A stretch of DNA of 64,000 nucleotides, from contig JAJDTM010000005.1 of NCBI GenBank assembly GCA_022827185.1, positions 310,001 to 374,000 on the forward strand, read 5' to 3'. Made by a program: the position numbers and the translations under genes. This document shows, one piece after another, positions 1 through 64,000 of the stretch (position 1 is the stretch's first letter; each line of letters opens with the position of its first letter). The DNA comes from Candidatus Poribacteria bacterium. Its GTDB lineage: Bacteria; Poribacteria; WGA-4E; WGA-3G. The notes beneath the pieces were generated by a model. That model did no database searches and was not told the DNA's origin. It saw nothing but the letters and a program-made list of their open reading frames with translations.

Positions 1-507
1 GCCGATGACGCCGCTTTAGCAATTGAAGAAAATATCACCTTCATGGCGTGGTTCAGTCCAAACGATGTACTCACCAGACGCCGCTTAATGGTTAAAAATA
101 ACTCTATCTTCGTTATTTTTGACTTCGGTAATGTGGATAGCATCGATTTCCTCGTCAAACCGAACAATACCTTTGCAGAATCCAAAACAACCGATTGGAA
201 AATTGGCGAATGGTATCACTTCGCTGGGACGTTCGATGGAAAGACCATGAAGGTCTACGTGAACGGCAAGCTCGAAGGCGAAGCGGATAACGATGTACCG
301 ATTGCGCCTTCCAACTTAGAACTTTGGATTGGTGGTGACGATTTCGGGAGACCAACCGACTTTTTCCCGGGTAAAATTGATGAAGTACGCCTTTATGAGA
401 AAACCTTGAGCGAAGCCGACATCCAAAAGGTCATGGAGACACCACAAGACGTTGAAGCGCGTGGTAAACTCACCACAACGTGGGGGAAACTAAAGACTGG
501 GTTATAA
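1..507 (+). CDS. LamG (concanavalin A-like) domain protein, 5' truncated by window edge
   Basis: The reading frame is open from base 1 and ends at TAA 505-507, so the N-terminus lies outside the window. What remains is the C-terminal part of a LamG/pentraxin-like jelly-roll domain: 'WYHFAGTFDGKTMKVYVNGK' is the usual LamG strand pair, followed by 'GKIDEVRLYEKTLSEADIQKVM'. These domains bind carbohydrate or protein ligands outside the cell. The protein ends in a GKLTTTWGKLK tail shared with three other LamG proteins in this window. The ligand cannot be told from the sequence. Confidence 0.85.
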   Translation, partial: ADDAALAIEENITFMAWFSPNDVLTRRRLMVKNNSIFVIFDFGNVDSIDFLVKPNNTFAESKTTDWKIGEWYHFAGTFDGKTMKVYVNGKLEGEADNDVPIAPSNLELWIGGDDFGRPTDFFPGKIDEVRLYEKTLSEADIQKVMETPQDVEARGKLTTTWGKLKTGL

Positions 508-544
508 GATAATCGTCCTAAAAACAAAAATTGCGGAGGCATGC

Positions 545-1123
545 ATGTCAACGCTTACGGCACAAACCCATCTGACACCTGAGGAATACCTCACTTGGGA
601 ACGCAAGCAGCCCTTTAAAAACGAATACCACAACGGACAGATCATCGCGATGTCTGGAGCAAGCCGTTCGCATAATCGCATCACGGTAGATATAACAATT
701 CAACTTGGCAACCAATTAATGGATAGTGAGTGTGAAGTCTTCGCTAACGAGATGCGCGTAAGGACGAGTCCGGAGATCTCCTACTTCTACCCGGACGTTA
801 TCGTTGTCTGTGGTGAACCTCGTTTTGAGGATGACACCTTTGACACACTCCTCAATCCAATTGTTGTTGTAGAAGTGCTATCACCCTCAACAGCGGCGTA
901 TGACCGTGGTGAGAAATTTGAGTACTATAAGCAGCTCGCGTCCTTGCAAGAATACATCCTGATTTCACAGGACAGGGTACGCGTTGAGTCCTACCAACGC
1001 CAAGGCACGCGATGGCTCCATAACACCTTGCAGCGTCTTGAGGATGTGCTATCACTCCCTTCAATTGAATGTGAGGTGCCTTTGCGTGCCATCTACAGAC
1101 GTGTCGTGCACAATGCATCATAA
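545..1123 (+). CDS. Uma2 family (DUF820) putative restriction-type endonuclease
   Basis: 192 aa, the usual Uma2 length. The PD-(D/E)XK core is visible: 'FKNEYHNGQII' near the N-terminus, 'YPDVIVV' carrying the metal-binding Asp, 'VVEVLSPST' carrying the Glu, then 'DRGEKFEYYKQL' and 'EYILI'. The family is defined by fold and is common in cyanobacteria and Poribacteria; its cellular role is not established. The ATG at 545 follows a GGAGG-like sequence (tgcggaggcatgc). It stands alone between a LamG gene and gpmI. A second, divergent Uma2 gene lies at 9.7 kb. Confidence 0.85.
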   Translation: MSTLTAQTHLTPEEYLTWERKQPFKNEYHNGQIIAMSGASRSHNRITVDITIQLGNQLMDSECEVFANEMRVRTSPEISYFYPDVIVVCGEPRFEDDTFDTLLNPIVVVEVLSPSTAAYDRGEKFEYYKQLASLQEYILISQDRVRVESYQRQGTRWLHNTLQRLEDVLSLPSIECEVPLRAIYRRVVHNAS

Positions 1124-1268
1124 AAGTTTCAGTTCGCTTCGCTTTCAGTTAAAAGGGTTTCTGTAGCGACTACGGTAAACGGGACTGCCACAAGAGGTTT
1201 CTGAACTGATAACTCTCACTGCGAGGCAACTGACAACCGATAACTATATGCAATAGGAAGGAATTTGC

Positions 1269-2891
1269 ATGGCAACCCAGCAGAAACGCCCCGTCGTTCT
1301 CATCATTCGAGACGGCTGGGGCAATAATCCGTATCCTGAATTTAACAACGCCAACGCCGTTCATCTCGCAAAAACACCTGTAGATGATTGGCTTCGGCAA
1401 AACTATCCACACGTACAGATCCACACTTCAGGCGAAAATGTTGGGCTACCCGCGGGTGTTATTGGCAACAGTGAGGTCGGACATCAGAACATCGGCGCAG
1501 GACGTATCGTGAATCAGGAACTCCTCCGTATCAGTACCATGATCCGCTCCGGCGAGTTTGCACAGAACGAGGTGCTCTTAGACGCGATTGCTCACGTAAA
1601 AAAACACGGGACGTATCTGCATCTTATGGGGTTAGCAAGCGATGCCGGTGTTCACAGTTCACTTGAACATCTCTATGGGCTGCTCACACTCGCTAAGGCG
1701 AACGGACTCGAATCTAACCAAGTTTTGATTCACAATTTCAGCGATGGACGCGACTGTCAGCCTGACCTCGGTATCCAATTCTGTGAGCAAATTGAGGCGA
1801 AGTTGAAAGAGATCGGGATCGGACAGATAGCCTCCGTTGTTGGTCGCTATTACGCCATGGATCGGGATGACCGATGGGAACGTGTTGAGATTGCGTACCG
1901 TCTCTTAACCGAAGGCATCGGCGATCGCGTCAGCACCGCGACAGATGCCTATCGCGACTATTACGAAAACCCCGATGATGCCAATCTCAAAGGAGATGAG
2001 TTTGTGCGTCCGTCTGTGGTTATTGGAAGCGATGGCGAACCGCTGCCACGTATCACAGACGGGGATGCCGTTGTCTTCTATAACTTCCGAGGCGACCGAC
2101 CTCGGGAACTTACCAAAGCCTTTTGCTTGAACGAATTTCCGTTTGAGGCGGAAGGGAAAGACGGTGTCACGCGACAGATGGGTTTTAAACGGAATTGCAA
2201 ACCTGACGTTAAGTTTGTTACAATGACCGAGTACGAGCAAGGAATGCCTGTTGAAGCAGCCGTTAAAAAACCGCCCAAAATGCAGAATACGCTCGGTGCC
2301 TATGTAAGCGATGCGGGTCTAACACAATTCCGATGTGCAGAGACCGAGAAATTTCCACACGTTACCTTCTTTTTTAACGACTATCGAGATGAACCGTACG
2401 CAGGCGAAGATCGTCAGATTATCGCCTCCCCGCGCGATGTAACGACTTATGACCAGAAACCCGAAATGTCTGCACCCGGCGTGACCGCAGAGATGTTGCG
2501 TCGGATCGGCTCCGATAAATATGACCTGATAGTGCTCAACTATGCCAACGGGGACATGGTAGGGCATACAGGGTCTCTCCGAGCTGCCATCAAAGCCGTT
2601 GAAGCGGTTGATGCGGGCGTCGGGAGAATCGTTGAGGCTGTACTTAAAAAGGACGGTGCACTCATTGTCACCGCCGACCACGGGAACTGTGAACAGATGA
2701 TTGATCCAGACACTGGAGGCATCCACACCGCACACACGACGTATGACGTGGATCTCATCGTTGCCGATAATCAACTTAGAGGACAACAACTCCGTGAAGG
2801 TGGGAGGCTTGCAGACATCGCACCCACAGCACTCCATCTTCTCAGTTTAGAGCAACCCACGGAGATGACAGGTGAATCACTCATTTCTTAA
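1269..2891 (+). CDS. gpmI: 2,3-bisphosphoglycerate-independent phosphoglycerate mutase
   Basis: 540 aa, slightly longer than the usual ~510. It interconverts 3- and 2-phosphoglycerate in glycolysis and gluconeogenesis using two metal ions and a phosphoserine intermediate. Visible motifs are the N-terminal 'RDGWG' metal site, 'GNSEVGHQNIGAGR' with the catalytic Ser, 'HNFSDGRD', 'GRYYAMDRD', and the C-terminal metal site 'ADHGNCEQM' followed by 'HTAHT'. The ATG is preceded by GGAAGG. It is followed about 180 bp later by prs on the same strand. Confidence 0.97.
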   Translation: MATQQKRPVVLIIRDGWGNNPYPEFNNANAVHLAKTPVDDWLRQNYPHVQIHTSGENVGLPAGVIGNSEVGHQNIGAGRIVNQELLRISTMIRSGEFAQNEVLLDAIAHVKKHGTYLHLMGLASDAGVHSSLEHLYGLLTLAKANGLESNQVLIHNFSDGRDCQPDLGIQFCEQIEAKLKEIGIGQIASVVGRYYAMDRDDRWERVEIAYRLLTEGIGDRVSTATDAYRDYYENPDDANLKGDEFVRPSVVIGSDGEPLPRITDGDAVVFYNFRGDRPRELTKAFCLNEFPFEAEGKDGVTRQMGFKRNCKPDVKFVTMTEYEQGMPVEAAVKKPPKMQNTLGAYVSDAGLTQFRCAETEKFPHVTFFFNDYRDEPYAGEDRQIIASPRDVTTYDQKPEMSAPGVTAEMLRRIGSDKYDLIVLNYANGDMVGHTGSLRAAIKAVEAVDAGVGRIVEAVLKKDGALIVTADHGNCEQMIDPDTGGIHTAHTTYDVDLIVADNQLRGQQLREGGRLADIAPTALHLLSLEQPTEMTGESLIS

Positions 2892-3069
2892 GAATAAATC
2901 TTAAGAATAAAAGTTAAACATTTTAGTTGCCGTTTCTTTTTCGGAATCCTATTTGCTATTATCACTTGAAAAGCAGGCAATTGAACAAAATAAGCGAAAT
3001 CTAAAGTTTTCCGCTCTGATGGAGCCGTATGTGATCAACGCAATTAATGTAGTGTAAGGAGGTTTTAGC

Positions 3070-4065
3070 ATGTCCACACCGATTGACCAGCAGGTTAGCA
3101 ACGATTTCAGGCTATTCGCTGGGAGCGCGAACCCGGCATTAGCAAAAGAGATCGCTGCGATTTTAGGCGTTGAACTCGGTAAAATTACAATCGGTCCGTT
3201 TCCGAATCTTGAAACTCGCGTTCAGATTGAGGAAAGTATCCGCGGCACCGATATCTATATCGTCCAGCCAACAAGTCAACCAGCCAACGAAAATCTGATG
3301 GAACTGCTTATCACGATCGATGCGATGAAGCGTGCATCAGCTCGGCAGATTACGGCTATCATTCCGTATTTTGGGTATTCCCGTCAAGATCATAAAACCA
3401 CAGGGCGCGAACCCATTAGCGCGAAACTCGTCGCCAATTTATTGACGACAGCGGGCGCGAGTCGGGTCATGGCTCTGGATCTACATGTCCCACAGATACA
3501 GGGCTTCTTCGACATTCCGATGGATCACCTGACTGCCGTGACAACTTTGGTAAATTACTTCCGCGAGAAACATCTCGAAAATGGCGTAATTGTTGCCCCC
3601 GACGCAGGTCGCGCCAAGTTAGCAGAAAAATACGCCGATATGCTTGGGCTTCCGTTAGCCATCATGCACAAACGACGCACCGGCGTTGATGGACAGAGCG
3701 TTAAATTCGTCGAACTTGTTGGGGATGTCAAAGGCAAAACGCCAATTATTACCGATGACGAAATACAAACAGGTGGAACGATTCGCCAACAAGCCATGGC
3801 ATTAGCGGAGGCTGGCGCGGAACCCGCTTATGTGAGTATCGCACACCCTATATTGGTCGGTCCGGCGTTGGAGCGTCTTGATCACCCATCAATTCGCGAA
3901 GTCGTCACCACCAACACGATTCCCGTGCCAGCTGAAAAGCAGTTAGATGGAAAGATTAAGGTGCTTTCCATTGCACCGCTCCTTTCTCAAGCCATATTGA
4001 GGGTACATCAACACCGATCGGTGAGTCAAGTTTTCCGGGATCAGAAGCTTGATTTTCCTGTTTAA
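3070..4065 (+). CDS. prs: Ribose-phosphate pyrophosphokinase (PRPP synthetase)
   Basis: 331 aa. Makes PRPP from ribose-5-phosphate and ATP for nucleotide, His and Trp synthesis. Family motifs: N-terminal 'FAGSANPALAKEI', 'RVQIEESIRGTDIYIVQ', 'PYFGYSRQDHKTTGREPISAKL' (ATP/flexible loop region), 'VMALDLHVPQIQGFF', 'VAPDAGRAKLAEKYA', and the PRPP-binding loop 'TDDEIQTGGT'. That loop reads DDEIQTGGT rather than the usual DDMIDTAGT-like sequence, a mild deviation. The ATG follows a strong AAGGAGG. Confidence 0.95.
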   Translation: MSTPIDQQVSNDFRLFAGSANPALAKEIAAILGVELGKITIGPFPNLETRVQIEESIRGTDIYIVQPTSQPANENLMELLITIDAMKRASARQITAIIPYFGYSRQDHKTTGREPISAKLVANLLTTAGASRVMALDLHVPQIQGFFDIPMDHLTAVTTLVNYFREKHLENGVIVAPDAGRAKLAEKYADMLGLPLAIMHKRRTGVDGQSVKFVELVGDVKGKTPIITDDEIQTGGTIRQQAMALAEAGAEPAYVSIAHPILVGPALERLDHPSIREVVTTNTIPVPAEKQLDGKIKVLSIAPLLSQAILRVHQHRSVSQVFRDQKLDFPV

Positions 4066-4107
4066 TTTGCCGGTTACCCAACTCACCGCTGAGAACTAAC
4101 TCACGCA

Positions 4108-5208
4108 ATGGACAAAAAATCGATACTTTACCTCAGCCATTGCGGTTCGAGCATCGGCGGGGGTGAACAGCAACTCGCGTATCTTGTCGCAAATATTGAT
4201 CGCGAAGACTATCAGTCGCTTGTCGTTTGTCCTGATGATGGCGTTTTTGCTGAGCATTTAAGGCACCTCAACATTCCCACGGTGATTCTTAACCTTCCGC
4301 CGTGGCGAAAGGCAAAATCGTTAATAGCAAGGTACAATGCCGCCCAGAAATTAGTGTCACTTGCTAAAACGCACAAGGTGCAGTTGGCACATACCTCCGA
4401 TTCGTGGTTTAACCCATATCTGTGGTATCTGAGCAAAAGGCTGAAAATCGCTACTGTTTCACACGTTCGGAATCTTCTTACACCCACGCAGGTGCGAAAG
4501 TATAAGTTCGACCGGATGGACAGCATCATCGCTATCTCCGAGCAGAGCAAAATTCCACTGGTCGAAGCAGGAATTGACACTCGCAAAATTGATGTCATAC
4601 TCAACTGTGTTGATTTATCAGTCTTTCGACCTACGCCTGTAACTGCACCATCAGCGGAATATGTCGTTGGAATTGTGGGTAGGATTGAACCCTTCAAACG
4701 CCAAAAAGTCTTTGTTGAGATAGCAGCCAAGGTCGCAGCGCAGTGCAAAAAGGTCAGATTTCACATTATCGGTGCCGCGTTGGATACGCCAGAACATCGC
4801 ACCTATGAACAGAAAGTCCGCCAGTTAGTAACCAAATACCAGTTACAAGAGATCGTCCATTTCGCGGGGCACCGCACCGATATGCCGAATGCAATGCGAG
4901 AACTCGATCTCCTCGTAACCCTTTCGGCGGGAAGTGTCATTGCAGAGGCGATGGCGGCTGGCAAACCCGTAATCGGCACACCAATCGGCAGCACCACTGA
5001 TATGATTGTTCACGGTACCACGGGATATGTTATACCTTTAGAATCAATAGACGAAATCGTTAACCAAATTATTGAACTCGCCAATAACCCAACCCGAAGT
5101 TTATCTATGGGACAGCGTGCCAGGAAATACGCTGAGACAACGTTCGGTGTCGAAACATACGTCCAAGAGGTCCAAGACATTTATGAAAAATTGTTAAGCA
5201 TAGGTTGA
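4108..5208 (+). CDS. Glycosyltransferase family 4/1 (GT-B fold)
   Basis: 366 aa. The N-terminus 'SHCGSSIGGGEQQLAYLV' is the glycine-rich acceptor-domain start of GT4 enzymes; the C-terminal half carries 'VGIVGRIEPFKRQKVFVEIAAKV' and the nucleotide-sugar site 'SVIAEAMAAGKPVIGTPIGS' (EX7E-like). It probably transfers a sugar from a nucleotide donor onto a lipid or glycan at the cytoplasmic membrane. Donor and acceptor cannot be inferred. It starts 42 nt after prs with no clear Shine-Dalgarno sequence; the promoter of the next gene overlaps its stop codon. Confidence 0.9.
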   Translation: MDKKSILYLSHCGSSIGGGEQQLAYLVANIDREDYQSLVVCPDDGVFAEHLRHLNIPTVILNLPPWRKAKSLIARYNAAQKLVSLAKTHKVQLAHTSDSWFNPYLWYLSKRLKIATVSHVRNLLTPTQVRKYKFDRMDSIIAISEQSKIPLVEAGIDTRKIDVILNCVDLSVFRPTPVTAPSAEYVVGIVGRIEPFKRQKVFVEIAAKVAAQCKKVRFHIIGAALDTPEHRTYEQKVRQLVTKYQLQEIVHFAGHRTDMPNAMRELDLLVTLSAGSVIAEAMAAGKPVIGTPIGSTTDMIVHGTTGYVIPLESIDEIVNQIIELANNPTRSLSMGQRARKYAETTFGVETYVQEVQDIYEKLLSIG

Positions 5209-5233
5209 AGTTTTTAACGCCTTGGTGTATAAT
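5205..5233 (+). promoter_or_regulatory. sigma-70-like promoter of PhyH gene
   Basis: TTGAAG (5205-5210), 17 nt spacer, perfect TATAAT (5228-5233), 33 nt before the ATG at 5266. The -35 overlaps the stop codon of the glycosyltransferase. Confidence 0.7.
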
Positions 5234-5265
5234 ATCAGTATCATTTCGCTTGGAGGAGTGGAAAA

Positions 5266-6126
5266 ATGCTCACGCAAGAACAGTGTGATTTTTATGAGGA
5301 AAAAGGTTATATCGGTGTTGAGGCGGTGCTAACAGCAGAAGAAGTCGCGGGCCTTCAACGTGTCACCGATGAATTCGTTGAGAAATCGAGAGAGGTTACC
5401 GAACATACTGACATCTTTGATCTGGAGCCCGGGCATACCGCCGCGAACCCGCGTGTCCGCCGCATCAAAAGCCCAGCCCTCTACCATACCGTCTACGACC
5501 AAACCTTACGGCACCCTAAGGTCCTGGATATAGTAGAACAACTCATCGGATCCGGCGTTCGGTATAATGGGCATAAATTGAATATGAAATATCCGGAGTT
5601 CGGAAGTCCGGTTGAATGGCATCAGGATTGGGCGTTTTATCCACACACCAATGACGATCTGCTTGCAGTTGGGATCGTGATTGACGATATGACTGTGGAG
5701 AACGGCGCGTTGATGATAATTCCGGGATCACATAAGGGACCCACCTTGGATCATCACCAAGACGGTGCCTTTATCGGCGCAGTGACGGATCCTGACTTTA
5801 CACCAGAGGATGCTGTGCCTGTTGAGTTGAAGGCAGGCGGGATTACAATCCATCATGTCCGTGCGTTACATGGGTCTGCCCCGAACACTTCTGACAAACC
5901 GCGTCGTTTACTCCTTTTCCAGTATTGCGCGGTAGATGCCTGGCCCCTGAAAGGCATCCCGGATTGGGACACTTTCAATGATCTCATCATCCGTGGCGAA
6001 CCGACGAATCAGCCGCGTATGGTAGCTGCCCCCGTGCGTATGCCGGAACCTTATGCAGAGCTCAAAGGCTCGATCTACGAAGTGCAATCCCTACTGGAAA
6101 ATCCGCTCTATGCGAACAAACAGTAG
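5266..6126 (+). CDS. Phytanoyl-CoA dioxygenase (PhyH) family Fe(II)/2-oxoglutarate oxygenase
   Basis: 286 aa. The facial triad is intact: 'EWHQDWAFYPH' (HxD), and 'HHVRALHGSAPN' with the distal His, followed by 'DKPRRLLLFQY' whose Arg would bind 2-oxoglutarate. 'GALMIIPGSHKG' is the usual family signature. It hydroxylates an unknown small molecule using Fe(II), O2 and 2-oxoglutarate. Strong SD (GGAGGAG) and its own promoter, so it is transcribed alone. The family is strongly expanded in this type of genome; four copies occur in this window. Confidence 0.9.
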   Translation: MLTQEQCDFYEEKGYIGVEAVLTAEEVAGLQRVTDEFVEKSREVTEHTDIFDLEPGHTAANPRVRRIKSPALYHTVYDQTLRHPKVLDIVEQLIGSGVRYNGHKLNMKYPEFGSPVEWHQDWAFYPHTNDDLLAVGIVIDDMTVENGALMIIPGSHKGPTLDHHQDGAFIGAVTDPDFTPEDAVPVELKAGGITIHHVRALHGSAPNTSDKPRRLLLFQYCAVDAWPLKGIPDWDTFNDLIIRGEPTNQPRMVAAPVRMPEPYAELKGSIYEVQSLLENPLYANKQ

Positions 6127-6337
6127 GTTAGACATTCTATATTGTTGCACTGTGAGTTTGATAATAAAAAGGGAGTGTATACGTCCGTTGGGGGAGAACG
6201 GTAGTGCCCAAGCACCCTACAACTTACATGGGAAATTCTGCTTTTCAATACCTGATTCGTATAGATAGATATAGCGAAACCCAACGAACCAATTTTCGGA
6301 ATGAGAATGTTTCTGGCTCACGTTTTTTAGATTTAAC

Positions 6338-6366
6338 TTGACTTTTTATTTAGAGTAACGTAACAT
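6338..6366 (+). promoter_or_regulatory. Candidate promoter of the HMA selenoprotein gene
   Basis: TTGACT (6338-6343), 17 nt spacer, TAACAT (6361-6366). Same spacing as the other promoters in the window but a weak -10. If used, it gives a leader of about 235 nt. Confidence 0.4.
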
Positions 6367-6396
6367 TTAATAATGAGATGTAGTAGATCCTCAAAC

Positions 6397-6591
6397 TATC
6401 AAAACCTATGAATGCGTGTTTTATAGTATGGATGGTAAAGTATTGCCATAGAATTTGGGGCAATGATAACATATCTCTTAACGGTAAAAATCTAAGTCTG
6501 GCAAGAGATGAATCGCAGATACCTCAAAACTCAAGGCAAAAGGTTTTGATACTTATGGATTAACAGGAACCGCACAAAGAATCCTTTGTGC
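6397..6591 (+). promoter_or_regulatory. Inverted repeats in mRNA leader of HMA selenoprotein gene
   Basis: TATCAAAACCT (6397-6407) is an exact 11-nt complement of AGGTTTTGATA (6541-6551). The same 3' strand can instead pair locally with TCAAAAC (6524-6530), so two pairings compete. A separate perfect 8-bp hairpin, GCACAAAG (6572-6579) / CTTTGTGC (6584-6591) with loop AATC, sits directly before the ribosome binding site AAAGGAG. Alternative pairing of this kind would fit a regulatory leader, but no known riboswitch class is recognised. Confidence 0.35.
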
Positions 6592-6608
6592 ATAAAGGAG
6601 TTAAGAAA

Positions 6609-7601
6609 ATGCAAAAGTATAGAAGCTCTCTTGGCTTGCTTGTAGGGCTGCTTGTTGTAGGAGCGTTTTTTGCCCTCAACATCTATGCTGCCAAGGAAAC
6701 CCAAGATAGCACTGCTACTGAGAAAGTGACGCTCAGTGTAACCGGTATGACATGAGGTGGCTGTACCAGCGCGGTGCAGGATGCACTCAGTAAAGTCGCC
6801 GGTGTTTCTGAGGTCGTAAGTGTTTCTATGGATACGAATACCGCTGTTGTGAAAGTAGCAAAGGGAAAAGTAGCAACAGAGGCGTTAGTCAAAGCCATTG
6901 AATCCGTCGAAGGACGCAACTTTTCCGCTGCTCCCATTGAAGAAGTGGCACTTAGTGTAACCGGCATGACGTGAGGCGGCTGTACCAGTGCGGTGCAGGA
7001 TGCACTCAGTAAAGTCGCCGGTGTTTTTGAAGTTGTAAGTGTTTCTATGGATACGAATACCGCTGTTGTGAAAGTGCCAAAAGGGAAAGTCGCATCAGAG
7101 GCATTGGTCAAGGCTGTTGAGTCCGTTAAAGGACGCAACTTTTCCGCTGCGGTCATCGAAGAAGTGACGCTCAGTGTAACCGGTATGACGTGAGGCGGCT
7201 GTACCAGCGCAGTGCAGGATGCACTCAGTAAAGTTGCCGGTATCTCTGAAGTCGTCAGTGTTTCTATGGATACTAACACTGCTGTCGTGAAAGTACCGGA
7301 GGGAAAAGTGACAACGGAAGCATTGGTCAAGGCTGTCGAATCCGTTGAAGGTCGTAATTTTGCCGCTACGGTCATCGAAGAAGTGACGCTCAGTGTAACC
7401 GGCATGGTGTGTGATGCATGTCCGAGCAAGGTGCAGGACGCACTCGGTAAAGTCGCCGGTGTCTCTGAAGTCGTCAGCGTTTCCACAGACACAAACACCG
7501 CTGTCGTGAAAATTGCACAAGGGAAAGTGACGACAGAGGCGTTAATCAAGGCTATTGCAGCCATTGAAGGCGGTAATTTTAAGGCGCAAGTCGCAGATTA
7601 A
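6609..7601 (+). CDS. Secreted selenoprotein with four tandem heavy-metal-associated (HMA) domains, three in-frame TGA (Sec) codons
   Basis: One frame runs from ATG 6609 (SD AAAGGAG) to TAA 7601, 330 codons, interrupted only by TGA at 6753-6755, 6972-6974 and 7191-7193 (codons 49, 122, 195). Each TGA is the first Cys position of the HMA metal motif, giving GMT-Sec-GGC. The fourth repeat has the ordinary GMVCDAC, with Cys at codon 268. Spacing is exactly 73 codons throughout, so the gene is four near-identical 219-bp tandem repeats. Residues 1-28 form a signal peptide ('LGLLVGLLVVGAFFALNIYAA'), placing the protein in the periplasm or outside. Each domain resembles MerP/Atx1-type chaperones binding Cu, Hg or similar soft metals through CxxC. 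A standard gene caller would break it into three or four pieces. That the TGAs encode Sec is inference from position, periodicity and downstream hairpins. Confidence 0.85.
6753..6786 (+). promoter_or_regulatory. Sec codon 1 and candidate bacterial SECIS hairpin
   Basis: TGA 6753-6755, 18 nt, then the perfect hairpin GTGCA-GGA-TGCAC (6774-6786). Bacterial SECIS elements are short hairpins beginning about 11-20 nt after the UGA with a G-rich apical loop. The apex resembles that of E. coli fdhF as I remember it (UGCA stem, GG in loop). Confidence 0.6.
6972..7005 (+). promoter_or_regulatory. Sec codon 2 and candidate SECIS hairpin
   Basis: TGA 6972-6974, 18 nt, then GTGCA-GGA-TGCAC (6993-7005), identical to the first. 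Confidence 0.6.
7191..7224 (+). promoter_or_regulatory. Sec codon 3 and candidate SECIS hairpin
   Basis: TGA 7191-7193, 18 nt, then GTGCA-GGA-TGCAC (7212-7224). In the Cys-containing fourth repeat the same place reads GTGCAGGACGCAC, which loses one base pair at the top of the stem. Confidence 0.6.
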
Positions 7602-7610
7602 AAGTTCCGT

Positions 7611-7640
7611 GTGGGTGGACGATGTCCACCCACATTTTAT
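7611..7640 (+). terminator. Rho-independent terminator after HMA selenoprotein gene
   Basis: Perfect 10-bp stem GTGGGTGGAC / GTCCACCCAC with loop GAT, followed by ATTTTAT, 10 nt after the stop codon. Confidence 0.8.
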
Positions 7641-8001
7641 CATCTGATATAAATTCGTTCGAGCAGCAAGGTAAATATAACCTAAATAGTTTACAGCATT
7701 ATATTCCTACCAAACGCCAGAAATCATCTACCCAATAATTCAACCTCCAACCTTGAACGACGCTTATACCAACGCAAACGATAACGTCTTATATCAAACA
7801 ACATTTACGGTTCTTTTTGTGTTGGACTACCGTTCTTACACCATATACATGCAATGACGCATCTTAGGATATTTCGCAGTTCAAATTGATGAAAGGAATA
7901 GCTAACTAATAGGTAAGACTGCTGCTGATACTCCGGTCGTTCTGATGGTACGTATGAAGGTCCATTCTGCATAAAACGGGGCATATCCTCTTTTGGTTAG
8001 T
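7641..8001. other. Intergenic region, nothing recognised
   Basis: About 360 bp between the terminator and the end of the convergent UvrC-like gene. No ORF, repeat or RNA gene is evident. Confidence 0.5.
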
Positions 8002-8742
8002 TCAACGTCGGTGCACATCTAAGAATGTAAAGACTTTCTGGATGCGCTGTAATTGCTTTTGAAACGCAGCAGCCCGCTCAAATTGGAGCACCTCCGACGC
8101 TTTATCCCGTTTCGCAACCAGGCTCGTCTCCACTTTTTCATATTCCCCGTCCAACAGGTTGACGATATCGGTAATCATCTCTCCATAACGTTCGCGCGTA
8201 ATCAATGCTGCGCAAGGGGCATCGCAGCGTTTCAGGTCATACTGAAAACAGGCACGAAACCCTGGAATCGGTGTGATTTCTCCTTCGCACGTGCGAACCG
8301 GAAAGATACGCTGTAAAACGTCAATCGCTTCATCCGTCCATCGGCGACTTGATAACGGACCGAAGTATCTCGCACCGTCGGGTTGTGTTTCGGACACACG
8401 ATCAAGGCGCGGAAAAACCTCACCAACGTCTATCCGAATATACCAAGATGTCCGTCCGTACTTTAGCGCAGTATTATAAGAGGGTTGATATTCTTGGATC
8501 AGTCGCGATTCGAGGAAGAGTGCCTCTTGCTCTGAACGACAAATCTGATACCGGACATCTGTTGTCCAACGAATAAGCCGTTTGATCTTGCTGGGGCGTC
8601 CTTTAATATTATGGAGGTAAGAACGCACCCGTTTCCGTAAGCATTTCGCCTTGCCGATATAGAGGATCGTCCCCGTGGCACCACGAAAAAAATAGACCCC
8701 CGGATCCGATGGTACATCGGCTATCATTTCTCGCGTTAGCAT
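8002..8742 (-). CDS. Stand-alone UvrC N-terminal-like GIY-YIG nuclease
   Basis: 246 aa. The N-terminus is a UvrC-type GIY-YIG domain: 'DPGVYFFRGATGTILYIGKA' then 'LRKRVRSYL', and 'EQEALFLESRLIQEYQPSYN' with the catalytic Glu. It continues through the Cys-containing linker ('GFRACFQYDLKRCDAPCAAL') to a UVR-like coiled segment and stops. UvrC is about 600 aa, so the C-terminal RNase H-like nuclease and HhH domains are missing. The layout recalls Cho, which makes only the 3' incision in nucleotide excision repair. The frame after the TGA stop shows no UvrC similarity and ends within about 33 codons, so this is not a simple point truncation. Confidence 0.85.
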   Translation of the reverse strand: MLTREMIADVPSDPGVYFFRGATGTILYIGKAKCLRKRVRSYLHNIKGRPSKIKRLIRWTTDVRYQICRSEQEALFLESRLIQEYQPSYNTALKYGRTSWYIRIDVGEVFPRLDRVSETQPDGARYFGPLSSRRWTDEAIDVLQRIFPVRTCEGEITPIPGFRACFQYDLKRCDAPCAALITRERYGEMITDIVNLLDGEYEKVETSLVAKRDKASEVLQFERAAAFQKQLQRIQKVFTFLDVHRR

Positions 8743-8777
8743 TAGTTCAATTCACAAAGCAATACTTGATTTATTCC

Positions 8778-8806
8778 AATTTACCATGTTTTTCTAAACG
8801 AATCAA
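8778..8806 (-). promoter_or_regulatory. Promoter of UvrC-like gene
   Basis: On the minus strand TTGATT (8801-8806), 17 nt spacer, TAAATT (8778-8783), about 36 nt upstream of the start codon. Confidence 0.5.
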
Positions 8807-8829
8807 CGAAAAAGACACGTCCCAGACCC

Positions 8830-8858
8830 TTGACACATTCTCACGTTTCTGCTAAACT
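8830..8858 (+). promoter_or_regulatory. Promoter of LamG gene
   Basis: TTGACA (8830-8835), 17 nt spacer, TAAACT (8853-8858), 28 nt before the ATG at 8886. Confidence 0.65.
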
Positions 8859-8885
8859 CATATATCATCAAGGGAGGATAGAAAT

Positions 8886-9629
8886 ATGAAACAGGTATTT
8901 TGGATGGCTATCATTGGAGGTTTGTGTATAGCAACGTGTCCGATTTCTGCGGAGCTGCTGGACGATGCCGTTGGCATCTGGCTTTTTGATGAGGGTAAAG
9001 GCGGCACTGCTGCAGATACGTCGGGTAATGGAAACGATGGCACGATCAGCGGCGCGAAATGGGCAGAAGGCAAATTCGGCGGCGCGTTAGAATTTGAACC
9101 ACCGCATGTCGTGACCGTTGAACCTTCCGATAGCCTCAATTTCAAAGATCAGATGAGTATTGCAACTTGGGTCTATATGAATAAAGGCGTTTCGGATACT
9201 GCTATTCGACGGAATGGTTCTTACTTATTAGAAGTTCAATCGGCAGGTGAAAGGGTGCCAGGTGGATATGTCTTCGGGATCTGGTCAGGGGGTGGGTTTA
9301 CCGGCGGCGTATGGGGAAAAACCGTCGTTGAACCTGAAAAGTGGTATCACATTGTTGGACTTTATAATGGAAATGAGATGCAACTTTATGTGGATGGCAC
9401 GCTTGAAGCTACCGTCAAACAGGACGGTGATGTAGATCATGCAGGCGAACTGCTTTTTGGCACCTTCGGCGGCGAGAAATTCATCGGTAGATTGGACGAA
9501 ATTATCTTCTTTGATCGTGGTATTACAGAGGGTGAAATCGCTGAACTGATGACGGGTGTGGAGGCTGTCCTACCTGTTTCCCCGGACGGCTTGCTTACCA
9601 CAACTTGGGGCCAACTCAAGAATCGCTGA
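8886..9629 (+). CDS. Secreted LamG domain protein
   Basis: 247 aa. Signal peptide 'MKQVFWMAIIGGLCIATCPISA', then a complete LamG jelly roll: 'GIWLFDEGKGGTAADTSGNG', 'WAEGKFGGALEFE', 'WYHIVGLYNGNEMQLYVDG' and 'GRLDEIIFFDRGITEGEIAELM'. Such domains bind glycans or proteins outside the cell. The last residues, 'GLLTTTWGQLKNR', match the tail of the other LamG proteins here. SD is AGGGAGGA. It has its own promoter. Ligand unknown. Confidence 0.9.
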   Translation: MKQVFWMAIIGGLCIATCPISAELLDDAVGIWLFDEGKGGTAADTSGNGNDGTISGAKWAEGKFGGALEFEPPHVVTVEPSDSLNFKDQMSIATWVYMNKGVSDTAIRRNGSYLLEVQSAGERVPGGYVFGIWSGGGFTGGVWGKTVVEPEKWYHIVGLYNGNEMQLYVDGTLEATVKQDGDVDHAGELLFGTFGGEKFIGRLDEIIFFDRGITEGEIAELMTGVEAVLPVSPDGLLTTTWGQLKNR

Positions 9630-9634
9630 AGCAG

Positions 9635-9663
9635 TTGACATACGCGCTTGCAAGTGTTATCAT
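9635..9663 (+). promoter_or_regulatory. Promoter of second Uma2 gene
   Basis: TTGACA (9635-9640), 17 nt spacer, TATCAT (9658-9663). Transcription would begin near 9670, so the ATG at 9648 lies inside the promoter and cannot be the start; the GTG at 9708 is. Confidence 0.75.
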
Positions 9664-9707
9664 ACAAGAAATCGAAAATTATTAAGTATTCTTTCGAGGA
9701 GGACATC

Positions 9708-10298
9708 GTGGCAGACACGCAACTGAATCAATCGACACCGACATCGAAAGCCGCGCAGCATCGCCTCTTAACCGCTGACGACTTGGCGAAACAGCCTAAT
9801 GATGACGCTCGATATGAACTTGTGAAAGGGATACTCCACAAAATGCCACCTGCTGGATTTGAGCACGGTATCTGTGCAGCTGAAATTGGAAGCAGACTTA
9901 ACGTACATGTTAAAACACACCAATTAGGTTATGTTTGCGGTGCCGAAACGGGTTTTAAGATTGCCCAAGATCCTGATACCGTGCGAGCACCAGATGCTGC
10001 CTTTGTTCGACAGGCATCAATTGAACGTCAAGGTATTGTCAAAGGCTATTGGGAAGGGGCTCCCGATTTGGCTATTGAAGTCATTTCCCCCGGCGATACC
10101 TACGCCGAGGTAGCCGAGAAGGTTGAAGAGTGGTTAACTGCCGGTTGCACAATGGTATGGGTCATCAATCCACGGCGAGAAACGGTGGAAGTTTACCGTC
10201 CTAATGAAGATTTTACCGTTTTACATGGAACCGATATTCTTGATGGGGATGACGTTGTTGAAGGGTTCCAATGTCAGGTTCAAGACATCTTTGCCTAA
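9708..10298 (+). CDS. Uma2 family (DUF820) putative endonuclease
   Basis: 196 aa from a GTG start with strong SD (CGAGGAGG). The frame extends upstream to an ATG at 9648, but that ATG is within the promoter. Core motifs: 'DARYELVKGIL', 'RAPDAAFV' (Asp), 'PDLAIEVISPGD' (Glu) with 'EKVEEWLTAGCTMVWVINP'. The EVISPxD-EK-WL pattern is the standard Uma2 C-terminal core. Biological role is not established. Only distantly similar to the Uma2 at 545. Confidence 0.85.
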   Translation: MADTQLNQSTPTSKAAQHRLLTADDLAKQPNDDARYELVKGILHKMPPAGFEHGICAAEIGSRLNVHVKTHQLGYVCGAETGFKIAQDPDTVRAPDAAFVRQASIERQGIVKGYWEGAPDLAIEVISPGDTYAEVAEKVEEWLTAGCTMVWVINPRRETVEVYRPNEDFTVLHGTDILDGDDVVEGFQCQVQDIFA

Positions 10299-10355
10299 CT
10301 TATAGGCAACATCCAGGGTATATCTGAAACTTACAATTCGAGAAAGAGTATTATA

Positions 10356-11213
10356 ATGACGCGATGGCAACCCACCCTTGCACAAAAAGCACAATATGAA
10401 ACCGAAGGTTATTTTATCCTTCGCAATATTATCTCAGAAGACTTGGCTGCGGAACTGCGCGGTGTGATTCGTAACCACATCATGCTACCTGATCCGGGAC
10501 AAGTCGCTGATATTGATCCCATGGATCCGATGGACGATTCGCCACAAGGACGGATCGCACGCTATCGTAAACTCAGTAACTTCTGCGTCCAGTCGCCACT
10601 AATATGGCACAACGTGCATGCCGGTCCTGAAATACTTAATATCGCACGCTATTTCCTCGGTGATGACATTATTATGAAATTCAATAGCTGCTTCCTTAAA
10701 CCCGCACGCACCGGCAGCGCGACCCCGTGGCACCAAGACAATGGACTCTGGCGCGATGGTGAAACTGAACCTTTCAACTTCTGGACACCGCTTGAACCCG
10801 CAACACCGGAAAATGGATGTATGCAGTTTATCCCCGGTAGCCACAAAACCGACATCATTGAACACGTCCTGTATCCCGATAGTATACACGGCGAACTACC
10901 ACGCGAAGCCGTTCAGGAGATGATAGAAAAGCACGGTGTACACCATATTGCGTTAGGGACCGGAGATGTCGTCATCTGGCACAGCAGTCTTTGGCACTAT
11001 AGCCCACCAAACAAAACTGAGCGGAGCCGTATTGCTGTCGCGGGGGTCTATACAAACCCAGAAATCGTCAAGACCAGCAGACGTTTCTGGCACAATTTCC
11101 GATGGGTGATGAAGGACGGTGCGGTCTGCACACAATTTCCACCCGAAACTGTCGAGATGGAAATTGAAAATCCCCAGAAACCGAAACCATTCCGATCCGC
11201 TAAGGACTACTAA
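10356..11213 (+). CDS. Phytanoyl-CoA dioxygenase (PhyH) family oxygenase
   Basis: 285 aa, first gene of a four-gene operon. Triad intact: 'PWHQDNGLW' (HxD), distal His in 'VVIWHSSLWHYSPPN', then 'ERSRIAVAGVY' with the 2-oxoglutarate Arg. 'CMQFIPGSHKTDII' is the family signature. Oxidises an unknown organic substrate with Fe(II) and 2-oxoglutarate. Only 4 nt separate its stop from the start of the selenoprotein that follows, so the two are almost certainly co-transcribed and perhaps translationally coupled. Confidence 0.9.
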   Translation: MTRWQPTLAQKAQYETEGYFILRNIISEDLAAELRGVIRNHIMLPDPGQVADIDPMDPMDDSPQGRIARYRKLSNFCVQSPLIWHNVHAGPEILNIARYFLGDDIIMKFNSCFLKPARTGSATPWHQDNGLWRDGETEPFNFWTPLEPATPENGCMQFIPGSHKTDIIEHVLYPDSIHGELPREAVQEMIEKHGVHHIALGTGDVVIWHSSLWHYSPPNKTERSRIAVAGVYTNPEIVKTSRRFWHNFRWVMKDGAVCTQFPPETVEMEIENPQKPKPFRSAKDY

Positions 11214-11217
11214 ATCA

Positions 11218-11826
11218 ATGACATTAAAGAAGCCAAACATCGTTGTCTACCTAAACCTTTCAATCCTATTCGCTGCTGTTATCTTCTTGTGTCCGGCATG
11301 TGATGACGCTCACCAAACTTTACAAGATATAATGCCTCAAGAAGAGACAGTCGAGCAACTCTCGTTGGGTGAAGGACTCGCTATTGGTGCAACGGCACCT
11401 GAGTTCTCATTGCCAGATACAGATGGTAACATCCATAGTCTCTCAGATTATAGTGGACAAAAGTTAGTCGTTGTCTTCTATCGGATGGGTACGTGAGGTT
11501 TCTGTCAAACGCAACTCGGTGAGTTGCAAACAGGTTACAAAGACATTAAAGCACAAGATGCCGAAATAATAGCGATTAGTGCCGATTCACAGGCACTTAC
11601 AGGTTTAACAAAGCAGAATCTCAAGATAACTTACCTTTTACTCTCGGATGAAAATAAGAAAGCGATTGATGCTTATAATGTTATTGACACAAGTAACATG
11701 CGTATCGCGCGTCCGGCAACCTATATTATTGATCAGAATGGGCGCGTGGTATGGAAGTTCCTTGATGTCAAGTTTGACATTCGCGTCAGTTCCGATCAGA
11801 TTCTGACTGAATTGAAAAAATTGTAA
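11218..11826 (+). CDS. Peroxiredoxin-like (AhpC/TSA, thioredoxin fold) selenoprotein with in-frame TGA
   Basis: One frame of 202 codons runs from ATG 11218 to TAA 11826, broken only by TGA 11494-11496 (codon 93). The context is VVVFYRMGT-Sec-GFCQTQLGEL, so the TGA replaces the first Cys of the thioredoxin-fold CxxC. This matches 'Prx-like' selenoproteins, where UxxC is known. An N-terminal hydrophobic segment with Cys (LCPACDD) suggests export, perhaps as a lipoprotein. Domain: 'IGATAPEFSLPDTDGNIHSL' (AhpC/TSA start), redox site, then 'ARPATYIIDQNGRVVWKFLD'. Likely reduces peroxides or protein disulfides. Immediately after the TGA lies a strong SECIS-like hairpin. Second gene of the PhyH operon. 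Confidence 0.85.
11494..11527 (+). promoter_or_regulatory. Sec codon and bacterial SECIS-like hairpin
   Basis: TGA 11494-11496, 14 nt spacer, then a perfect 7-bp stem GCAACTC (11511-11517) / GAGTTGC (11521-11527) with loop GGT. Short spacer, strong stem and GGU loop are the hallmarks of a bacterial SECIS element bound by SelB. Confidence 0.75.
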
Positions 11827-11840
11827 AGGAGTTTTTTGTA

Positions 11841-12653
11841 ATGATTGATGTCTGTTTTTTTGCTGACGAGGTTTCCAAAACCGATTTTGAGGAAGCCATC
11901 AAACTCGGTGTTGAAGCCGGTGCGAATACCGTCGAAATACGTGGCGGTGTTTGGGGCAAACACGTAACCGAAATTGACGATGACGATGTTCAACGCGTTC
12001 AAGATGTGTTGAGTGCCTATAATGTTCGCTGTGCCAGTGTCGGATCACCGTTTGGCAAATGTTCAATTGATGATCCGCAGGAGTATGATCAACACCGAAA
12101 GCACTTTGACCGGATGGTCACACTCGCACACGCTTTCGATACCCAAGTCATCCGAGGGTTCACGTTTTGGAATCCGAATCGTCGGACGAAAGGCGCGCCA
12201 CGTCCAGATATTAACGACTACATGGAACGTATCGTTGAGAAACTTTCGCTGGTTGTTCCGATTGCAGAGAGCGCAGATGTTACGCTCTGCTTTGAAAACG
12301 AGAGCGCATGTCTCGCGGGTAGCTGCGAAGAGACACGTGCAGTCATTGATGCTCTCGGAAATAGCCCCGCACTCACCTCTTGCTGGGATGTCAATAATGG
12401 GTTACACTGCGGCGAAAATCCGTTGCCAGATGGATATGCTCATATTAAAGGGCTTGTACGACATCTGCATGTCAAACCGAATCGTGAGAAAAATCTTGAT
12501 CCTATCGGCGACACGGAATTGCGCTATGCACAGATCCTTGAAGCACTTGTTGCGGATGGGTTCACTGGCGCAGCGAGCATTGAACACTGGGGACAACCCG
12601 AAGATATGTTAAAGGGTGTGAGGCAACTACGTGCTGTCATTGACGCTCTGTAG
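11841..12653 (+). CDS. Sugar phosphate isomerase/epimerase (xylose isomerase-like TIM barrel)
   Basis: 270 aa. AP endonuclease 2 family TIM barrel: 'GANTVEIRGGVWGKHV' (second strand Glu), 'DTQVIRGFTFW', 'VTLCFENES' (metal Glu), 'TSCWDVNNGLH' (Asp/His), 'HLHVKP' (His), ending 'GAASIEHWG' (Glu). These metal ligands are those of D-psicose/xylose-type epimerases and inosose dehydratases. Exact substrate unknown. The ATG follows AAGGAG, 14 nt after the selenoprotein stop, so it belongs to the same operon. Confidence 0.85.
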   Translation: MIDVCFFADEVSKTDFEEAIKLGVEAGANTVEIRGGVWGKHVTEIDDDDVQRVQDVLSAYNVRCASVGSPFGKCSIDDPQEYDQHRKHFDRMVTLAHAFDTQVIRGFTFWNPNRRTKGAPRPDINDYMERIVEKLSLVVPIAESADVTLCFENESACLAGSCEETRAVIDALGNSPALTSCWDVNNGLHCGENPLPDGYAHIKGLVRHLHVKPNREKNLDPIGDTELRYAQILEALVADGFTGAASIEHWGQPEDMLKGVRQLRAVIDAL

Positions 12654-12678
12654 ACTCTGTAGGTAAAGGAGAAATGCC

Positions 12679-13665
12679 ATGCAATTGAAGCCAGACGCAC
12701 CACAATTAACTTGGCAGGGTGCTATTTCCCTCCAGCAAACTGAAGATTGGATAATGCCGTGGCGCACACCACACCCGGCGCATATCCTGTTCCCGGAACC
12801 GTTACTTGAACGTTCAGCGATGCCTGCAGGCGTTCGCATCAGTTTTCAGAGCAATACGACACAGGTTTTGGGCAATATCGTACCCCAAAACGAAAGCGGA
12901 ATGCTTGATCTCTGTTGCAACGGGGAATTAATAGATTCAATCGACCTGAAGCAGAAGGATAGTTTCGCCTTTAAAGACTTGTCTGATGATGAAAAGTTAA
13001 TTGAGTTGTGGTTGCCACAATTCGGAAGGTTCCAACTCCGTAGCCTGGAGATAGATGACGGAGCGACACTGGAACTTTTCGATGACACACGCCCCCGGTG
13101 GATTACCTACGGCAGCTCTATCACGCAGTGTCGAGCTGCGGCATCGCCGACACAAACATGGCCAGGGGTCGTCGCACGTACACACGGACTGAATCTAACC
13201 TGTCTCGGCTACGGTGGACAGTGCCATCTCGATGCCATAGTCGCACGGATGATCCGTGACACGCCAGCGGATTATATTTCAATGTGTCTCGGTATCAACA
13301 TCCAAGGCGCATCCAGTTTGGGACCGCGAGCGTTCCGTCCTGCGATCATCGGAGCCGTCCAGATTGTCCGAGAGAAGCATCCAGATATACCGCTCGTGCT
13401 AATGTCACCTATCTGTTGCCCACCGCGGGAGGAAAATCCGAACACTGTAGGCTTTCATCTCAAAAGAATGCGTGAAGAAGTCCAAGCCGCTGCCGAAGCA
13501 CTCCAAACATACGGCGATAAGCAGGTCCATTACGTTGACGGGTTAAGTGTTTTTGGTCCAGACTTTGTCCATTTGCTCCCGGATGACCTACATCCCGATG
13601 CGGAAGGCTACCGAGTCATGGGTAAGAATTTTACAACCGCAGTCGCCGAGAAATTTTTTGTATGA
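12679..13665 (+). CDS. SGNH/GDSL hydrolase family protein
   Basis: 328 aa. N-terminal 110 residues form a beta-rich (carbohydrate-binding-like) part; the hydrolase follows. 'WITYGSSITQC' holds the nucleophile Ser (block I), 'GYGGQCHLD' the block II Gly, 'CLGINIQG' the block III Asn, and 'DDLHPDAEGY' the Asp-His pair (block V). Likely an esterase that removes acyl groups from glycans; substrate not known. No signal peptide. Last gene of the PhyH/selenoprotein/isomerase operon, 25 nt after the isomerase, with SD AAAGGAG. Confidence 0.85.
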   Translation: MQLKPDAPQLTWQGAISLQQTEDWIMPWRTPHPAHILFPEPLLERSAMPAGVRISFQSNTTQVLGNIVPQNESGMLDLCCNGELIDSIDLKQKDSFAFKDLSDDEKLIELWLPQFGRFQLRSLEIDDGATLELFDDTRPRWITYGSSITQCRAAASPTQTWPGVVARTHGLNLTCLGYGGQCHLDAIVARMIRDTPADYISMCLGINIQGASSLGPRAFRPAIIGAVQIVREKHPDIPLVLMSPICCPPREENPNTVGFHLKRMREEVQAAAEALQTYGDKQVHYVDGLSVFGPDFVHLLPDDLHPDAEGYRVMGKNFTTAVAEKFFV

Positions 13666-13764
13666 ATAACCGAACGGGTAGGCACAAGTCCCAGGGGAAA
13701 CACCTAAGCAAAAACCCTCGACAGATTAGGCGATTTTTCGGTTATAGATAGAAGTTCCACACGC

Positions 13765-14523
13765 TTATCGCGCTTTAAGCGTCGCCCACGTCGTCGCTAA
13801 TTTTCCCTTTGCTGAGACATCAAGTGCGGCTTCCCAGCCGCTTTCCATAAGGAGTTGAATGTCTTCCTCTTCTAATGCCACACCTTTTTTAGAGATAAAA
13901 ACCTCGTCTAATCCGCCTTTAAGGTTTTCGCTGCCCCATCCACCAAATTTCAGAGCGGCTGGATTATCCATCGTCGCGCCGACATTTCTCTCTGTCTCCT
14001 TTTCGCCATTCACATATAGCGAGATAACCCCTTTCTTGCGAACAGCGACGGTGTGATGCCAGCCTTTTCCAACAATATCGGTTTCACCGTCGTCAATATG
14101 TTGACCCCCACCCTCAAAAATAAAATAGCCGGTATCTCTATCAATGCTGGAACTCATCGCCCAAAACCCTGCACCGCCGTTCCGTTTAATAACGACGTAC
14201 GCGTCCTTGTTTTCTGAGTTCATCCAACACCCGACAGTAAAATCGTCATCCTCAAAGTTGAAGAGATCATTGTGTTCAATAGTGACAAACTTCGGGCTTC
14301 CATCGAATTCCAATGCTTTGCCGAACTTCCCATCTATCCATTTGGGGCCGTCAAATGCGCCATCGTTTCCATTCTCAGTAAAGTCACCAACAACTTTTCC
14401 TTTACCTTCATCAAAGAGCCACACGCCAGCAAAATCGTCAAGATTAATTTCAGCATTGCTAAACGAGACGACTATAAAACTGAGGCAGATACTACAAAAT
14501 ATTGCGAGTCCACCGAATTTCAT
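13765..14523 (-). CDS. Secreted LamG domain protein
   Basis: 252 aa. Signal peptide 'MKFGGLAIFCSICLSFIVVSFSNA', then 'GVWLFDEGKGKVVGDFTENG', 'WIDGKFGKALEFDG', 'WHHTVAVRKKGVISLYVNG' and 'GGLDEVFISKKGVALEEEDI'. The C-terminus 'GKLATTWATLKAR' carries the shared LamG tail. Its ATG is 2 nt after the stop of the upstream Gfo/Idh/MocA gene, so the two form an operon from the promoter at 15.7 kb. Extracellular binding protein of unknown ligand. Confidence 0.9.
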   Translation of the reverse strand: MKFGGLAIFCSICLSFIVVSFSNAEINLDDFAGVWLFDEGKGKVVGDFTENGNDGAFDGPKWIDGKFGKALEFDGSPKFVTIEHNDLFNFEDDDFTVGCWMNSENKDAYVVIKRNGGAGFWAMSSSIDRDTGYFIFEGGGQHIDDGETDIVGKGWHHTVAVRKKGVISLYVNGEKETERNVGATMDNPAALKFGGWGSENLKGGLDEVFISKKGVALEEEDIQLLMESGWEAALDVSAKGKLATTWATLKAR

Positions 14524-14525
14524 CT

Positions 14526-15587
14526 TTATCCTCCTTCTATTTCCACAGCACTTCCTATCTCTGCGGAAGCGTAAATAGCATCGGTTATTTTCTGAACAAC
14601 AAGTGCGTTTTCCAAACTCGTCAAAGGCTGCCGATTCTCACGTATACCGGCAGCGAAATCAGCCAACGGGTTGCTGTGTTGTGATTCCGGTGCCTCTCCT
14701 AATTCTGAGAGGGATGTTGACGCAACACCGTCTTGTGTCGTTGTACGATTATAAGTCACATTTTCCGGTTTACCATCACCCATCGTCAACTTGAGAGAAC
14801 CTTCTGTACCGATAATTTCCCACCCCTCGTGCGTGTGCATCGTCATGAACTCACCGCGTTCGACGCTGAGCACGATACCCCCTTCACATCGAATGAGCGC
14901 AGTATAATGTGTTTCGGCATCGGAACCAGGGGCAATATGCGATTGGAATACTTGTGGTACCGTCCATGTCTGTGCAAATACGGTCTGTGGTTTGAGCTGC
15001 CACCCTGTAATACCGAGCAGATAGTCGAGATCGTAACATCCCCAGTTAACGAGAATGCCACCACCGTTGAGAGCCTTCGTCAATCGCCAAGCCGGACGCG
15101 GTGTGTTCGGTTCTTTTCCGGCTCCCCTAATCGCGCGGCAGTGTACACTCCGAAGGTCCCCTAAGCCGCCTGACGTGATGAGTTGTGTCGCAAGCCGAGC
15201 AGCTGCACTGAAACGGTTCCGAGAAGAACAACATCCTGAGATTAAATCGCCACGCGCAGCGATAAGCTGCTCAACTTCAGCAGCGTTCATTGCAATCGGT
15301 TTTTCGATCAGGACGTGCTTGCCCCTCTCAAATGCGCGTAAGGCTACCTCAGTCCGGTATTGCGTCGGAAATGCAAGGACGACTGCTTCGACTTCATCGT
15401 CATTAAGCAGATCAAGGTCGTTGCTATACATTTTAGGTGGGTTGAAACGTTGTGCAGCGTTAGTCCTGTTTGCTTCAATCAGATCCGCCGCGGCAACCAA
15501 CTCAATATGTGATGCCTCTGATGCGATACTGAGATGTCTGCTTCCGATTACGCCACATCCAATTACACCTACTTTTACGGGTTCCAT
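14526..15587 (-). CDS. Gfo/Idh/MocA family NAD(P)-dependent oxidoreductase
   Basis: 353 aa from ATG at 15587. The frame is open a further 32 codons upstream, but the Rossmann motif 'VGVIGCGVIGSRHL' starts right after this ATG and the promoter lies at 15.69-15.71 kb. 'VLIEKPIAMNAAEVEQLI' is the EKP catalytic Lys motif. The second signature, normally GGGxxxDxGxHxxD, reads 'GGGILVNWGCYDLDYLL', where the usual His is replaced by Tyr. Oxidises or reduces an unknown sugar or cyclitol. Forms an operon with the LamG gene that follows. Confidence 0.9.
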   Translation of the reverse strand: MEPVKVGVIGCGVIGSRHLSIASEASHIELVAAADLIEANRTNAAQRFNPPKMYSNDLDLLNDDEVEAVVLAFPTQYRTEVALRAFERGKHVLIEKPIAMNAAEVEQLIAARGDLISGCCSSRNRFSAAARLATQLITSGGLGDLRSVHCRAIRGAGKEPNTPRPAWRLTKALNGGGILVNWGCYDLDYLLGITGWQLKPQTVFAQTWTVPQVFQSHIAPGSDAETHYTALIRCEGGIVLSVERGEFMTMHTHEGWEIIGTEGSLKLTMGDGKPENVTYNRTTTQDGVASTSLSELGEAPESQHSNPLADFAAGIRENRQPLTSLENALVVQKITDAIYASAEIGSAVEIEGG

Positions 15588-15685
15588 GAATATAAAGGGT
15601 CCTCTCTCAAGATGAAGTCTAAGCGGTAGGAATGAACGCTGGGTACTACCAACAATTGGACGTTGATCCCAGACTTTATTCACTT

Positions 15686-15714
15686 AGTATGGCATAGAGG
15701 CGAATTGATGTCAA
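15686..15714 (-). promoter_or_regulatory. Promoter of Gfo/Idh/MocA-LamG operon
   Basis: Minus strand TTGACA (15709-15714), 17 nt spacer, CATACT (15686-15691). Confidence 0.65.
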
Positions 15715-15796
15715 GAAAATTGTAGCTGTAACGGAGTTCGTGGTGTACTCTCGCTGTAGGGTTTGCTTTTCTCTCCGAGGCACATGTAAGTATATC

Positions 15797-16210
15797 TCAC
15801 TTCAAAATACGAACAATCGGAATAAAGATTAGGATTAAGATGACGATTAAGATTGGACCGTAGAATCCTAAGATTGTTCGGGAAACACAGGTGGATTGCC
15901 AACTATCAACTTGATCCTCAATCGAAGAGGTATCCATTTCAAAATTTATATCTTGTTCATCTAATTTTCTGATTTTACCATACAATGCTCGAAAGAGCTT
16001 TTCTTGTCTCAGATAATAGCCATCTAAACCCCAAAAGGCAAATATAGGCAGGAGTACCAACAGAATGTAGTTAGAATCAGATTCTTTGATGGCGAAACCT
16101 AACACAGCAGCGATAAAAATCACAGTCCAGCCTTTAAGTGAGAAAGAATTATTTGCCAACCGAGTGATAACATTCTGGATCATCTCTAAATGCTTTAGTT
16201 TCTTTTCCAC
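15797..16210 (-). CDS. Small three-TM membrane protein of a two-gene cassette
   Basis: 137 aa. Begins with 'KLKHLEMIQNVITRLANNSF', a charged cytoplasmic leader, then hydrophobic segments around 'WTVIFIAAVLGFAI', 'YILLVLLPIFAFWGLDGYYL' and C-terminal 'GPILIVILILIFIPIVRIL'. I recognise the pattern 'HLEMIQxVIxRxANNSFxLKGW' as a recurrent uncharacterised bacterial family, from memory only. It starts 25 nt after the deoxyribosyltransferase-like gene on the same strand. A role as membrane effector of a defence-type pair is possible but not shown. Confidence 0.75.
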   Translation of the reverse strand: MEKKLKHLEMIQNVITRLANNSFSLKGWTVIFIAAVLGFAIKESDSNYILLVLLPIFAFWGLDGYYLRQEKLFRALYGKIRKLDEQDINFEMDTSSIEDQVDSWQSTCVSRTILGFYGPILIVILILIFIPIVRILK

Positions 16211-16235
16211 TGTTTTACCTGTTTCTTCTCCTTGA

Positions 16236-16718
16236 TCAGGCGGTTTTCAACTGCGTGCGTGTTATCTGCTTGAATTTGTGATTTTGGGCTTGTTCGGCAA
16301 GAGACTCCAGTGAATAAACAATTTTCACTTCCGGCCGAACTAACAATGTCTGAATTTCAACATCGGTCCGTCTCGCGTATTCGGGATGCACACCAACATA
16401 CAAGGGTTTTTCTGTCATTGACCACGCTCCCAATTCGTAGAGAACAATTGGGCAAAGCGTTTCACACGGAAACCAATACAGAATTACACTTGCATCGCGG
16501 AGGGCGTGATATTCCCACGTTATTTGTTCACGTGATGCGTTTGGGTCCGTGATAGGAAAACACTTTCGGCGAGGATTTAGCAGCGTGTAATCTGTATGAC
16601 GCAACAAGTGAACCATCTGTTGTTGCCAATCAGGGCAATTCGTGATACCTCCAGCGAGATAAATACTTTTATGCAAGGCGTATTCAGAATAGGGGTATGG
16701 AGCCTCTATATAGTGCAT
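16236..16718 (-). CDS. Nucleoside 2-deoxyribosyltransferase-like protein
   Basis: 160 aa from ATG 16718; the frame extends 25 codons further upstream, but that part crosses a palindromic repeat and is unlikely to be coding. Family motifs: 'SIYLAGGITNCPDWQQQM', 'LLNPRR', 'REQITWEYHALRDASVILYW' and 'VLYELGAW', whose Glu is the nucleophile in this family. Such enzymes cleave or exchange N-glycosidic bonds of nucleosides or nucleotides. Upstream partner of the small membrane protein, 25 nt away. Some family members act as nucleotide-processing components of conflict systems; here the function is inferred only. Confidence 0.75.
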   Translation of the reverse strand: MHYIEAPYPYSEYALHKSIYLAGGITNCPDWQQQMVHLLRHTDYTLLNPRRKCFPITDPNASREQITWEYHALRDASVILYWFPCETLCPIVLYELGAWSMTEKPLYVGVHPEYARRTDVEIQTLLVRPEVKIVYSLESLAEQAQNHKFKQITRTQLKTA

Positions 16719-16830
16719 AAGAAAGTCTCTTATTTTTAAGATCCGGGGCAAGCATAAGCCTGCCCGTACAGAGCGAGGTGCGAACAACGGCAACCAAAGG
16801 AAATTGTATCTACGATTCTAAAGGCAGCAC

Positions 16831-17619
16831 CTACCAAGAAGCTTTAATCTGTCCCCAACGGGTTGCGAGTTTTCCTTGCGGTTCAACACGGAGACCTTGT
16901 GCTTCAAAAACCTGCTTAACTTCATTGGCAGATAACGCTTTGTTGTAAATCAGCACCTCGTCAATGATGCCAACAAAGCCGCCATCCCCTGCATGTCCGA
17001 TCTCGGTTTCTGGGCCACCTGTAGACATCGGACCGTTATAGTTTTGTTCTTTCTCCAACTTGCCGTCAACATAAAGAAACATCTCTTTGTCCGCAACAAC
17101 GCCGACAAGATGGTGCCATTTCCCTTTATCAAACGCAGGCGCGCCAAAACCGCCATCCCCTTGCCAACCGGGTTGGACAATAAATTCCATCTCTTGCCCC
17201 GCATTTCTACCATCAAACCGCAATGCCCAACCGTTGACATCGCGCTGCGCTACGATTGTGCCACAGCATCCAGCGACGACACCTTTCACAGGGCTATCAC
17301 TGTCAGCATTAACCCAAGCCGCAACACTCATCTCTTTTTCACCAGCGAATTCTAATGAAGCGGTACCGGGAATATGGACGGAATTCGCACCGCTGAATTC
17401 AAGGGCTTTACCAACTTTACCGGCGACAGATTTCGGACTGTCCTTAAGCTCGCCATCGTTGTTCCCCAAAACGTCCTCAACCTTGCCACCCGCAATAGTA
17501 CCCTCATCAAAGGACCAGTAACTCACTACACCGTCAAGTGGAAGTTGCGCGTCTACTAAAGGATTTGCGAGAAAAAAGGACACAATAAACAGGATTGGTA
17601 TTAATTTTCTTAATAACAT
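16831..17619 (-). CDS. Secreted LamG domain protein
   Basis: 262 aa. Signal peptide 'LLRKLIPILFIVSFFLANPLVDA', then 'GVVSYWSFDEGTIAGGKVED', 'GKVGKALEFSGANSVHIPG', 'WHHLVGVVADKEMFLYVDGK' and 'GIIDEVLIYNKALSANEVKQVF'. Ends 'GKLATRWGQIKASW', the shared C-terminal motif. SD AAGGAGATA. Stand-alone gene. Ligand unknown. Confidence 0.9.
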   Translation of the reverse strand: MLLRKLIPILFIVSFFLANPLVDAQLPLDGVVSYWSFDEGTIAGGKVEDVLGNNDGELKDSPKSVAGKVGKALEFSGANSVHIPGTASLEFAGEKEMSVAAWVNADSDSPVKGVVAGCCGTIVAQRDVNGWALRFDGRNAGQEMEFIVQPGWQGDGGFGAPAFDKGKWHHLVGVVADKEMFLYVDGKLEKEQNYNGPMSTGGPETEIGHAGDGGFVGIIDEVLIYNKALSANEVKQVFEAQGLRVEPQGKLATRWGQIKASW

Positions 17620-18241
17620 TTAATTTTTATCTCCTTATGCTTAGATTTAACCCAAATTGCTACTTATGATATTTTAGACAGACATCCACCGTTTTTGATT
17701 GAAAATATAAGAAATTTTCTCCGAAGCTTTGGGTGGAATGCCCGCCTCCTTTGTTTTAGGTTAGTGACAGGTTTTCTCTACCGATGTACCTGTCAAACAT
17801 CGCTGTGCTATTAATATCGCCACACAGAAGCGACCTGTAGTCAACGGTTTAACTTGTGGAGTGGACTTTGGTATACGCTTCACACAAGCCCCATGCTTTA
17901 GCTTGGAGTTATTGACGGAAATCTCCTAACGTATTTAGATATTTGGGTCCATACAAACTAAATTTAACAAGTTTACGAGACCTTTTTCAACCTATACGTC
18001 CAATTATTATATCAAAAGATTCGGGGTATGTCAATCAATTTTTCAGTTGACACAAGTTGCCGAGAAGTGGTATCATATACAATAGAACGAAGTGTGTAGA
18101 CTTCAGTTCACAGTTGTAGAAACGTACAGAGGACAAGGCATTACCTAAAACGCAGGGCGTTACTCGCAAGCCCTTTCAAAAAATAAGGAGGTTGGCGTTC
18201 ATTCCGTACCTGAAGGGTGGGTTTTGACGCTGTGAAGTTCG
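17620..18241. other. Long intergenic region between divergent genes
   Basis: Divergent control region. It holds a good plus-strand promoter (18047-18076) and an inverted repeat GACAGGT (17767-17773) / ACCTGTC (17789-17795). A ribosome-binding-like AAGGAGG at 18185-18191 leads to no in-frame start of the next gene. No ORF is supported. Confidence 0.5.
18047..18076 (+). promoter_or_regulatory. Promoter of YCF48-type gene
   Basis: Perfect TTGACA (18047-18052), 18 nt spacer, TATCAT (18071-18076). Confidence 0.7.
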
Positions 18242-20104
18242 ATGAAACAGAGAAAGCAAATATTATCTATCTTGGTAGTCGTGCTACTGCTTTCTGGCGT
18301 ACCTTTCGCGCTTGCCCAAAAGGCGTGGGTAACAGTAAGCGAATCCAAGTGGCAGGCTTCCTTTTCCGATGTCTTTTTTGTAGATGCGCAACACGGATGG
18401 ATCGTCGGTAGCAGTGCAACAATTCTACATACTAACGATGGGGGGGCAACATGGAATCAGCAACCGCTGCCACTTGAGGTCGAGTTAAAGAAGGTCCGTT
18501 TTATTGACCCACAAACCGGTTGGGCAGTCGGTGAAAATGGAACAGTCCTGAAGACCACAGATGGTGGACAAACGTGGATGAAAAAGAATACAGGGACTAA
18601 CACCGCCTTGTTAGCAGTCTCTTTTGTGGATGAAAAACACGGATGGGCAAGTGGTGATGGTGGATTCATTATGGGGACCAAGAATGGTGGGACCACCTGG
18701 ACACAACAATCTATTGATACTAATAACACCATTGAAGGTATTGACTTTGTCAGTCCTGAAGTCGGTTGGGCAGCCGGTGGTGGTGGAACGCTCCTTCACA
18801 CCATGGACGGTGGGCAGACATGGCGGTTCCAAACCAGCGCAACCGTCAACACCCTTGATGCCATTTACATGCTAAACGACAAAGTGGGATGGTCTGTAGG
18901 TGCGGGTGGCGCCGTTGTCGCAACAATTGATGGAGCCAATTGGGATGTCCAAACAAGCAATGTGCCAAATTCTAACGGGATGCCTGAACCGGTATGGGAT
19001 GTTCACTTCGCCACTGAAAATATAGGCATCGCCGCTGCCGAATTCGGTGTGATCCTTCGCACAAAAGACGGTGGTGCAACTTGGGCACCCCTCGAAACTC
19101 GACCCGTTGCGGCGCGGCTCCAAGGCGTTCACATGATGAGCGCAACCGAAGCATGGATCGTCGGAGATAAGGCAACAATCCTGCACACTACTGACGGTGG
19201 TGAAACATGGAATGTTGTCTCAAGCGCAAACGAACTTCGCGCCGTCTATTTCCATGATGACATGCTTGGTTGGGCAGTCGGCTTGGCAGGAAGCGTTTTG
19301 CACACCAATGACGGTGGTGAAACGTGGAAACCGCAAGACAGTGGGAACGTCTTTGAACTCTTCGGCGTTGGATTTGTTGACGAAAACAGAGGTTATATTG
19401 TCGGCAGCAATGCGGCGTTGGCTGAAACAAAAGATGGCGGCAAAACTTGGGGAGACCTCAGCGATCCAGGAGATGAAGGGCACGGCACCGCCGAACGGAT
19501 TAAGTTTGACGGAGACCTGAGTTTTCTCAGCGCAATGGGTTCCTACGCTATGAGTTTCGGAAGTCCTACACACGGGTGGGCAGTCGGTGAAATGTCCAGG
19601 GTTATGCACACAACTGATGGTGGAGAAACTTGGAGGAATCAAGACGGTGCCGCCATGTTTGTCAACCTATTCGGGGCGCATTTCATTAATGAAAACGTCG
19701 GGTGGGTCGTCGGAGATGCTGGCACGATTTCAAAAACTACGGATGGTGGACAAACCTGGACACCGACCTCACAAGGACCGACTTGGAACGATGTTCACGC
19801 TATAGATGAACAGAACGCTTGGGTCGCTGGTGAACTGGGTGCTATTATGGTAACCACAGACGGTGGCACTACGTGGATTGATCAGACCGTCCCAACGGAT
19901 GCGAACCTTAAGGCTATCCTATTCCGTGATGCTAAAGAGGGTTGGGCAGTCGGAGACAATGGCACTATTCTTCACACAACCGATGGGGGTGTCACTTGGT
20001 TGATGCAGGCATCACCGACCACAAACCATCTCCGGGATCTCGTGCAAACGCCAAGCGGTCAACTCTGGGCAATCGGCGACGCTACAACCATTATCCGATA
20101 TTAA
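18242..20104 (+). CDS. Secreted YCF48/BNR-type beta-propeller protein
   Basis: 620 aa. Signal peptide 'ILSILVVVLLLSGVPFALAQ'. The rest is about 14 repeats of roughly 42 residues with consensus GWAVGxxGTILHTTDGGxTW, for example 'GWAVGENGTVLKTTDGGQTW' and 'GWAVGDNGTILHTTDGGVTW'. Fourteen units would fold as two seven-bladed propellers. The family includes the photosystem II assembly factor YCF48, but in non-photosynthetic bacteria these are secreted proteins of unknown role. An in-frame TGA at 18233 rules out an earlier start. A hairpin and the TolC gene follow. Confidence 0.88.
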   Translation: MKQRKQILSILVVVLLLSGVPFALAQKAWVTVSESKWQASFSDVFFVDAQHGWIVGSSATILHTNDGGATWNQQPLPLEVELKKVRFIDPQTGWAVGENGTVLKTTDGGQTWMKKNTGTNTALLAVSFVDEKHGWASGDGGFIMGTKNGGTTWTQQSIDTNNTIEGIDFVSPEVGWAAGGGGTLLHTMDGGQTWRFQTSATVNTLDAIYMLNDKVGWSVGAGGAVVATIDGANWDVQTSNVPNSNGMPEPVWDVHFATENIGIAAAEFGVILRTKDGGATWAPLETRPVAARLQGVHMMSATEAWIVGDKATILHTTDGGETWNVVSSANELRAVYFHDDMLGWAVGLAGSVLHTNDGGETWKPQDSGNVFELFGVGFVDENRGYIVGSNAALAETKDGGKTWGDLSDPGDEGHGTAERIKFDGDLSFLSAMGSYAMSFGSPTHGWAVGEMSRVMHTTDGGETWRNQDGAAMFVNLFGAHFINENVGWVVGDAGTISKTTDGGQTWTPTSQGPTWNDVHAIDEQNAWVAGELGAIMVTTDGGTTWIDQTVPTDANLKAILFRDAKEGWAVGDNGTILHTTDGGVTWLMQASPTTNHLRDLVQTPSGQLWAIGDATTIIRY

Positions 20105-20120
20105 CTTTGCTTACATCAGT

Positions 20121-20147
20121 ATGGGTGGGGACTTGTTACCCACCCAT
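20121..20147 (+). terminator. Hairpin between YCF48-type gene and tolC-like gene
   Basis: Perfect 9-bp stem ATGGGTGGG / CCCACCCAT, 17 nt after the stop. No T-run follows, so it may be only a partial terminator or a processing hairpin. Confidence 0.45.
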
Positions 20148-20222
20148 ATTCACGATTTCACGCGTAGGGATGCGTTTTTCTCAAAGCCCGTCTTTACCGA
20201 ATATTGGGAGGACATACTCGCA

Positions 20223-21623
20223 ATGAATCTGTTTCGGTTCTGCCACTTCGCCTGTGTCGGAACCTTTTTACTGCTTCTAATAAACCTCTCCACTATAGCA
20301 CAAGAATCACGTGTTTTAACATTAGCGCAAAGCATTGAGATTGCCAAACAGAGCAACCTTACCGTTCAAACCGCTGAGCAAAATCTCAAGGCTGCTGAGG
20401 CGCAAGTCCGCGCAGCACGTGCCGGACTCTTGCCAAGGATTACAGCCAGTGGCAATTATACCTATTTTAAAGATATACAAAAATCAGTAATTCAAGCCGA
20501 TGGCGGCTTCGGTTTCCCGATGCCGGGTGGCGAAATGGGCGAAATGCCACCCCCAAGTGCAGACAACGAATCTGAACTGATTGAACTGGAATTTGGTGCA
20601 CACCATAACGTTCAAGGCACCGTCAATCTAACACAACCCATTTTTGCGTGGGGACGTTACTATTACGGCTATCAAGCCGCGAAACTCAACTATCAGGCAG
20701 TGCAGCGAGATGTTGATGCCGCCTATAATCAACTCCGCTTAGATGTCTCCGAGGCATTCTACGGGGCATTGATCGCTCAGGAGTTTGTGAGGGTAGCACA
20801 ACAGAGTGTGTCTCTTGTTGAAAAACAACTCGGCATTGCAGAGGCATCGCTTGAGGCGGGTGCTGCAACCGATTTCGATGTCCTTCGCGCGAAGGTCCAA
20901 CTCGCAAACGCTAAGTCCCAACTCGTCCGTGCCGAAAACGCTGTCATCACTACCAAAAATGCCTATAAAACAGTACTGAACATACCGCTCGCCGAAGACA
21001 TATCGGTTAAAGGCACGCTTGAAATCCCGAAAAAACATGAGATACCTACGTTAAACCTTGACACGTTAATAGAACAAGCACTTAAAAATCGTCCTGAGGT
21101 GCACCGCACGCAACTCAGTGAGCATGCCGCACGCAAACAGATTGATGTCACCAAAACCCGAAGCCGTCCGGATCTCGGTCTCTTCTCAAACTACCAAATT
21201 TCACAGAACGAAAGACTAACGCAAATGAACAGGATATGGAGCGTCGGTTTCCAAATCAATATCCCTATTTTCGACGGGTTTGCGACGCGCGCAGCCGTCC
21301 AACAATCCGAATCCGTTTTAAAGCAGGTCCAGTTAGGCGGAACACAGGTCAGAACAGGTGTTGAGTTTGAAGTGCGAAATGCCTATCTTAACCTCCTGGG
21401 GGCACAAACACTTATTGATGTACAACGTGAGGCAGTCGTCCAAGCCCAAGAGAGTGTACGCATCGCGAATCTCCAGTTTCAAAACGGAATCATTACCACT
21501 GTCGCATTGACCGACACGCAACTCGCGTTAACACAAGCAGAAGTCAATCGTCTTCAGGCGTACCACGATTATGTCGTCGGTTTAGCGAGATTGGAAAAGG
21601 CAATAGGACAACCGCTCCAATAA
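20223..21623 (+). CDS. TolC family outer-membrane efflux protein
   Basis: 466 aa from ATG 20223 (SD GGGAGGA); a longer frame from 20121 would run through the hairpin and lacks SD. Signal peptide 'FRFCHFACVGTFLLLLINLSTIAQ'. Two outer-membrane-factor repeats: 'LTLAQSIEIAKQSNLTVQTAEQ' with 'AAEAQVRAARAGLLPRI', and 'LIEQALKNRPEVHRTQLSEHAAR' with 'KTRSRPDLGLF'. Long helical segments end with 'RLQAYHDYVVGLARLEKAIG'. Forms the outer-membrane and periplasmic channel of a tripartite exporter. Followed 40 nt later by the adaptor gene; no inner-membrane pump is adjacent. Confidence 0.93.
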   Translation: MNLFRFCHFACVGTFLLLLINLSTIAQESRVLTLAQSIEIAKQSNLTVQTAEQNLKAAEAQVRAARAGLLPRITASGNYTYFKDIQKSVIQADGGFGFPMPGGEMGEMPPPSADNESELIELEFGAHHNVQGTVNLTQPIFAWGRYYYGYQAAKLNYQAVQRDVDAAYNQLRLDVSEAFYGALIAQEFVRVAQQSVSLVEKQLGIAEASLEAGAATDFDVLRAKVQLANAKSQLVRAENAVITTKNAYKTVLNIPLAEDISVKGTLEIPKKHEIPTLNLDTLIEQALKNRPEVHRTQLSEHAARKQIDVTKTRSRPDLGLFSNYQISQNERLTQMNRIWSVGFQINIPIFDGFATRAAVQQSESVLKQVQLGGTQVRTGVEFEVRNAYLNLLGAQTLIDVQREAVVQAQESVRIANLQFQNGIITTVALTDTQLALTQAEVNRLQAYHDYVVGLARLEKAIGQPLQ

Positions 21624-21662
21624 ACAGACACTTCAACAACGTTGGTTAAAAGGAGAAAAAAA

Positions 21663-23273
21663 TTGAAGAAAGTACTGGTTATCATTCTCATAATATTAGC
21701 GATAGGCGCGATTCTTGCTGTGCCACGTTTTTTGGAACCGAGCAAACCGGCAGATGAACAAATCGAAACCGCCGCGCTGCTTAAACCGGTGGAAATTACA
21801 AAAGCGAGACGGGGAGAGATTCGTTCAGAACTTCAGTTATCAGGCACTATTCAGGCGGAGTCGCAAGTTAGCGTTTTTCCGAAAATAGCAGGTCGTGTCA
21901 TCGTGTTAAACGTGGATGAAGGAAACAAGATAAAAAAAGGAGCACCGCTTGCGACTGTAGAGCATGAAGAATTGGAACTCGCAGTGCAGCAGGCAGAAGC
22001 GACGCTGGAAAGCATGGAAACCGCTCATTCCCAAGCAAAGCAACTCGCAAAGGTGCGGGTGCAGTCCCAAATTGCGCAAGCAAGGGCACAACTTCGAGCC
22101 GCCGAAATCGCATTACAGCAAGTTATCGACCTCTCCGAAATCCGGACGGTCACGCAGATAGAGCAGGCAAAAGCAGCACTGGAATCACTCGTCGCAAACC
22201 TTGAGAAAATTAAAAGTGGTGCCCGTGTCGAGGACCGACGATTGGCACAAGCTGGTTTGAATCAAGCCGATGCGAACCTAACGAATGCCAAAAGCAATCA
22301 CACACGGATGCTCCAACTCTTCCAAAACGGTGCTATTAGCCAGCAATCCCTTGAAAGCGCGAAGACACAGTTAGATATTGTCATCGCACAACATAAGATT
22401 GCCACTGAACAGCTTCAACTTATTGATAACGGCGCGCGTGCCGAGGATATCCAAGCAATGGAGGCACAAGTTCAACAAGCCGAAGCTGCCTTACGCTTGG
22501 CGGAGACACAAGCCGCTACTGAGACGTGGCGGAAGGATATTGAACTTGCCCGCTCTCAGGTCGAGACTGCACAAGCAGGACTTACCGCCGCTGAAGCTTT
22601 GAAGACTGCGAAGAGTTGGGAAGCAGAGATCACCTCAGCGAAAACGGCATACACACAAGCGCAGGTCGCACTCAAACTGGCACAAAAACGGTTAAAAGAC
22701 GCTACGATTCACGCACCGATTTCTGGGATCGTTTCCAAACGGCATTTAGATTTAGGTGGAATGGCGGTTCCTACAGCACCGATTTTTGAAATCGTTAATA
22801 TTGATACAGTGAAAGCCGCCGTTGATGTCATTGAGTCACAATTGAGTCAATTAACACTCAATCAACACGCATCAATAGAAATTGATGGTATAGCGCATCC
22901 GATGTCTGGTACCGTAACTTTCATTAGTCCAACATTGCAGGCGATGCGGCGTACAGCCACCGCTGAAATCCGTATTGACAACCCTAATGGAACTATCAAA
23001 CCGGGGATGTTCGCGAAAGTCACCGTGCCCGTCAAAGTGCATACGGATGCAATTCTCATCTCACGTGCTTCGCTTATCAATGATGCGAATACGAGAACGC
23101 AAAACGTTTTCGTTGTTGAAAACGGCGTAAGTCAGCGTCGTCCTATAAAGATAGGACTTTCGCGTGGCGGTGATGTTGAAGTCGTCAATGGGATTACCGA
23201 AGGAGAAGCCGTCGTTACCGCTGGACAACATTCTCTGAAAGATGGAGAGGGTGTTAGGGTTGTTAATCCATAA
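21663..23273 (+). CDS. HlyD/AcrA-type periplasmic adaptor of efflux system
   Basis: 536 aa from a TTG at 21663, 7 nt after AGGAG; the TTG at 21642 lies upstream of that SD. One N-terminal TM ('VLVIILIILAIGAILAV'). Then the beta-barrel/lipoyl half 'LSGTIQAESQVSVFPKIAGRV' and a very long coiled-coil hairpin (about residues 100-340, rich in Ala, Gln and Glu). It closes with the second lipoyl half 'ATIHAPISGIVSKRHLDLGG' and barrel 'GTVTFISPTLQAMRRT'. The hairpin is longer than in typical AcrA, with extra coiled-coil repeats. Pairs with the TolC homolog; the transporter must be encoded elsewhere. Confidence 0.92.
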   Translation: MKKVLVIILIILAIGAILAVPRFLEPSKPADEQIETAALLKPVEITKARRGEIRSELQLSGTIQAESQVSVFPKIAGRVIVLNVDEGNKIKKGAPLATVEHEELELAVQQAEATLESMETAHSQAKQLAKVRVQSQIAQARAQLRAAEIALQQVIDLSEIRTVTQIEQAKAALESLVANLEKIKSGARVEDRRLAQAGLNQADANLTNAKSNHTRMLQLFQNGAISQQSLESAKTQLDIVIAQHKIATEQLQLIDNGARAEDIQAMEAQVQQAEAALRLAETQAATETWRKDIELARSQVETAQAGLTAAEALKTAKSWEAEITSAKTAYTQAQVALKLAQKRLKDATIHAPISGIVSKRHLDLGGMAVPTAPIFEIVNIDTVKAAVDVIESQLSQLTLNQHASIEIDGIAHPMSGTVTFISPTLQAMRRTATAEIRIDNPNGTIKPGMFAKVTVPVKVHTDAILISRASLINDANTRTQNVFVVENGVSQRRPIKIGLSRGGDVEVVNGITEGEAVVTAGQHSLKDGEGVRVVNP

Positions 23274-23304
23274 CTATTTTATATTACGCTTACATCGGCA
23301 CAAG

Positions 23305-23349
23305 ACAGCTGCGGTTACAGGTGTGGTTGCCAACGTCTGCTGTTTTTTT
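23305..23349 (+). terminator. Probable terminator after adaptor gene
   Basis: ACAGC (23305-23309) pairs with GCTGT (23339-23343) in an imperfect hairpin, followed by a run of seven T. Confidence 0.5.
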
Positions 23350-23387
23350 CAAGGCGTACGCTTTATCGAAAACGACGTTAATTTCAT

Positions 23388-23541
23388 AGGACTTACACAC
23401 TCCGTCTTAAAGTCCCCCTGATAAGGGGCGGTGAATGCCCATAAGGCATTCATACCGTTGATTCTTTAGGGGGTTTAAAGAACGGAACTTATCAATTTTC
23501 GCGCCCCAATGTTCGATATTTGTGCAATTTGCGTAAGTCCT
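23388..23541. repeat. Miniature inverted-repeat element (AGGACTTACRCA ends), copy D
   Basis: 154 bp flanked by AGGACTTACACA and TTGCGTAAGTCCT, near-matches to the 12-bp ends of the copies at 57, 61 and 63 kb. Nested inside is a palindromic 65-bp unit (23411-23475) that recurs inverted at 54.9 kb. Confidence 0.75.
23411..23475 (+). repeat. Dispersed 65-bp palindromic repeat (inverted copy at 54.9 kb)
   Basis: Contains hairpin GAATGCC / GGCATTC and outer arms CCCCCT / AGGGGG. The reverse complement is found almost unchanged at 54879-54943. Confidence 0.8.
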
Positions 23542-23736
23542 ATTTGAATAAAAAGGCTTGAATTAATTAACAAGATTGGTGTAACATTATAGGGCAAATG
23601 CCGCCTATACGTCCGTGTTTGAAGTACTGCGCTGCATTAAGGGAATCTGAGACGAAACCGTTCAATCAGATATACCTGAATTTGAGAAAGGGGTTCCCAG
23701 AAATATCACTACAGAAAAATCTTAATTGGAAAGAGA

Positions 23737-25248
23737 ATGAAAGTTGAACAACTCTACGGTCCTAGAGTGAAATCCTTTCAGATCCTTGAACTTGAGTACC
23801 TGCTACAAGAGGATTCGCCTGAACTCCTCTCTTCGTTTGGCTTACAAAAGGACGGGCAGGTGATTGTCACGCACGCACCAGCAAGACTTGATATTATGGG
23901 AGGTGTTGCTGATTACTGCGGGGCGAATGTTTTTGAAATGACGCTCGACCGTACCGCAATTGCTGCATGCCAAGCCAGAGAAGACAAAAACCTCTGTGCA
24001 ATCACGCTCCGTGCGGGAAGCCAATTCAAGCCCAACTTTCATCTTTCGCTTGACAATTTCTATACCGATGGCACCCTCAAAACTTATACACAGATTCAAG
24101 AACATTTCAACCAAGAATCGAACACAGCGTGGGCAGGCTACATACTCGGTGCGTTTTATGTGCTCCTTAAGGAAGGAAAAACCGATCAATTTCCGCACGG
24201 TGCCACGATAGTCATCAAAAGCGACATTCCAATAGGCGGTGGTGTCGCCTCATCTGCTGCTGTTGAGGTCGCTACGCTGATGGCACTCAATCAACTCTAT
24301 AATTTAGAATTGGAGGCAATGGAAATCGCGCGCCTCGCACAAATCGTTGAAAATCGGATCGCGGGCGCGCCTTGCGGTATCATGGATCAGGTGACCGCCG
24401 TCGCAGGCACCTCAACGAAAATTCTCTCGATTCTTTGTCAACCCGACAAAATCCTTGAATTCGTTTCATGTCCTTCAAATGTTAGTTTTGTCGGTATCCA
24501 TACAAAAGTACGAAGGAGTACAACAAGCACTGCTTACGTTGACACACGTATCGGGGCTTTTATGGGGTTGACCATCCTTAAAGACGGATTTTCTTCAGAA
24601 GCCGATGCTTCTGAAGAAAGCAGCCTTAATCAAAAACTCTCGGCGGCATTAGCGGATAACTATCTGTGCAATATTTCTGTCCAAGAATTTCACGAGCAAT
24701 GTGAACCGATATTGCCTGAACAGATACACGGTAAAGAATTCCTTGACAGGTACGGTGAGACTGTTGATACTGCTACACAGATAGATCCAGAAAAATTATA
24801 CCCTGTGAAAAGTCGAGTAGAACACATGATTTACGAAAACGCACGGACCCAGCAATTTATTGCCGCCATAAAAAATGCTGATACAGATCCAGAGCACATT
24901 CAAGACTACCTCACGGAAGCAGGAAACCTCATGTATGCATCCAATGCAAGCTACCGAGACCTCGCAGGACTCGGTTCACCAGAAGTTGATGGACTCGTCA
25001 ACATCGCTCAGAAAATCGGGGAGCAGGGCGGTATCTACGGTGCGAAAATTACAGGCGGTGGCGGCGGTGGGACGGTTGCCCTGCTCTGTCACGGCAGCGT
25101 CGAAAATTCGCTGACACAAGTTCTTGCCGCCTACAAACTCGCTTGGGGAATTGACGGCGAACTGATCAGAGGTAACGCAGCGGGTGCTTTTGAATTCGGG
25201 CATATCTTATGGGAATTGAAGGAGAGCGAACCGCCCACACATTTCTAA
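23737..25248 (+). CDS. GHMP sugar kinase, L-arabinokinase/galactokinase-like
   Basis: 503 aa. 'THAPARLDIMGGVADYCGANV' corresponds to the arabinokinase-type substrate motif (APGRLDVMGGIADY in plants). 'PIGGGVASSAAVEVAT' is the GHMP phosphate loop, 'GAPCGIMDQVTAVAG' follows, and 'GAKITGGGGGGTVALL' is the C-terminal GHMP motif 3. It probably phosphorylates C1 of L-arabinose, galactose or a related sugar with ATP. The glycosyltransferase-like half found in plant arabinokinase is absent. Good SD (GGAAAGAG). Stand-alone, following a repeat-rich gap. Confidence 0.85.
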   Translation: MKVEQLYGPRVKSFQILELEYLLQEDSPELLSSFGLQKDGQVIVTHAPARLDIMGGVADYCGANVFEMTLDRTAIAACQAREDKNLCAITLRAGSQFKPNFHLSLDNFYTDGTLKTYTQIQEHFNQESNTAWAGYILGAFYVLLKEGKTDQFPHGATIVIKSDIPIGGGVASSAAVEVATLMALNQLYNLELEAMEIARLAQIVENRIAGAPCGIMDQVTAVAGTSTKILSILCQPDKILEFVSCPSNVSFVGIHTKVRRSTTSTAYVDTRIGAFMGLTILKDGFSSEADASEESSLNQKLSAALADNYLCNISVQEFHEQCEPILPEQIHGKEFLDRYGETVDTATQIDPEKLYPVKSRVEHMIYENARTQQFIAAIKNADTDPEHIQDYLTEAGNLMYASNASYRDLAGLGSPEVDGLVNIAQKIGEQGGIYGAKITGGGGGGTVALLCHGSVENSLTQVLAAYKLAWGIDGELIRGNAAGAFEFGHILWELKESEPPTHF

Positions 25249-25413
25249 CGAATGGCTATCGGTACTCGGGGCGGTGGCTACGCAATCTTTCGGCTTTCGG
25301 CACGACTCTGGACATAAATGGGCTGTTTCTATGATGGAACATATTCAATGACCAGAAATCTGCCGATTACTGACTGCTGATAGCCGATTGCCGTACAGAA
25401 AGTGAAATAAACT

Positions 25414-27375
25414 GTGCAAAACTTTGATGAACAAGATCAACACCGCGGTGGCGGTGTCACATGGCGTGCCATACTTATCGCAATCATCTTAATTCCCCTT
25501 AATGTCTTTTGGGTCATTGAAGTTGAGTGTGTTTGGCACTCCGGGCATCCAACGACGATCTCGCTTTTCTGGAATGTTGTCCTTAATATTTTCTTCCTAA
25601 TCTTGGTAAATCTTTTCCTGAAGCGGACTGCCCCGAGAGCAGCGTTGACCCAAGGCGAGATGATTACCATTTACGCCATGCTCTCTATCGCATCAGGATT
25701 GGCAGGACACGATACCTTAGCCTTAACAATTCCGGCACTTCCGCACGCCTTCTGGTTCGCGACGATTGAAAACGATTGGGCAGATATGTTTCACAGTTAT
25801 ATTCCACAACACCTTGTCGTCGCCGATAAAGAGATCATCCGTGGATTTTACGAAGGCAACACCCCCTTTTACAACGCAAAAATTGGTGGCGCATGGATAA
25901 AGCCGACCTTGTGGTGGACATCGTTCATTCTCGCGCTCGGCACTATTATGATCTGTCTAAATGTGCTGATTCGGAAGCAGTGGACAGAACACGAAAAACT
26001 CGCATATCCAATCATCCAACTCCCGATGGCAATTACGGAAGGCGGTGGGACCGCGCAGCTTTTCCGAAGTCGCATCTTATGGTATGGGTTCATTGCTGCC
26101 GCACTGCTGAATGTTTGGCACGGCTTGGCACACTTTTTTCCTGTGCTACCAGATTTCAGCGTCCGACATAACGCCCGGAATTGGGGTACATTTTTCACTG
26201 AAAAACCGTGGAACGCTGTCGGCAATATTCCCGTACCGCTCTACCCGTTCGTAATAGGCCTGGGGTTCCTTTTGCCGTTGGATCTCTCCTTTTCTATGTG
26301 GTTTTTCTACCTGTTTGAGAAAATCCAGCGTGTTATCGGCAGCGCATTCGCAATTCCAGCACCGTTTCCGTATGGCAGTGAACAGTCGATCGGCGGCTGG
26401 ATGGCAATCTTTGTTATTGCCATACTTGTTACCCGCAGGCACATCGCAAATGTTGTCCGCACAATCTTGGGTAGACCCGGTGGTATTGACGATTCACAGG
26501 AGCCTATCCGCTACCGAACAGCACTTCTGCTCATTGTGCTTTCAAGTCTTTTTATTATCTGGTTTTGTCTGAAGGCAGGAATGACGCTCCCTATTATTCT
26601 GCCTTTCTTTGGTTTCTTCTTTGCTATCTCTATCGCGATTACGCGCGTCCGGGCGGAACTCGGTCCGCCCGCCCATGAAATGGCGGGGATGTGTAATGCC
26701 CAACAATTCTTGGTCAATATCTTGGGAACGCGCCGCATCGGTCCCAATAACTTGACAGTTTTTCCTTATTTTTGGTTTTTCAGTGGACGCGGATACCGTG
26801 AACATATCATGCCCCATCAACTTGAAGCCTTCAAGATGGCTGAACGCGCAAATATGAACACTAAGAAGTTGGTGCTTGCAATGGTTATTGCTGTGATATT
26901 CGGTTCGCTCGCGTCGTTCTGGGCAACACTCAGCGAACTTTACCGTCTCGGTGGCGCAGTCACAGGCGCAGGGGGCGGTATTGGACCATCAGTTGGGCAT
27001 ATCGGTCAATTCGGCTGGCTTGCCGGTCTATTTGCTTTCCCGCGCGACCCCGACATCTCCGCAATGTCCTTCATGGCCGGAGGGATGGGATTCACCTTTT
27101 TCCTTATGATCATGCGGATGCGTTTCATCTGGTGGCCCCTCCATCCAGCAGGCTATCCTATTTCTATGACGGGCGGCGTTGGCTACTTTTGGAGTTGTCT
27201 CGTTATTAGTAGTTTCCTCAAGTGGCTGGCACTCCGTTTCGGGGGACCCAGTACCTATCGAACAATGGTTTTCTTCTTCTTCGGTGTTATCCTCGGAGAA
27301 TACTGCGTAGGTGCGTTCTGGAGCGTTTTAAGCGTCATTATCCGTGAACCTATCTACGACTTCGCACCAGGTTAG
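25414..27375 (+). CDS. DUF6785/DUF6784-type polytopic membrane protein
   Basis: 653 aa from GTG, with a dozen or more hydrophobic segments. Two conserved signatures shared with the tandem pair at 41.8-45.7 kb are 'ITRVRAELGPPAHEM' and 'RGYREHIMPHQLEAFK'. I place it in the DUF6785/DUF6784 group from memory; these resemble oligopeptide-transporter-like proteins, but no substrate is known. It is more distant from the tandem pair than they are from each other. Likely a transporter in the inner membrane. Confidence 0.8.
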   Translation: MQNFDEQDQHRGGGVTWRAILIAIILIPLNVFWVIEVECVWHSGHPTTISLFWNVVLNIFFLILVNLFLKRTAPRAALTQGEMITIYAMLSIASGLAGHDTLALTIPALPHAFWFATIENDWADMFHSYIPQHLVVADKEIIRGFYEGNTPFYNAKIGGAWIKPTLWWTSFILALGTIMICLNVLIRKQWTEHEKLAYPIIQLPMAITEGGGTAQLFRSRILWYGFIAAALLNVWHGLAHFFPVLPDFSVRHNARNWGTFFTEKPWNAVGNIPVPLYPFVIGLGFLLPLDLSFSMWFFYLFEKIQRVIGSAFAIPAPFPYGSEQSIGGWMAIFVIAILVTRRHIANVVRTILGRPGGIDDSQEPIRYRTALLLIVLSSLFIIWFCLKAGMTLPIILPFFGFFFAISIAITRVRAELGPPAHEMAGMCNAQQFLVNILGTRRIGPNNLTVFPYFWFFSGRGYREHIMPHQLEAFKMAERANMNTKKLVLAMVIAVIFGSLASFWATLSELYRLGGAVTGAGGGIGPSVGHIGQFGWLAGLFAFPRDPDISAMSFMAGGMGFTFFLMIMRMRFIWWPLHPAGYPISMTGGVGYFWSCLVISSFLKWLALRFGGPSTYRTMVFFFFGVILGEYCVGAFWSVLSVIIREPIYDFAPG

Positions 27376-27431
27376 AACACTATATCCTATCTGATGAGGT
27401 AGGTGCACCTTGTAGGTGCGCAACATTACAC

Positions 27432-28487
27432 ATGATGAAAATACGACTCGTTTACTTTGCTGTTTTAATAACAAGCCTCATTCTACCCTTAACTGTCAAT
27501 GCAGCAGATGAAGGGGCACACGCTGCTGAATTTCTTAGCCACGGCGTGGGTGCGCGCGCGCTCGGAATGGGCAGCGCATTCGTCGCTATTGCTGACGACG
27601 CAACCGCTACTTATTGGAATCCTGCGGGCCTCACCAAGGTCAAAAAACATAGCTTCTCAGCCATGTATTCGGATACCTTTAGCACCGGAGACGGCAATTG
27701 GCTGAGCAGGGGCTTGGTTACTTACAATTTCGTCAACTATGTTTATCAGATCAAAGGCATTGGCAGCCTCGGTTTGAGTTGGATCCGACTCGGTGTTGAC
27801 GACATACCACGCACCACCTTTATTGATACTAACGGTAACCGAATACACGACTTTCAGGATAAAAACGGCAATGGTATCAAGGAGGATGGCGAACCCTATA
27901 TCGAAAAACCCGTAATCGCTGACTACTTCAGCAACACCGATAATGCCTTGCTCATTTCCTATGCGCGTCAAGTCCATCCTATGGCGGCTGTTGGCGGTAA
28001 CCTCAAACTCCTCAACCAATCCATTCTTGGAAACAGCGGAAACGGTTTCGGTATTGACATCGGCTTAATCGCAGAGCCTTACAAGGGCTTACGGGTTGGA
28101 GTGATGCTATTAGATGTAACGGGGACACAAATCCGATGGGATACGCCTGACAAGCCGACGTTCACGCGCACGCGGCGGCTCCGATTCGGCACGGCTTACC
28201 ATTTTACCATCCCGCGCCTCGGTAAAGGGGCTATCGGTGCCGACTTTGAAACCAATCAAGCAGACCTTGAAATAGGGGGTGGCAGCGGCGGTATTGTCCC
28301 ACGCATAGGCGCAGAGTATTGGCTCTTTAATACCGTTGCGCTTCGCGGCGGATGGAATGGACATGGACTGTCTGCCGGTGCTGGGCTCCGTGTGAAGGTA
28401 AACGCAATGTCGTTTTTCATCAACTACGCTTTCAACACACACACCCTCGGCGGTTCCCAACGCATCTCTGTCTCCGGCGAATTCTAA
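27432..28487 (+). CDS. PorV/PorQ-like (UPF0164) outer-membrane beta-barrel protein
   Basis: 351 aa with signal peptide 'RLVYFAVLITSLILPLTVNA'. The segment 'GVGARALGMGSAFVAIADDA' followed by 'ATYWNPAGL' is the classical PorV/UPF0164 N-terminal signature, shared with FadL-like barrels. A Ca-binding-like insertion 'DKNGNGIKEDGE' lies mid-protein. C-terminal strands end in Phe ('SQRISVSGEF'). PorV shuttles T9SS substrates to the cell surface; the next gene carries a T9SS-like C-terminal domain, so a link is plausible. A strong terminator follows. Confidence 0.85.
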   Translation: MMKIRLVYFAVLITSLILPLTVNAADEGAHAAEFLSHGVGARALGMGSAFVAIADDATATYWNPAGLTKVKKHSFSAMYSDTFSTGDGNWLSRGLVTYNFVNYVYQIKGIGSLGLSWIRLGVDDIPRTTFIDTNGNRIHDFQDKNGNGIKEDGEPYIEKPVIADYFSNTDNALLISYARQVHPMAAVGGNLKLLNQSILGNSGNGFGIDIGLIAEPYKGLRVGVMLLDVTGTQIRWDTPDKPTFTRTRRLRFGTAYHFTIPRLGKGAIGADFETNQADLEIGGGSGGIVPRIGAEYWLFNTVALRGGWNGHGLSAGAGLRVKVNAMSFFINYAFNTHTLGGSQRISVSGEF

Positions 28488-28569
28488 ATATATTCGGTGT
28501 TTTTTGCAACTCAGAAACTCTGTTCAAGAAGATTTCCAAGCACTTTCCCACCTCATCCTGCCCCCCGCT

Positions 28570-28597
28570 GGCGAGGATTGTATCCTCGCCCTCTTTT
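28570..28597 (+). terminator. Rho-independent terminator after PorV-like gene
   Basis: Perfect 9-bp stem GGCGAGGAT / ATCCTCGCC, loop TGT, then CTCTTTT. Confidence 0.75.
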
Positions 28598-28892
28598 GGT
28601 ATATACATAACCCTTCGTTTCAAGAGCAAATTTCCTATACTTAGAGGCCTTACGCAAAATTGGGCTTGAACACGCCGCTTGCTCATGATTGTTCCCCTAC
28701 CATCTTGCTACAACTGGTTTTTCTTTCCTTTAAATAATTGACCAAAAAGCGAATTTATGATAATCTGTATTACGATTTATGTCATAATTGTAGCAGGACT
28801 TACGCAAACTGAGCAAATATCGACATTTGGACGCAAAAAATTTGATATTTCGGTTGCCTGAAGTCGGCAACCCATTAATAAAAGGAAATCTT
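28598..28892. other. Intergenic leader with half copies of the inverted-repeat element
   Basis: Contains AGGCCTTACGCAAAATTGGG near 28645 and AGGACTTACGCA at 28795-28806, both resembling the end of the AGGACTTACGCA family but without a matching partner. A weak promoter-like TTGACC (28738-28743), 17 nt, TAATCT (28761-28766) lies between them. Confidence 0.5.
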
Positions 28893-31451
28893 ATGAAACT
28901 TACATTCTTTTTCAGATTAACCGTCTTCTGTTGTTTGACGGCACTACTTTTTTCATACAATAGTTTTGCGCAAGATTCGCCGCAATGGCACCTACCTGAA
29001 GGTGCTACAACACGGCTTGGCAAAGGTTGGTTATATGAAATTCAGTATTCACCTGATGGCACGCGGCTTGCTGCTGCAGGTGCCCTCGGAGTTTGGATTT
29101 ATGATACTGCTACCGATGAAGAAATCTCTCTCTTTACAGCGGATGGATATGGTGTTCCGGCCCTAACATATTCGCCTGATGGTAGCCTGCTTGCGGGTGG
29201 AAGCGCGAACGGGACTATCCGTTTGTGGAATCCAGAAACAGGTGAAGTCTTGCACACCCTCACTGACCACAGACGGAGTATCCGCAGTCTCGTTTTCAAT
29301 ACTGATGGTGATATGCTCGCAAGTGGCAGTCGAGATGATACGATCCGCTTATGGAATCCGGAAACCGGCGAACTCCTGAAAACGCTTCGCGGTCACACAG
29401 AGGGTATCAATAGCCTCGTTTTCAGTGCTGATGGTGGTACGCTTATTAGCGCGAGTCGGGACGATACGATCGGTATATGGGATGTTGCTACAGGGACACT
29501 GCAGCAAACCCTTGAAGAGCACCGAGATAACGTCGCAAGTGTCACACTCAGTCATGATGGTGCCACGCTCGCCAGTGGTGATTTAAACGCCGTTATCCAT
29601 CTATGGGATACCGCTACATGGACGGTTAAACAGACGCTCAGAGGACATACGTCACATATCTACGCTATGAAGTATAGCCCTGACGGCAGTATACTCGCGA
29701 GTGCCGGTGAAGACGATACCGTCCGATTGTGGAACGCTGACACAGGCGCCTTCCTACGCGAAATCACCGCACACACGGCTGATGTCTATGATATTGCTTT
29801 CACACCAGATGGTACAGTGCTTACCAGCGGTGCCTGGGATGCCTCCATCCGATCCTGGGACCCTCTTACGGGTAAACATCTGAAAACTATCACAGGACAT
29901 ACGGATGCTGTCCGGAGTGTCACTTTCAGCGCAGATGGCAGTATCCTCGCCACACGCAGTTGGGACAAAACCATCCGCCTTTGGGATGCCGACACCGGAC
30001 AACTTCGGCATACCCTCATCGGACACCAAGATGATGTTGACATTGTTGTTTTCGGTCCCGACGGCAGAACACTCGCAAGTGGGAGCCAAGACAACACCGT
30101 CCGTTTATGGGATGCCGTTACCGGTAAACATATAAAGACACTCAGAGGACACTATTCCTATCTGATAAGCCTTGCATTCAGCCCTGATGGGAGCATCCTG
30201 GCGAGCGGCAGTGAAGACGATAGCATCCGTTTATGGAATGTTTCCACAGGTCAATCCATAGGAAGATTGTGGGAGCATGAGGCAGGTGTTGAGACGCTTG
30301 CATTCAGTCCTGACGGCACCATGCTCGCCAGTGGGAGTCGAGATGATACGATTATCTTGTGGGATGCCGAAACATGGGATGCACGCCACACCATCACCGA
30401 ACACGAGGATGACGTTTGGGCAGTCGCCTTCAGCCCTGACGGAACGATGCTTGCCAGTGGTGGCCGCGACACGATTTCCTTGTGGGATATCGCTACTGCC
30501 GAACCTCTGCAAACATTCCGTAGACCGATAGACCCAGAAGCAATAGTCGGAACGCCAGAAGAATTGACGGATGAAGTACCTACGGATCTTCCTGCGAATG
30601 CCAGGAGTATCGTTTTCAGTCCAGATGGCAAGGTACTTGTCAGTGGAAGCTACGACGCAACGATTCGTCTGTGGGACATCACTACTGGGAAGCAGCTTGA
30701 AACGCTTGATGGACATACCTATTCCATCACAAGTGTCGCTGTCAGCCCTGATGGCAGCACGATCGCAAGCGGAAGCTTCGATGGCACAGTCCTCTTATGG
30801 GCATTTCCTGATGTCATGGTTGCCACCCAAGTCCTTGCCGACCTGAACGGCGACGGTGTGGTCAATATCCAAGATATAGTGTTGATCGCAGCGAGTTTCG
30901 GAGCGTCTGATGAGAGCGATGCTGATCTGAACGGTGACGGTGAGGTCAACATTCAGGATCTTGTCGTGGCTGCGAACGCTCTTGGAACCGCTGCAGGCGC
31001 GCCTTCAGCACATTCGCTGTCGGCAGTGCAAGTGGAACAGTGGTTAAGCCTTGCGAAGCGAGAAGGATTACAAAGTATCCAAACCTCAGCATCGGATCTG
31101 GTTTCATATCAACGTGGCATTCAGGTGCTGGAACAGATTTTAGCGACGTTAATGCCGCAAACGACGGCACTGCTTGCCAATTACCCGAATCCGTTCAATC
31201 CTGAGACATGGATACCGTATCAGTTAGCGACTCCTGCAGAGGTCGCATTGACGATCTATGCAGCCAACGGAACAGTCGTCCGAACCTTGACGTTAGGACA
31301 TCAACCTGCGGGGATATATCAGAACCGCAGTCGTGCAGCATACTGGAACGGCAGAAACGATCTCGGTGAACCGGTTGCCAGTGGAATTTATTTCTACACA
31401 CTCACCGCAGGCGATTTCACCGCCACCCGGAAAATGTTAATACGCAAGTAA
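28893..31451 (+). CDS. Secreted WD40-repeat protein with dockerin and T9SS-like C-terminal sorting domain
   Basis: 852 aa from ATG 28893 (SD AAAGGAAA); the frame opens at 28827 but without SD. Signal peptide 'FFFRLTVFCCLTALLFSYNSF'. Fourteen WD40 units, e.g. 'LASGSRDDTIRLWNPETGEL', would form two seven-bladed propellers. Then a type I dockerin-like pair of Ca loops, 'DLNGDGVVNIQDIVLIAASFG' in shortened form DLNGDGVVNIQD and DLNGDGEVNIQD. The end is a FlgD-Ig/T9SS type A-like domain: 'YPNPFNPETWIPYQLA', 'YWNGRNDLGEPVASGIYFY', final 'RKMLIRK'. Probably a large surface protein exported through a T9SS-like route and anchored by cohesin-dockerin contacts. Terminator follows. Confidence 0.88.
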   Translation: MKLTFFFRLTVFCCLTALLFSYNSFAQDSPQWHLPEGATTRLGKGWLYEIQYSPDGTRLAAAGALGVWIYDTATDEEISLFTADGYGVPALTYSPDGSLLAGGSANGTIRLWNPETGEVLHTLTDHRRSIRSLVFNTDGDMLASGSRDDTIRLWNPETGELLKTLRGHTEGINSLVFSADGGTLISASRDDTIGIWDVATGTLQQTLEEHRDNVASVTLSHDGATLASGDLNAVIHLWDTATWTVKQTLRGHTSHIYAMKYSPDGSILASAGEDDTVRLWNADTGAFLREITAHTADVYDIAFTPDGTVLTSGAWDASIRSWDPLTGKHLKTITGHTDAVRSVTFSADGSILATRSWDKTIRLWDADTGQLRHTLIGHQDDVDIVVFGPDGRTLASGSQDNTVRLWDAVTGKHIKTLRGHYSYLISLAFSPDGSILASGSEDDSIRLWNVSTGQSIGRLWEHEAGVETLAFSPDGTMLASGSRDDTIILWDAETWDARHTITEHEDDVWAVAFSPDGTMLASGGRDTISLWDIATAEPLQTFRRPIDPEAIVGTPEELTDEVPTDLPANARSIVFSPDGKVLVSGSYDATIRLWDITTGKQLETLDGHTYSITSVAVSPDGSTIASGSFDGTVLLWAFPDVMVATQVLADLNGDGVVNIQDIVLIAASFGASDESDADLNGDGEVNIQDLVVAANALGTAAGAPSAHSLSAVQVEQWLSLAKREGLQSIQTSASDLVSYQRGIQVLEQILATLMPQTTALLANYPNPFNPETWIPYQLATPAEVALTIYAANGTVVRTLTLGHQPAGIYQNRSRAAYWNGRNDLGEPVASGIYFYTLTAGDFTATRKMLIRK

Positions 31452-31475
31452 CCTGTTCTAAGCATTAAATTTTTC

Positions 31476-31508
31476 AGGGAAAGGCTGCGAAGTCTTTCCC
31501 TCTTTTTC
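31476..31508 (+). terminator. Rho-independent terminator after WD40 gene
   Basis: AGGGAAAG (31476-31483) pairs with CTTTCCCT (31494-31501), followed by CTTTTTC. Confidence 0.8.
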
Positions 31509-31627
31509 TGCCCAGAAGTGCATCCATTGATGTGTAACAACGAAAATATAAGTTTTGCGAGAGTGATTTATTTTCGCTCAATCACTTTCAACTATTTCAA
31601 CTTAAACATCACACAATGGAGGTACTA

Positions 31628-32980
31628 ATGAATTCAAGCTGCTTGTTTACTTCTGTAATATATGCAGTAACGGGAAATGAAACGCGCGTTCCCGAAATCC
31701 GAGTAGATTTTGAAGATGAATCACTATTAACCGAACAGGAATCTCAAAACCTGAAAACCTGTGCACAAAATTTGATAGCAATCGGAAAAGCACTGCAAAC
31801 CTATAAAAAGGAACATGGTGAATTCCCAGAATGGCTTTCAGAACTTCATCCGAAGCATTTGACAAACCCCGATACCTTGATCTGTCCGGCAGATGAAGAT
31901 CAAGGTGTGCCAATTTTGCCCTATAACACAGATCCGAACCTTCCTGTGAGTTACAATTATGAGTACGACCCAGAATATTATCAGCACTGGCTAAAAAAAG
32001 AACGTCATGTCTATAACGACGCAAACCCGATTGTCCGATGTCCGCACCATGCAAACCTTGATGTAAGTTCTACCTTAATTTCAAAACTTTATTTAAATCT
32101 GAGTTTTTCCAATAATGTTTACCTATCAGACGCTTTTTGGCGCAAGCATCCGATAAATATGTATGGTAGTCTTCAAGCAGCTATAGCGGGATATGAAAGA
32201 GCACTTCAACTTGTGCCTGACGATCCAGATTTCTTTGCCCTTTATCCTGAACTTTTACGCCTCTATATGGAAGCAAAACAAGAGAAAGACGTTGAAAACA
32301 TCATCAAAAGTTTCAAGTCTGTCATGAAACCACATGGTGAGGATATCATGCGGTTCCGAGACTATTGGACCCTTGTTGAAATGCTTAAGATTGTCGGCAA
32401 GCATGAGGAGGCACTTCAACTTCTACAACACCTTGAAAAGACTGAAAAAGAGAACCCATTCATCCGAAGTATCTTCAGAGAAATCGCCATGATCCATGAA
32501 GGAAAAGGGAACGCTGAACTGGCAAAAGCGTATTTTCTCAAAGCAGATTCAAAGTTAGCGATGATTGGAAAATCTGCACCTGACTTCTCATCAACGGATA
32601 TTAATGGTAATCCGATTACGCTCAAAGATTATCGGAGAAAGGTGGTGCTGCTTGACTTTTGGGCAACTTGGTGTGGACCTTGTATCGCGGAAATGCCAAA
32701 CGTGAAGAAGATATATGATACCTATAAAGATATGGGATTTGTTGTGATAGGGATAAGTCTTGACAACGATACGTCTGAAGTATGTGATTTTCTCAAAGAA
32801 TGTGAACTACCGTGGCGACAAATTTTCGATGGGCAAGATGGACATCTTAAAAAACTGTTTCAAATCCGTGGTATACCATCCTTGTGGCTTATTGATAGAG
32901 AGGGTAAAGTAATCTCATATAAAACCAGAGGAGCGGAGTTAAGAAAACTGGTTGATAAAGCCGTGAAAGCGAAAATATAG
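31628..32980 (+). CDS. TlpA-like thioredoxin-fold protein with pseudopilin-like and TPR-like N-terminal parts
   Basis: 450 aa from ATG 31628; the ATG at 31616 overlaps the GGAGG that serves as its SD. Residues about 35-90 ('AQNLIAIGKALQTYKKEHGE', 'FPEWLSELHPKHL', 'CPAD') resemble the G-type pseudopilin/DUF1559 pattern without the leading methylated helix. The middle (about 180-290) looks like helical repeats. The C-terminus is a TlpA/ResA domain: 'GKSAPDFSSTDINGNPITL', 'LDFWATWCGPCIAEMP' with the CGPC redox site, then 'GIPSLWLIDREGKVI'. Likely a membrane- or periplasm-associated thiol-disulfide oxidoreductase. No clear signal peptide. Confidence 0.85.
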   Translation: MNSSCLFTSVIYAVTGNETRVPEIRVDFEDESLLTEQESQNLKTCAQNLIAIGKALQTYKKEHGEFPEWLSELHPKHLTNPDTLICPADEDQGVPILPYNTDPNLPVSYNYEYDPEYYQHWLKKERHVYNDANPIVRCPHHANLDVSSTLISKLYLNLSFSNNVYLSDAFWRKHPINMYGSLQAAIAGYERALQLVPDDPDFFALYPELLRLYMEAKQEKDVENIIKSFKSVMKPHGEDIMRFRDYWTLVEMLKIVGKHEEALQLLQHLEKTEKENPFIRSIFREIAMIHEGKGNAELAKAYFLKADSKLAMIGKSAPDFSSTDINGNPITLKDYRRKVVLLDFWATWCGPCIAEMPNVKKIYDTYKDMGFVVIGISLDNDTSEVCDFLKECELPWRQIFDGQDGHLKKLFQIRGIPSLWLIDREGKVISYKTRGAELRKLVDKAVKAKI

Positions 32981-33000
32981 TGGAGGAGAGATTACTTTTC

Positions 33001-34194
33001 CTAAAGTAGTGTTTGTTCAAAAACCGTATCCGCACCCACTTCAATCCGTACTGGAGCCAGATATGGACGGATGGCTTCAGTATCCACTTGCACACCGAGT
33101 CCCGGAAGTGCTTTCACTCGAACCATGCCATCAGGATCAACTTGAAATGGATTCTTAACGAGCCGTTGCGATAATTCGGATCCCGCTGCGGGATATTCTA
33201 ATAAATCGAAATCCGGGTTCGTTGCAAAGACGTGAAGCGAAGATGCAAGGCTCAGGTGGCTCTTAAACGTGTGGTTGACGTACTGAATACCGTGTTGCTC
33301 CGCGAGTTGACGCACCTGAAAAGAAGGCAAAATCCCGCCGATACGTCCAGCGTCAATCTGCACAAACTGTATGCCGCCGTTTACGATCAGGTCCTCCGCC
33401 ATGCGATAGGTACTTGAACCTTCGCCTGCTGCGATAGGAACAGATGGGTTCTTCTCGGTGAGCGCGCCATAAGCATCAATCGCATCGGGGGCAAGCGGTT
33501 CCTCCAACCAAGTCGGTGAAAATTCGGCAAACGCCTCGGCGCGATTGTAGGCGGTTTCGTAATCAGTCCCCCAAACAACACCGGCATCAATCATAATCTG
33601 TGCATCTGGTCCCATGCCTTCGCGCGCTGCCCGCACGAGTGCGATGTCGTTTGCTTCACCGAATTTGCCCATCGGTCCCCAACCGAACTTCGCAGCACGA
33701 TACCCCTGTTCGCGCAAACCTGATGCGATATGATAGGTCGCCTCCGGTGTATCACCAAAAAGGACAGATGCGTAGGGGAGTTTCGGATGCGCTACATCAG
33801 ATGTCCCCGACATCTCGGCAAGAAGGTGGTAGACAGGTTTATCTAACTTCTGTCCGATAACATCCCACAGCGCAATCTCTGCACCGCTATAGGCGTGCTG
33901 TATCTGTTGAATGTCCAGTCCGTTTCGCAGCACCTTTTCGCTGAGTCGGAGCACAGCGTTGGGGCTATCAAGCGTCTCGCCGATTAGGGAAGTACGAATA
34001 TTAATAATATTGCCGTGAGACATCGGACAGCAATAAACTGCCATGCTGACCAACGGCGAGGCATCGCATTCACCCCAGCCTTCCAGTCCGGTATCCGTAC
34101 GAACTCGGACCAGCAGCGTGTCTTGTGTTCCATCTGCTGCGGTTGTGATATTGGGTATCCGTAGATAGAACGGATCAACTGCTGTAATTTTCAT
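33001..34194 (-). CDS. Mandelate racemase/muconate lactonizing enzyme (enolase superfamily)
   Basis: 397 aa from ATG 34194 ('MKITAVDPFYLRIP'); an upstream in-frame extension is the end of the previous gene in another frame. Enolase features: 'GLEGWGECDASP' in the capping domain, 'AKFGWGPMG' near the catalytic Lys position, 'IMIDAGVVW' (metal Asp), 'WLEEPLAPD' (metal Glu), 'PIAAGEGSS' (metal Glu) and 'YVNHTFKS' with the C-terminal catalytic His. It likely dehydrates a sugar acid. Its start overlaps the end of the upstream gene by 20 nt, suggesting translational coupling. Confidence 0.9.
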   Translation of the reverse strand: MKITAVDPFYLRIPNITTAADGTQDTLLVRVRTDTGLEGWGECDASPLVSMAVYCCPMSHGNIINIRTSLIGETLDSPNAVLRLSEKVLRNGLDIQQIQHAYSGAEIALWDVIGQKLDKPVYHLLAEMSGTSDVAHPKLPYASVLFGDTPEATYHIASGLREQGYRAAKFGWGPMGKFGEANDIALVRAAREGMGPDAQIMIDAGVVWGTDYETAYNRAEAFAEFSPTWLEEPLAPDAIDAYGALTEKNPSVPIAAGEGSSTYRMAEDLIVNGGIQFVQIDAGRIGGILPSFQVRQLAEQHGIQYVNHTFKSHLSLASSLHVFATNPDFDLLEYPAAGSELSQRLVKNPFQVDPDGMVRVKALPGLGVQVDTEAIRPYLAPVRIEVGADTVFEQTLL

Positions 34195-34699
34195 CGTCCT
34201 CAGGTACCGTGTTCTCCGATGGCGCGTCGCTGTCTCTCGAAATAAGTGGGGAGATTGCGGTGTCAATCTGTTTTACGCGTTGCGTCGACAAGGCGCGTGC
34301 CACTGAAAGCACAAACCATCCAAACAACCCAACGCCGGCGCCGACACATATCGCCATTGCGGCACCCCTTGGTGTGGCGATACGGTCTAACGTCTCTTGA
34401 CTGAGTTCGCATGACAGGTTCTTGATATCTTTGACAGCGACTGTCCGCTTCTCACCCTCTTGAACATACTCAATAATCGGTGTGTCGTCACCGTCTATTT
34501 TAATATCGGCGTTCCCTGACGGCGTGTTAATCTCAAGCACATTTTCGCCTTGATCGCCGACCCAACGGGCTTTTAAACCTGTTATACTCTCCTCATCACG
34601 AATCGGTTCCACACGTGTCCGGTAGAGAACACTTCCCAAAAGGTTAATGGCGATGTCTTTAGATCTCGCTAAAGCGTTTCCCAACTTTCCTGAATTCAC
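34175..34699 (-). CDS. Unknown single-TM protein
   Basis: About 174 aa from a GTG with GGAG 6 nt upstream; a TTG at 34711 in frame is an alternative. The middle is a beta-rich region ('VLEINTPSGNADIKIDGDD'), then one TM around 'AMAICVGAGVGLFGWFVLSV' and an acidic tail. No family recognised. It has a consensus promoter and overlaps the enolase-superfamily gene by 20 nt, so the pair is an operon. Confidence 0.65.
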   Translation of the reverse strand: MNSGKLGNALARSKDIAINLLGSVLYRTRVEPIRDEESITGLKARWVGDQGENVLEINTPSGNADIKIDGDDTPIIEYVQEGEKRTVAVKDIKNLSCELSQETLDRIATPRGAAMAICVGAGVGLFGWFVLSVARALSTQRVKQIDTAISPLISRDSDAPSENTVPEDDENYSS

Positions 34700-34804
34700 A
34701 TTCTTCTCCAATCGTTTTGATATCCGCCGCAGGCAAAAGCACCGTGCGAATATCCGTTAAAGTTAAATGGCGTAATTTCCCTTTTAAACGAGTTCTTTTC
34801 ATGT

Positions 34805-34833
34805 ATTATAGCCGAAACCCACCTGAATGTCAA
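34805..34833 (-). promoter_or_regulatory. Consensus promoter of the unknown-TM/enolase-superfamily operon
   Basis: Minus strand perfect TTGACA (34828-34833), 17 nt spacer, perfect TATAAT (34805-34810). The best match to consensus in the window. Confidence 0.8.
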
Positions 34834-34872
34834 GACATCTCAATTGAAGCACCAGGATCATTATAAAAACTC

Positions 34873-34901
34873 TTGACGAATCTCATATTTTGTGCAAGAA
34901 T
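34873..34901 (+). promoter_or_regulatory. Candidate promoter of LON-domain gene
   Basis: TTGACG (34873-34878), 17 nt, AAGAAT (34896-34901). Divergent from the consensus promoter 40 bp away. Confidence 0.4.
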
Positions 34902-35033
34902 ATATACAAGTTTGTGACTGGAAACGGGTATCTATAAGATGCACTGAAAACATGGGCGTGCTTCAAAGGTTATATCCAGCACTCAATTAAATCCATTTTG
35001 TACATCTAACATCAGTACAAAGAGGAGTTTCAC

Positions 35034-35687
35034 ATGCAGACTGATTCGCAAACACCTTACGAACGGCAGATTCCACTTTTCCCATTACAAGCAGTCTTGT
35101 TCCCCGGTGGCTTTCTACCCCTTTATATTTTTGAACAGCGTTACCGCACCATGATCAAATTCTGCTTGGATCATGCATCTGAGTTCGGGGTTGTACTTAT
35201 CAAAGAAGGAGAAGAGGCAGGTGAAACCGCCACGCCTTATGAAGTCGGTACAGCTGCCCGTATCCTTCACGTTGAAAATTTAGACGACGGCTGCATGAAT
35301 ATCATCACTGCGGGTGAGTATCGATTCCAAATCCTTGAAATTCAGGAGCATCTCTCCTATCTCACCGGTCGGGTACGGATGTTAGATGACCCAGACGCAG
35401 AAATCGAATCGGTATCAGAATCGCTTACGGCGCAAACTGAAGATTTGTACAAGGCATACGAGGCGTTATCCAGTCGCTTAATTTTTGCATGGCATCCACC
35501 TGAAGAACAGCCAGACGATCCGAGGGAACTCGCTTATCAAGTCGGCATACGTCTACGTATTTCGCTTAAAGAAAAACAAACTTTGTTAGAGACAATTCCG
35601 TTGGAGCAACTCCTTACACGCGAAGTCGAAATTTTGACGGATGAGAATCGGCGGATAGCCTTTCAATTGACAGCGCGAAACAACTAA
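35034..35687 (+). CDS. LON peptidase substrate-binding domain protein
   Basis: 217 aa. Lon N-terminal domain: 'IPLFPLQAVLFPGGFLPLYI' then 'FEQRYRTMIKFCL', 'FGVVLIKEGEEAGETATPYE' and 'VGTAARILHVENLDDGCMNI', finishing with the helical part 'KEKQTLLETIPLEQLLTREV'. The ATPase and protease domains of Lon are absent, as is usual in this family. Probably a stand-alone substrate-recognition protein; partner unknown. SD AGAGGAG. Confidence 0.9.
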   Translation: MQTDSQTPYERQIPLFPLQAVLFPGGFLPLYIFEQRYRTMIKFCLDHASEFGVVLIKEGEEAGETATPYEVGTAARILHVENLDDGCMNIITAGEYRFQILEIQEHLSYLTGRVRMLDDPDAEIESVSESLTAQTEDLYKAYEALSSRLIFAWHPPEEQPDDPRELAYQVGIRLRISLKEKQTLLETIPLEQLLTREVEILTDENRRIAFQLTARNN

Positions 35688-35787
35688 CATTGTTGTAAAC
35701 GTATCGGGTGAAATTGACACGTCTCTCTTACCGATACACTTGCTCCTATATTACATTACAAAACCCAATCTGCAACACGATACTATA

Positions 35788-36405
35788 ATGGCACTAAAGG
35801 TTCCCGTTCACCAATTCACCGAAACCCAGTCGATCCAGATCACGCGTCGGGATTTCTTGTATGTCAGCAATATCCTGTCGGCTTCTCGTCTCCTCATGGT
35901 ACCCTTTATCTTTTATTTGATTTATCGGGCTCAGTGGAGGCTCGCAATTGTTTGCGGTGCTGTAGCAGTTACAACCGATCTGTTGGATGGCTTCTTCGCT
36001 CGGCGTTTAGAACAACATAGTGAGCTCGGCTATATATTAGATCCCGTTGCTGACAAACTCGCAATCTCCGCCGGAATTTTTGCCCTCGTTCTATCGAAAT
36101 CCACATTTCCGCTCTGGGCGTTCTATACCATTGTTACCCGAGATGTTCTAATTGTTCTCGGCAATGGTGTTTTAGCGTATAAGGCAAAAATGATCACGCG
36201 CTCTAATTTGTGGGGTAAATGCACCAGTTTCTTTTTATCCATTGCCCTGATGCTTTATTTGCTGCGTCCGATAATGCCTCGCTTACCGAACAACCTTGAA
36301 TTTTATAGCCTCTGTTTTGCGTTGGTATTTGTCGGCATTTCAACAGTGAGTTATGCTCGCCACATGTTGCGTGTGTTAAAGACCAGCGTCATTGATAATA
36401 ACTGA
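35788..36405 (+). CDS. CDP-alcohol phosphatidyltransferase family protein
   Basis: 205 aa from ATG 35788; an in-frame TTG at 35740 is an alternative. The family signature D-x2-DG-x2-AR-x8-G-x3-D-x3-D is present as 'DLLDGFFARRLEQHSELGYI' followed by LDPVADK. Multiple TM segments, e.g. 'LMVPFIFYLIYRAQWRLAIV'. It transfers a phospho-alcohol head group from CDP-diacylglycerol at the inner membrane; PgsA-type phosphatidylglycerophosphate synthase is the likeliest role but not proven. Confidence 0.88.
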   Translation: MALKVPVHQFTETQSIQITRRDFLYVSNILSASRLLMVPFIFYLIYRAQWRLAIVCGAVAVTTDLLDGFFARRLEQHSELGYILDPVADKLAISAGIFALVLSKSTFPLWAFYTIVTRDVLIVLGNGVLAYKAKMITRSNLWGKCTSFFLSIALMLYLLRPIMPRLPNNLEFYSLCFALVFVGISTVSYARHMLRVLKTSVIDNN

Positions 36406-36456
36406 TGGCAGTCCAGAAAACGAAACCGCCGTAATCGGAAAAGGGAGAAACCCCTG

Positions 36457-37377
36457 ATGGCTTACAAAGAACTCGCAACGAGAAAACCCTTTATTGTTAA
36501 CAAAAACTTGGGCAGTGCCGTTGAGGTTGAACCTGAAGAATTGACGACGACCAACGCGGAGGGTATCCCAGCGGTCGTTCCAACACAAAAAGAGAAATAT
36601 AACTTTGATCGGAACGGTTGGCTCCTGATTCCGAGCGTTTTGTCAGACAGTGATATCGCGGAGATGCGCGAATTTTGCCAACGCCTTCACGAAACACCAG
36701 CGCATATTCCTGAACCCGAACGATGTGCACTCGGTGGCCCGCTCCAGAAACTCGTTGACCATCCAGTTATCATCGGGTTCTTGAACGAGTTCTTGGCATA
36801 CCCGCCAGCTGCAAGCGAAGACTGCTACGGATTTCGACTCGAAGAAACAACCTCATCTTTCAGGAACACAGCACCTGAATCTCAAACCCAGTCGATTTTA
36901 CACAAAGGCAACGGTCTATTTCGTTTACCCGGTGATTCCCATCTCTATCGGTGTGTACCGGGACGCGGTTGGAGCGGACTCACGCGCGCTGTATGGGAAC
37001 TCACTGAAGTCACTCCTGAAACAAACAGCATTCGCTTCATTACCGGAAGCCACAAAGCCGCATATCCGATACCAGACGGAGTACAGAACCCAGATGCGCC
37101 GCTCTGGGAGACATATCAATGTCCACCGGGTTCGCTCTTTCTACTCACAGAATCTATGACGCAGACACAAGTGCAACCGAAGGTCGCTCAGCGAATTTGT
37201 ATCTCGAATTTGTACAATACCGTCGCGAGTCGTTGGTCGAATTGGATGCCGCATCCACAGTTGCTTGAGGCGATGCCCCCCAAACGACAGACCCTTTTTA
37301 GAGAACCGTACGCAGGGGGTAACGTTGTCAACGGAGATTTTGGACAGCGCACGTCTGCCTATCCCGCGGAAGTTTAA
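36457..37377 (+). CDS. PhyH-like protein, probably catalytically dead paralog
   Basis: 306 aa. Close paralog of the next gene: 'PEPERCALGGPLQKLVDHPV', 'LHKGNGLFRLPGDSHLYRC', 'ITGSHKA'. The first metal motif is HxG (His-Lys-Gly), not HxD, and the distal His region reads 'SMTQTQVQPKVAQRICISNL', with Gln where the neighbour has His. With both acidic and distal His ligands missing, Fe binding is unlikely. Begins an operon of five co-directional genes ending at 41.7 kb. SD AGGGAG. Confidence 0.8.
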   Translation: MAYKELATRKPFIVNKNLGSAVEVEPEELTTTNAEGIPAVVPTQKEKYNFDRNGWLLIPSVLSDSDIAEMREFCQRLHETPAHIPEPERCALGGPLQKLVDHPVIIGFLNEFLAYPPAASEDCYGFRLEETTSSFRNTAPESQTQSILHKGNGLFRLPGDSHLYRCVPGRGWSGLTRAVWELTEVTPETNSIRFITGSHKAAYPIPDGVQNPDAPLWETYQCPPGSLFLLTESMTQTQVQPKVAQRICISNLYNTVASRWSNWMPHPQLLEAMPPKRQTLFREPYAGGNVVNGDFGQRTSAYPAEV

Positions 37378-37398
37378 TGGCAGAAGGAGAAAAATCAG

Positions 37399-38268
37399 AT
37401 GGAAAAACAGACGAACAGAGATCAGCAACCTTGGCTTGGGGCACTGTTGCCCCCCGACGTATGCGAATTCCCTACCCAAAACGCTGACGGTTTACCGATC
37501 CCAGAATTAACCCCTGAACAACGCTATGCTTTTGATACCCACGGTTGGTTTCTGATTCCAGAAGTCTTTACCGGGTCGGAACTCAAAGAGATGCGCGATT
37601 TCGGCTACCGCCTGCACCACGACCCTGAGTCTATCCCAGAACACGAACGGAGTCCTGTCGGGGGCCCCCTTCAGAAACTGATTGATCATCCACTTGTTGT
37701 CTCGTTGCTCAATGAATTCACCGCGCACCCAGCTGTAACAAGTCCGGAATGCTACGGTTTTTCTGTTGAAAGCACAAGCCTTTTTTACCGCGCACCCGGT
37801 ATGGGCGGATTCGGACCGCATAACGGCAACGGGCTGCTCCGCTTCCCCGGTGATGTCCACTACTACAACGCTTTCCCCGGTAAAGGTTACAGTCCACACA
37901 CCCGTATTGTATGGGAACTCAACGAAGTGAAAAAAGGACAAGGCGGCACGCTCTTAGTAACCGGCAGCCATAAATCCGTCTACACAGCACCACCCGATAT
38001 CCAAGACCCGAAGTCCGATATTTGGACGACTTACGGATGTCCCGCAGGTTCGCTGCTCTTCTTCACAGAGGCACTCACCCACAGCGCGAACCCGTGGACA
38101 AATACTGAAAATGACAGGATCGCTGTTTTCAATCTGTATAGTCCTGTCGATAGCGGTTTCGCCAAGGTTTACAAACCGCATCCGAAACTTCTTGCTGAAA
38201 TGCCGCTGCTCCGGCAAACACTGTTCCGGGACCGATATGTCGTGGACAACGTTAACGGTACATCATAG
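37399..38268 (+). CDS. PhyH family protein with HxG metal motif
   Basis: 289 aa. 'HNGNGLLRFPGDVHYYNAFP' carries HxG where classical PhyH enzymes have HxD. The distal His is kept in 'ALTHSANPWTNTENDRIAVF', including the Arg expected to bind 2-oxoglutarate. 'LLVTGSHKSVY' is the family signature. HxG or HxA replaces HxD in Fe/2-oxoglutarate halogenases such as SyrB2 and WelO5, but similar LHGG-type PhyH paralogs of unknown function are common, so halogenation is only a possibility. Starts 21 nt after its paralog with SD GAAGGAG. Confidence 0.85.
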   Translation: MEKQTNRDQQPWLGALLPPDVCEFPTQNADGLPIPELTPEQRYAFDTHGWFLIPEVFTGSELKEMRDFGYRLHHDPESIPEHERSPVGGPLQKLIDHPLVVSLLNEFTAHPAVTSPECYGFSVESTSLFYRAPGMGGFGPHNGNGLLRFPGDVHYYNAFPGKGYSPHTRIVWELNEVKKGQGGTLLVTGSHKSVYTAPPDIQDPKSDIWTTYGCPAGSLLFFTEALTHSANPWTNTENDRIAVFNLYSPVDSGFAKVYKPHPKLLAEMPLLRQTLFRDRYVVDNVNGTS

Positions 38269-38291
38269 CAACTCGACTGAAAGGGGCAACT

Positions 38292-39671
38292 ATGTCCACA
38301 AAACAACCAAATGTCCTCTGGATTTATGGCGAGGATCTCTCCCCAGATCTCGGCTGCTACGGTACACCTGCCGTGCAAACACCGAACATTGACCGACTCG
38401 CATCGGAGGGTACTCGCTTTACCAACGCGTTTGTCACATGTCCAGTCTGTTCGCCGAGCCGCTCCGCGCTCATTACGGGGACCTACCAAACGCATTTTGA
38501 CGCACACAACCATCGCAGCAACCGTGATAAACCCTTACGGTCGGATATGAAACTCATCACCGATTGCTTCCGCGAAGCAGGTTATTTTACCTGCAATAGT
38601 CCAGGACCACCCTACAACCGACCCGGAAAAACCGATTTTAACTTCCAGCGTGAGCAGCCTTTTGACGGCATTGATTGGAGCGAGTGTCCTGAAGGACAAC
38701 CCTTTTACGCGCAAATCAACATTCCAGACACACATCGCGTCTTCAAGCCGGACCCTGAACGTCCTATCCCACCGGAGAATGTCGAATTGCCACCTTACTA
38801 CCCAGATCATCCACTCATCCGAAAGGATTGGGCACTCTATCTCGAAAGCATCCAGATTTTAGATAAGAAGGTCGGGCAAATCCTCCTGCGACTTGATGAT
38901 GAAGGCCTCGCGGACAACACCATTATCTTTTTCATGAGTGACCACGGACGGGCGCATATCCGTTGCAAGCAATTCCTCTATGATGGGGGTATTCATATCC
39001 CACTCATCGTTCGATGGCCCGGACAGGTTGATGCGGGTGCTGTCAGTGACGAACTGATCAGTGGAGTCGATTTCGCACCGACAACGCTTTCACTTACGGG
39101 TGTTGAGATTCCAGATTTTATGCAAGGACACATCTTCCTCGGTGAAGGCGCAGCATCGCGCGATGCAATTTTCGCAGCGCGGGACAGGTGCGATGGAACA
39201 GACGACAGAATCCGGTGTATCCGAACACCCCGCTACAAGTTGATCCGCAATTATCATCCTGAACGTCCCTATATGCAGTTCAACGGTTACAAGAAACAGC
39301 AGTATCCGCTCTGGAGTCTGATGCCTTTGTTAGCAGCAACCAACGAGTTGTCCGCTGCACAGCAGCACTTCGTGCAACAGACGCGTCCGCCTGAAGAATT
39401 GTATGATCTGGAAGCGGATCCCTATGAGATTAACAACCTTGCCGCTGATCCGCGTTATGATACTGTGCGCAGCGAACTCGCTGCGCAACTCAATGCGTGG
39501 ATGACAGAAACAGACGATATGGGTGAAATCTCTGAATCTTCAGATGTTACAACTTATTGGGATGAAAACATGGCAGAGAGTTTCAAACAAGGTATGGAAA
39601 AACGCGGACTCTCGGACAATATAAGTGACGCGGATTACGTTACATGGTGGGAAAATCACCTATTGACGTAA
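38292..39671 (+). CDS. Sulfatase (formylglycine-dependent)
   Basis: 459 aa. N-terminal metal site 'PNVLWIYGEDLSPDLGCYG', the catalytic motif 'CPVCSPSRSALITGTY' with C-S-P-S-R (Cys to be converted to formylglycine), 'PFYAQINIPDTH', 'TIIFFMSDHGRAH' (second metal site), 'GIHIPLIVRWPG' and 'GVDFAPTTLSLTG'. Removes sulfate from a glycan or small molecule. No signal peptide is evident, so it may act in the cytoplasm. It follows the PhyH gene by 23 nt, within the operon. Confidence 0.93.
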   Translation: MSTKQPNVLWIYGEDLSPDLGCYGTPAVQTPNIDRLASEGTRFTNAFVTCPVCSPSRSALITGTYQTHFDAHNHRSNRDKPLRSDMKLITDCFREAGYFTCNSPGPPYNRPGKTDFNFQREQPFDGIDWSECPEGQPFYAQINIPDTHRVFKPDPERPIPPENVELPPYYPDHPLIRKDWALYLESIQILDKKVGQILLRLDDEGLADNTIIFFMSDHGRAHIRCKQFLYDGGIHIPLIVRWPGQVDAGAVSDELISGVDFAPTTLSLTGVEIPDFMQGHIFLGEGAASRDAIFAARDRCDGTDDRIRCIRTPRYKLIRNYHPERPYMQFNGYKKQQYPLWSLMPLLAATNELSAAQQHFVQQTRPPEELYDLEADPYEINNLAADPRYDTVRSELAAQLNAWMTETDDMGEISESSDVTTYWDENMAESFKQGMEKRGLSDNISDADYVTWWENHLLT

Positions 39672-39694
39672 AGACTACGAAACGGAGGTTTCCA

Positions 39695-40933
39695 ATGAAC
39701 GATATGCTTCACGGACACGGTGATGGATTTCTCACACAGGATAATGGACAGCGTCTCTTTCCAATCGGGTTTTATGAACACCCTGCCGAGGATGCCGCGC
39801 TCAGAGATATGGCAGAATCAGGCGTTAACCTCGTTCTATGCGGCAGCGAAGAGTCACTTGACCACGCGCAAGCCCACGGAATGCAAGGATGGGTGCCGTT
39901 AGGTCTTCAGTCCGGCGCGACACCCGATTTTCAAGAACGCATTCGGAGCCTCGCTGAACACCCCGCACTCGCTGTGTGGGAAGGACCAGATGAGGTCGTA
40001 TGGAGCTTTACCGCCTACAGCGGTCTCTGGAAACCAGACCAGATGGCAGTGTTCCCAAATAAAGGCGAATGGTGGATGCAGACACCGCTCGCTATCGAAT
40101 ACTCTGAGGGTCGCGCTGCAGAGATTATGCCGAAGATGCGGGAGGCTATCGAATTCATCCGCAGCGTTGATCCGGACAACCGACAGATTTGGATTAATGA
40201 GGCACGCGACAGCGATCTGAAGTTCGTCCGGCAGTATATCGACTGTGTGGACATCACGGGGTGCGACGATTATCCGATTCGACCTGATAGCCGTCCCGCC
40301 ATTCGGCTTGCTGATTCCACAGACCGTTGGAGACAGGTCGGCAAAGGTAGACCGGTCTGGATGGTGCTGCAAGGGTTCACATGGAGCGATTTGAGTGATG
40401 GCGACACCGACATCACAGCGTTTCCGACCTTTGCTGAGTCGCGTCTGATGGCTTACGCTTGCATTACGCACGGCGCGAGAGGTATCTTGTATTGGGGCTC
40501 CAGTTATATGAAGTCTGAAGGAAAAGAGGGGTTTCGGAAATCGCTTTACGCCTTAACGAGTGAACTCGCCGCGCTTCAACCCTTCCTCACTGCACCGACT
40601 GAACGGTATGTCACAGTGCAAGAAATTGATGACGGACGCATCGATATACCGCCTCCCGTTTCGGCGCGCGGTGTAAGCGTCACTGCTCGTAGAACCGGAC
40701 GAGAGTGGCTCGTTGTCCTCGTCAATGAAGATGAACATGCGCACATGGGGGTAGAAGTTACTGGATTGGATGCCCTCAACGGCACCGAATTCGTAGAACT
40801 CTACGGTGAGGAAAAGACCACGATATCCGAAGGCGCGTTCGTGACGCGGATGCGTCCCTTTGAAGTCAAACTCTTTGCAACACACCGAAAGTGGGAGACT
40901 GACCAACGGGAGGGCAGAGCGTTTGCAGAATAG
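39695..40933 (+). CDS. Putative glycoside hydrolase-like TIM-barrel protein
   Basis: 412 aa from ATG 39695 with SD GGAGG. 'NGQRLFPIGFYEHPAEDAAL' and 'GVNLVLCGSEESLDHAQAHG' look like the start of a beta-galactosidase/GH-A-type barrel. 'HPALAVWEGPDEVVW' has the usual position of an acid/base Glu, and 'YACITHGARGILYWG' follows later. The C-terminal 90 residues form a beta-sandwich. No signal peptide. The specificity is not recognisable. Likely works with the sulfatase on a sulfated sugar. Confidence 0.7.
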   Translation: MNDMLHGHGDGFLTQDNGQRLFPIGFYEHPAEDAALRDMAESGVNLVLCGSEESLDHAQAHGMQGWVPLGLQSGATPDFQERIRSLAEHPALAVWEGPDEVVWSFTAYSGLWKPDQMAVFPNKGEWWMQTPLAIEYSEGRAAEIMPKMREAIEFIRSVDPDNRQIWINEARDSDLKFVRQYIDCVDITGCDDYPIRPDSRPAIRLADSTDRWRQVGKGRPVWMVLQGFTWSDLSDGDTDITAFPTFAESRLMAYACITHGARGILYWGSSYMKSEGKEGFRKSLYALTSELAALQPFLTAPTERYVTVQEIDDGRIDIPPPVSARGVSVTARRTGREWLVVLVNEDEHAHMGVEVTGLDALNGTEFVELYGEEKTTISEGAFVTRMRPFEVKLFATHRKWETDQREGRAFAE

Positions 40934-41732
40934 GTTGAATGAACGATTTGGGTTTGATGCGCCAAAGCACAAACCTATCGAAGCATCGATTCATTGGGCG
41001 GCAGAAAACGGATTCAGATATATCGACTTCCAAGCCGATGTCCCGCCGAATGACATCGCTGCGTTTGACGCTGCACGCGTCCGCACGGTACGCAACCTCT
41101 GTGAAACACACGGGGTCGCTATAGGTATCCATCCATCTTCCGCAATCAACAACGCCGAGTACGTACCGATCATGTCTGATGCCGTTGACGACTATCTCTA
41201 TGCGAATTTGGAACTCGCGCAGCGGCTCGGTTGTGGTTGGCTTATCGGGCATGGCGGTTATCATTTCGGTGATGTCACGCAACGTCGAGATGCTGCTATT
41301 GCGCGCATCCAACGGTTGGTTGCGCGGGCTGAACAGGCAGAAATCGTCATCTTCTTTGAGAACCACAATCGAGAGCCAGAACACGCCGAGATTCACTACA
41401 TCCCGCATAATGTCGCAGAGACGCGCTGGTTTTTCGATGCTATTCAGTCCCCTTATCTCAAGTGGGCATTCAATGTTGCGCACGGACATCTCGTGCCAGA
41501 AGGCTGGCAAGGTTTTTTAGATGCTTTCGGCGTGGAGAATATCGGTCAGGTCCGCCTCAATGACAATACAGGTGAGTATGAAATCCACCTCGTCCCCGGT
41601 GAAGGTACAATTGATTTTGTGGATCTGTTTACGCAGTTAAATGGCTATGGCTATGATGGTTGGTTCAGTCTCGGCTTCGGTGACGATGCTGATAAGATTC
41701 GCGTTCGAGATGAGTTCGCTGAGTACTTATAG
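40923..41732 (+). CDS. Sugar phosphate isomerase/epimerase (AP endonuclease 2-like TIM barrel)
   Basis: 269 aa from a TTG at 40923 behind GGGAGGG; its start overlaps the previous stop by 11 nt. Motifs: 'IHPSSAIN', 'CGWLIGHGGYHFG' (His), 'IVIFFENHN' (metal Glu), 'WAFNVAHGHL' (Asp replaced by Asn, His present), 'VRLNDNTGEYEIHLVPGEG' and 'GWFSLGFG'. In this family the final Glu normally follows a GxxSxE pattern; here it is not obvious, so metal binding may be altered. Last gene of the PhyH/sulfatase operon. Confidence 0.82.
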   Translation: MQNRLNERFGFDAPKHKPIEASIHWAAENGFRYIDFQADVPPNDIAAFDAARVRTVRNLCETHGVAIGIHPSSAINNAEYVPIMSDAVDDYLYANLELAQRLGCGWLIGHGGYHFGDVTQRRDAAIARIQRLVARAEQAEIVIFFENHNREPEHAEIHYIPHNVAETRWFFDAIQSPYLKWAFNVAHGHLVPEGWQGFLDAFGVENIGQVRLNDNTGEYEIHLVPGEGTIDFVDLFTQLNGYGYDGWFSLGFGDDADKIRVRDEFAEYL

Positions 41733-41764
41733 ATGGGACTTGAGTATGCCTGTTACTTTACAAT

Positions 41765-43711
41765 TTATCGATAAAAGGAATAAACCGACACACCCCAAAT
41801 CAGTCGAATCAGCACCCACGTGCCACCCACAATGAATTGCCCAAGAATGAGTCCTAAAAAGAGTGGTAACACCCGATGATAAAGCCGAATACCACCGAAC
41901 CGTAGGATGAGATGTTTGATGCCCCAACTGATAAAAACGGAAAACCAGAGCCAACCGAAAGTCCACATACTACTTGCGACGGCGTAACCGGTCGGGTGAA
42001 ATGGAAACATCGGAAAACGCGTGCGCAACCACCACAGCAACCCTGTAAACAGAAATCCTACCCCCATAAATGTTACCGCAGGGATGTTTGTTTCTGTCGG
42101 ATAGTAGAGCCACGATCGGAGCCTGTGATAGCCGCCATTGCCCAACCCAGGATTCGCACCGATATCGTAGGAAACCACCAGATATGCCCAAAACGAAGCG
42201 AGAATACCGAAAAAAACACCGCACATCAGCGCGACGACCATCCGCCTCGCACGCATATCTGCTACTTCTACAAGTTTGAATGCTTCCAACGTGTGTGGCA
42301 TCGGATGGGCACGATAGCCACGATTGAACGCGTAATAGAGCGACATCATCGTTAAACTTTGTGGTGGAATCATACGTGAACCGAGCGAATCGAGAATAAA
42401 CTGCCGAGGGTTCGCCACAAACATCTCGTGTGTCGGCGGTCCGACCTCCGCGCGGACCCTTGTAATCCCTAACGCGAGAAGATAGTAGATCGCGAAATAT
42501 AGTGCGATCATCCAAATTGCCATTCCGCCGCGGTTTGAAAAGATAAAGAGGAAAAGGATACCGCCTATTAATCCTGCCAGGGGCCACCGATAATCCGTTG
42601 TATCCTGCATTTCAGGCGGAAGATTCGCATCTCTTTTTCCAGTCAAACTTCTAAACATCGCATAAAAATGCTTACGTCCGCCGTAAAGCCCGAAACAGGC
42701 GATCGCCAGATACGCGCCGACCCCTTGCGGGCCATCGTACGGAAAACCGGGTAAAACCTGTAGGCCCATCGCACTGCCCAAGACGCGTTCACCTTTCCAG
42801 AACAGGTAAAAAAACCAGAGCGAAAAGGACATCTCCAACGGCATTAAAAAGGCAAGTCCCACGCCGAAGGAGAGGATATAGACGGGTGTCCAGCCGATTG
42901 CGTTCCACGGCTTTTCGGTGAAATAGATGCCGAGGTCTGCCTTACGGACCGGTATTTCTGGAAGTGCTGGGAAAAATGCATGAATCCCGTTAATCAGGTC
43001 AATACCGCCGGCAATAGCGAAACCTGCCCAGAGCATCTTGTTTTTAAAGAGTCGTCCGTCTGAGTACGTCATCTCTATCGGCAGCCGAACGATGGGATAA
43101 GTGAGTCGCTCCCGTTCGATCCATTGCTTTCGGAGCAATAGATCAATACAAATCATGACCCAAATCACCACGGATAAAAAGATCGTCCACCATAAAATCG
43201 GTTCCCACCATGCCGCGAGATACCTTGATCTATAAAAGGTTGTATCGCCGTCATAGAAATCTTGCAAAACAGTTAAATCATCGAGTGTCATCCAACTTGG
43301 GAGGTACCGCCAGAAGAGTTGCTGCCACTCGTTTTCGGGTGTTGCAAACCAAAATCCGTTTGGAATCACAGGCACTACCGTTTGCATCATGTCATGTCCC
43401 GCAATTGCCGAGGAAATTGAAAGGATGACATAGATAGTGAGCAGCTCGCCTTGACGGAACGCGAAACGAGGCAACAGCAGCTTCAGCAAGAAATTGAGAC
43501 ACGTCAGCACCATCAGCGTTACCACTACGTTGTAGATCAGCGACATCGTTGTGGGCAGCGTACTCCAATAACGCAGATGGTTTGCCATAATGAAATAGCT
43601 GTTCGGCGGGATAAGGATGATGCCAAGCAGAATCGCGCGAAAAGTCACGCCCGGATGCCCAGGCTGCGGTGTTTCTTGAGGATTTGAGGGATATTTTGAT
43701 GTGTTTACCAT
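41765..43711 (-). CDS. DUF6785/DUF6784-type membrane protein, tandem paralog A
   Basis: 648 aa from ATG 43711 ('MVNTSKYPSNPQETPQPGHP'); the frame opens 18 codons upstream with no SD. About a dozen TM segments. Signatures 'ITRVRAEVGPPTHEM' and 'RGYRAHPMPHTLEAFK' are shared with the next gene and with the protein at 25.4 kb. The two tandem copies are nearly identical over their whole length, including start 'MVNTSKYPSNPQET' and end 'VSVYSFYR'. Probable transporter; substrate unknown. Convergent with the sugar isomerase, 32 bp apart. Confidence 0.85.
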   Translation of the reverse strand: MVNTSKYPSNPQETPQPGHPGVTFRAILLGIILIPPNSYFIMANHLRYWSTLPTTMSLIYNVVVTLMVLTCLNFLLKLLLPRFAFRQGELLTIYVILSISSAIAGHDMMQTVVPVIPNGFWFATPENEWQQLFWRYLPSWMTLDDLTVLQDFYDGDTTFYRSRYLAAWWEPILWWTIFLSVVIWVMICIDLLLRKQWIERERLTYPIVRLPIEMTYSDGRLFKNKMLWAGFAIAGGIDLINGIHAFFPALPEIPVRKADLGIYFTEKPWNAIGWTPVYILSFGVGLAFLMPLEMSFSLWFFYLFWKGERVLGSAMGLQVLPGFPYDGPQGVGAYLAIACFGLYGGRKHFYAMFRSLTGKRDANLPPEMQDTTDYRWPLAGLIGGILFLFIFSNRGGMAIWMIALYFAIYYLLALGITRVRAEVGPPTHEMFVANPRQFILDSLGSRMIPPQSLTMMSLYYAFNRGYRAHPMPHTLEAFKLVEVADMRARRMVVALMCGVFFGILASFWAYLVVSYDIGANPGLGNGGYHRLRSWLYYPTETNIPAVTFMGVGFLFTGLLWWLRTRFPMFPFHPTGYAVASSMWTFGWLWFSVFISWGIKHLILRFGGIRLYHRVLPLFLGLILGQFIVGGTWVLIRLIWGVSVYSFYR

Positions 43712-43736
43712 GTTTTTGAAGTCATATTGCGTAAAC

Positions 43737-45683
43737 CTAACGATAGAAAGAATAAACAGACACACCCCAGATCAGTCGGATCAGCACCCACGTGCCACCG
43801 ACGACGAATTGCCCGAGAATGAGTCCCAAAAAGAGCGGTAACACTCGATGGTACAGACGGATACCACCGAACCGCAAGATGAGGTGTTTGATGCCCCAAC
43901 TCATAAAAACGGAGAACCAGAGCCAACCGAAGGTCAATGTACTACTTGCGACCGCATAGCCAGTCGGATGAAATGGAAACATCGGAAAACGGGTACGTAG
44001 CCACCACAGCAACCCTGTAAACAAAAACCCGATACTCATAAATGTTACCGCGGGGATATTTGTTTCTGTCGGGTAATAGAGCCACGATCGGAGCATACTA
44101 TAACCGCCCTTTACCACCCACTGATTCGCGCCGGTCTTGTAGGAAACCGTTAGATACGCCCAGAATGAAGCAAGGATGCCGAAAAAGACACCGCACATCA
44201 GCGCGACGACCATCCGTTTCGCACGCATATTCGCCACTTCCACAAGTTTAAAGGCTTCCAATGTATGTGGCATCGGATGTGCGCGATAGCCGCGATTGAA
44301 CGCGAAAAACAGCGACAGCACCGTTAAACTCTGTGGTGGAATCGGACGTGAACCGAGCGAATCGAGAATAAATTGCCGCGGGTTTGCCGAAAACATCTCG
44401 TGTGTCGGGGGACCAACCTCCGCGCGGACCCGTGTAATGCCTAACGCGAGGAGATAATAGATCGTAAAGTACAACGCGATCAGCCAAATTGCCATCCCCG
44501 CATGGTTAGAAAAAATAAAGAGAAAAAGGACACCGCCTATCAACCCTGCCAGCGGCCACCGATAATCCGTTGTATCTTGCATTTCAGATGGAAGGGACGC
44601 ACCTCTCTTTCCAGTCACATTTCTAAACATCGCATAGAAATGCTTACGTCCGCCGTAGAGTCCAAAACAGGCGATCCCCAGATACGCGCCGACCCCTTGC
44701 GGGCCATCGTACGGAAATCCCGGCAAAGCCTGTAACCCCATCGCACTTCCCAAGATGCGCTCACCTTTCCAGAAGAAGTAAAAGAACCAAAGCGAAAAGG
44801 ACATCTCTAACGGCATTAAAAAGGCAAGTCCTACACCGAATGACAGGATATAAACGGGGGTCCAGCCGATTGCGCTCCACGGTTTTTCAGTGAAATAGAT
44901 GCCGAGGTCTACCTTTCGGACCGGTATCTCTGGGAAGGTTGGGAAGAAGGCGTGGATGCCGTTAATCAGTTCAATGCTCGCTGCAATAGCGAAGCCTGCC
45001 CAGAGCATCTTGTTTTTAAAGAGCCGTCCGTCTGAGTGCGTCATCTCTATTGGCAAACGGACGATGGGATAGGTGAGCCGTTCCCGTTCGATCCACTGCT
45101 TCCGAAGCAACAGATCGATGCATATCATCACCCATATCAGCACGGACAGAAAGAGCGTCCACCATAAAACCGGTTCCCACCAAGCCGCCAGATACCGCGT
45201 CGCGTAAAAAGAGGCTTCCCCGTCGTAAAAATCTTGTAAGACGGACAAATCGCTGAGTGTCATCCAGCTTGGGAGATACCGCCAGAAGAGCTGTTGCCAT
45301 TCGTTTTCAGGGGTGGCAAACCAGAAGCCGTTTGGAATCACAGGCACAAGGGTCTGCATCATATCGTGTCCCGCGATCGCCGAGGACATTGAAAGGATCA
45401 CGTAGACGGTGAGCAATTCTCCCTGTCGGAGCGCGAAGCGCGGCAGCAGCCGTTTGACCAGAGAATTTAGGCATGTCAGCACCACCAGCGTCACCACCAC
45501 GTTGTAAATTAGCGACATCGTTGTCGGCAGTGTACTCCGGTAACGCAGATGGTTTGCCATAATAAAATAGGTATTCGGTGGAATAAGAACGATGCCGATC
45601 AGAATCGCGCGAAAAGTAACACCCGGGTGCCCAGACTGCGACGTTTCTTGGGGATTTGAGGGATATTTTGATGTGTTTACCAT
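43737..45683 (-). CDS. DUF6785/DUF6784-type membrane protein, tandem paralog B
   Basis: 648 aa from ATG 45683; the frame opens at 45707, inside the end of the permease gene. Near-duplicate of paralog A over about 1.95 kb, with most differences silent or conservative (e.g. 'RMIPPQSLTMMSLYYAFNRG' versus 'RPIPPQSLTVLSLFFAFNRG'). Lies 10 nt from the stop of the upstream ABC-2-type permease, so the three genes are probably one transcript. Function unknown. Confidence 0.85.
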   Translation of the reverse strand: MVNTSKYPSNPQETSQSGHPGVTFRAILIGIVLIPPNTYFIMANHLRYRSTLPTTMSLIYNVVVTLVVLTCLNSLVKRLLPRFALRQGELLTVYVILSMSSAIAGHDMMQTLVPVIPNGFWFATPENEWQQLFWRYLPSWMTLSDLSVLQDFYDGEASFYATRYLAAWWEPVLWWTLFLSVLIWVMICIDLLLRKQWIERERLTYPIVRLPIEMTHSDGRLFKNKMLWAGFAIAASIELINGIHAFFPTFPEIPVRKVDLGIYFTEKPWSAIGWTPVYILSFGVGLAFLMPLEMSFSLWFFYFFWKGERILGSAMGLQALPGFPYDGPQGVGAYLGIACFGLYGGRKHFYAMFRNVTGKRGASLPSEMQDTTDYRWPLAGLIGGVLFLFIFSNHAGMAIWLIALYFTIYYLLALGITRVRAEVGPPTHEMFSANPRQFILDSLGSRPIPPQSLTVLSLFFAFNRGYRAHPMPHTLEAFKLVEVANMRAKRMVVALMCGVFFGILASFWAYLTVSYKTGANQWVVKGGYSMLRSWLYYPTETNIPAVTFMSIGFLFTGLLWWLRTRFPMFPFHPTGYAVASSTLTFGWLWFSVFMSWGIKHLILRFGGIRLYHRVLPLFLGLILGQFVVGGTWVLIRLIWGVSVYSFYR

Positions 45684-45693
45684 GTTTTTATTT

Positions 45694-46455
45694 TTACAAA
45701 TCCCCATGGTTTAGCTTGCCGGATGTAGACAGCAAACGCATCTGTCTCATCAAAACTGGAAAAATCAGGATAGAGAGGACACAAAACAATCCGATGTTCC
45801 ACAACCACAGATGCGTTGCGTCCGCACCCAAGATTGACAACAACGCACACAGCGGACTCATCACATCCAATATCGGGATTGCGTCAAGTAAGGGAATCGG
45901 AATCAGCGGAAGGAAGGTCAGCAGCACGACGACCCCGTAACTTATACCTTTTGCCCGAATAGGTGGATTACATAACGCAAAACCGATACCGATGAGTGCG
46001 AAAAAAATACAACTTACCAATAGGACAGCACCGCATTTCACTAATTTTGAAACTCCCAAACCACCTATATAACTTGAAAGTGCAAACAGCGGAATTGTTA
46101 ACCAGAGACCCCATATCGCCCAAAGCACCACAGCACTCAGTTTACCTACCAAAATTTGCCAATTTGCCAACGGACTCAACACCAGCAGCGCACCGTTCAT
46201 CCCGTTTCTTGTTACGGACCGATCTACATATAAGGCTTCAACCGCATGCCTCGGTACCCAAAGTTGCGCGATAAAGAGAACAATAATACAGAGCGTATAA
46301 ACCTGTTTTCCAACGTCACTTGTGCGATTGGCATAGAACTCGACCGCTGCAACCAATAACAGTAGCGCGAATCCGCATAAGATTAGAAACTGGATGCGTC
46401 GGTATTTGCTTGAATGGATATAACAACGCAGTTCTTTAAGGATAACGGCTAACAT
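45694..46455 (-). CDS. ABC-2-type transporter permease-like membrane protein
   Basis: 253 aa, six hydrophobic segments. The N-terminus 'MLAVILKELRCYIHSSKYRR' and 'VPRHAVEALYVDRSVTRNG', 'LLVLSPLANWQILVGKLSAV' match ABC-2 permeases of the NatB/YhaP/CcmB-like kind. No ATPase gene is adjacent in the window. First gene of the minus-strand block with the two DUF6785 paralogs. Confidence 0.75.
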   Translation of the reverse strand: MLAVILKELRCYIHSSKYRRIQFLILCGFALLLLVAAVEFYANRTSDVGKQVYTLCIIVLFIAQLWVPRHAVEALYVDRSVTRNGMNGALLVLSPLANWQILVGKLSAVVLWAIWGLWLTIPLFALSSYIGGLGVSKLVKCGAVLLVSCIFFALIGIGFALCNPPIRAKGISYGVVVLLTFLPLIPIPLLDAIPILDVMSPLCALLSILGADATHLWLWNIGLFCVLSILIFPVLMRQMRLLSTSGKLNHGDL

Positions 46456-46523
46456 TTCTACAAAGATACCATCCCTACGGGATTCAAGAGGTTTTTGAAG
46501 TCTTCAAGGTTTCCGCGTAGGAT

Positions 46524-46560
46524 CCGGTTCGGTTGGGAAACCGAACCTACCGGTCCTGGG
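46524..46560 (+). repeat. Dispersed palindromic repeat G, copy 1
   Basis: Hairpin GGTTCGGTT / AACCGAACC followed by TACCGGTCCTGGG. Same unit at 50630-50666. Confidence 0.75.
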
Positions 46561-46723
46561 TCTGAGACGGTTATTATTTCTAAAATTGACACTTATGGTG
46601 CGTGTTTTGCGGTGTACTCACCCAAATGCGATCTGCATTCTAACCGCACCGGATCCCTAAAAGAAGACATAAAACCCAAGGATTTCTTAAAACTAAATGA
46701 CCCTATATAGTGTATGTTTTTCA

Positions 46724-46752
46724 TTGACACATTTTTGGAGAGATGGTATTTT
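46724..46752 (+). promoter_or_regulatory. Promoter of Gfo/Idh/MocA gene
   Basis: TTGACA (46724-46729), 17 nt spacer, TATTTT (46747-46752). Confidence 0.65.
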
Positions 46753-46817
46753 CAGTACAAACAGTCCACGTTAGAAGTAGTGCTTATAAGGCAAATGTTT
46801 ACAGTTAGGAGATATCC

Positions 46818-48008
46818 ATGTCTAAACTCAATATTGCTTTAGTTGGTGCGGGACGGCGAGGCGCGGGTGCTCACCTACCTGTTATTGCGAAACTCAAAGA
46901 TGTTTATAATCTCGTCGCGGTCTGCGATATAGACGAGGCGGCTGCCACCCGTTACGCCAAAGAATACGGTGTAACGCCTTACACCAACGTCCGAGATCTT
47001 GTTGCACATGAAGAACTTGATGTTGTTGATATTACCGTGCCGGGTGTTGCACACCACGCAATCGGATGCTTTATGGCGGATGCCGGCGTTCATATCCTCT
47101 GTGAGACACCTATCACTGTTACGCTGCCGACAGCAGACCTGATGATTGAACACGCCAAAGCCAATAATGTCAAACTTGAGATCGCCGAAAACTATTATCG
47201 CGCGCCACGCGAACGGTTTTTATCGAAAGTCATTGAAGCAGATGTTATCGGTGAAGTCGCCCGAATTTACCGTATCTTTTATGAAGGCGGTCATCACGGC
47301 ATGAGTATGCTCCGGCTCCGCGCTGGCGGCGCACCGAAATCCGTACTCGGTATCACACAGACATCACCTGTAATTCCGATCATTGACCGGATGAAACGGG
47401 ATCACACCAGTGAAAGATGGAGTCTCGGCTTTATTGAATTCGACAACAACGCAACCGCGCTCATGGTGTACTCCAACGTCATCCATGCACGTTCCTTGGG
47501 ACGTGGACAAACAGGTATCTCACAAATTGACGGTAGCAAAGGCACTATCGTCGGTGAAGCCATCTACGTGACACCCGCCGATGAACTGGAATCCGGCGCG
47601 AAAGGCGTTGCTTACCGTCCGAAGCGCACAACAATCGACGTGGACGGCACTAACGTCATTGATAACATCTCATTGGAACTGCCGGAACAGATCGTCACTT
47701 GGGAGAACCCGCTCAAGAACTACCCGCTTTCTGAAGGACAGATCGCAGTCGCAGATGAACTGCTCAGCATCGCTACAGCTGTCCTTAACGATACGGAACC
47801 CGAATACGGTGCCGCACTCGGCAGGCAGGACCAAGAGATGAACATCGCAATGAACGAATCCGGCAATCGCAGCAAGGAAACTATTACCTTTCCGCTGACG
47901 GAGTTAACCGAAACAGAGCGAGGCACCCACGAAAGTTATCAGCAACAATATGGACATCCGATAGAAGACCTTGAAGCCGGAATTGATACATTCTTCCCAC
48001 GTCGCTAA
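46818..48008 (+). CDS. Gfo/Idh/MocA family oxidoreductase
   Basis: 396 aa. Rossmann start 'IALVGAGRRGAGAHLPVIAK', 'AVCDIDEAAATRYAKEYG', 'DVVDITVPGVAHH', and the catalytic position 'HILCETPITVTLPTADLM', where the usual EKP Lys is Thr (ETP). 'EIAENYYRAPRERFL' follows. Loss of the EKP Lys is seen in some subfamilies but would alter the usual catalysis. Likely acts on a sugar derivative. Own promoter, SD TAGGAGA. Confidence 0.88.
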   Translation: MSKLNIALVGAGRRGAGAHLPVIAKLKDVYNLVAVCDIDEAAATRYAKEYGVTPYTNVRDLVAHEELDVVDITVPGVAHHAIGCFMADAGVHILCETPITVTLPTADLMIEHAKANNVKLEIAENYYRAPRERFLSKVIEADVIGEVARIYRIFYEGGHHGMSMLRLRAGGAPKSVLGITQTSPVIPIIDRMKRDHTSERWSLGFIEFDNNATALMVYSNVIHARSLGRGQTGISQIDGSKGTIVGEAIYVTPADELESGAKGVAYRPKRTTIDVDGTNVIDNISLELPEQIVTWENPLKNYPLSEGQIAVADELLSIATAVLNDTEPEYGAALGRQDQEMNIAMNESGNRSKETITFPLTELTETERGTHESYQQQYGHPIEDLEAGIDTFFPRR

Positions 48009-48150
48009 TATAATAGCATGTTGAGCGAAAGAATTCAAACGTTTTCCCTATAACCATTGCAGGCGGGGTTTATAATCCCGCCACCCTTCTATTCCCAATT
48101 TTTGAAACCGCTGCCCCAATATTTACACACCGTAAAAAGAAAAACCCTCC

Positions 48151-48179
48151 TTGATTTTCCATACAAAACATGTTATCAT
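48151..48179 (+). promoter_or_regulatory. Promoter upstream of lipoprotein gene
   Basis: TTGATT (48151-48156), 17 nt spacer, TATCAT (48174-48179). Confidence 0.55.
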
Positions 48180-48211
48180 ATATGTAGATATAAAGTTTCA
48201 TCAGAAACGCT

Positions 48212-48371
48212 ATTTTCCAAGCGTCGGCCACAACACCGAAGCAGCCCCTGGAAAGAATCGCTCACGTATCTGTGGCGAAAAAACGATACGCACCCCACTT
48301 CGGGGAATCTAAACCAAAAAAGGAGCGGGCATTCCTCCCAAGCTTCCTAAAGACTTGGGTTTCCTGCCCGG
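48212..48371 (+). mobile_element. Probable IS200/IS605-type relic: TnpB C-terminus and right-end hairpin
   Basis: Frame 48212-48312 encodes SVGHNTEAAPGKNRSR, then ICGEKTIRTPLRGI and TAA, resembling the variable tail of TnpB proteins (VGH...CGE pattern, from memory). Fourteen nt later is a two-tier hairpin: CGGGCA (48326-48331) / TGCCCG (48365-48370) and CCCAAG (48337-48342) / CTTGGG (48354-48359), typical of IS605-family right ends. The rest of the transposase is missing. The last G of the hairpin begins the SD of the next gene. Confidence 0.45.
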
Positions 48372-48378
48372 AGATTAG

Positions 48379-49593
48379 ATGACAAGATTTTTAGGTTTTG
48401 CTTTTTTGATAATTTGTGTATTGATATGTTCATGTGCGGAAGAAAGTTCAATTTTAGATGATGTTTTACTAACCGATGCTGATAAAGGGACGCTTTATAT
48501 TAACACTGACAATTTCCCAAGCGCATACTCACGATATCCTGCTGGAGATTTTATCGTTGATATACCAGAGGATATTCTATTTAAAATAACCTCTTACAAT
48601 AATGGTTTGCTTCACGGCGACGGGATATATTACAGTTATATAGAATACGACAGACCAAACAACAATCTTACAACCAATGGTGGCGGTATAGTGTTTTGCG
48701 ATAGAAACGGCAAGTATATCTCACACAGAGAGATAGTGTTTCCAAAAGGCAATGGTCGCTTCCCGCTGCGGTGGTCCCCTGGAGAAATAGTGGGCATATA
48801 CCAAAACAATCTTATTTTATCAGTTCGGTTTGCAAGGGATTTGTTTTCGCGCTACGATGGTGTAGAGGGCGCGAGTATGACTGGTATATTAAACCTTGAC
48901 ACTTTTGAGTTTACGCGCATAGATGGCTACGGTTCTTATACTGTTTTTGATAGAGGGAGTGTGTGGAGTAGTTTTGTAATAGGTGATATACTTTATATGA
49001 GAAGAAGTCCTGGGTCGGTAGGTCAAAAATATTGGGACCAAAGCCGTAAGGATAGACTATACGCTTATTCGCTTGTTTTAATGGAATACACGCCTGAACA
49101 CGATATTACGATAAATCACGGCTACCAGTTTGATTGGCAGATAGCAGGAGAGCCACCAAAAGAAGCGGGCGCGTTTAGCATAGATATAAACGATACACGT
49201 AACGATCTTTCGGCGCAACTTGCAAGAGCGTCTTTTGACCGTATCATATACGACGGTATAGGCGGGCTTTGGGTAAATGTGTTGACGGACTTTATCATAA
49301 ACGCAGATCTGGAGGCTTGTCCTTTTCCGAATTTAGTAGGCGGACGGACGTACACAGCAGAGAACTATCTCGCGAAGTTCGATATGCAAGGCAACTTTAC
49401 AGGAGAGATCGTTGCTATAAATTCCACATGCGAAGAGTTTCAAACATATCATAGAGCATCTCCAATATTTCCACAGGATGGCGACGGTGAATTTCTGTAT
49501 TTTCCAGCATGGGACCCTAACAAAGACCGCGATACTTGGGAGTGGAAGCCGTATAAGTATATTTGCTATAAACGCAATTATAGTGAATCCTAA
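48379..49593 (+). CDS. Predicted lipoprotein of unknown function
   Basis: 404 aa. 'FLGFAFLIICVLICSC' is a lipoprotein signal with lipobox ICSC (Cys 19), followed by an acidic stretch. The remainder is beta-rich with Tyr, Asp and Gly, e.g. 'YINTDNFPSAYSRYPAGDF' and 'FDWQIAGEPPKEAGAFSID', suggestive of a propeller (a DUF4221-like fold is possible, unproven). Codon use is more AT-rich than in neighbouring genes, hinting at transfer. The SD (GGAG) abuts the transposon-like hairpin. Confidence 0.75.
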   Translation: MTRFLGFAFLIICVLICSCAEESSILDDVLLTDADKGTLYINTDNFPSAYSRYPAGDFIVDIPEDILFKITSYNNGLLHGDGIYYSYIEYDRPNNNLTTNGGGIVFCDRNGKYISHREIVFPKGNGRFPLRWSPGEIVGIYQNNLILSVRFARDLFSRYDGVEGASMTGILNLDTFEFTRIDGYGSYTVFDRGSVWSSFVIGDILYMRRSPGSVGQKYWDQSRKDRLYAYSLVLMEYTPEHDITINHGYQFDWQIAGEPPKEAGAFSIDINDTRNDLSAQLARASFDRIIYDGIGGLWVNVLTDFIINADLEACPFPNLVGGRTYTAENYLAKFDMQGNFTGEIVAINSTCEEFQTYHRASPIFPQDGDGEFLYFPAWDPNKDRDTWEWKPYKYICYKRNYSES

Positions 49594-50095
49594 AAATAAA
49601 GAGACACTTTCATCCTCCGGTAGGGTTTTTGCTGGGGGTATTTGATAGGGTGTTTCTGCGGATTTCTTCGCGGTTTCCTAGCAGAACCGGATTTTAAACA
49701 CGAACCTCGAATACTTCTATCGTACAAATCCCAAATCAACTTAGAGGCAGATCCTAAACCTAATAGAAAAAAGAGTCATTGTGAAAAAAGCGAAAAACAC
49801 GTCACATTCCCACGTCTCACGTGGATTCTGCACGTCACCGTGACGTTTCAAACGTCACATAAAGATGTTGAACTATAATAACCCAACTTGCTACTAACAG
49901 ATTTTAGTGTTTTTGCTTACAAGAAACTCCCAAGCAAAAACGGTATTTCTGCGTATTTCGATGAGGTTTTCAGCCTACTTTCCTCACCCCAGAGGGGTGA
50001 TATATCTATAGAAAATGGTGTGTTCAACCTCTTGCACTCCAGCGGAGTGCTATGTGTGAAACAGGTGGCAACTTGTATTATAATAGGAGGCTATG
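49594..50095. other. Repeat-rich intergenic region
   Basis: No supported gene; short ORFs at 49642 and 49888 lack SD and likeness to known families. Notable is a cluster of ACGTCAC heptamers at 49799-49805, 49832-49838 and 49852-49858, plus inverted GTGACGT at 49840-49846 and a variant at 49812. Confidence 0.5.
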
Positions 50096-50539
50096 ATGAA
50101 TAAATTATTTTCAACACCTGAATTTCCGAATTTTCCGATTGAGGAGTTTGAGGAAGAACCTGAACAGGAGCATGCTGAGTTTAAATCTGCCATCCAAAAA
50201 TCGTCGCAAAAATTATTAGCACAACTCAAAGATCAGAATCCAGAACTCATGGATGCCGAAATTACTAAACTGAATAATATTGAAATCTCAATAACATTAG
50301 AAAGAAAACAACCCAATGAAATTTTGTTAGAATATCTCCAGCAAATTCAGGATATCGTGACCAAAGATGTATATTCCCAAATAGAAAAGGCACTTGGACG
50401 GCCAGTCACACCTGCTGAATTAACTTTTTCTCCAACTTCTATCCCCTTATCAGAGATTAAAAAGGTGGATCAAATAAGGGAAAATTACGAGTTGGCAGTT
50501 GCTAAGGGATGGCCGAACCACAACTTGTACTGCCATTGA
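50096..50539 (+). CDS. Small acidic protein of unknown function
   Basis: 147 aa from ATG 50096, 5 nt after GGAGG; ATG 50093 is too close to the SD. Highly acidic N-terminus ('PIEEFEEEPEQEHAEFKSAI'), then predicted helices ('SAIQKSSQKLLAQLKDQNPE'). No signal peptide or known domain. AT-rich. It may be a residue of the mobile island between the two transposon relics. Confidence 0.6.
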   Translation: MNKLFSTPEFPNFPIEEFEEEPEQEHAEFKSAIQKSSQKLLAQLKDQNPELMDAEITKLNNIEISITLERKQPNEILLEYLQQIQDIVTKDVYSQIEKALGRPVTPAELTFSPTSIPLSEIKKVDQIRENYELAVAKGWPNHNLYCH

Positions 50540-50629
50540 AAATTTAGACCACAATCTAAACCAAGATTATGATATAATACCTTTCTCAATGAAGATTAAT
50601 TTATTAATTCGGTAATTTTTTAGGGATGT

Positions 50630-50666
50630 CCGGTTCGGTTAGGAAACCGAACCTACCGGGCCTGGG
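50630..50666 (+). repeat. Dispersed palindromic repeat G, copy 2
   Basis: CCGGTTCGGTT / AACCGAACC hairpin followed by TACCGGGCCTGGG, matching 46524-46560. Confidence 0.75.
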
Positions 50667-50749
50667 AAAACAGAGAATTACCGAAACATTTTCTTAAACT
50701 TCATATAAGCAATTTTGAATATTAAATATACACATTATCCATTGGTAAC

Positions 50750-50768
50750 GGGCGGGGAAACCCCGCCC
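50750..50768 (+). repeat. Palindromic repeat, GC-rich hairpin
   Basis: Perfect 8-bp stem GGGCGGGG / CCCCGCCC with loop AAA, followed by CTACGGG, resembling the tail of repeat G. Confidence 0.6.
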
Positions 50769-50835
50769 CTACGGGTTCGAGACCTTCGAGAAAATGGGAA
50801 TTTATTTCTTAATATTGCTTAGAAAGGAGAATCCG

Positions 50836-51147
50836 ATGACAACCAAACGAAAACGCAAAAGATTCACACCCGAATTTAAAGCGGAAGTTGTGATTGCGGC
50901 ACTCAGCAGCGAAAGTTCCGAAGCAGAAATCTGTCGCCGACATAACATCACTGAAGCACAACTCTCAGAGTGGAAACGCCAATTCGTTGAAAATGCAGCG
51001 ACCCTCTTTGAACCCAATCGTAAGCAGTCCGATGCCTCTACGGAACGCATTGCGCAACTGGAGCAACTCGTTGGTAGGTTGACGCAGGCAGTGGACATCC
51101 AAAAAAAGGCACTCGATTGGATTGCGTTGAATCGGTCTGAAGAATAA
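50836..51147 (+). CDS. Orphan IS3-family OrfA-type transposase subunit
   Basis: 103 aa from ATG 50836 (SD AAAGGAG). HTH_Tnp_1 pattern: 'KRFTPEFKAEVVIAALSSES', 'SEAEICRRHNITEAQLSEWK', then a leucine-zipper-like 'ERIAQLEQLVGRLTQAVD'. In IS3 elements this protein binds the ends and is followed by OrfB through a frameshift. No OrfB and no clear inverted repeats are found, so this is a remnant or a domesticated DNA-binding protein. Confidence 0.85.
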   Translation: MTTKRKRKRFTPEFKAEVVIAALSSESSEAEICRRHNITEAQLSEWKRQFVENAATLFEPNRKQSDASTERIAQLEQLVGRLTQAVDIQKKALDWIALNRSEE

Positions 51148-51521
51148 CGATTCGTTGCTTCTCACCAATGTTTTCAAACTACAGAAAAATTTCATAGTAT
51201 CCCATCCGAACCGACCCAAACTTAAAGTACCCCAAAACCCACGTCATAACTACGTTAGTGAGACGTAACCAACGTCTTCAAAAATCCAAAGATTCATAGT
51301 AACACCCAAAAAATGGTGCTGCTGCGAAATGGGTGAAAACCCAGACTGTGTCTAACTTTTGGACGGGTTCACGCGTGCCACTTTTGAATCCTTACTATGA
51401 ATCCTATGAAATTTCATAAATTTGCGGTATCCTCATCCAACCGCGATAGGCATTCAGACAACCAAAAGCATACACCCAACCCTTCCAATTTTCCACCCTT
51501 CCATCCTTCCAACGCCTCCCT

Positions 51522-51590
51522 AATCCGTGAAATCCGCGTAATCCGCGACAATCCGCGATTCAGATAATACAATCCTGCAAATCCTGATTC
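51522..51590 (+). repeat. Short-period AATCCGYG / AATCCTG repeat tract
   Basis: AATCCGTGA, AATCCGCGT, AATCCGCGAC, AATCCGCGATT then AATCCTGCA and AATCCTGATT, spaced about 10 bp. Its role is unknown. Confidence 0.65.
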
Positions 51591-51768
51591 TGACAACAAC
51601 CATTCTTATACCAAATCTAAAAAATAAAGTCGCATTATAGAGGTTTTGGAACGCTATGAGGCATTCGCAGGTCCGAGGCGCAATCAATTGCGCTACTACA
51701 AGCCAGTTTTTTGTTAATGACAGGCGTTTATTTAGAAATGGTATTACTGACAACCGATAAAAAATTAA

Positions 51769-51797
51769 TTGCGAATAGATTGGCTTTATGATATACT
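51769..51797 (+). promoter_or_regulatory. Promoter of tatA operon
   Basis: TTGCGA (51769-51774), 17 nt spacer, TATACT (51792-51797), 50 nt before the tatA start. Confidence 0.65.
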
Positions 51798-51846
51798 AAT
51801 GCACAGTAACAGACTGTCATGTATCATAAAAGGAGGAGTCAGAAAT

Positions 51847-52062
51847 ATGGGTGGAATAGGCGGAATGGAGATATTTATAATTCTTGTGGCTGCTCTCATC
51901 ATTTTCGGACCGAAAAAACTACCAGAAATGGGACGTTCGCTCGGAAAAGCGATACGCGAATTTAAGAGCGCCGGCTCCGAACTCCAAGATGAACTGACAA
52001 AAGCAGCAGATGAGATTGATAAGGACCCGGAACCAAATATCAAGCCTCCGAAATCCTCTTAA
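51847..52062 (+). CDS. tatA: Twin-arginine translocase subunit TatA/TatE
   Basis: 71 aa. N-terminal membrane helix 'MEIFIILVAALIIFGPKKLP' with the FGPKKLPE hinge, then the amphipathic helix 'GRSLGKAIREFKSAGSE' and an acidic tail. It polymerises around TatC to move folded proteins across the inner membrane. Start at 51847 with SD AGGAGGAG. Followed by tatC 30 nt later; no tatB is needed in many such lineages. Confidence 0.95.
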   Translation: MGGIGGMEIFIILVAALIIFGPKKLPEMGRSLGKAIREFKSAGSELQDELTKAADEIDKDPEPNIKPPKSS

Positions 52063-52092
52063 TCGGTGATAATCTCGCGAACAGGACGTATT

Positions 52093-52923
52093 ATGGAATC
52101 TCAGGAATCTAATGATGTTGCAATGACCTTCTGGGAACATCTGGAGGAACTTCGGCGGCGAATTATCATCATTGCAATCACAATCGGTATCTTTACGGTA
52201 TTGTGTCTATCCTTTAGCAAACCGATTGAGAAAGTTGTTATGTTCCCGTTGCGGACATCTATGAACACACTGATTGCGAATGCTATTGATGCAACAATCG
52301 GTGAGGGTGCCTCAATATTCGGATTTCTTGCGGTCACTTTGCGTGCTGGGACTTCCAGCATCGACGCCGTACTTATGAAAGTCGGCCCCTTAGAAGGTAT
52401 CATGGCGTTCCTGAAATTGGGGATTACTGCCGGTATTTTGCTTGCATCGCCGATAATCATTTATCAAGTCTGGGCATTCATTTTTCCGGCGTTGAATCGT
52501 GAGGAACGGCGATTCGCTGTGCCGCTTTTTCTAATTATCGTCGCATTTTTCATCATCGGTGCTACTTTCGCTTACTTTATTGTTGTACCGGTAGTCCTAC
52601 AGTTCTCGGCCCAGCTGTTTCCAGAGATGCCGAATATGTGGGACTTGGAAAATTATCTAAGCCTTGTGACGAAGTTAATCTTAGGTTTCGGTATCGCTTT
52701 CGAGTTACCGATAGTGATGGCGTTTCTGTCACGTATCGGTGTGATTAATGCACGAGGTTTTCGTGAAAAGCAGAACTATGCGTTATTAGGTATTTGTGTC
52801 ATGTCGGCACTGCTGACCCCTGCAGATCCGTGGTCAATGCTGTTGATGGCAATCCCACTCTTCCTTCTGTATCAACTCGGTATTTTTTTCGCTTATCTCG
52901 TCGAAAAGGAGTCAGAAACATAA
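52093..52923 (+). CDS. tatC: Twin-arginine translocase subunit TatC
   Basis: 276 aa. 'MTFWEHLEELRRRIIIIAIT' is the conserved TatC start that recognises twin-Arg signals. Six TM segments, with 'GITAGILLASPIIIYQVWAF' and 'FPALNREERRFAVPL', then 'GFGIAFELPIVMAFLSRIG' and 'MSALLTPADPWSMLLMAIPL'. The periplasmic loop between TM1 and TM2 (about residues 50-115) is longer than in E. coli TatC. Its stop overlaps the next start (TAATG). Confidence 0.96.
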   Translation: MESQESNDVAMTFWEHLEELRRRIIIIAITIGIFTVLCLSFSKPIEKVVMFPLRTSMNTLIANAIDATIGEGASIFGFLAVTLRAGTSSIDAVLMKVGPLEGIMAFLKLGITAGILLASPIIIYQVWAFIFPALNREERRFAVPLFLIIVAFFIIGATFAYFIVVPVVLQFSAQLFPEMPNMWDLENYLSLVTKLILGFGIAFELPIVMAFLSRIGVINARGFREKQNYALLGICVMSALLTPADPWSMLLMAIPLFLLYQLGIFFAYLVEKESET

Positions 52924-53696
52924 TGGCTAACGAGTCTTTGAGGCAGCAGCTTGCCCTGCTCTACCAACTACAGAAACGTGATTCGGAACTGTTAACGATC
53001 CAACAAAAACTCCAAGACATCCCGAACCAGATTGAGCAACAACAGGCAGAGGTCGCCAAACACGAAGTGGACCTGGCAGCAAAAGCGGCGGAACTCGCGG
53101 AAGTAGAAAAAACACAGCGCACCAAAAACGCTGAAATTGAAATGAACGCTGTGCAACGCGAAAAATATCAAGACGAACAGCGAACTGTCACGTCTAACGA
53201 AGCCTATACCGCTTTAGAACGGCAGATCGAATTCTTAGACCAGCAAGATGAAGCGGCTGAAGATACGATCCTAATCCTTATGGAGGAATCCGACCAGTTA
53301 AAACAAGAATTAGGGGAACTCGAAGCTCTCGTAAATCAAGAAAAGGAAAAAACGGCTACCGAAACTGAGCAACTCCGCCAGGAACTACGTGCCTTAGAAA
53401 CTCAGAAAGATGAACAGTTGAAACAGCGTAAGGAATTTCTGCCACAGATCGACAAGGTCCGCAGGGACGAATATCACCGGTGGATGAAAGCGCAGCTTGC
53501 GAGCCAATCAGGTGCGGCACGCGCGAAAGTCGGTTTTATAGCTTTGGGTAAGAACGGTATTTGTAGCAGCTGCCGTATCGCTATTCAACCCCAGACGCTA
53601 AAAGAAGCACAGAAATATGAGAAACCTGTTTACTGCTCAAGTTGTAAGAGATTGCTTTACGTCGAACCTGCTACACCAGATGGTACGTTTCCATAG
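52923..53696 (+). CDS. Coiled-coil zinc-ribbon protein (C4-type, DUF164 family)
   Basis: 257 aa. A long antiparallel coiled coil (about residues 10-190, e.g. 'QQAEVAKHEVDLAAKAAELA') precedes a C-terminal C4 zinc ribbon: CSSC ('GICSSCRIAIQPQTL') and 'YCSSCKRLLYV'. Matches the CT398/FlgZ-like family, thought to be scaffold or nucleic-acid-binding proteins. The start overlaps the tatC stop, so it is translationally coupled to it. Confidence 0.88.
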   Translation: MANESLRQQLALLYQLQKRDSELLTIQQKLQDIPNQIEQQQAEVAKHEVDLAAKAAELAEVEKTQRTKNAEIEMNAVQREKYQDEQRTVTSNEAYTALERQIEFLDQQDEAAEDTILILMEESDQLKQELGELEALVNQEKEKTATETEQLRQELRALETQKDEQLKQRKEFLPQIDKVRRDEYHRWMKAQLASQSGAARAKVGFIALGKNGICSSCRIAIQPQTLKEAQKYEKPVYCSSCKRLLYVEPATPDGTFP

Positions 53697-53765
53697 AAAG
53701 GATATGCCCGCGTTGATGGCGTTTCAAACCCCATCAGCATAGAAAATAGGAGGCACTCTTAACTG

Positions 53766-54092
53766 ATGCCATTTTTTGTCATTGATGAACAACCCGAAAA
53801 AGAGGTTTTTGATGGCGCCAGCATCCGGACACTTCACGGTGAGAAACTGATGATGTCCTTTGTGCATCTGAAACCCCACAGTGTTGTCGCTGAACATAGC
53901 CATCCGCATGAACAGATGGGAATGGTCCTTGACGGGACATTTGAATTGTCCATTGATGGCGATTCACGGATCCTTAAAAAAGGTGATGCTTATCTCATTC
54001 CTTCCAATGTGAAACACAGCGCGAAAGCCTTTGATGAACCCGCTGTCGCACTTGACATCTTTAGTCCACCGAGAGAAGATTACAAACCGTGA
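53766..54092 (+). CDS. Cupin domain protein
   Basis: 108 aa, single-domain cupin. Motif 1 'HSHPHEQMGMVLDGTFELSI' (HxHxxxE-like; G(X)5HXH(X)3,4E) and motif 2 'KGDAYLIPSNVKHSAKAF' with the final His. It likely binds a divalent metal and a small ligand. The stop overlaps the GTG start of the next gene, indicating coupling. SD ATAGGAGG. Confidence 0.9.
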   Translation: MPFFVIDEQPEKEVFDGASIRTLHGEKLMMSFVHLKPHSVVAEHSHPHEQMGMVLDGTFELSIDGDSRILKKGDAYLIPSNVKHSAKAFDEPAVALDIFSPPREDYKP

Positions 54093-54844
54093 AGATATAT
54101 TACCCCATTCAGGAACTTGAGACCACTGGTATCGTCACCGCCGGTGTGAGTCTACGCTGCGGTGGTGCCAGTCGTCCCCCTTACGCCTCCCTGAATCTTG
54201 CCGAACATGTCGGTGATGATCCAGCCGCAGTCGCAGCTAACAAAGCACTTTTCTTTGAGCAGACGGGTTTGGCAGATCTACACTATTGTCATCAAATTCA
54301 CAGCACCGAAGTTATTGATGTCCATGAAAAAGTACCGGCGATGCCTGAATCGCGCCCGGAAGCGGATGCACTTGTCTCTGCTCGGTGTGGCGTAACGTTG
54401 GGTATCTTCACTGCCGATTGTGTTCCTGTTTTTATCTTAGATGTCGCAACGCCGGCAATCGGTATCGTCCATGCGGGATGGCGAGGTACGCTTGCTGGTA
54501 TAGCCGTAAATGCCTTCACCCGGATGGAGACACTTTTCGGAACACTTGCCGAAAACTGCCAGATTCATTTGGGACCTTCCATCCAGAAGTGTTGTTATAC
54601 CGTCAGCACAGAACTGATCGACCAATTCACGGAACGCTTCGGCAGTACCGTACGCAACGGCACAAATCTGAGTCTGCAAGCAGCTAACATTAACCAATTA
54701 ATCGAAATAGGTTTACCCCGCACTTCTATCTCGGTATCGCCATTCTGTACCGCCTGTCGCACAGATCTCTTTTATTCACATCGGGCTGAAAACGGACGAA
54801 CCGGCAGAATGCTCTCATTTATGAGACTCAACCCCGAAAACTAA
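54089..54844 (+). CDS. pgeF: Multicopper polyphenol oxidase/laccase-domain protein (YfiH/PgeF family)
   Basis: 251 aa from GTG 54089. 'CHQIHSTEV', 'LGIFTADCVPVFI' and 'IGIVHAGWRGTLAGIAVNAF' give the His-Cys-His zinc site of the YfiH/LACC1 family. Members act as purine nucleoside phosphorylases and adenosine deaminases; PgeF in E. coli edits peptidoglycan precursors. Which activity applies is not shown. Overlaps the cupin by 4 nt (GTGA). Confidence 0.9.
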   Translation: MKIYYPIQELETTGIVTAGVSLRCGGASRPPYASLNLAEHVGDDPAAVAANKALFFEQTGLADLHYCHQIHSTEVIDVHEKVPAMPESRPEADALVSARCGVTLGIFTADCVPVFILDVATPAIGIVHAGWRGTLAGIAVNAFTRMETLFGTLAENCQIHLGPSIQKCCYTVSTELIDQFTERFGSTVRNGTNLSLQAANINQLIEIGLPRTSISVSPFCTACRTDLFYSHRAENGRTGRMLSFMRLNPEN

Positions 54845-54878
54845 GTCCTATTACTTATACACTTTTAATGCGAAGTCA

Positions 54879-54943
54879 ACCCCCTAAAGAATCAACGGTA
54901 TGAATGCCTTATGGGCATTCACCGCCCCTTATCAGGGGGACTT
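54879..54943 (-). repeat. Dispersed 65-bp palindromic repeat (inverse of 23.4 kb copy)
   Basis: Nearly the exact reverse complement of 23411-23475, with hairpin GAATGCC / GGCATTC. Here it lacks the surrounding AGGACTTACGCA ends. Confidence 0.8.
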
Positions 54944-55054
54944 TGAGAATGTCAACTTATTTCAAATCCCTTTAGTTTTTACCTGGACTGTTCGGTTCTC
55001 AATTTCAGTCTTCTCCCCGGAACCTTTTTCCCAGACAACCGCCAAATGAAAAAT

Positions 55055-55083
55055 TTGCATTCCTTGCAAGAATATGGTATCAT
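55055..55083 (+). promoter_or_regulatory. Promoter of small membrane protein gene
   Basis: TTGCAT (55055-55060), 17 nt spacer, TATCAT (55078-55083); about 170 nt leader to the ATG at 55255. Confidence 0.55.
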
Positions 55084-55254
55084 TTAAATATACAAATATA
55101 GCGAATTGTGTGGCTACAGTTCCAGCACTGTCCACAGTCGTAACCTCACTACAATTTGTAGCGTTATTTTCCCAAAATGTTCCAGTTTGTTAGGTCCAAT
55201 AATTTCTTTGGCTTATTGTTAGGCGACAATTCGGTAGATACTAAGGAACCGTAA

Positions 55255-55533
55255 ATGCGTACGCTCTTCATAACGTTATCAATTGCTATAGGTTTTATTG
55301 GATTTGTTTTCATCATATTGGGTGGTCTCCATCCGAACAGGTATCAACAGACTTTGTCGGAAAGTAACACTGCAGCGCAAGTCACACAGATTTATACGGA
55401 GGCAACGTATACTATAACAGTCGGCATCGGTATTATTAGCATCGCTGTTTTAGTTGCGGTTATTGGCATACTTTTTCAGACAAATAAACCCTTAAATTCA
55501 GAGGCACAATCAACGGCCAATTTTGAAGCCTAA
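55255..55533 (+). CDS. Small two-TM membrane protein, unknown
   Basis: 92 aa with two hydrophobic segments, 'LFITLSIAIGFIGFVFIILG' and 'ITVGIGIISIAVLVAVIGIL', separated by a 35-residue loop. SD AAGGA. No family recognised. It precedes the YggS gene by about 70 nt and may be co-transcribed. Confidence 0.6.
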   Translation: MRTLFITLSIAIGFIGFVFIILGGLHPNRYQQTLSESNTAAQVTQIYTEATYTITVGIGIISIAVLVAVIGILFQTNKPLNSEAQSTANFEA

Positions 55534-55603
55534 TCAGCGCTTGTAATCGAACCGACTTTGGCATTGAAAAGAGACTCACAGTACCAAGCGAGGGGTGTGC
55601 CAA

Positions 55604-56320
55604 TTGAATCCGATTGTCAATAATCTCTTCAGTATTAACGAACGTATCGCTCGCGCGGCGGAACGCAGTAATCGAACACCGGATTCAATAGAGCTCGTCG
55701 CTGTTACAAAAGGACGTTCAGTACCGGAAATGCAGGCGATTCTCGATGCAGGCGTTACAAACATCGGTGAAAACCGAATACAGGAAGCACAACAAAAGTA
55801 CGGGGCAGTCAACTCAACCCTAAATGCCGTATCTGCTCGTGAAACATGCCGTTGGCATCTCATTGGACACCTTCAAAGAAATAAAGTTAAAGTCGCGCTT
55901 CAAATGTTTTCGTTGATTCATTCTGTTGACAGTTTACGGCTTTTAGCAGAAATAGCACGCCGATCCGAAGCGCAGGCACAACGGATAGATGTTCTCATTC
56001 AGGTGAACACGACTCGCGAAACAAGTAAATACGGTTTAGACGCGGCGGATTTGCTGGCGTTCATGGAAGCAGCGCAAACGTATCCGACAGCAAATATCGT
56101 CGGGCTAATGACAATGGGGCAGTTAAGTCCTTCACCGGAGGCAAACCGGTCCGCGTTCGCTTTACTGAAATCTCTCGCCGAAAAGATAGAGATGCAACAG
56201 TTCCCTGGCGTTACTATGCAGTATCTCTCCATGGGGATGACAAATGACTTTGAAGTTGCTATAGAAGAAGGTGCGAATCTTGTTAGAATCGGTAGAGCAA
56301 TCTTCGATCCTTCACCGTAG
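55604..56320 (+). CDS. YggS family pyridoxal phosphate homeostasis protein
   Basis: 238 aa from TTG 55604, 8 nt after GAGGGG; GTG 55595 is an alternative overlapping the SD. 'ELVAVTKGRSVPEMQAILDA' has the PLP-binding Lys, followed by 'NIGENRIQEAQQKY', 'WHLIGHLQRNKVK', 'LIQVNTTRETSKYGL', 'GLMTMGQL' and 'LSMGMTNDFEVAIEEGANLV' with RIG. Alanine-racemase-like barrel that buffers PLP. Upstream of proC, a common neighbour. Confidence 0.93.
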   Translation: MNPIVNNLFSINERIARAAERSNRTPDSIELVAVTKGRSVPEMQAILDAGVTNIGENRIQEAQQKYGAVNSTLNAVSARETCRWHLIGHLQRNKVKVALQMFSLIHSVDSLRLLAEIARRSEAQAQRIDVLIQVNTTRETSKYGLDAADLLAFMEAAQTYPTANIVGLMTMGQLSPSPEANRSAFALLKSLAEKIEMQQFPGVTMQYLSMGMTNDFEVAIEEGANLVRIGRAIFDPSP

Positions 56321-56377
56321 TTTACGCGGTTCGATGCACGCAGATGCCTCCAGTATCGGTGCCGTCAGGAGAGAAAA

Positions 56378-57190
56378 GTGGTAGAAAACCTCAGATTAGG
56401 TGTAATAGGCGTTGGAAAAATGGGCGGCATTGTCGTTCAAAGTATTGCTGATGTCGTATTCCCCGCAAAACAGATTTGGGTCACCGACATAGATAGCACG
56501 CTTGTCCAACAACTCTGTGATGAAAAAGGCACCAACGATGCTGGTGATATTGTCAATTTGGTAGAAAAGACGGATGTGATCTTCTGCGCCGTGCCACCAG
56601 GGGCTGTCCCAAATATTCTACCACAAGTTGCACAGCGTTTATCGGCACCCCAATGGCTCATCAGTATTGCAGCGGGTGTCGCTACCACAACACTTGAATC
56701 CTATTTTGACCCAGCACCGCCGATCGTTCGGGTGATGCCAAATATCGCAGCATCGGTCGAGGCTGCGATATCGGTACTAACGGCTGGTACCGTAGCGGAT
56801 GCAGCACATCTTGAAGTTGCGCAGAAAATTTTTGATGCCTGTGGTGTCTCTTTAGTTATGGAGGAACGGCATCTTGATGCCGTCACTGGCGTAAGCGGAA
56901 GCGGACCTGCTTATGTCGCGCTGTTCGTTGAAGCACTCGCTGATGCGGGTGTCCATGTCGGTTTACCTCGGACGGATGCTCAGAAACTCGCGATCCATAC
57001 TGTGCTGGGGGCGGCTACGATGTTAGCCGAAACCGCGGAGCACCCAGCGGTGCTAAAAAATCGTGTTACGACACCTGGTGGAACAACTGCCGCCGGACTT
57101 CACGCCTTGGAACGCGGTGGCTTGCGCGCGACGATCACAGAAGCGATCCTTGCTGCAACAGAACGCGCCAAAGAACTCGGCGGGGCATAA
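56378..57190 (+). CDS. proC: Pyrroline-5-carboxylate reductase
   Basis: 270 aa from GTG. Rossmann 'LGVIGVGKMGGIVVQSI', 'DVIFCAVPPGAVPNIL', 'LISIAAGVATTTLESYF', 'IVRVMPNIAASVEAAISVL', and the C-terminal signature 'GVSGSGPAYVALFVEALADA' with 'RVTTPGGTTAAGLHALE'. Reduces pyrroline-5-carboxylate to proline with NAD(P)H. SD AGGAGAG. Confidence 0.95.
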   Translation: MVENLRLGVIGVGKMGGIVVQSIADVVFPAKQIWVTDIDSTLVQQLCDEKGTNDAGDIVNLVEKTDVIFCAVPPGAVPNILPQVAQRLSAPQWLISIAAGVATTTLESYFDPAPPIVRVMPNIAASVEAAISVLTAGTVADAAHLEVAQKIFDACGVSLVMEERHLDAVTGVSGSGPAYVALFVEALADAGVHVGLPRTDAQKLAIHTVLGAATMLAETAEHPAVLKNRVTTPGGTTAAGLHALERGGLRATITEAILAATERAKELGGA

Positions 57191-57213
57191 TTTTTGGGAG
57201 TAACAGACAGAAC

Positions 57214-57359
57214 AGGACTTACGCATTTTTCCATGATAACTCTCACTGCGAGGCAATCCGACGCACTGCAGGGTTTTTGCAAACGCTAAAATCCAATGCG
57301 AAGAAAGTATTTCCTGCAGGGTTTGAAACCCCGACTGCAAGGGAGGCTGCGTAAGTCCT
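57214..57359. repeat. Miniature inverted-repeat element, copy A
   Basis: 146 bp with perfect 12-bp terminal inverted repeats AGGACTTACGCA / TGCGTAAGTCCT. Interior contains CATGATAACTCTCACTGCGA, also present near 1209, and CCCCGACTGCA shared with copies B and C. Sits between proC and the YggT gene, 20 nt before the latter. Confidence 0.85.
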
Positions 57360-57379
57360 ATAGTACATAAACGACAACT

Positions 57380-57643
57380 ATGCTCAACTTCGCTTGGTTC
57401 ATCGCTCAACTGCTTGAGATTTACACAATAGTGGTGTTTGCAAATGCAGTGCTTTCTTGGTTTGTTTTTGGTACACAGAATTCAACCGTTAGGCAAATCT
57501 ATTGGTTTACAGGTCGCCTCGTTGATCCAGCACTAAGGCCGATTCGTAAGGTACTTGAACCAATGTCTCGAAGTTTTGGTATTGACATTTCACCTTTTGT
57601 ACTGATTATTCTGTTACAGATTCTGGCTCGGATGCTTCGGTAA
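57380..57643 (+). CDS. YggT family membrane protein
   Basis: 87 aa, two TM helices: 'WFIAQLLEIYTIVVFANAVL' and 'FVLIILLQILARMLR', with the linker 'LVDPALRPIRKVLEP' that is diagnostic of the YggT family. Function poorly known; yggT genes commonly follow yggS and proC, as here. The inverted-repeat element lies just before it, and no SD is evident. Confidence 0.9.
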   Translation: MLNFAWFIAQLLEIYTIVVFANAVLSWFVFGTQNSTVRQIYWFTGRLVDPALRPIRKVLEPMSRSFGIDISPFVLIILLQILARMLR

Positions 57644-57721
57644 CATATCAACAGAGATACCAATCCGCTAAAAAGCATAATCTCGTTAAACTGACAGGTA
57701 ATTCAGAGATAAATAGAAACC

Positions 57722-60457
57722 ATGAAGAAACGAAAATCCCCTGCCAAAAGTCCGACGCGTAAACGGGGTAAAACCCCAAAGATAGATGAGAAACTTCAGT
57801 CAACAGAACGGACGAACGAAAAATCGGTTCTGGAAGTTTGGGCAGACCTCAATGTTTATCCTCTCGCGAACAAAAAAGCGACGCCTGCCAAACGCACCAC
57901 GCCAGATGTCAATCCGACGCAGCCTGATCACACCTCTCAGCCAGAAACCTATGTCCTTCGGGAAATGCCTACTTCTGTTCACGGGCTGACGCTTGATACA
58001 CTTTCCAGAAAGATTTGCCAAGACATTTTCCTCAAAGCTGCGTTAATGCAGGGACACCACGTCACATACGTACCCGCGTGGGAAACCTATCCCCTTTGGA
58101 TTGAAGAACGCATTATCGCGGAGTTTATCGCAGAGTCAAAATCTAAAGCTCCGATCAAACTCTCTGTGCTTCGCAAGCGATGTCGCAAACGGCATAAGGA
58201 GGAATTGGAAGTCCAAAGACAGAAGTTCTATCAACTCGGTATTTTTGCGGATTGGAATGCCTCACAGAAAACACTCGAATCACGACAGGAAGCCAGACTC
58301 ATCGCACTCATCAGTCGACTCCGGGATTCCGATTACCTACATGACCTCCCTCAACTGAGTCCGTGGTGTCCTAAGTGCACAACGCCAATCAATGAAGCGA
58401 ATCTTCTACAAATACCTACACAAGCGTTGAATAGTTACGTAAAATTTCCATTCAACTCCGGATTAGAGGAATTCGGTATTGATGTCTCCTTTTGCGTCCA
58501 GATGTCGCATCTATGGGAAGTAGCCGGTACCGTCGAACTTGGGATTACTACGGAGGCGACTTATCGGCTCACCAAATATGGGGAGGAATATCTTCTTTTT
58601 GCGGAGCCGCAGTTTGAACATTTTTGTAAACACCTTGCCAAAGGGCAGCCTAAACCGAAATTGGTCAAGAAAATCAAAGCGAAAGAACTTGCAGAATACA
58701 CCGTAGCACACCCACTCTTTCCGTCGAAAACCTTAAAGATTAGGCTCATCCCTGAAACGCTAATTGCAGAAACCGATGATAAACCACCGCCACTCTTAAA
58801 ATCCGGCGTTATGCCGCTAAACCCTGCCCACCATCAGCACAGTTACGATATTGCCCAAGTGTTAGATATAAATGCCACGCCTATTTTCGATGAAACCGGA
58901 CGGTTCACTGAAGAGGCGGCGCAATTGTGCGGCTTGTATCTGTTTGATACAGAAAAGTTTATTGTCCCTCAGTTAGAAAAGTGTGGATACCTCTTAAAAA
59001 CACATAACGATGAAACAGATGAAATGCAGGCACCGCACTGTCCGCGCTGCAAAGAATTAACCGTTTTTCGTCCCTGTTCAAAATGGGTATTCTCAACCTC
59101 AAAAAACCACAGCACCACCCAACTGCTCAATGCTCAAGAATATTGGGACAATTATAGCGATACGCAACACAAACAGATTAGCGACATCCGGGATGTCGTT
59201 CTTAATTTTGGAGAATTGCAAGTTTCAACACAACGCCAGTGGGGCATGCCACTCCCAATCCTGCTCTGCGACCAGTGTGATGAACCGCTCACCGATAAAA
59301 ATACGCTCAACGCGATCCGTAATTCTATCCAGCGCAGTTTTGAATTTTGGTTCGGATTAAGTATCGAAGAACTCCTGCCCGCAGACACGCGCTGCCTCAA
59401 TTGTAATTCAGGCGACTTCCGCAAAGAAGCGACCCTCATCGATAGTCATTTCGCCAATTTGCTTCAAATCATTGACAACTCCGACTTCAAAAAACCGCTC
59501 GGCGGCCACACCAGCGTCATGTTTGTACCGCAAACGCGTATTAATGATGCTGAATGGACAAAATGGTTGGCTGAAATCAGCGTCATCTCCGCCGCGCTGA
59601 GTAGAAGTCGCCCCATTAAAGAAAGTCAACCCTTTAAGCAACTAACGCTTAAGGCACTACCGAAAATTAATAGTGGAATGCAGATTGAAGATGCATTTCT
59701 CAACAAATATCCGGCTGATGTGATACGCCTTGTCGCAATGGCACCGACTATCAAGGCAAAACAGGCGGGGCGCAAACAACTTGAAAAACTCGCAGAAAAG
59801 CACTTGGCGCAATATCAGGTGCTACAAGCACTCTTTGATGAGATAAAAGAACACCTCCAACCGTTCCTGCTTGATTCCGAAAATGTGAGCAAGAGCAAAA
59901 AATCGGCAGACGCATCTCCGAGAGTCCATAAAGATGAAGTTGAGACCCAATTCGCCAGTGCTCCGACGCATACGAATCTTGAAGCATCAGGCGTAGACAG
60001 CAAAGGAACGGCTACCACCAGCAAAATCCTTTCGATTGAATCGCTGGCAATAATCGTTACCGCCCAACTTTTAGAAGAGGTACAGCAGGCTTACGAACAG
60101 GGGAATTTCCACGAAATGTGGGCAATGTTAACGAATTTCTGTCAGGACGACCTTCGCTTTTACATCCGCGCCATGGCATCCGATGCTGCGACGACCTCGC
60201 ATACAGCACAGCATACGCTTTCACAGATAACGACTGCGATCCTGCAACGATTCGCACCGTTGACCCCTTTTCTGGCGGAACATTTCTATCGGTTCATTTC
60301 TATAGAGGGTGCAGCCAATAATCATAGTATTTTTCAGAGAAACTGGCATTTACGCTCGCCTCTGATTGGACAAAGTTCACAACCTACCGATATGAAGAAA
60401 GACGATGTAAAAGCGGAATGGGAGGCACGCAAGCGCGCATACGATGCAAAATCCTAA
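57722..60457 (+). CDS. Catalytically degenerate isoleucyl-tRNA synthetase-like protein
   Basis: 911 aa, full IleRS length. The whole class I layout can be followed: 'MQGHHVTYVPAWETYPLWIE' matches [20 protein letters not shown]; 'PHCPRCKELTVFRP' the CP1 editing region end; 'STQRQWGMPLPILLCDQC' the SRQRxWG motif; 'FRKEATLIDSHF' the DVWFDSG motif; 'NKYPADVIRLVAMAP' the segment after KMSKS; then the anticodon-binding helices. Yet HIGH is replaced by TLDT (codons 90-93) and KMSKS by ALPKI (codons 645-649), and the DCHG motif is lost, so aminoacylation is not expected. Lys-rich N-terminal extension. It overlaps lspA by 14 nt, the classical ileS-lspA arrangement. Confidence 0.85.
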   Translation: MKKRKSPAKSPTRKRGKTPKIDEKLQSTERTNEKSVLEVWADLNVYPLANKKATPAKRTTPDVNPTQPDHTSQPETYVLREMPTSVHGLTLDTLSRKICQDIFLKAALMQGHHVTYVPAWETYPLWIEERIIAEFIAESKSKAPIKLSVLRKRCRKRHKEELEVQRQKFYQLGIFADWNASQKTLESRQEARLIALISRLRDSDYLHDLPQLSPWCPKCTTPINEANLLQIPTQALNSYVKFPFNSGLEEFGIDVSFCVQMSHLWEVAGTVELGITTEATYRLTKYGEEYLLFAEPQFEHFCKHLAKGQPKPKLVKKIKAKELAEYTVAHPLFPSKTLKIRLIPETLIAETDDKPPPLLKSGVMPLNPAHHQHSYDIAQVLDINATPIFDETGRFTEEAAQLCGLYLFDTEKFIVPQLEKCGYLLKTHNDETDEMQAPHCPRCKELTVFRPCSKWVFSTSKNHSTTQLLNAQEYWDNYSDTQHKQISDIRDVVLNFGELQVSTQRQWGMPLPILLCDQCDEPLTDKNTLNAIRNSIQRSFEFWFGLSIEELLPADTRCLNCNSGDFRKEATLIDSHFANLLQIIDNSDFKKPLGGHTSVMFVPQTRINDAEWTKWLAEISVISAALSRSRPIKESQPFKQLTLKALPKINSGMQIEDAFLNKYPADVIRLVAMAPTIKAKQAGRKQLEKLAEKHLAQYQVLQALFDEIKEHLQPFLLDSENVSKSKKSADASPRVHKDEVETQFASAPTHTNLEASGVDSKGTATTSKILSIESLAIIVTAQLLEEVQQAYEQGNFHEMWAMLTNFCQDDLRFYIRAMASDAATTSHTAQHTLSQITTAILQRFAPLTPFLAEHFYRFISIEGAANNHSIFQRNWHLRSPLIGQSSQPTDMKKDDVKAEWEARKRAYDAKS

Positions 60458-60947
60458 AAAAAGTACAGGACAGAATATTATACCCTTGATCTGTGTAGCC
60501 GTTCCAATGTTGATACTTGATTGGGGGACCAAGTGGCTAGTGAACACCTATATCACGCAGATGACAGAGGTAATTCCGATTATTCCGGGGTTCTTCAACC
60601 TTCGACACGATAGAAATACCGGAGCGGCTTTTGGCGTACTCGCCGGACATAGATTTCTGCTTATTCTCATTACCATTATCGCGTTGGTTTTCATTTTCGC
60701 CTATTATCTCCGATTCAGGGAGAGCCGTTGGATGCAGGTCTCATTAGGTTTTTTACTCGGCGGTGCTATCGGGAATTTCATTGACAGACTCTATTTGGGC
60801 GAGGTTATTGATTTTCTTCAGTTCGGTATAGCCAGCCAAGGCCTCTTTTGGCCTACCTTTAACGTCGCTGATATTTCTGTTTGTATCGGGGCAGGCATGC
60901 TTATTGTTTATCTGTTCCGCAACCGAAATCAAGACCAACACACTTGA
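60444..60947 (+). CDS. lspA: Signal peptidase II (prolipoprotein)
   Basis: 167 aa, four TM segments. Both catalytic Asp motifs are present: 'GAIGNFIDRLYLGEVIDFL' and 'FNVADISVCIGAGML'. 'NTGAAFG' is the conserved substrate-pocket motif. It cleaves lipoprotein signal peptides after lipid attachment. Its ATG lies inside the end of the IleRS-like gene. Confidence 0.96.
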   Translation: MQNPKKSTGQNIIPLICVAVPMLILDWGTKWLVNTYITQMTEVIPIIPGFFNLRHDRNTGAAFGVLAGHRFLLILITIIALVFIFAYYLRFRESRWMQVSLGFLLGGAIGNFIDRLYLGEVIDFLQFGIASQGLFWPTFNVADISVCIGAGMLIVYLFRNRNQDQHT

Positions 60948-61029
60948 CTTGCTGCTGTGCCATATAAGTCCGTTGATTGACAGCATTACTACGAGAATCA
61001 ACGCTGTTCCTCGTCCACGGAGGTAATCC

Positions 61030-61593
61030 ATGTATAAGTTTAGGATCCAATTATTCTTCATTAGCTTACTTTTTCTTTTTTTTAAGATACCATACGCAAA
61101 CGCGCAGTTTCAATCCCAGCCGCCAGGACAGGAAACACAACATGAGGATCACGCCGACTATAGCGAAAGCGCACTGCGTCGATTTGAGATTATCACGCTG
61201 AGTTCTCTACCCTTCACCGCGATTCACAGTTATGTCGTTGTTAGAGGGATAAAAATGTATCGTGAGAATATATTCGCACCTGAAATGACACCGAAAGACT
61301 ATCGCATCGTTGGCATCGGTGCCGTCTCGTTGTCCCTGTTTATCGGTGTATGGGATTGGCTACATACTCGCAATGTTGACCGATCCGCACCACGCGTGCC
61401 AGAACCCAAAGCACCACCAACTGAAGAAGAAGACCCCGTTGAAGGCACGATCGCGCGTCTATCCAAAACAGATCCATATACAGCAAGATATCGAAGGACG
61501 TCTTTGCAAAACGCAATGAATAACAATCTGAATAGATGGGCAAATGAACCGGCTGCCGGTTTTGCGATGCCTCTCCTTCAGATTCGCTTCTGA
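61030..61593 (+). CDS. Exported protein of unknown function
   Basis: 187 aa. Signal peptide 'IQLFFISLLFLFFKIPYANA'. Then 'LSSLPFTAIHSYVVVRGIKM' and a second hydrophobic stretch 'IVGIGAVSLSLFIGVWDWLH', followed by a Pro/Glu-rich linker. No family recognised. Followed by the inverted-repeat element and fmt. Confidence 0.7.
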   Translation: MYKFRIQLFFISLLFLFFKIPYANAQFQSQPPGQETQHEDHADYSESALRRFEIITLSSLPFTAIHSYVVVRGIKMYRENIFAPEMTPKDYRIVGIGAVSLSLFIGVWDWLHTRNVDRSAPRVPEPKAPPTEEEDPVEGTIARLSKTDPYTARYRRTSLQNAMNNNLNRWANEPAAGFAMPLLQIRF

Positions 61594-61609
61594 AAACTGA
61601 AAACTAAAC

Positions 61610-61700
61610 AGGACTTACGCATTTTTCCATGATAACGGACATCCGACGCACTGCAGTCGGGGTTTAAAACCCCGACTGCAGTGGGAACTGCGTAAGTCCT
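61610..61700. repeat. Miniature inverted-repeat element, copy B
   Basis: 91 bp, same 12-bp ends (AGGACTTACGCA / TGCGTAAGTCCT). Interior includes CGGGGTTTAAAACCCCG, itself a palindrome. Flanks share AACTAAA on both sides, a possible target duplication. 14 nt before the fmt start. Confidence 0.85.
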
Positions 61701-61714
61701 AACTAAAGTCAAAA

Positions 61715-62662
61715 ATGCGTATTCTTTTTATGGGTACCAGTGAGTTCGCTGTGCCAGCACTCAGAGAACTGATCACCCACGGATTTGAGATTATTGGCGT
61801 TGTCACGCAACCCGACCGTCCAAGCGGGCGTGGAAAACGCCTCAACCCGCCGCCTGTTAAAATTGTCGCAACAGAGCATAGTCTGCCGGTTTACCAACCT
61901 GAGAAAGTGCGGAAACCGGATTCCGTGCGCGTCCTTGAACGTCTGGCACCAGACGTAATCATCGTTGCGGCATTCGGTCAACTGCTACCGCAGACCGTTT
62001 TGGATATTCCGCCGTGTGGAACTATCAATTTACACCCTTCTCTGCTCCCGAAGTATCGAGGCGCAGCCCCCATTCAATGGGCATTGATTAATGGAGAAAC
62101 CGAAACAGGTGTAACACTTATGTTATTAGATGCGGGCGAAGATACTGGCGATATTATCTCTACTGCCGCTATCCCAATTCACGATGAGGATACCGCATTC
62201 ACATTAACAGAGCAGTTAGCGCGACTTGGCGCAAGCCAACTTATCCGACTTCTGACCGATATGCCAGTCGGGGCACTGCCACCGGCGACACCTCAGAACG
62301 ATGCGGCGGCAACACATGCACCGCGCCTCACAAAAGAGATCGGACACATTGACTGGAATCAACCTGCAACAACAATTCATAATCTTGTAAGGGGCACCGC
62401 GATCTGGCCCGGTGCTTATACCTTCTTTCGAGACAATCACCGACTCAAGATTATTAGTTGCCAACCGCTGCCGCAGACACGCGCTGCCCCTTCAGGAACG
62501 CTTGAAATAGTCGAGAAACGAAAACTACTCGTTGCGACAGCAGACGGGACACTACAACTCCTGAAAATTCAGCCCGCAACTAAGAAAGTTATGGAAGCAG
62601 ACGATTTTATTAACGGTTACCAGTTACAAACAGGCGAACAACTTTTGGCAATATCAGAATAA
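61715..62662 (+). CDS. fmt: Methionyl-tRNA formyltransferase
   Basis: 315 aa. 'MRILFMGTSEFAVPALRELI' is the GART-type start, then 'VVTQPDRPSGRGKRLNPPPV', 'IIVAAFGQLLPQTVLDIP', 'INLHPSLLPKYRGAAPIQWA' (HPSLLPxYRGxxP: catalytic His, with Asn in 'TINLHPS'), 'TGVTLMLLDAGEDTGDI' (catalytic Asp) and the C-terminal Fmt domain. Formylates Met-tRNAi. No SD; the inverted-repeat element ends 14 nt upstream. Followed 4 nt later by the PASTA gene. Confidence 0.96.
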   Translation: MRILFMGTSEFAVPALRELITHGFEIIGVVTQPDRPSGRGKRLNPPPVKIVATEHSLPVYQPEKVRKPDSVRVLERLAPDVIIVAAFGQLLPQTVLDIPPCGTINLHPSLLPKYRGAAPIQWALINGETETGVTLMLLDAGEDTGDIISTAAIPIHDEDTAFTLTEQLARLGASQLIRLLTDMPVGALPPATPQNDAAATHAPRLTKEIGHIDWNQPATTIHNLVRGTAIWPGAYTFFRDNHRLKIISCQPLPQTRAAPSGTLEIVEKRKLLVATADGTLQLLKIQPATKKVMEADDFINGYQLQTGEQLLAISE

Positions 62663-62666
62663 AACC

Positions 62667-63647
62667 ATGAATAGCCTTAATAACGTTCTATTTGGAATCG
62701 TCAAGGTTTCACTCTACTTCCTGATTCTATCCGGCATAACCGCAGTCTTAGTCATTTTCGTGGTTATTCCAAGATGGGTTCGGACAGAGGAGGTGCTTGT
62801 CCCCAACATTACGGGTAGAACCTACTATGAAGCCGTTCCTATCCTTGATAGGGCTGGTCTTCGACCCGCGAAAAAGATTCTGGAGGCAAGTAGTGATGCT
62901 CCGAAAGGTGAAATCGTCGCCCAAGATCCGGAGGCAAATTTTAGAATCAAGTCCTATCAACCCGTTAAAATCACGGTCAGCATAGGTGCGGAATTGGCGC
63001 CCGTCCCCTCCGTCATCGGTAAATCAAAGGATGCTGCTTTTGATGCTCTTGAAGCCGCGGGCTTTCGTCGGAATCGGGTCGCGTCTGTCCATTCTGAAAC
63101 GTATCTACAAGATACTGTCATCGCGCAAACCCCGCCAGAAGGCGGGGGTCAGCGGCGCGGGAGTCCGGTTAACATCTTGGTAAGCTTAGGTCCCCCGCCA
63201 AAATCCATGCAACTCCCAAATTTTGAAGGTCAGCCTGCCACGGACGTGCTTGTTGCTTTGGAAGCGGCCGGACTAAACGTTGAAACTGAATATAGCTCAC
63301 ACCCTAAAATCCCAGAAGGCGCGATTATTGCCCACAAACCGGCAGGCGGTGTAATACTGAAAACAGGAGACCTGGTCTCTCTTGAAATCAGTGGACAAGC
63401 GGTGGATGAAAACATCGGTAGATTGCTACCCTTTGAGTACTACGTCAGCGAAGACGAAAATAAAAATTTATCGCGCCATGTCAAAATTATTATAAAAGAT
63501 GATTCAGGTGAACGCATTGAAGTTGACCAACACTATTCACCCGACACAGTGATTAACCTCGAACAAAAAGGGGTTCGCGTTTTTGGGCAAACACAGGTGA
63601 TCGTTTTCGAGAACGGGGAAAAAGTACTCGAAAGACTTTATAAATAG
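62667..63647 (+). CDS. PASTA domain membrane protein
   Basis: 326 aa. One TM ('VSLYFLILSGITAVLVIFVV') then three PASTA domains: 'VLVPNITGRTYYEAVPILDR', 'APVPSVIGKSKDAAFDALEA' and 'MQLPNFEGQPATDVLVALEA', each with the VSxG-like closing ('ITVSIGAEL', 'ILVSLGPPP', 'VSLEISGQA'). PASTA domains bind peptidoglycan or beta-lactams. Kinase and transpeptidase parts are absent. Four nt after fmt; the fmt-PASTA-rpe order resembles the usual fmt/prkC/rsgA/rpe cluster. Confidence 0.9.
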   Translation: MNSLNNVLFGIVKVSLYFLILSGITAVLVIFVVIPRWVRTEEVLVPNITGRTYYEAVPILDRAGLRPAKKILEASSDAPKGEIVAQDPEANFRIKSYQPVKITVSIGAELAPVPSVIGKSKDAAFDALEAAGFRRNRVASVHSETYLQDTVIAQTPPEGGGQRRGSPVNILVSLGPPPKSMQLPNFEGQPATDVLVALEAAGLNVETEYSSHPKIPEGAIIAHKPAGGVILKTGDLVSLEISGQAVDENIGRLLPFEYYVSEDENKNLSRHVKIIIKDDSGERIEVDQHYSPDTVINLEQKGVRVFGQTQVIVFENGEKVLERLYK

Positions 63648-63650
63648 AAC

Positions 63651-63741
63651 AGGACTTACGCATTTTTCCATGATAACGGACATCCGACGCACTGCAGTCG
63701 GGGTTTCAAACCCCGACTGCACGGGGGGCTGCGTAAGTCCT
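63651..63741. repeat. Miniature inverted-repeat element, copy C
   Basis: 91 bp with ends AGGACTTACGCA / TGCGTAAGTCCT; almost identical to copy B. Begins 3 nt after the PASTA gene stop and ends 27 nt before the probable rpe start. Confidence 0.85.
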
Positions 63742-63768
63742 ATAGGAGTAAACCGAAGGAGCATCCAA

Positions 63769-64000
63769 ATTCATACCCCTAAAATTGCCCCCTCATTGCT
63801 CGCCGCAGACTTCAGCCGTTTCGGTGAAGAGGTCAAACGGATCGTTGATGCTGGCGCGGATATGCTTCACTTCGATGTCATGGATGGTGAATTTGTACCG
63901 AATTTCGCTATCAGTCCACCGCTCATTGCTGCTGTTCGCCAGATAACCCAGATCCCTTTTGATGTTCACATTATGGTGAAGCATCCGCTCCGTTATATTG
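63769..64000 (+). CDS. rpe: Ribulose-phosphate 3-epimerase, 3' truncated, apparent ATT start
   Basis: The frame encodes 'KIAPSLLAADFSRFGEEVKR', 'GADMLHFDVMDGEFVPNF' (metal His and Asp) and 'FDVHIMVKHPLRYI', an unmistakable Rpe N-terminus, and runs off the window. Upstream there is no in-frame ATG, GTG or TTG before the repeat; the only in-frame TTG (63793) would remove the conserved KIAPS strand. An ATT at 63769 lies 7 nt after a strong AAGGAG (63756-63761), so AUU initiation is the best reading; ATC 63763 is too close to the SD. Interconverts ribulose- and xylulose-5-phosphate. Confidence 0.85.
   Translation, partial: MHTPKIAPSLLAADFSRFGEEVKRIVDAGADMLHFDVMDGEFVPNFAISPPLIAAVRQITQIPFDVHIMVKHPLRYI

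Follow-up and report, generated by a model that had tools for sequence, protein, structure and literature searches.

Strings of HMA domains are found in the Cu-ATPases, for example ATP7B and CopA of B. subtilis, and in this respect these proteins resemble the one described here. The strings of the Cu-ATPases are cytosolic, contain only cysteine ligands, and form part of a P-type ATPase. The HMA protein MerP is normally encoded in a mer operon. Animal selenoprotein P is also exported and also contains several selenocysteine (Sec) residues. However, its sequence is unrelated, its SECIS elements are in the 3' UTR, it has more Sec, and it does not contain HMA domains.

Of the 119 families of prokaryotic selenoproteins listed in a 2026 review, most have a single Sec and a few have two or three (PMC13188914). 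The UxxU metal-binding (seleno)protein NF041115 has two Sec, both in the UxxU motif (PMC13188914), and a MerP selenoprotein was found in ocean samples in the Global Ocean Sampling study (PMC2398784).

The gene described here is in a 64-kb stretch of DNA (the window) from a 6.1 Mb Poribacteria assembly (G000). Translated with TGA as Sec, the frame has 330 codons and ends in TAA; its sole internal stops are three TGAs, at codons 49, 122 and 195, exactly 73 codons apart. This reproduces what an earlier sequence-only reading had reported for the three TGAs and the otherwise open frame. U49, U122 and U195 each replace the first Cys of GMTCxxC in HMA repeats 1-3. That reading had also claimed that the fourth repeat is the Cys counterpart, and this was confirmed: a TGT at codon 268 (C268, motif CDAC) is in register with the TGAs. 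An independent repeat search recovered the four repeats, each of 219 nt. Sites of the AAGGAG or AAGGA type are also present upstream of the homologous genes, and the hydrophobic N-terminus is retained among the homologues (Table 1). We infer that the protein is exported via this signal-like segment and that the segment is cleaved. Rfam gave no match (E up to 5) in the 64-kb window or in the gene, and ARAGORN found no tRNA in the window.

Table 1. Features of the poly-HMA gene and its flanks (positions in the window)
Feature	Position	Strand	Basis
Shine-Dalgarno-like AAAGGAG	6594..6600	+	sequence; 8 nt 5' of ATG
Poly-HMA selenoprotein gene	6609..7601	+	frame, Pfam, homologues, selection
Hydrophobic N-terminus (residues 1-28), probable Sec-type signal peptide	6609..6692	+	sequence; predicted helix 9-23
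HMA domain 1 (UGGC)	6723..6902	+	profile matches, structure model
TGA (U49) and SECIS-like hairpin, UGA within basal stem	6753..6789	+	folding, conservation, silent sites
HMA domain 2 (UGGC)	6942..7121	+	profile matches, structure model
TGA (U122) and SECIS-like hairpin	6972..7008	+	folding, conservation, silent sites
HMA domain 3 (UGGC)	7161..7343	+	profile matches, structure model
TGA (U195) and SECIS-like hairpin	7191..7227	+	folding, conservation, silent sites
HMA domain 4 (CDAC, cysteine form)	7380..7559	+	profile matches, structure model
TGT codon C268 in TGA register, hairpin not retained	7410..7412	+	sequence, folding
Intrinsic-terminator-like hairpin, 12 pairs, 3' of stop codon	7609..7635	+	sequence

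The protein matches the Pfam HMA family (PF00403) in four stretches (E 5.7e-39; 132.8 bits, gathering score 24.8) and NCBIfam models of the CopZ, MerP and UxxU types. An AlphaFold2 model was built from an alignment of five strings (described below), and its block-averaged pLDDT is about 78-92 across the four HMA domains, mostly above 80. Each modelled unit is beta-alpha-beta-beta-alpha-beta, and its UxxC or CxxC motif follows strand 1 and precedes helix 1. One unit superimposes on oxidised MerP (1osd) with a TM score of 0.93 by target, at 1.1 A, and CopA and ATP7B, through their tandem HMA domains, are the best PDB matches in both structure and sequence. The units are tightly joined in the model, the final strand of one domain continuing into the first strand of the next, and with a pTM of 0.65 for the four-domain model the relative placement of the domains is less certain.

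A hairpin of 37 nt begins at each TGA, with the UGA paired at its base, an upper stem of 6-7 bp, and a loop of 5-7 nt. The sequence-only reading had an identical hairpin after each TGA. The fold is indeed the same at U49, U122 and U195 (-15.7, -18.3 and -14.2 kcal/mol), but the hairpins are almost, rather than strictly, identical. The first two Sec repeats fold better than shuffled sequences (z -1.98 and -2.79), and the third does so less clearly (z -1.46). The Cys repeat folds differently in the same register (-10.5 kcal/mol), and no better than shuffles (z -0.34). In bacteria, a SECIS is a hairpin located at the UGA or shortly 3' of it, with a G early in its apical loop, and the hairpins of the poly-HMA gene have this form.

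The hairpin is conserved among 59 distinct Sec-HMA sites. Its paired positions are standard in 91%, compared to 17-53% when the partner is slid by 1-3 bases, and 54 of the 59 sites have G as the second nucleotide of the loop; the upper pair 9-27 is poorly conserved (37%). Because the 59 sequences are related, silent sites within the same genes are a stronger test than pairing. The codon for Val+7 is GTG in all 59 Sec sites, but in only 155 of 662 cases (23%) elsewhere in these domains. Similarly, the codon for Gln+8 is CAG in 59 of 59 (9 of 18 elsewhere) and that for Ala+10 is GCA in 59 of 59 (59 of 347, or 17%, elsewhere). In eight Cys domains the Val site is variable (GTG, GTA or GTT). The conserved SECIS-like hairpin and the frozen silent positions uphold the original selenocysteine reading.

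The host has the machinery to decode Sec. A genome search for selA, selB, selC (tRNA-Sec) and selD had been proposed together with that reading, and all four are present. The gene for tRNA-Sec (77.5 bits, gathering score 47) is directly downstream of selB (336 bits, cut-off 242); selA scores 609 bits (cut-off 268) and selD, at C53:60763-61686, 359 bits (cut-off 125). There is a single in-frame TGA within selD itself, in keeping with a SelD that contains Sec. Among the Poribacteria, selB was found in 76 of 85 genomes, and in 55 of the 56 more complete ones. We conclude that serial recoding of the three UGAs, each with its own SECIS-type hairpin, is strongly supported by the sequence features. 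Having to read through three UGAs one after another should reduce the amount of complete protein made.

The genome contains other candidate selenoproteins. A frame at 11221-11826 (+) in the window, of the AhpC/TSA (peroxiredoxin-like) family, has a TGA at 11494 in UGFC; the frame is split by a TGA likewise in relatives, and is a candidate of a known kind. Elsewhere in the genome (G000:C60), L054:2739-4166 (-) and its read-through extension encode a planctomycete cytochrome c domain, a WD40 propeller, and then an HMA domain with UxxC. Such frames, of about 540 codons and with one TGA, recur through the genus.

Strings of HMA domains with multiple Sec are present in five Poribacteria from three genera. 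Those of G000 and G006 (record PYIY01000077.1, Candidatus Poribacteria isolate PCPOR4) are both Sec-Sec-Sec-Cys, and the two proteins are 93% identical. The string of G021 has four Sec and one Cys (406 codons), that of G064 three Sec and two Cys (UUUCC, 398 codons), and that of G063 three Sec and one Cys (332 codons). The assemblies behind G064 and G063 consist of 2 and 4 contigs, respectively. A sixth string, in G062, is cut by a contig end with two Cys domains visible, and is outside the count of five. The Sec domains come first and a Cys domain comes last in the strings, without exception. Relatives have either TGA or Cys at the codons singled out by the sequence-only reading, and chance is excluded as the origin of the three TGAs, since near and far relatives have them too. 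A scan of genome contigs, with U back-translated as Cys codons, gave only weak matches, in other phyla, besides PYIY01000077.1, and a Pfam scan of the two genes upstream of the string in G064 gave nothing.

In the rest of the family, the majority of genomes carry single-domain Sec-HMA genes instead, one or two per genome and each with one TGA. These are usually at the same locus as the string, between the same PhyH and GIY-YIG genes, and their products are lipoprotein-like in those inspected. Lipoprotein-like proteins with the motif VTGMxRFTS are encoded beside single Sec-HMA genes at L053:7756-8250 (-), L056:6500-6997 (-) and L058:7506-8003 (-). These may be copies of an HMA paralogue whose metal ligands have disappeared; the L053 copy has no Pfam match.

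The string probably arose when a single-domain Sec-HMA gene at this locus was duplicated in frame, and its repeat number is probably still changing. In-frame duplication is suggested because the locus is shared, single-domain Sec paralogues lie beside the G021 string, and the repeats are near-identical. In a tree of the domains, which has 69 columns, is weakly resolved and lacks two G021 domains missed by the motif used, the Cys domains of the window's genus group with those of G064 (97/89). This grouping fits an old Cys-type last domain common to the two genera, but it puts no date on the fusion. Multi-Sec HMA proteins may have evolved on more than one occasion. Among 392 genomes of the Planctomycetota (the phylum of G085, a Scalindua record) there is one exported-looking two-domain HMA frame with two TGAs at ligand positions; this frame (L162, genome G248) has the motifs GMTUGGC and GMRUVRMC.

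We favor the view that the gene encodes a real selenoprotein, made by serial recoding of three UGAs, and think it reasonably likely that the product is a periplasmic multi-site buffer or scavenger of Hg(II), Cu(I) or Ag(I). The type of domain, the position of Sec in the metal loop, and the repetition of sites point to the binding of thiophilic metals outside the cytoplasm; the candidate metals and the metal role itself are proposed from the domain type. The N-terminal signal segment would export the product, which is modelled to fold as four closely joined ferredoxin-like HMA domains. Each Sec domain could then offer a selenolate-thiolate pair (UxxC) in the metal-holding loop of MerP and CopZ, and the last domain a CxxC. 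Selenocysteine might capture metal faster and more tightly and, outside the cytoplasm, recover more easily once oxidised; the terminal Cys domain might serve as an exchange site to a partner. In G000, the exported HMA domains have Sec, except for the last one of the string. Sec seems to track the exported HMA proteins because the P-type Cu-ATPase (cytosolic-type CopA) and the CopZ-like protein of this genome use Cys. The neighbors of the poly-HMA gene are a PhyH gene upstream and a GIY-YIG nuclease gene downstream, with no metal gene adjoining. In a search of G000 for MerA, the flavoprotein matches were all below the MerA cut-off, and these are probably other disulfide oxidoreductases.

Between the genes of G000 and G006, dS is 0.39 and dN is 0.03. 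dN is 0.047, 0, 0.051 and 0.030 in the four stretches divided by the TGAs, and the stretch from U49 to U122 has 18 synonymous and no nonsynonymous changes. Purifying selection persists, equally strong, 3' of every TGA. It is extremely improbable that there is no Sec and that the gene is decayed or mis-assembled, or that an antisense open frame at 6683-7564 (-) is the true gene. That frame runs without a stop for 293 codons and has a low naive dN/dS, but its third position is the wobble position of the sense frame, so low antisense dN/dS is expected. The strength of the sense HMA match, the recurrence of the TGAs in three genera, the full Sec machinery, and the frozen silent sites of the hairpins all argue against it as well. 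We rejected this frame, which is open in homologues too, as a gene; codon phase and the repeats explain its openness. The TGAs could instead be regulated stops that give short products in low selenium and the full string when selenium is available, and thus a set of products graded by selenium. In favor of this, the UGAs are serial and the Cys domain is reached only once all have been read. However, every stop would interrupt a domain at its metal loop and leave each product with a broken domain at its end, and selection does not weaken after any of the stops. We consider regulated stops highly improbable.

If the full-length protein is made, it could have a role other than metal binding. In a redox selenoprotein, UxxC would alternate between the selenol-thiol and selenenylsulfide states, with the HMA folds reducing periplasmic disulfides or peroxides. 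UxxC is the usual redox motif of selenoproteins (PMC13188914), the AhpC/TSA-like protein with UGFC is encoded in the same window, and the lack of an adjoining metal gene would suit this role. Nonetheless, the families matched by each of the four domains are metal-binding ones (CopZ, MerP, UxxU metal-binding), with no convincing match to a redox family, and the GMxCxxC loop and the fold are like those of MerP and CopA, which makes a redox role unlikely. It also seems very unlikely that the protein resembles animal selenoprotein P in carrying or storing selenium, here for the cell or its host community. Export (as predicted), the growth in repeat number and Sec count from 3 to 4 Sec, and the retention of selB nearly always across the phylum are in keeping with such a carrier. 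But the Sec count is low, the Sec residues are exactly at metal ligands, every protein has a terminal Cys domain, and no receptor is known. The metal buffer remains our preferred reading of the function; the sequence-only reading had offered a soft-metal scavenger or a selenium or metal store as a guess. More broadly, these proteins might represent a bacterial poly-Sec HMA family that grows by repeat duplication into exported chains of three, four or more selenolate-thiolate sites, with serial SECIS copies and a Sec-first, Cys-last order, acting as a high-affinity selenolate metal sponge or as a counterpart of selenoprotein P in carrying selenium. We regard this broader proposal as tentative, and rather less than probable.

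The closest described systems share parts of this design. NF041115 has an HMA-type domain with Sec at the first ligand, and the poly-HMA protein scores 152.9 bits against it (cut-off 95), a score that is summed over four domains, with single stretches at 45 bits or less. NF041115 is a one-domain model of 74 positions, whereas the strings have four to five domains and the motif UxxC in place of UxxU. The match to NF045683 (MerT_CopZ_Se, a MerT/CopZ fusion-like heavy metal transport selenoprotein) covers the HMA end only and is below the cut-off (119 bits compared to 375); going by its name, that family has a MerT part. MerP (MerP/MerTP) is an exported single HMA domain with GMTCxxC and an almost identical fold, but it has one domain and the poly-HMA protein has four, and no mer operon accompanies the poly-HMA gene. 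The PhyH and GIY-YIG neighbors and the absence from G000 of a MerA match above cut-off also place the poly-HMA protein outside the MerP group.

The string differs from these systems in ways that could be useful. The number of Sec varies by whole-domain duplication among close relatives, each UGA has a SECIS copy, and the terminal Cys domain provides an internal comparison. These features bring two questions within reach of experiment: how efficiently a bacterium reads a series of UGAs, and what advantage selenium would have as a ligand for metal instead of as a redox center. Among papers under open licences, none that describes tandem Sec-HMA proteins came to light. The four Sec of the G021 string exceed the range of one to three given in the 2026 review (PMC13188914). 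Proteins with a single Sec-HMA domain, such as NF041115, NF045683 and the ocean MerP, have already been described, and what is new here is the multi-Sec string.
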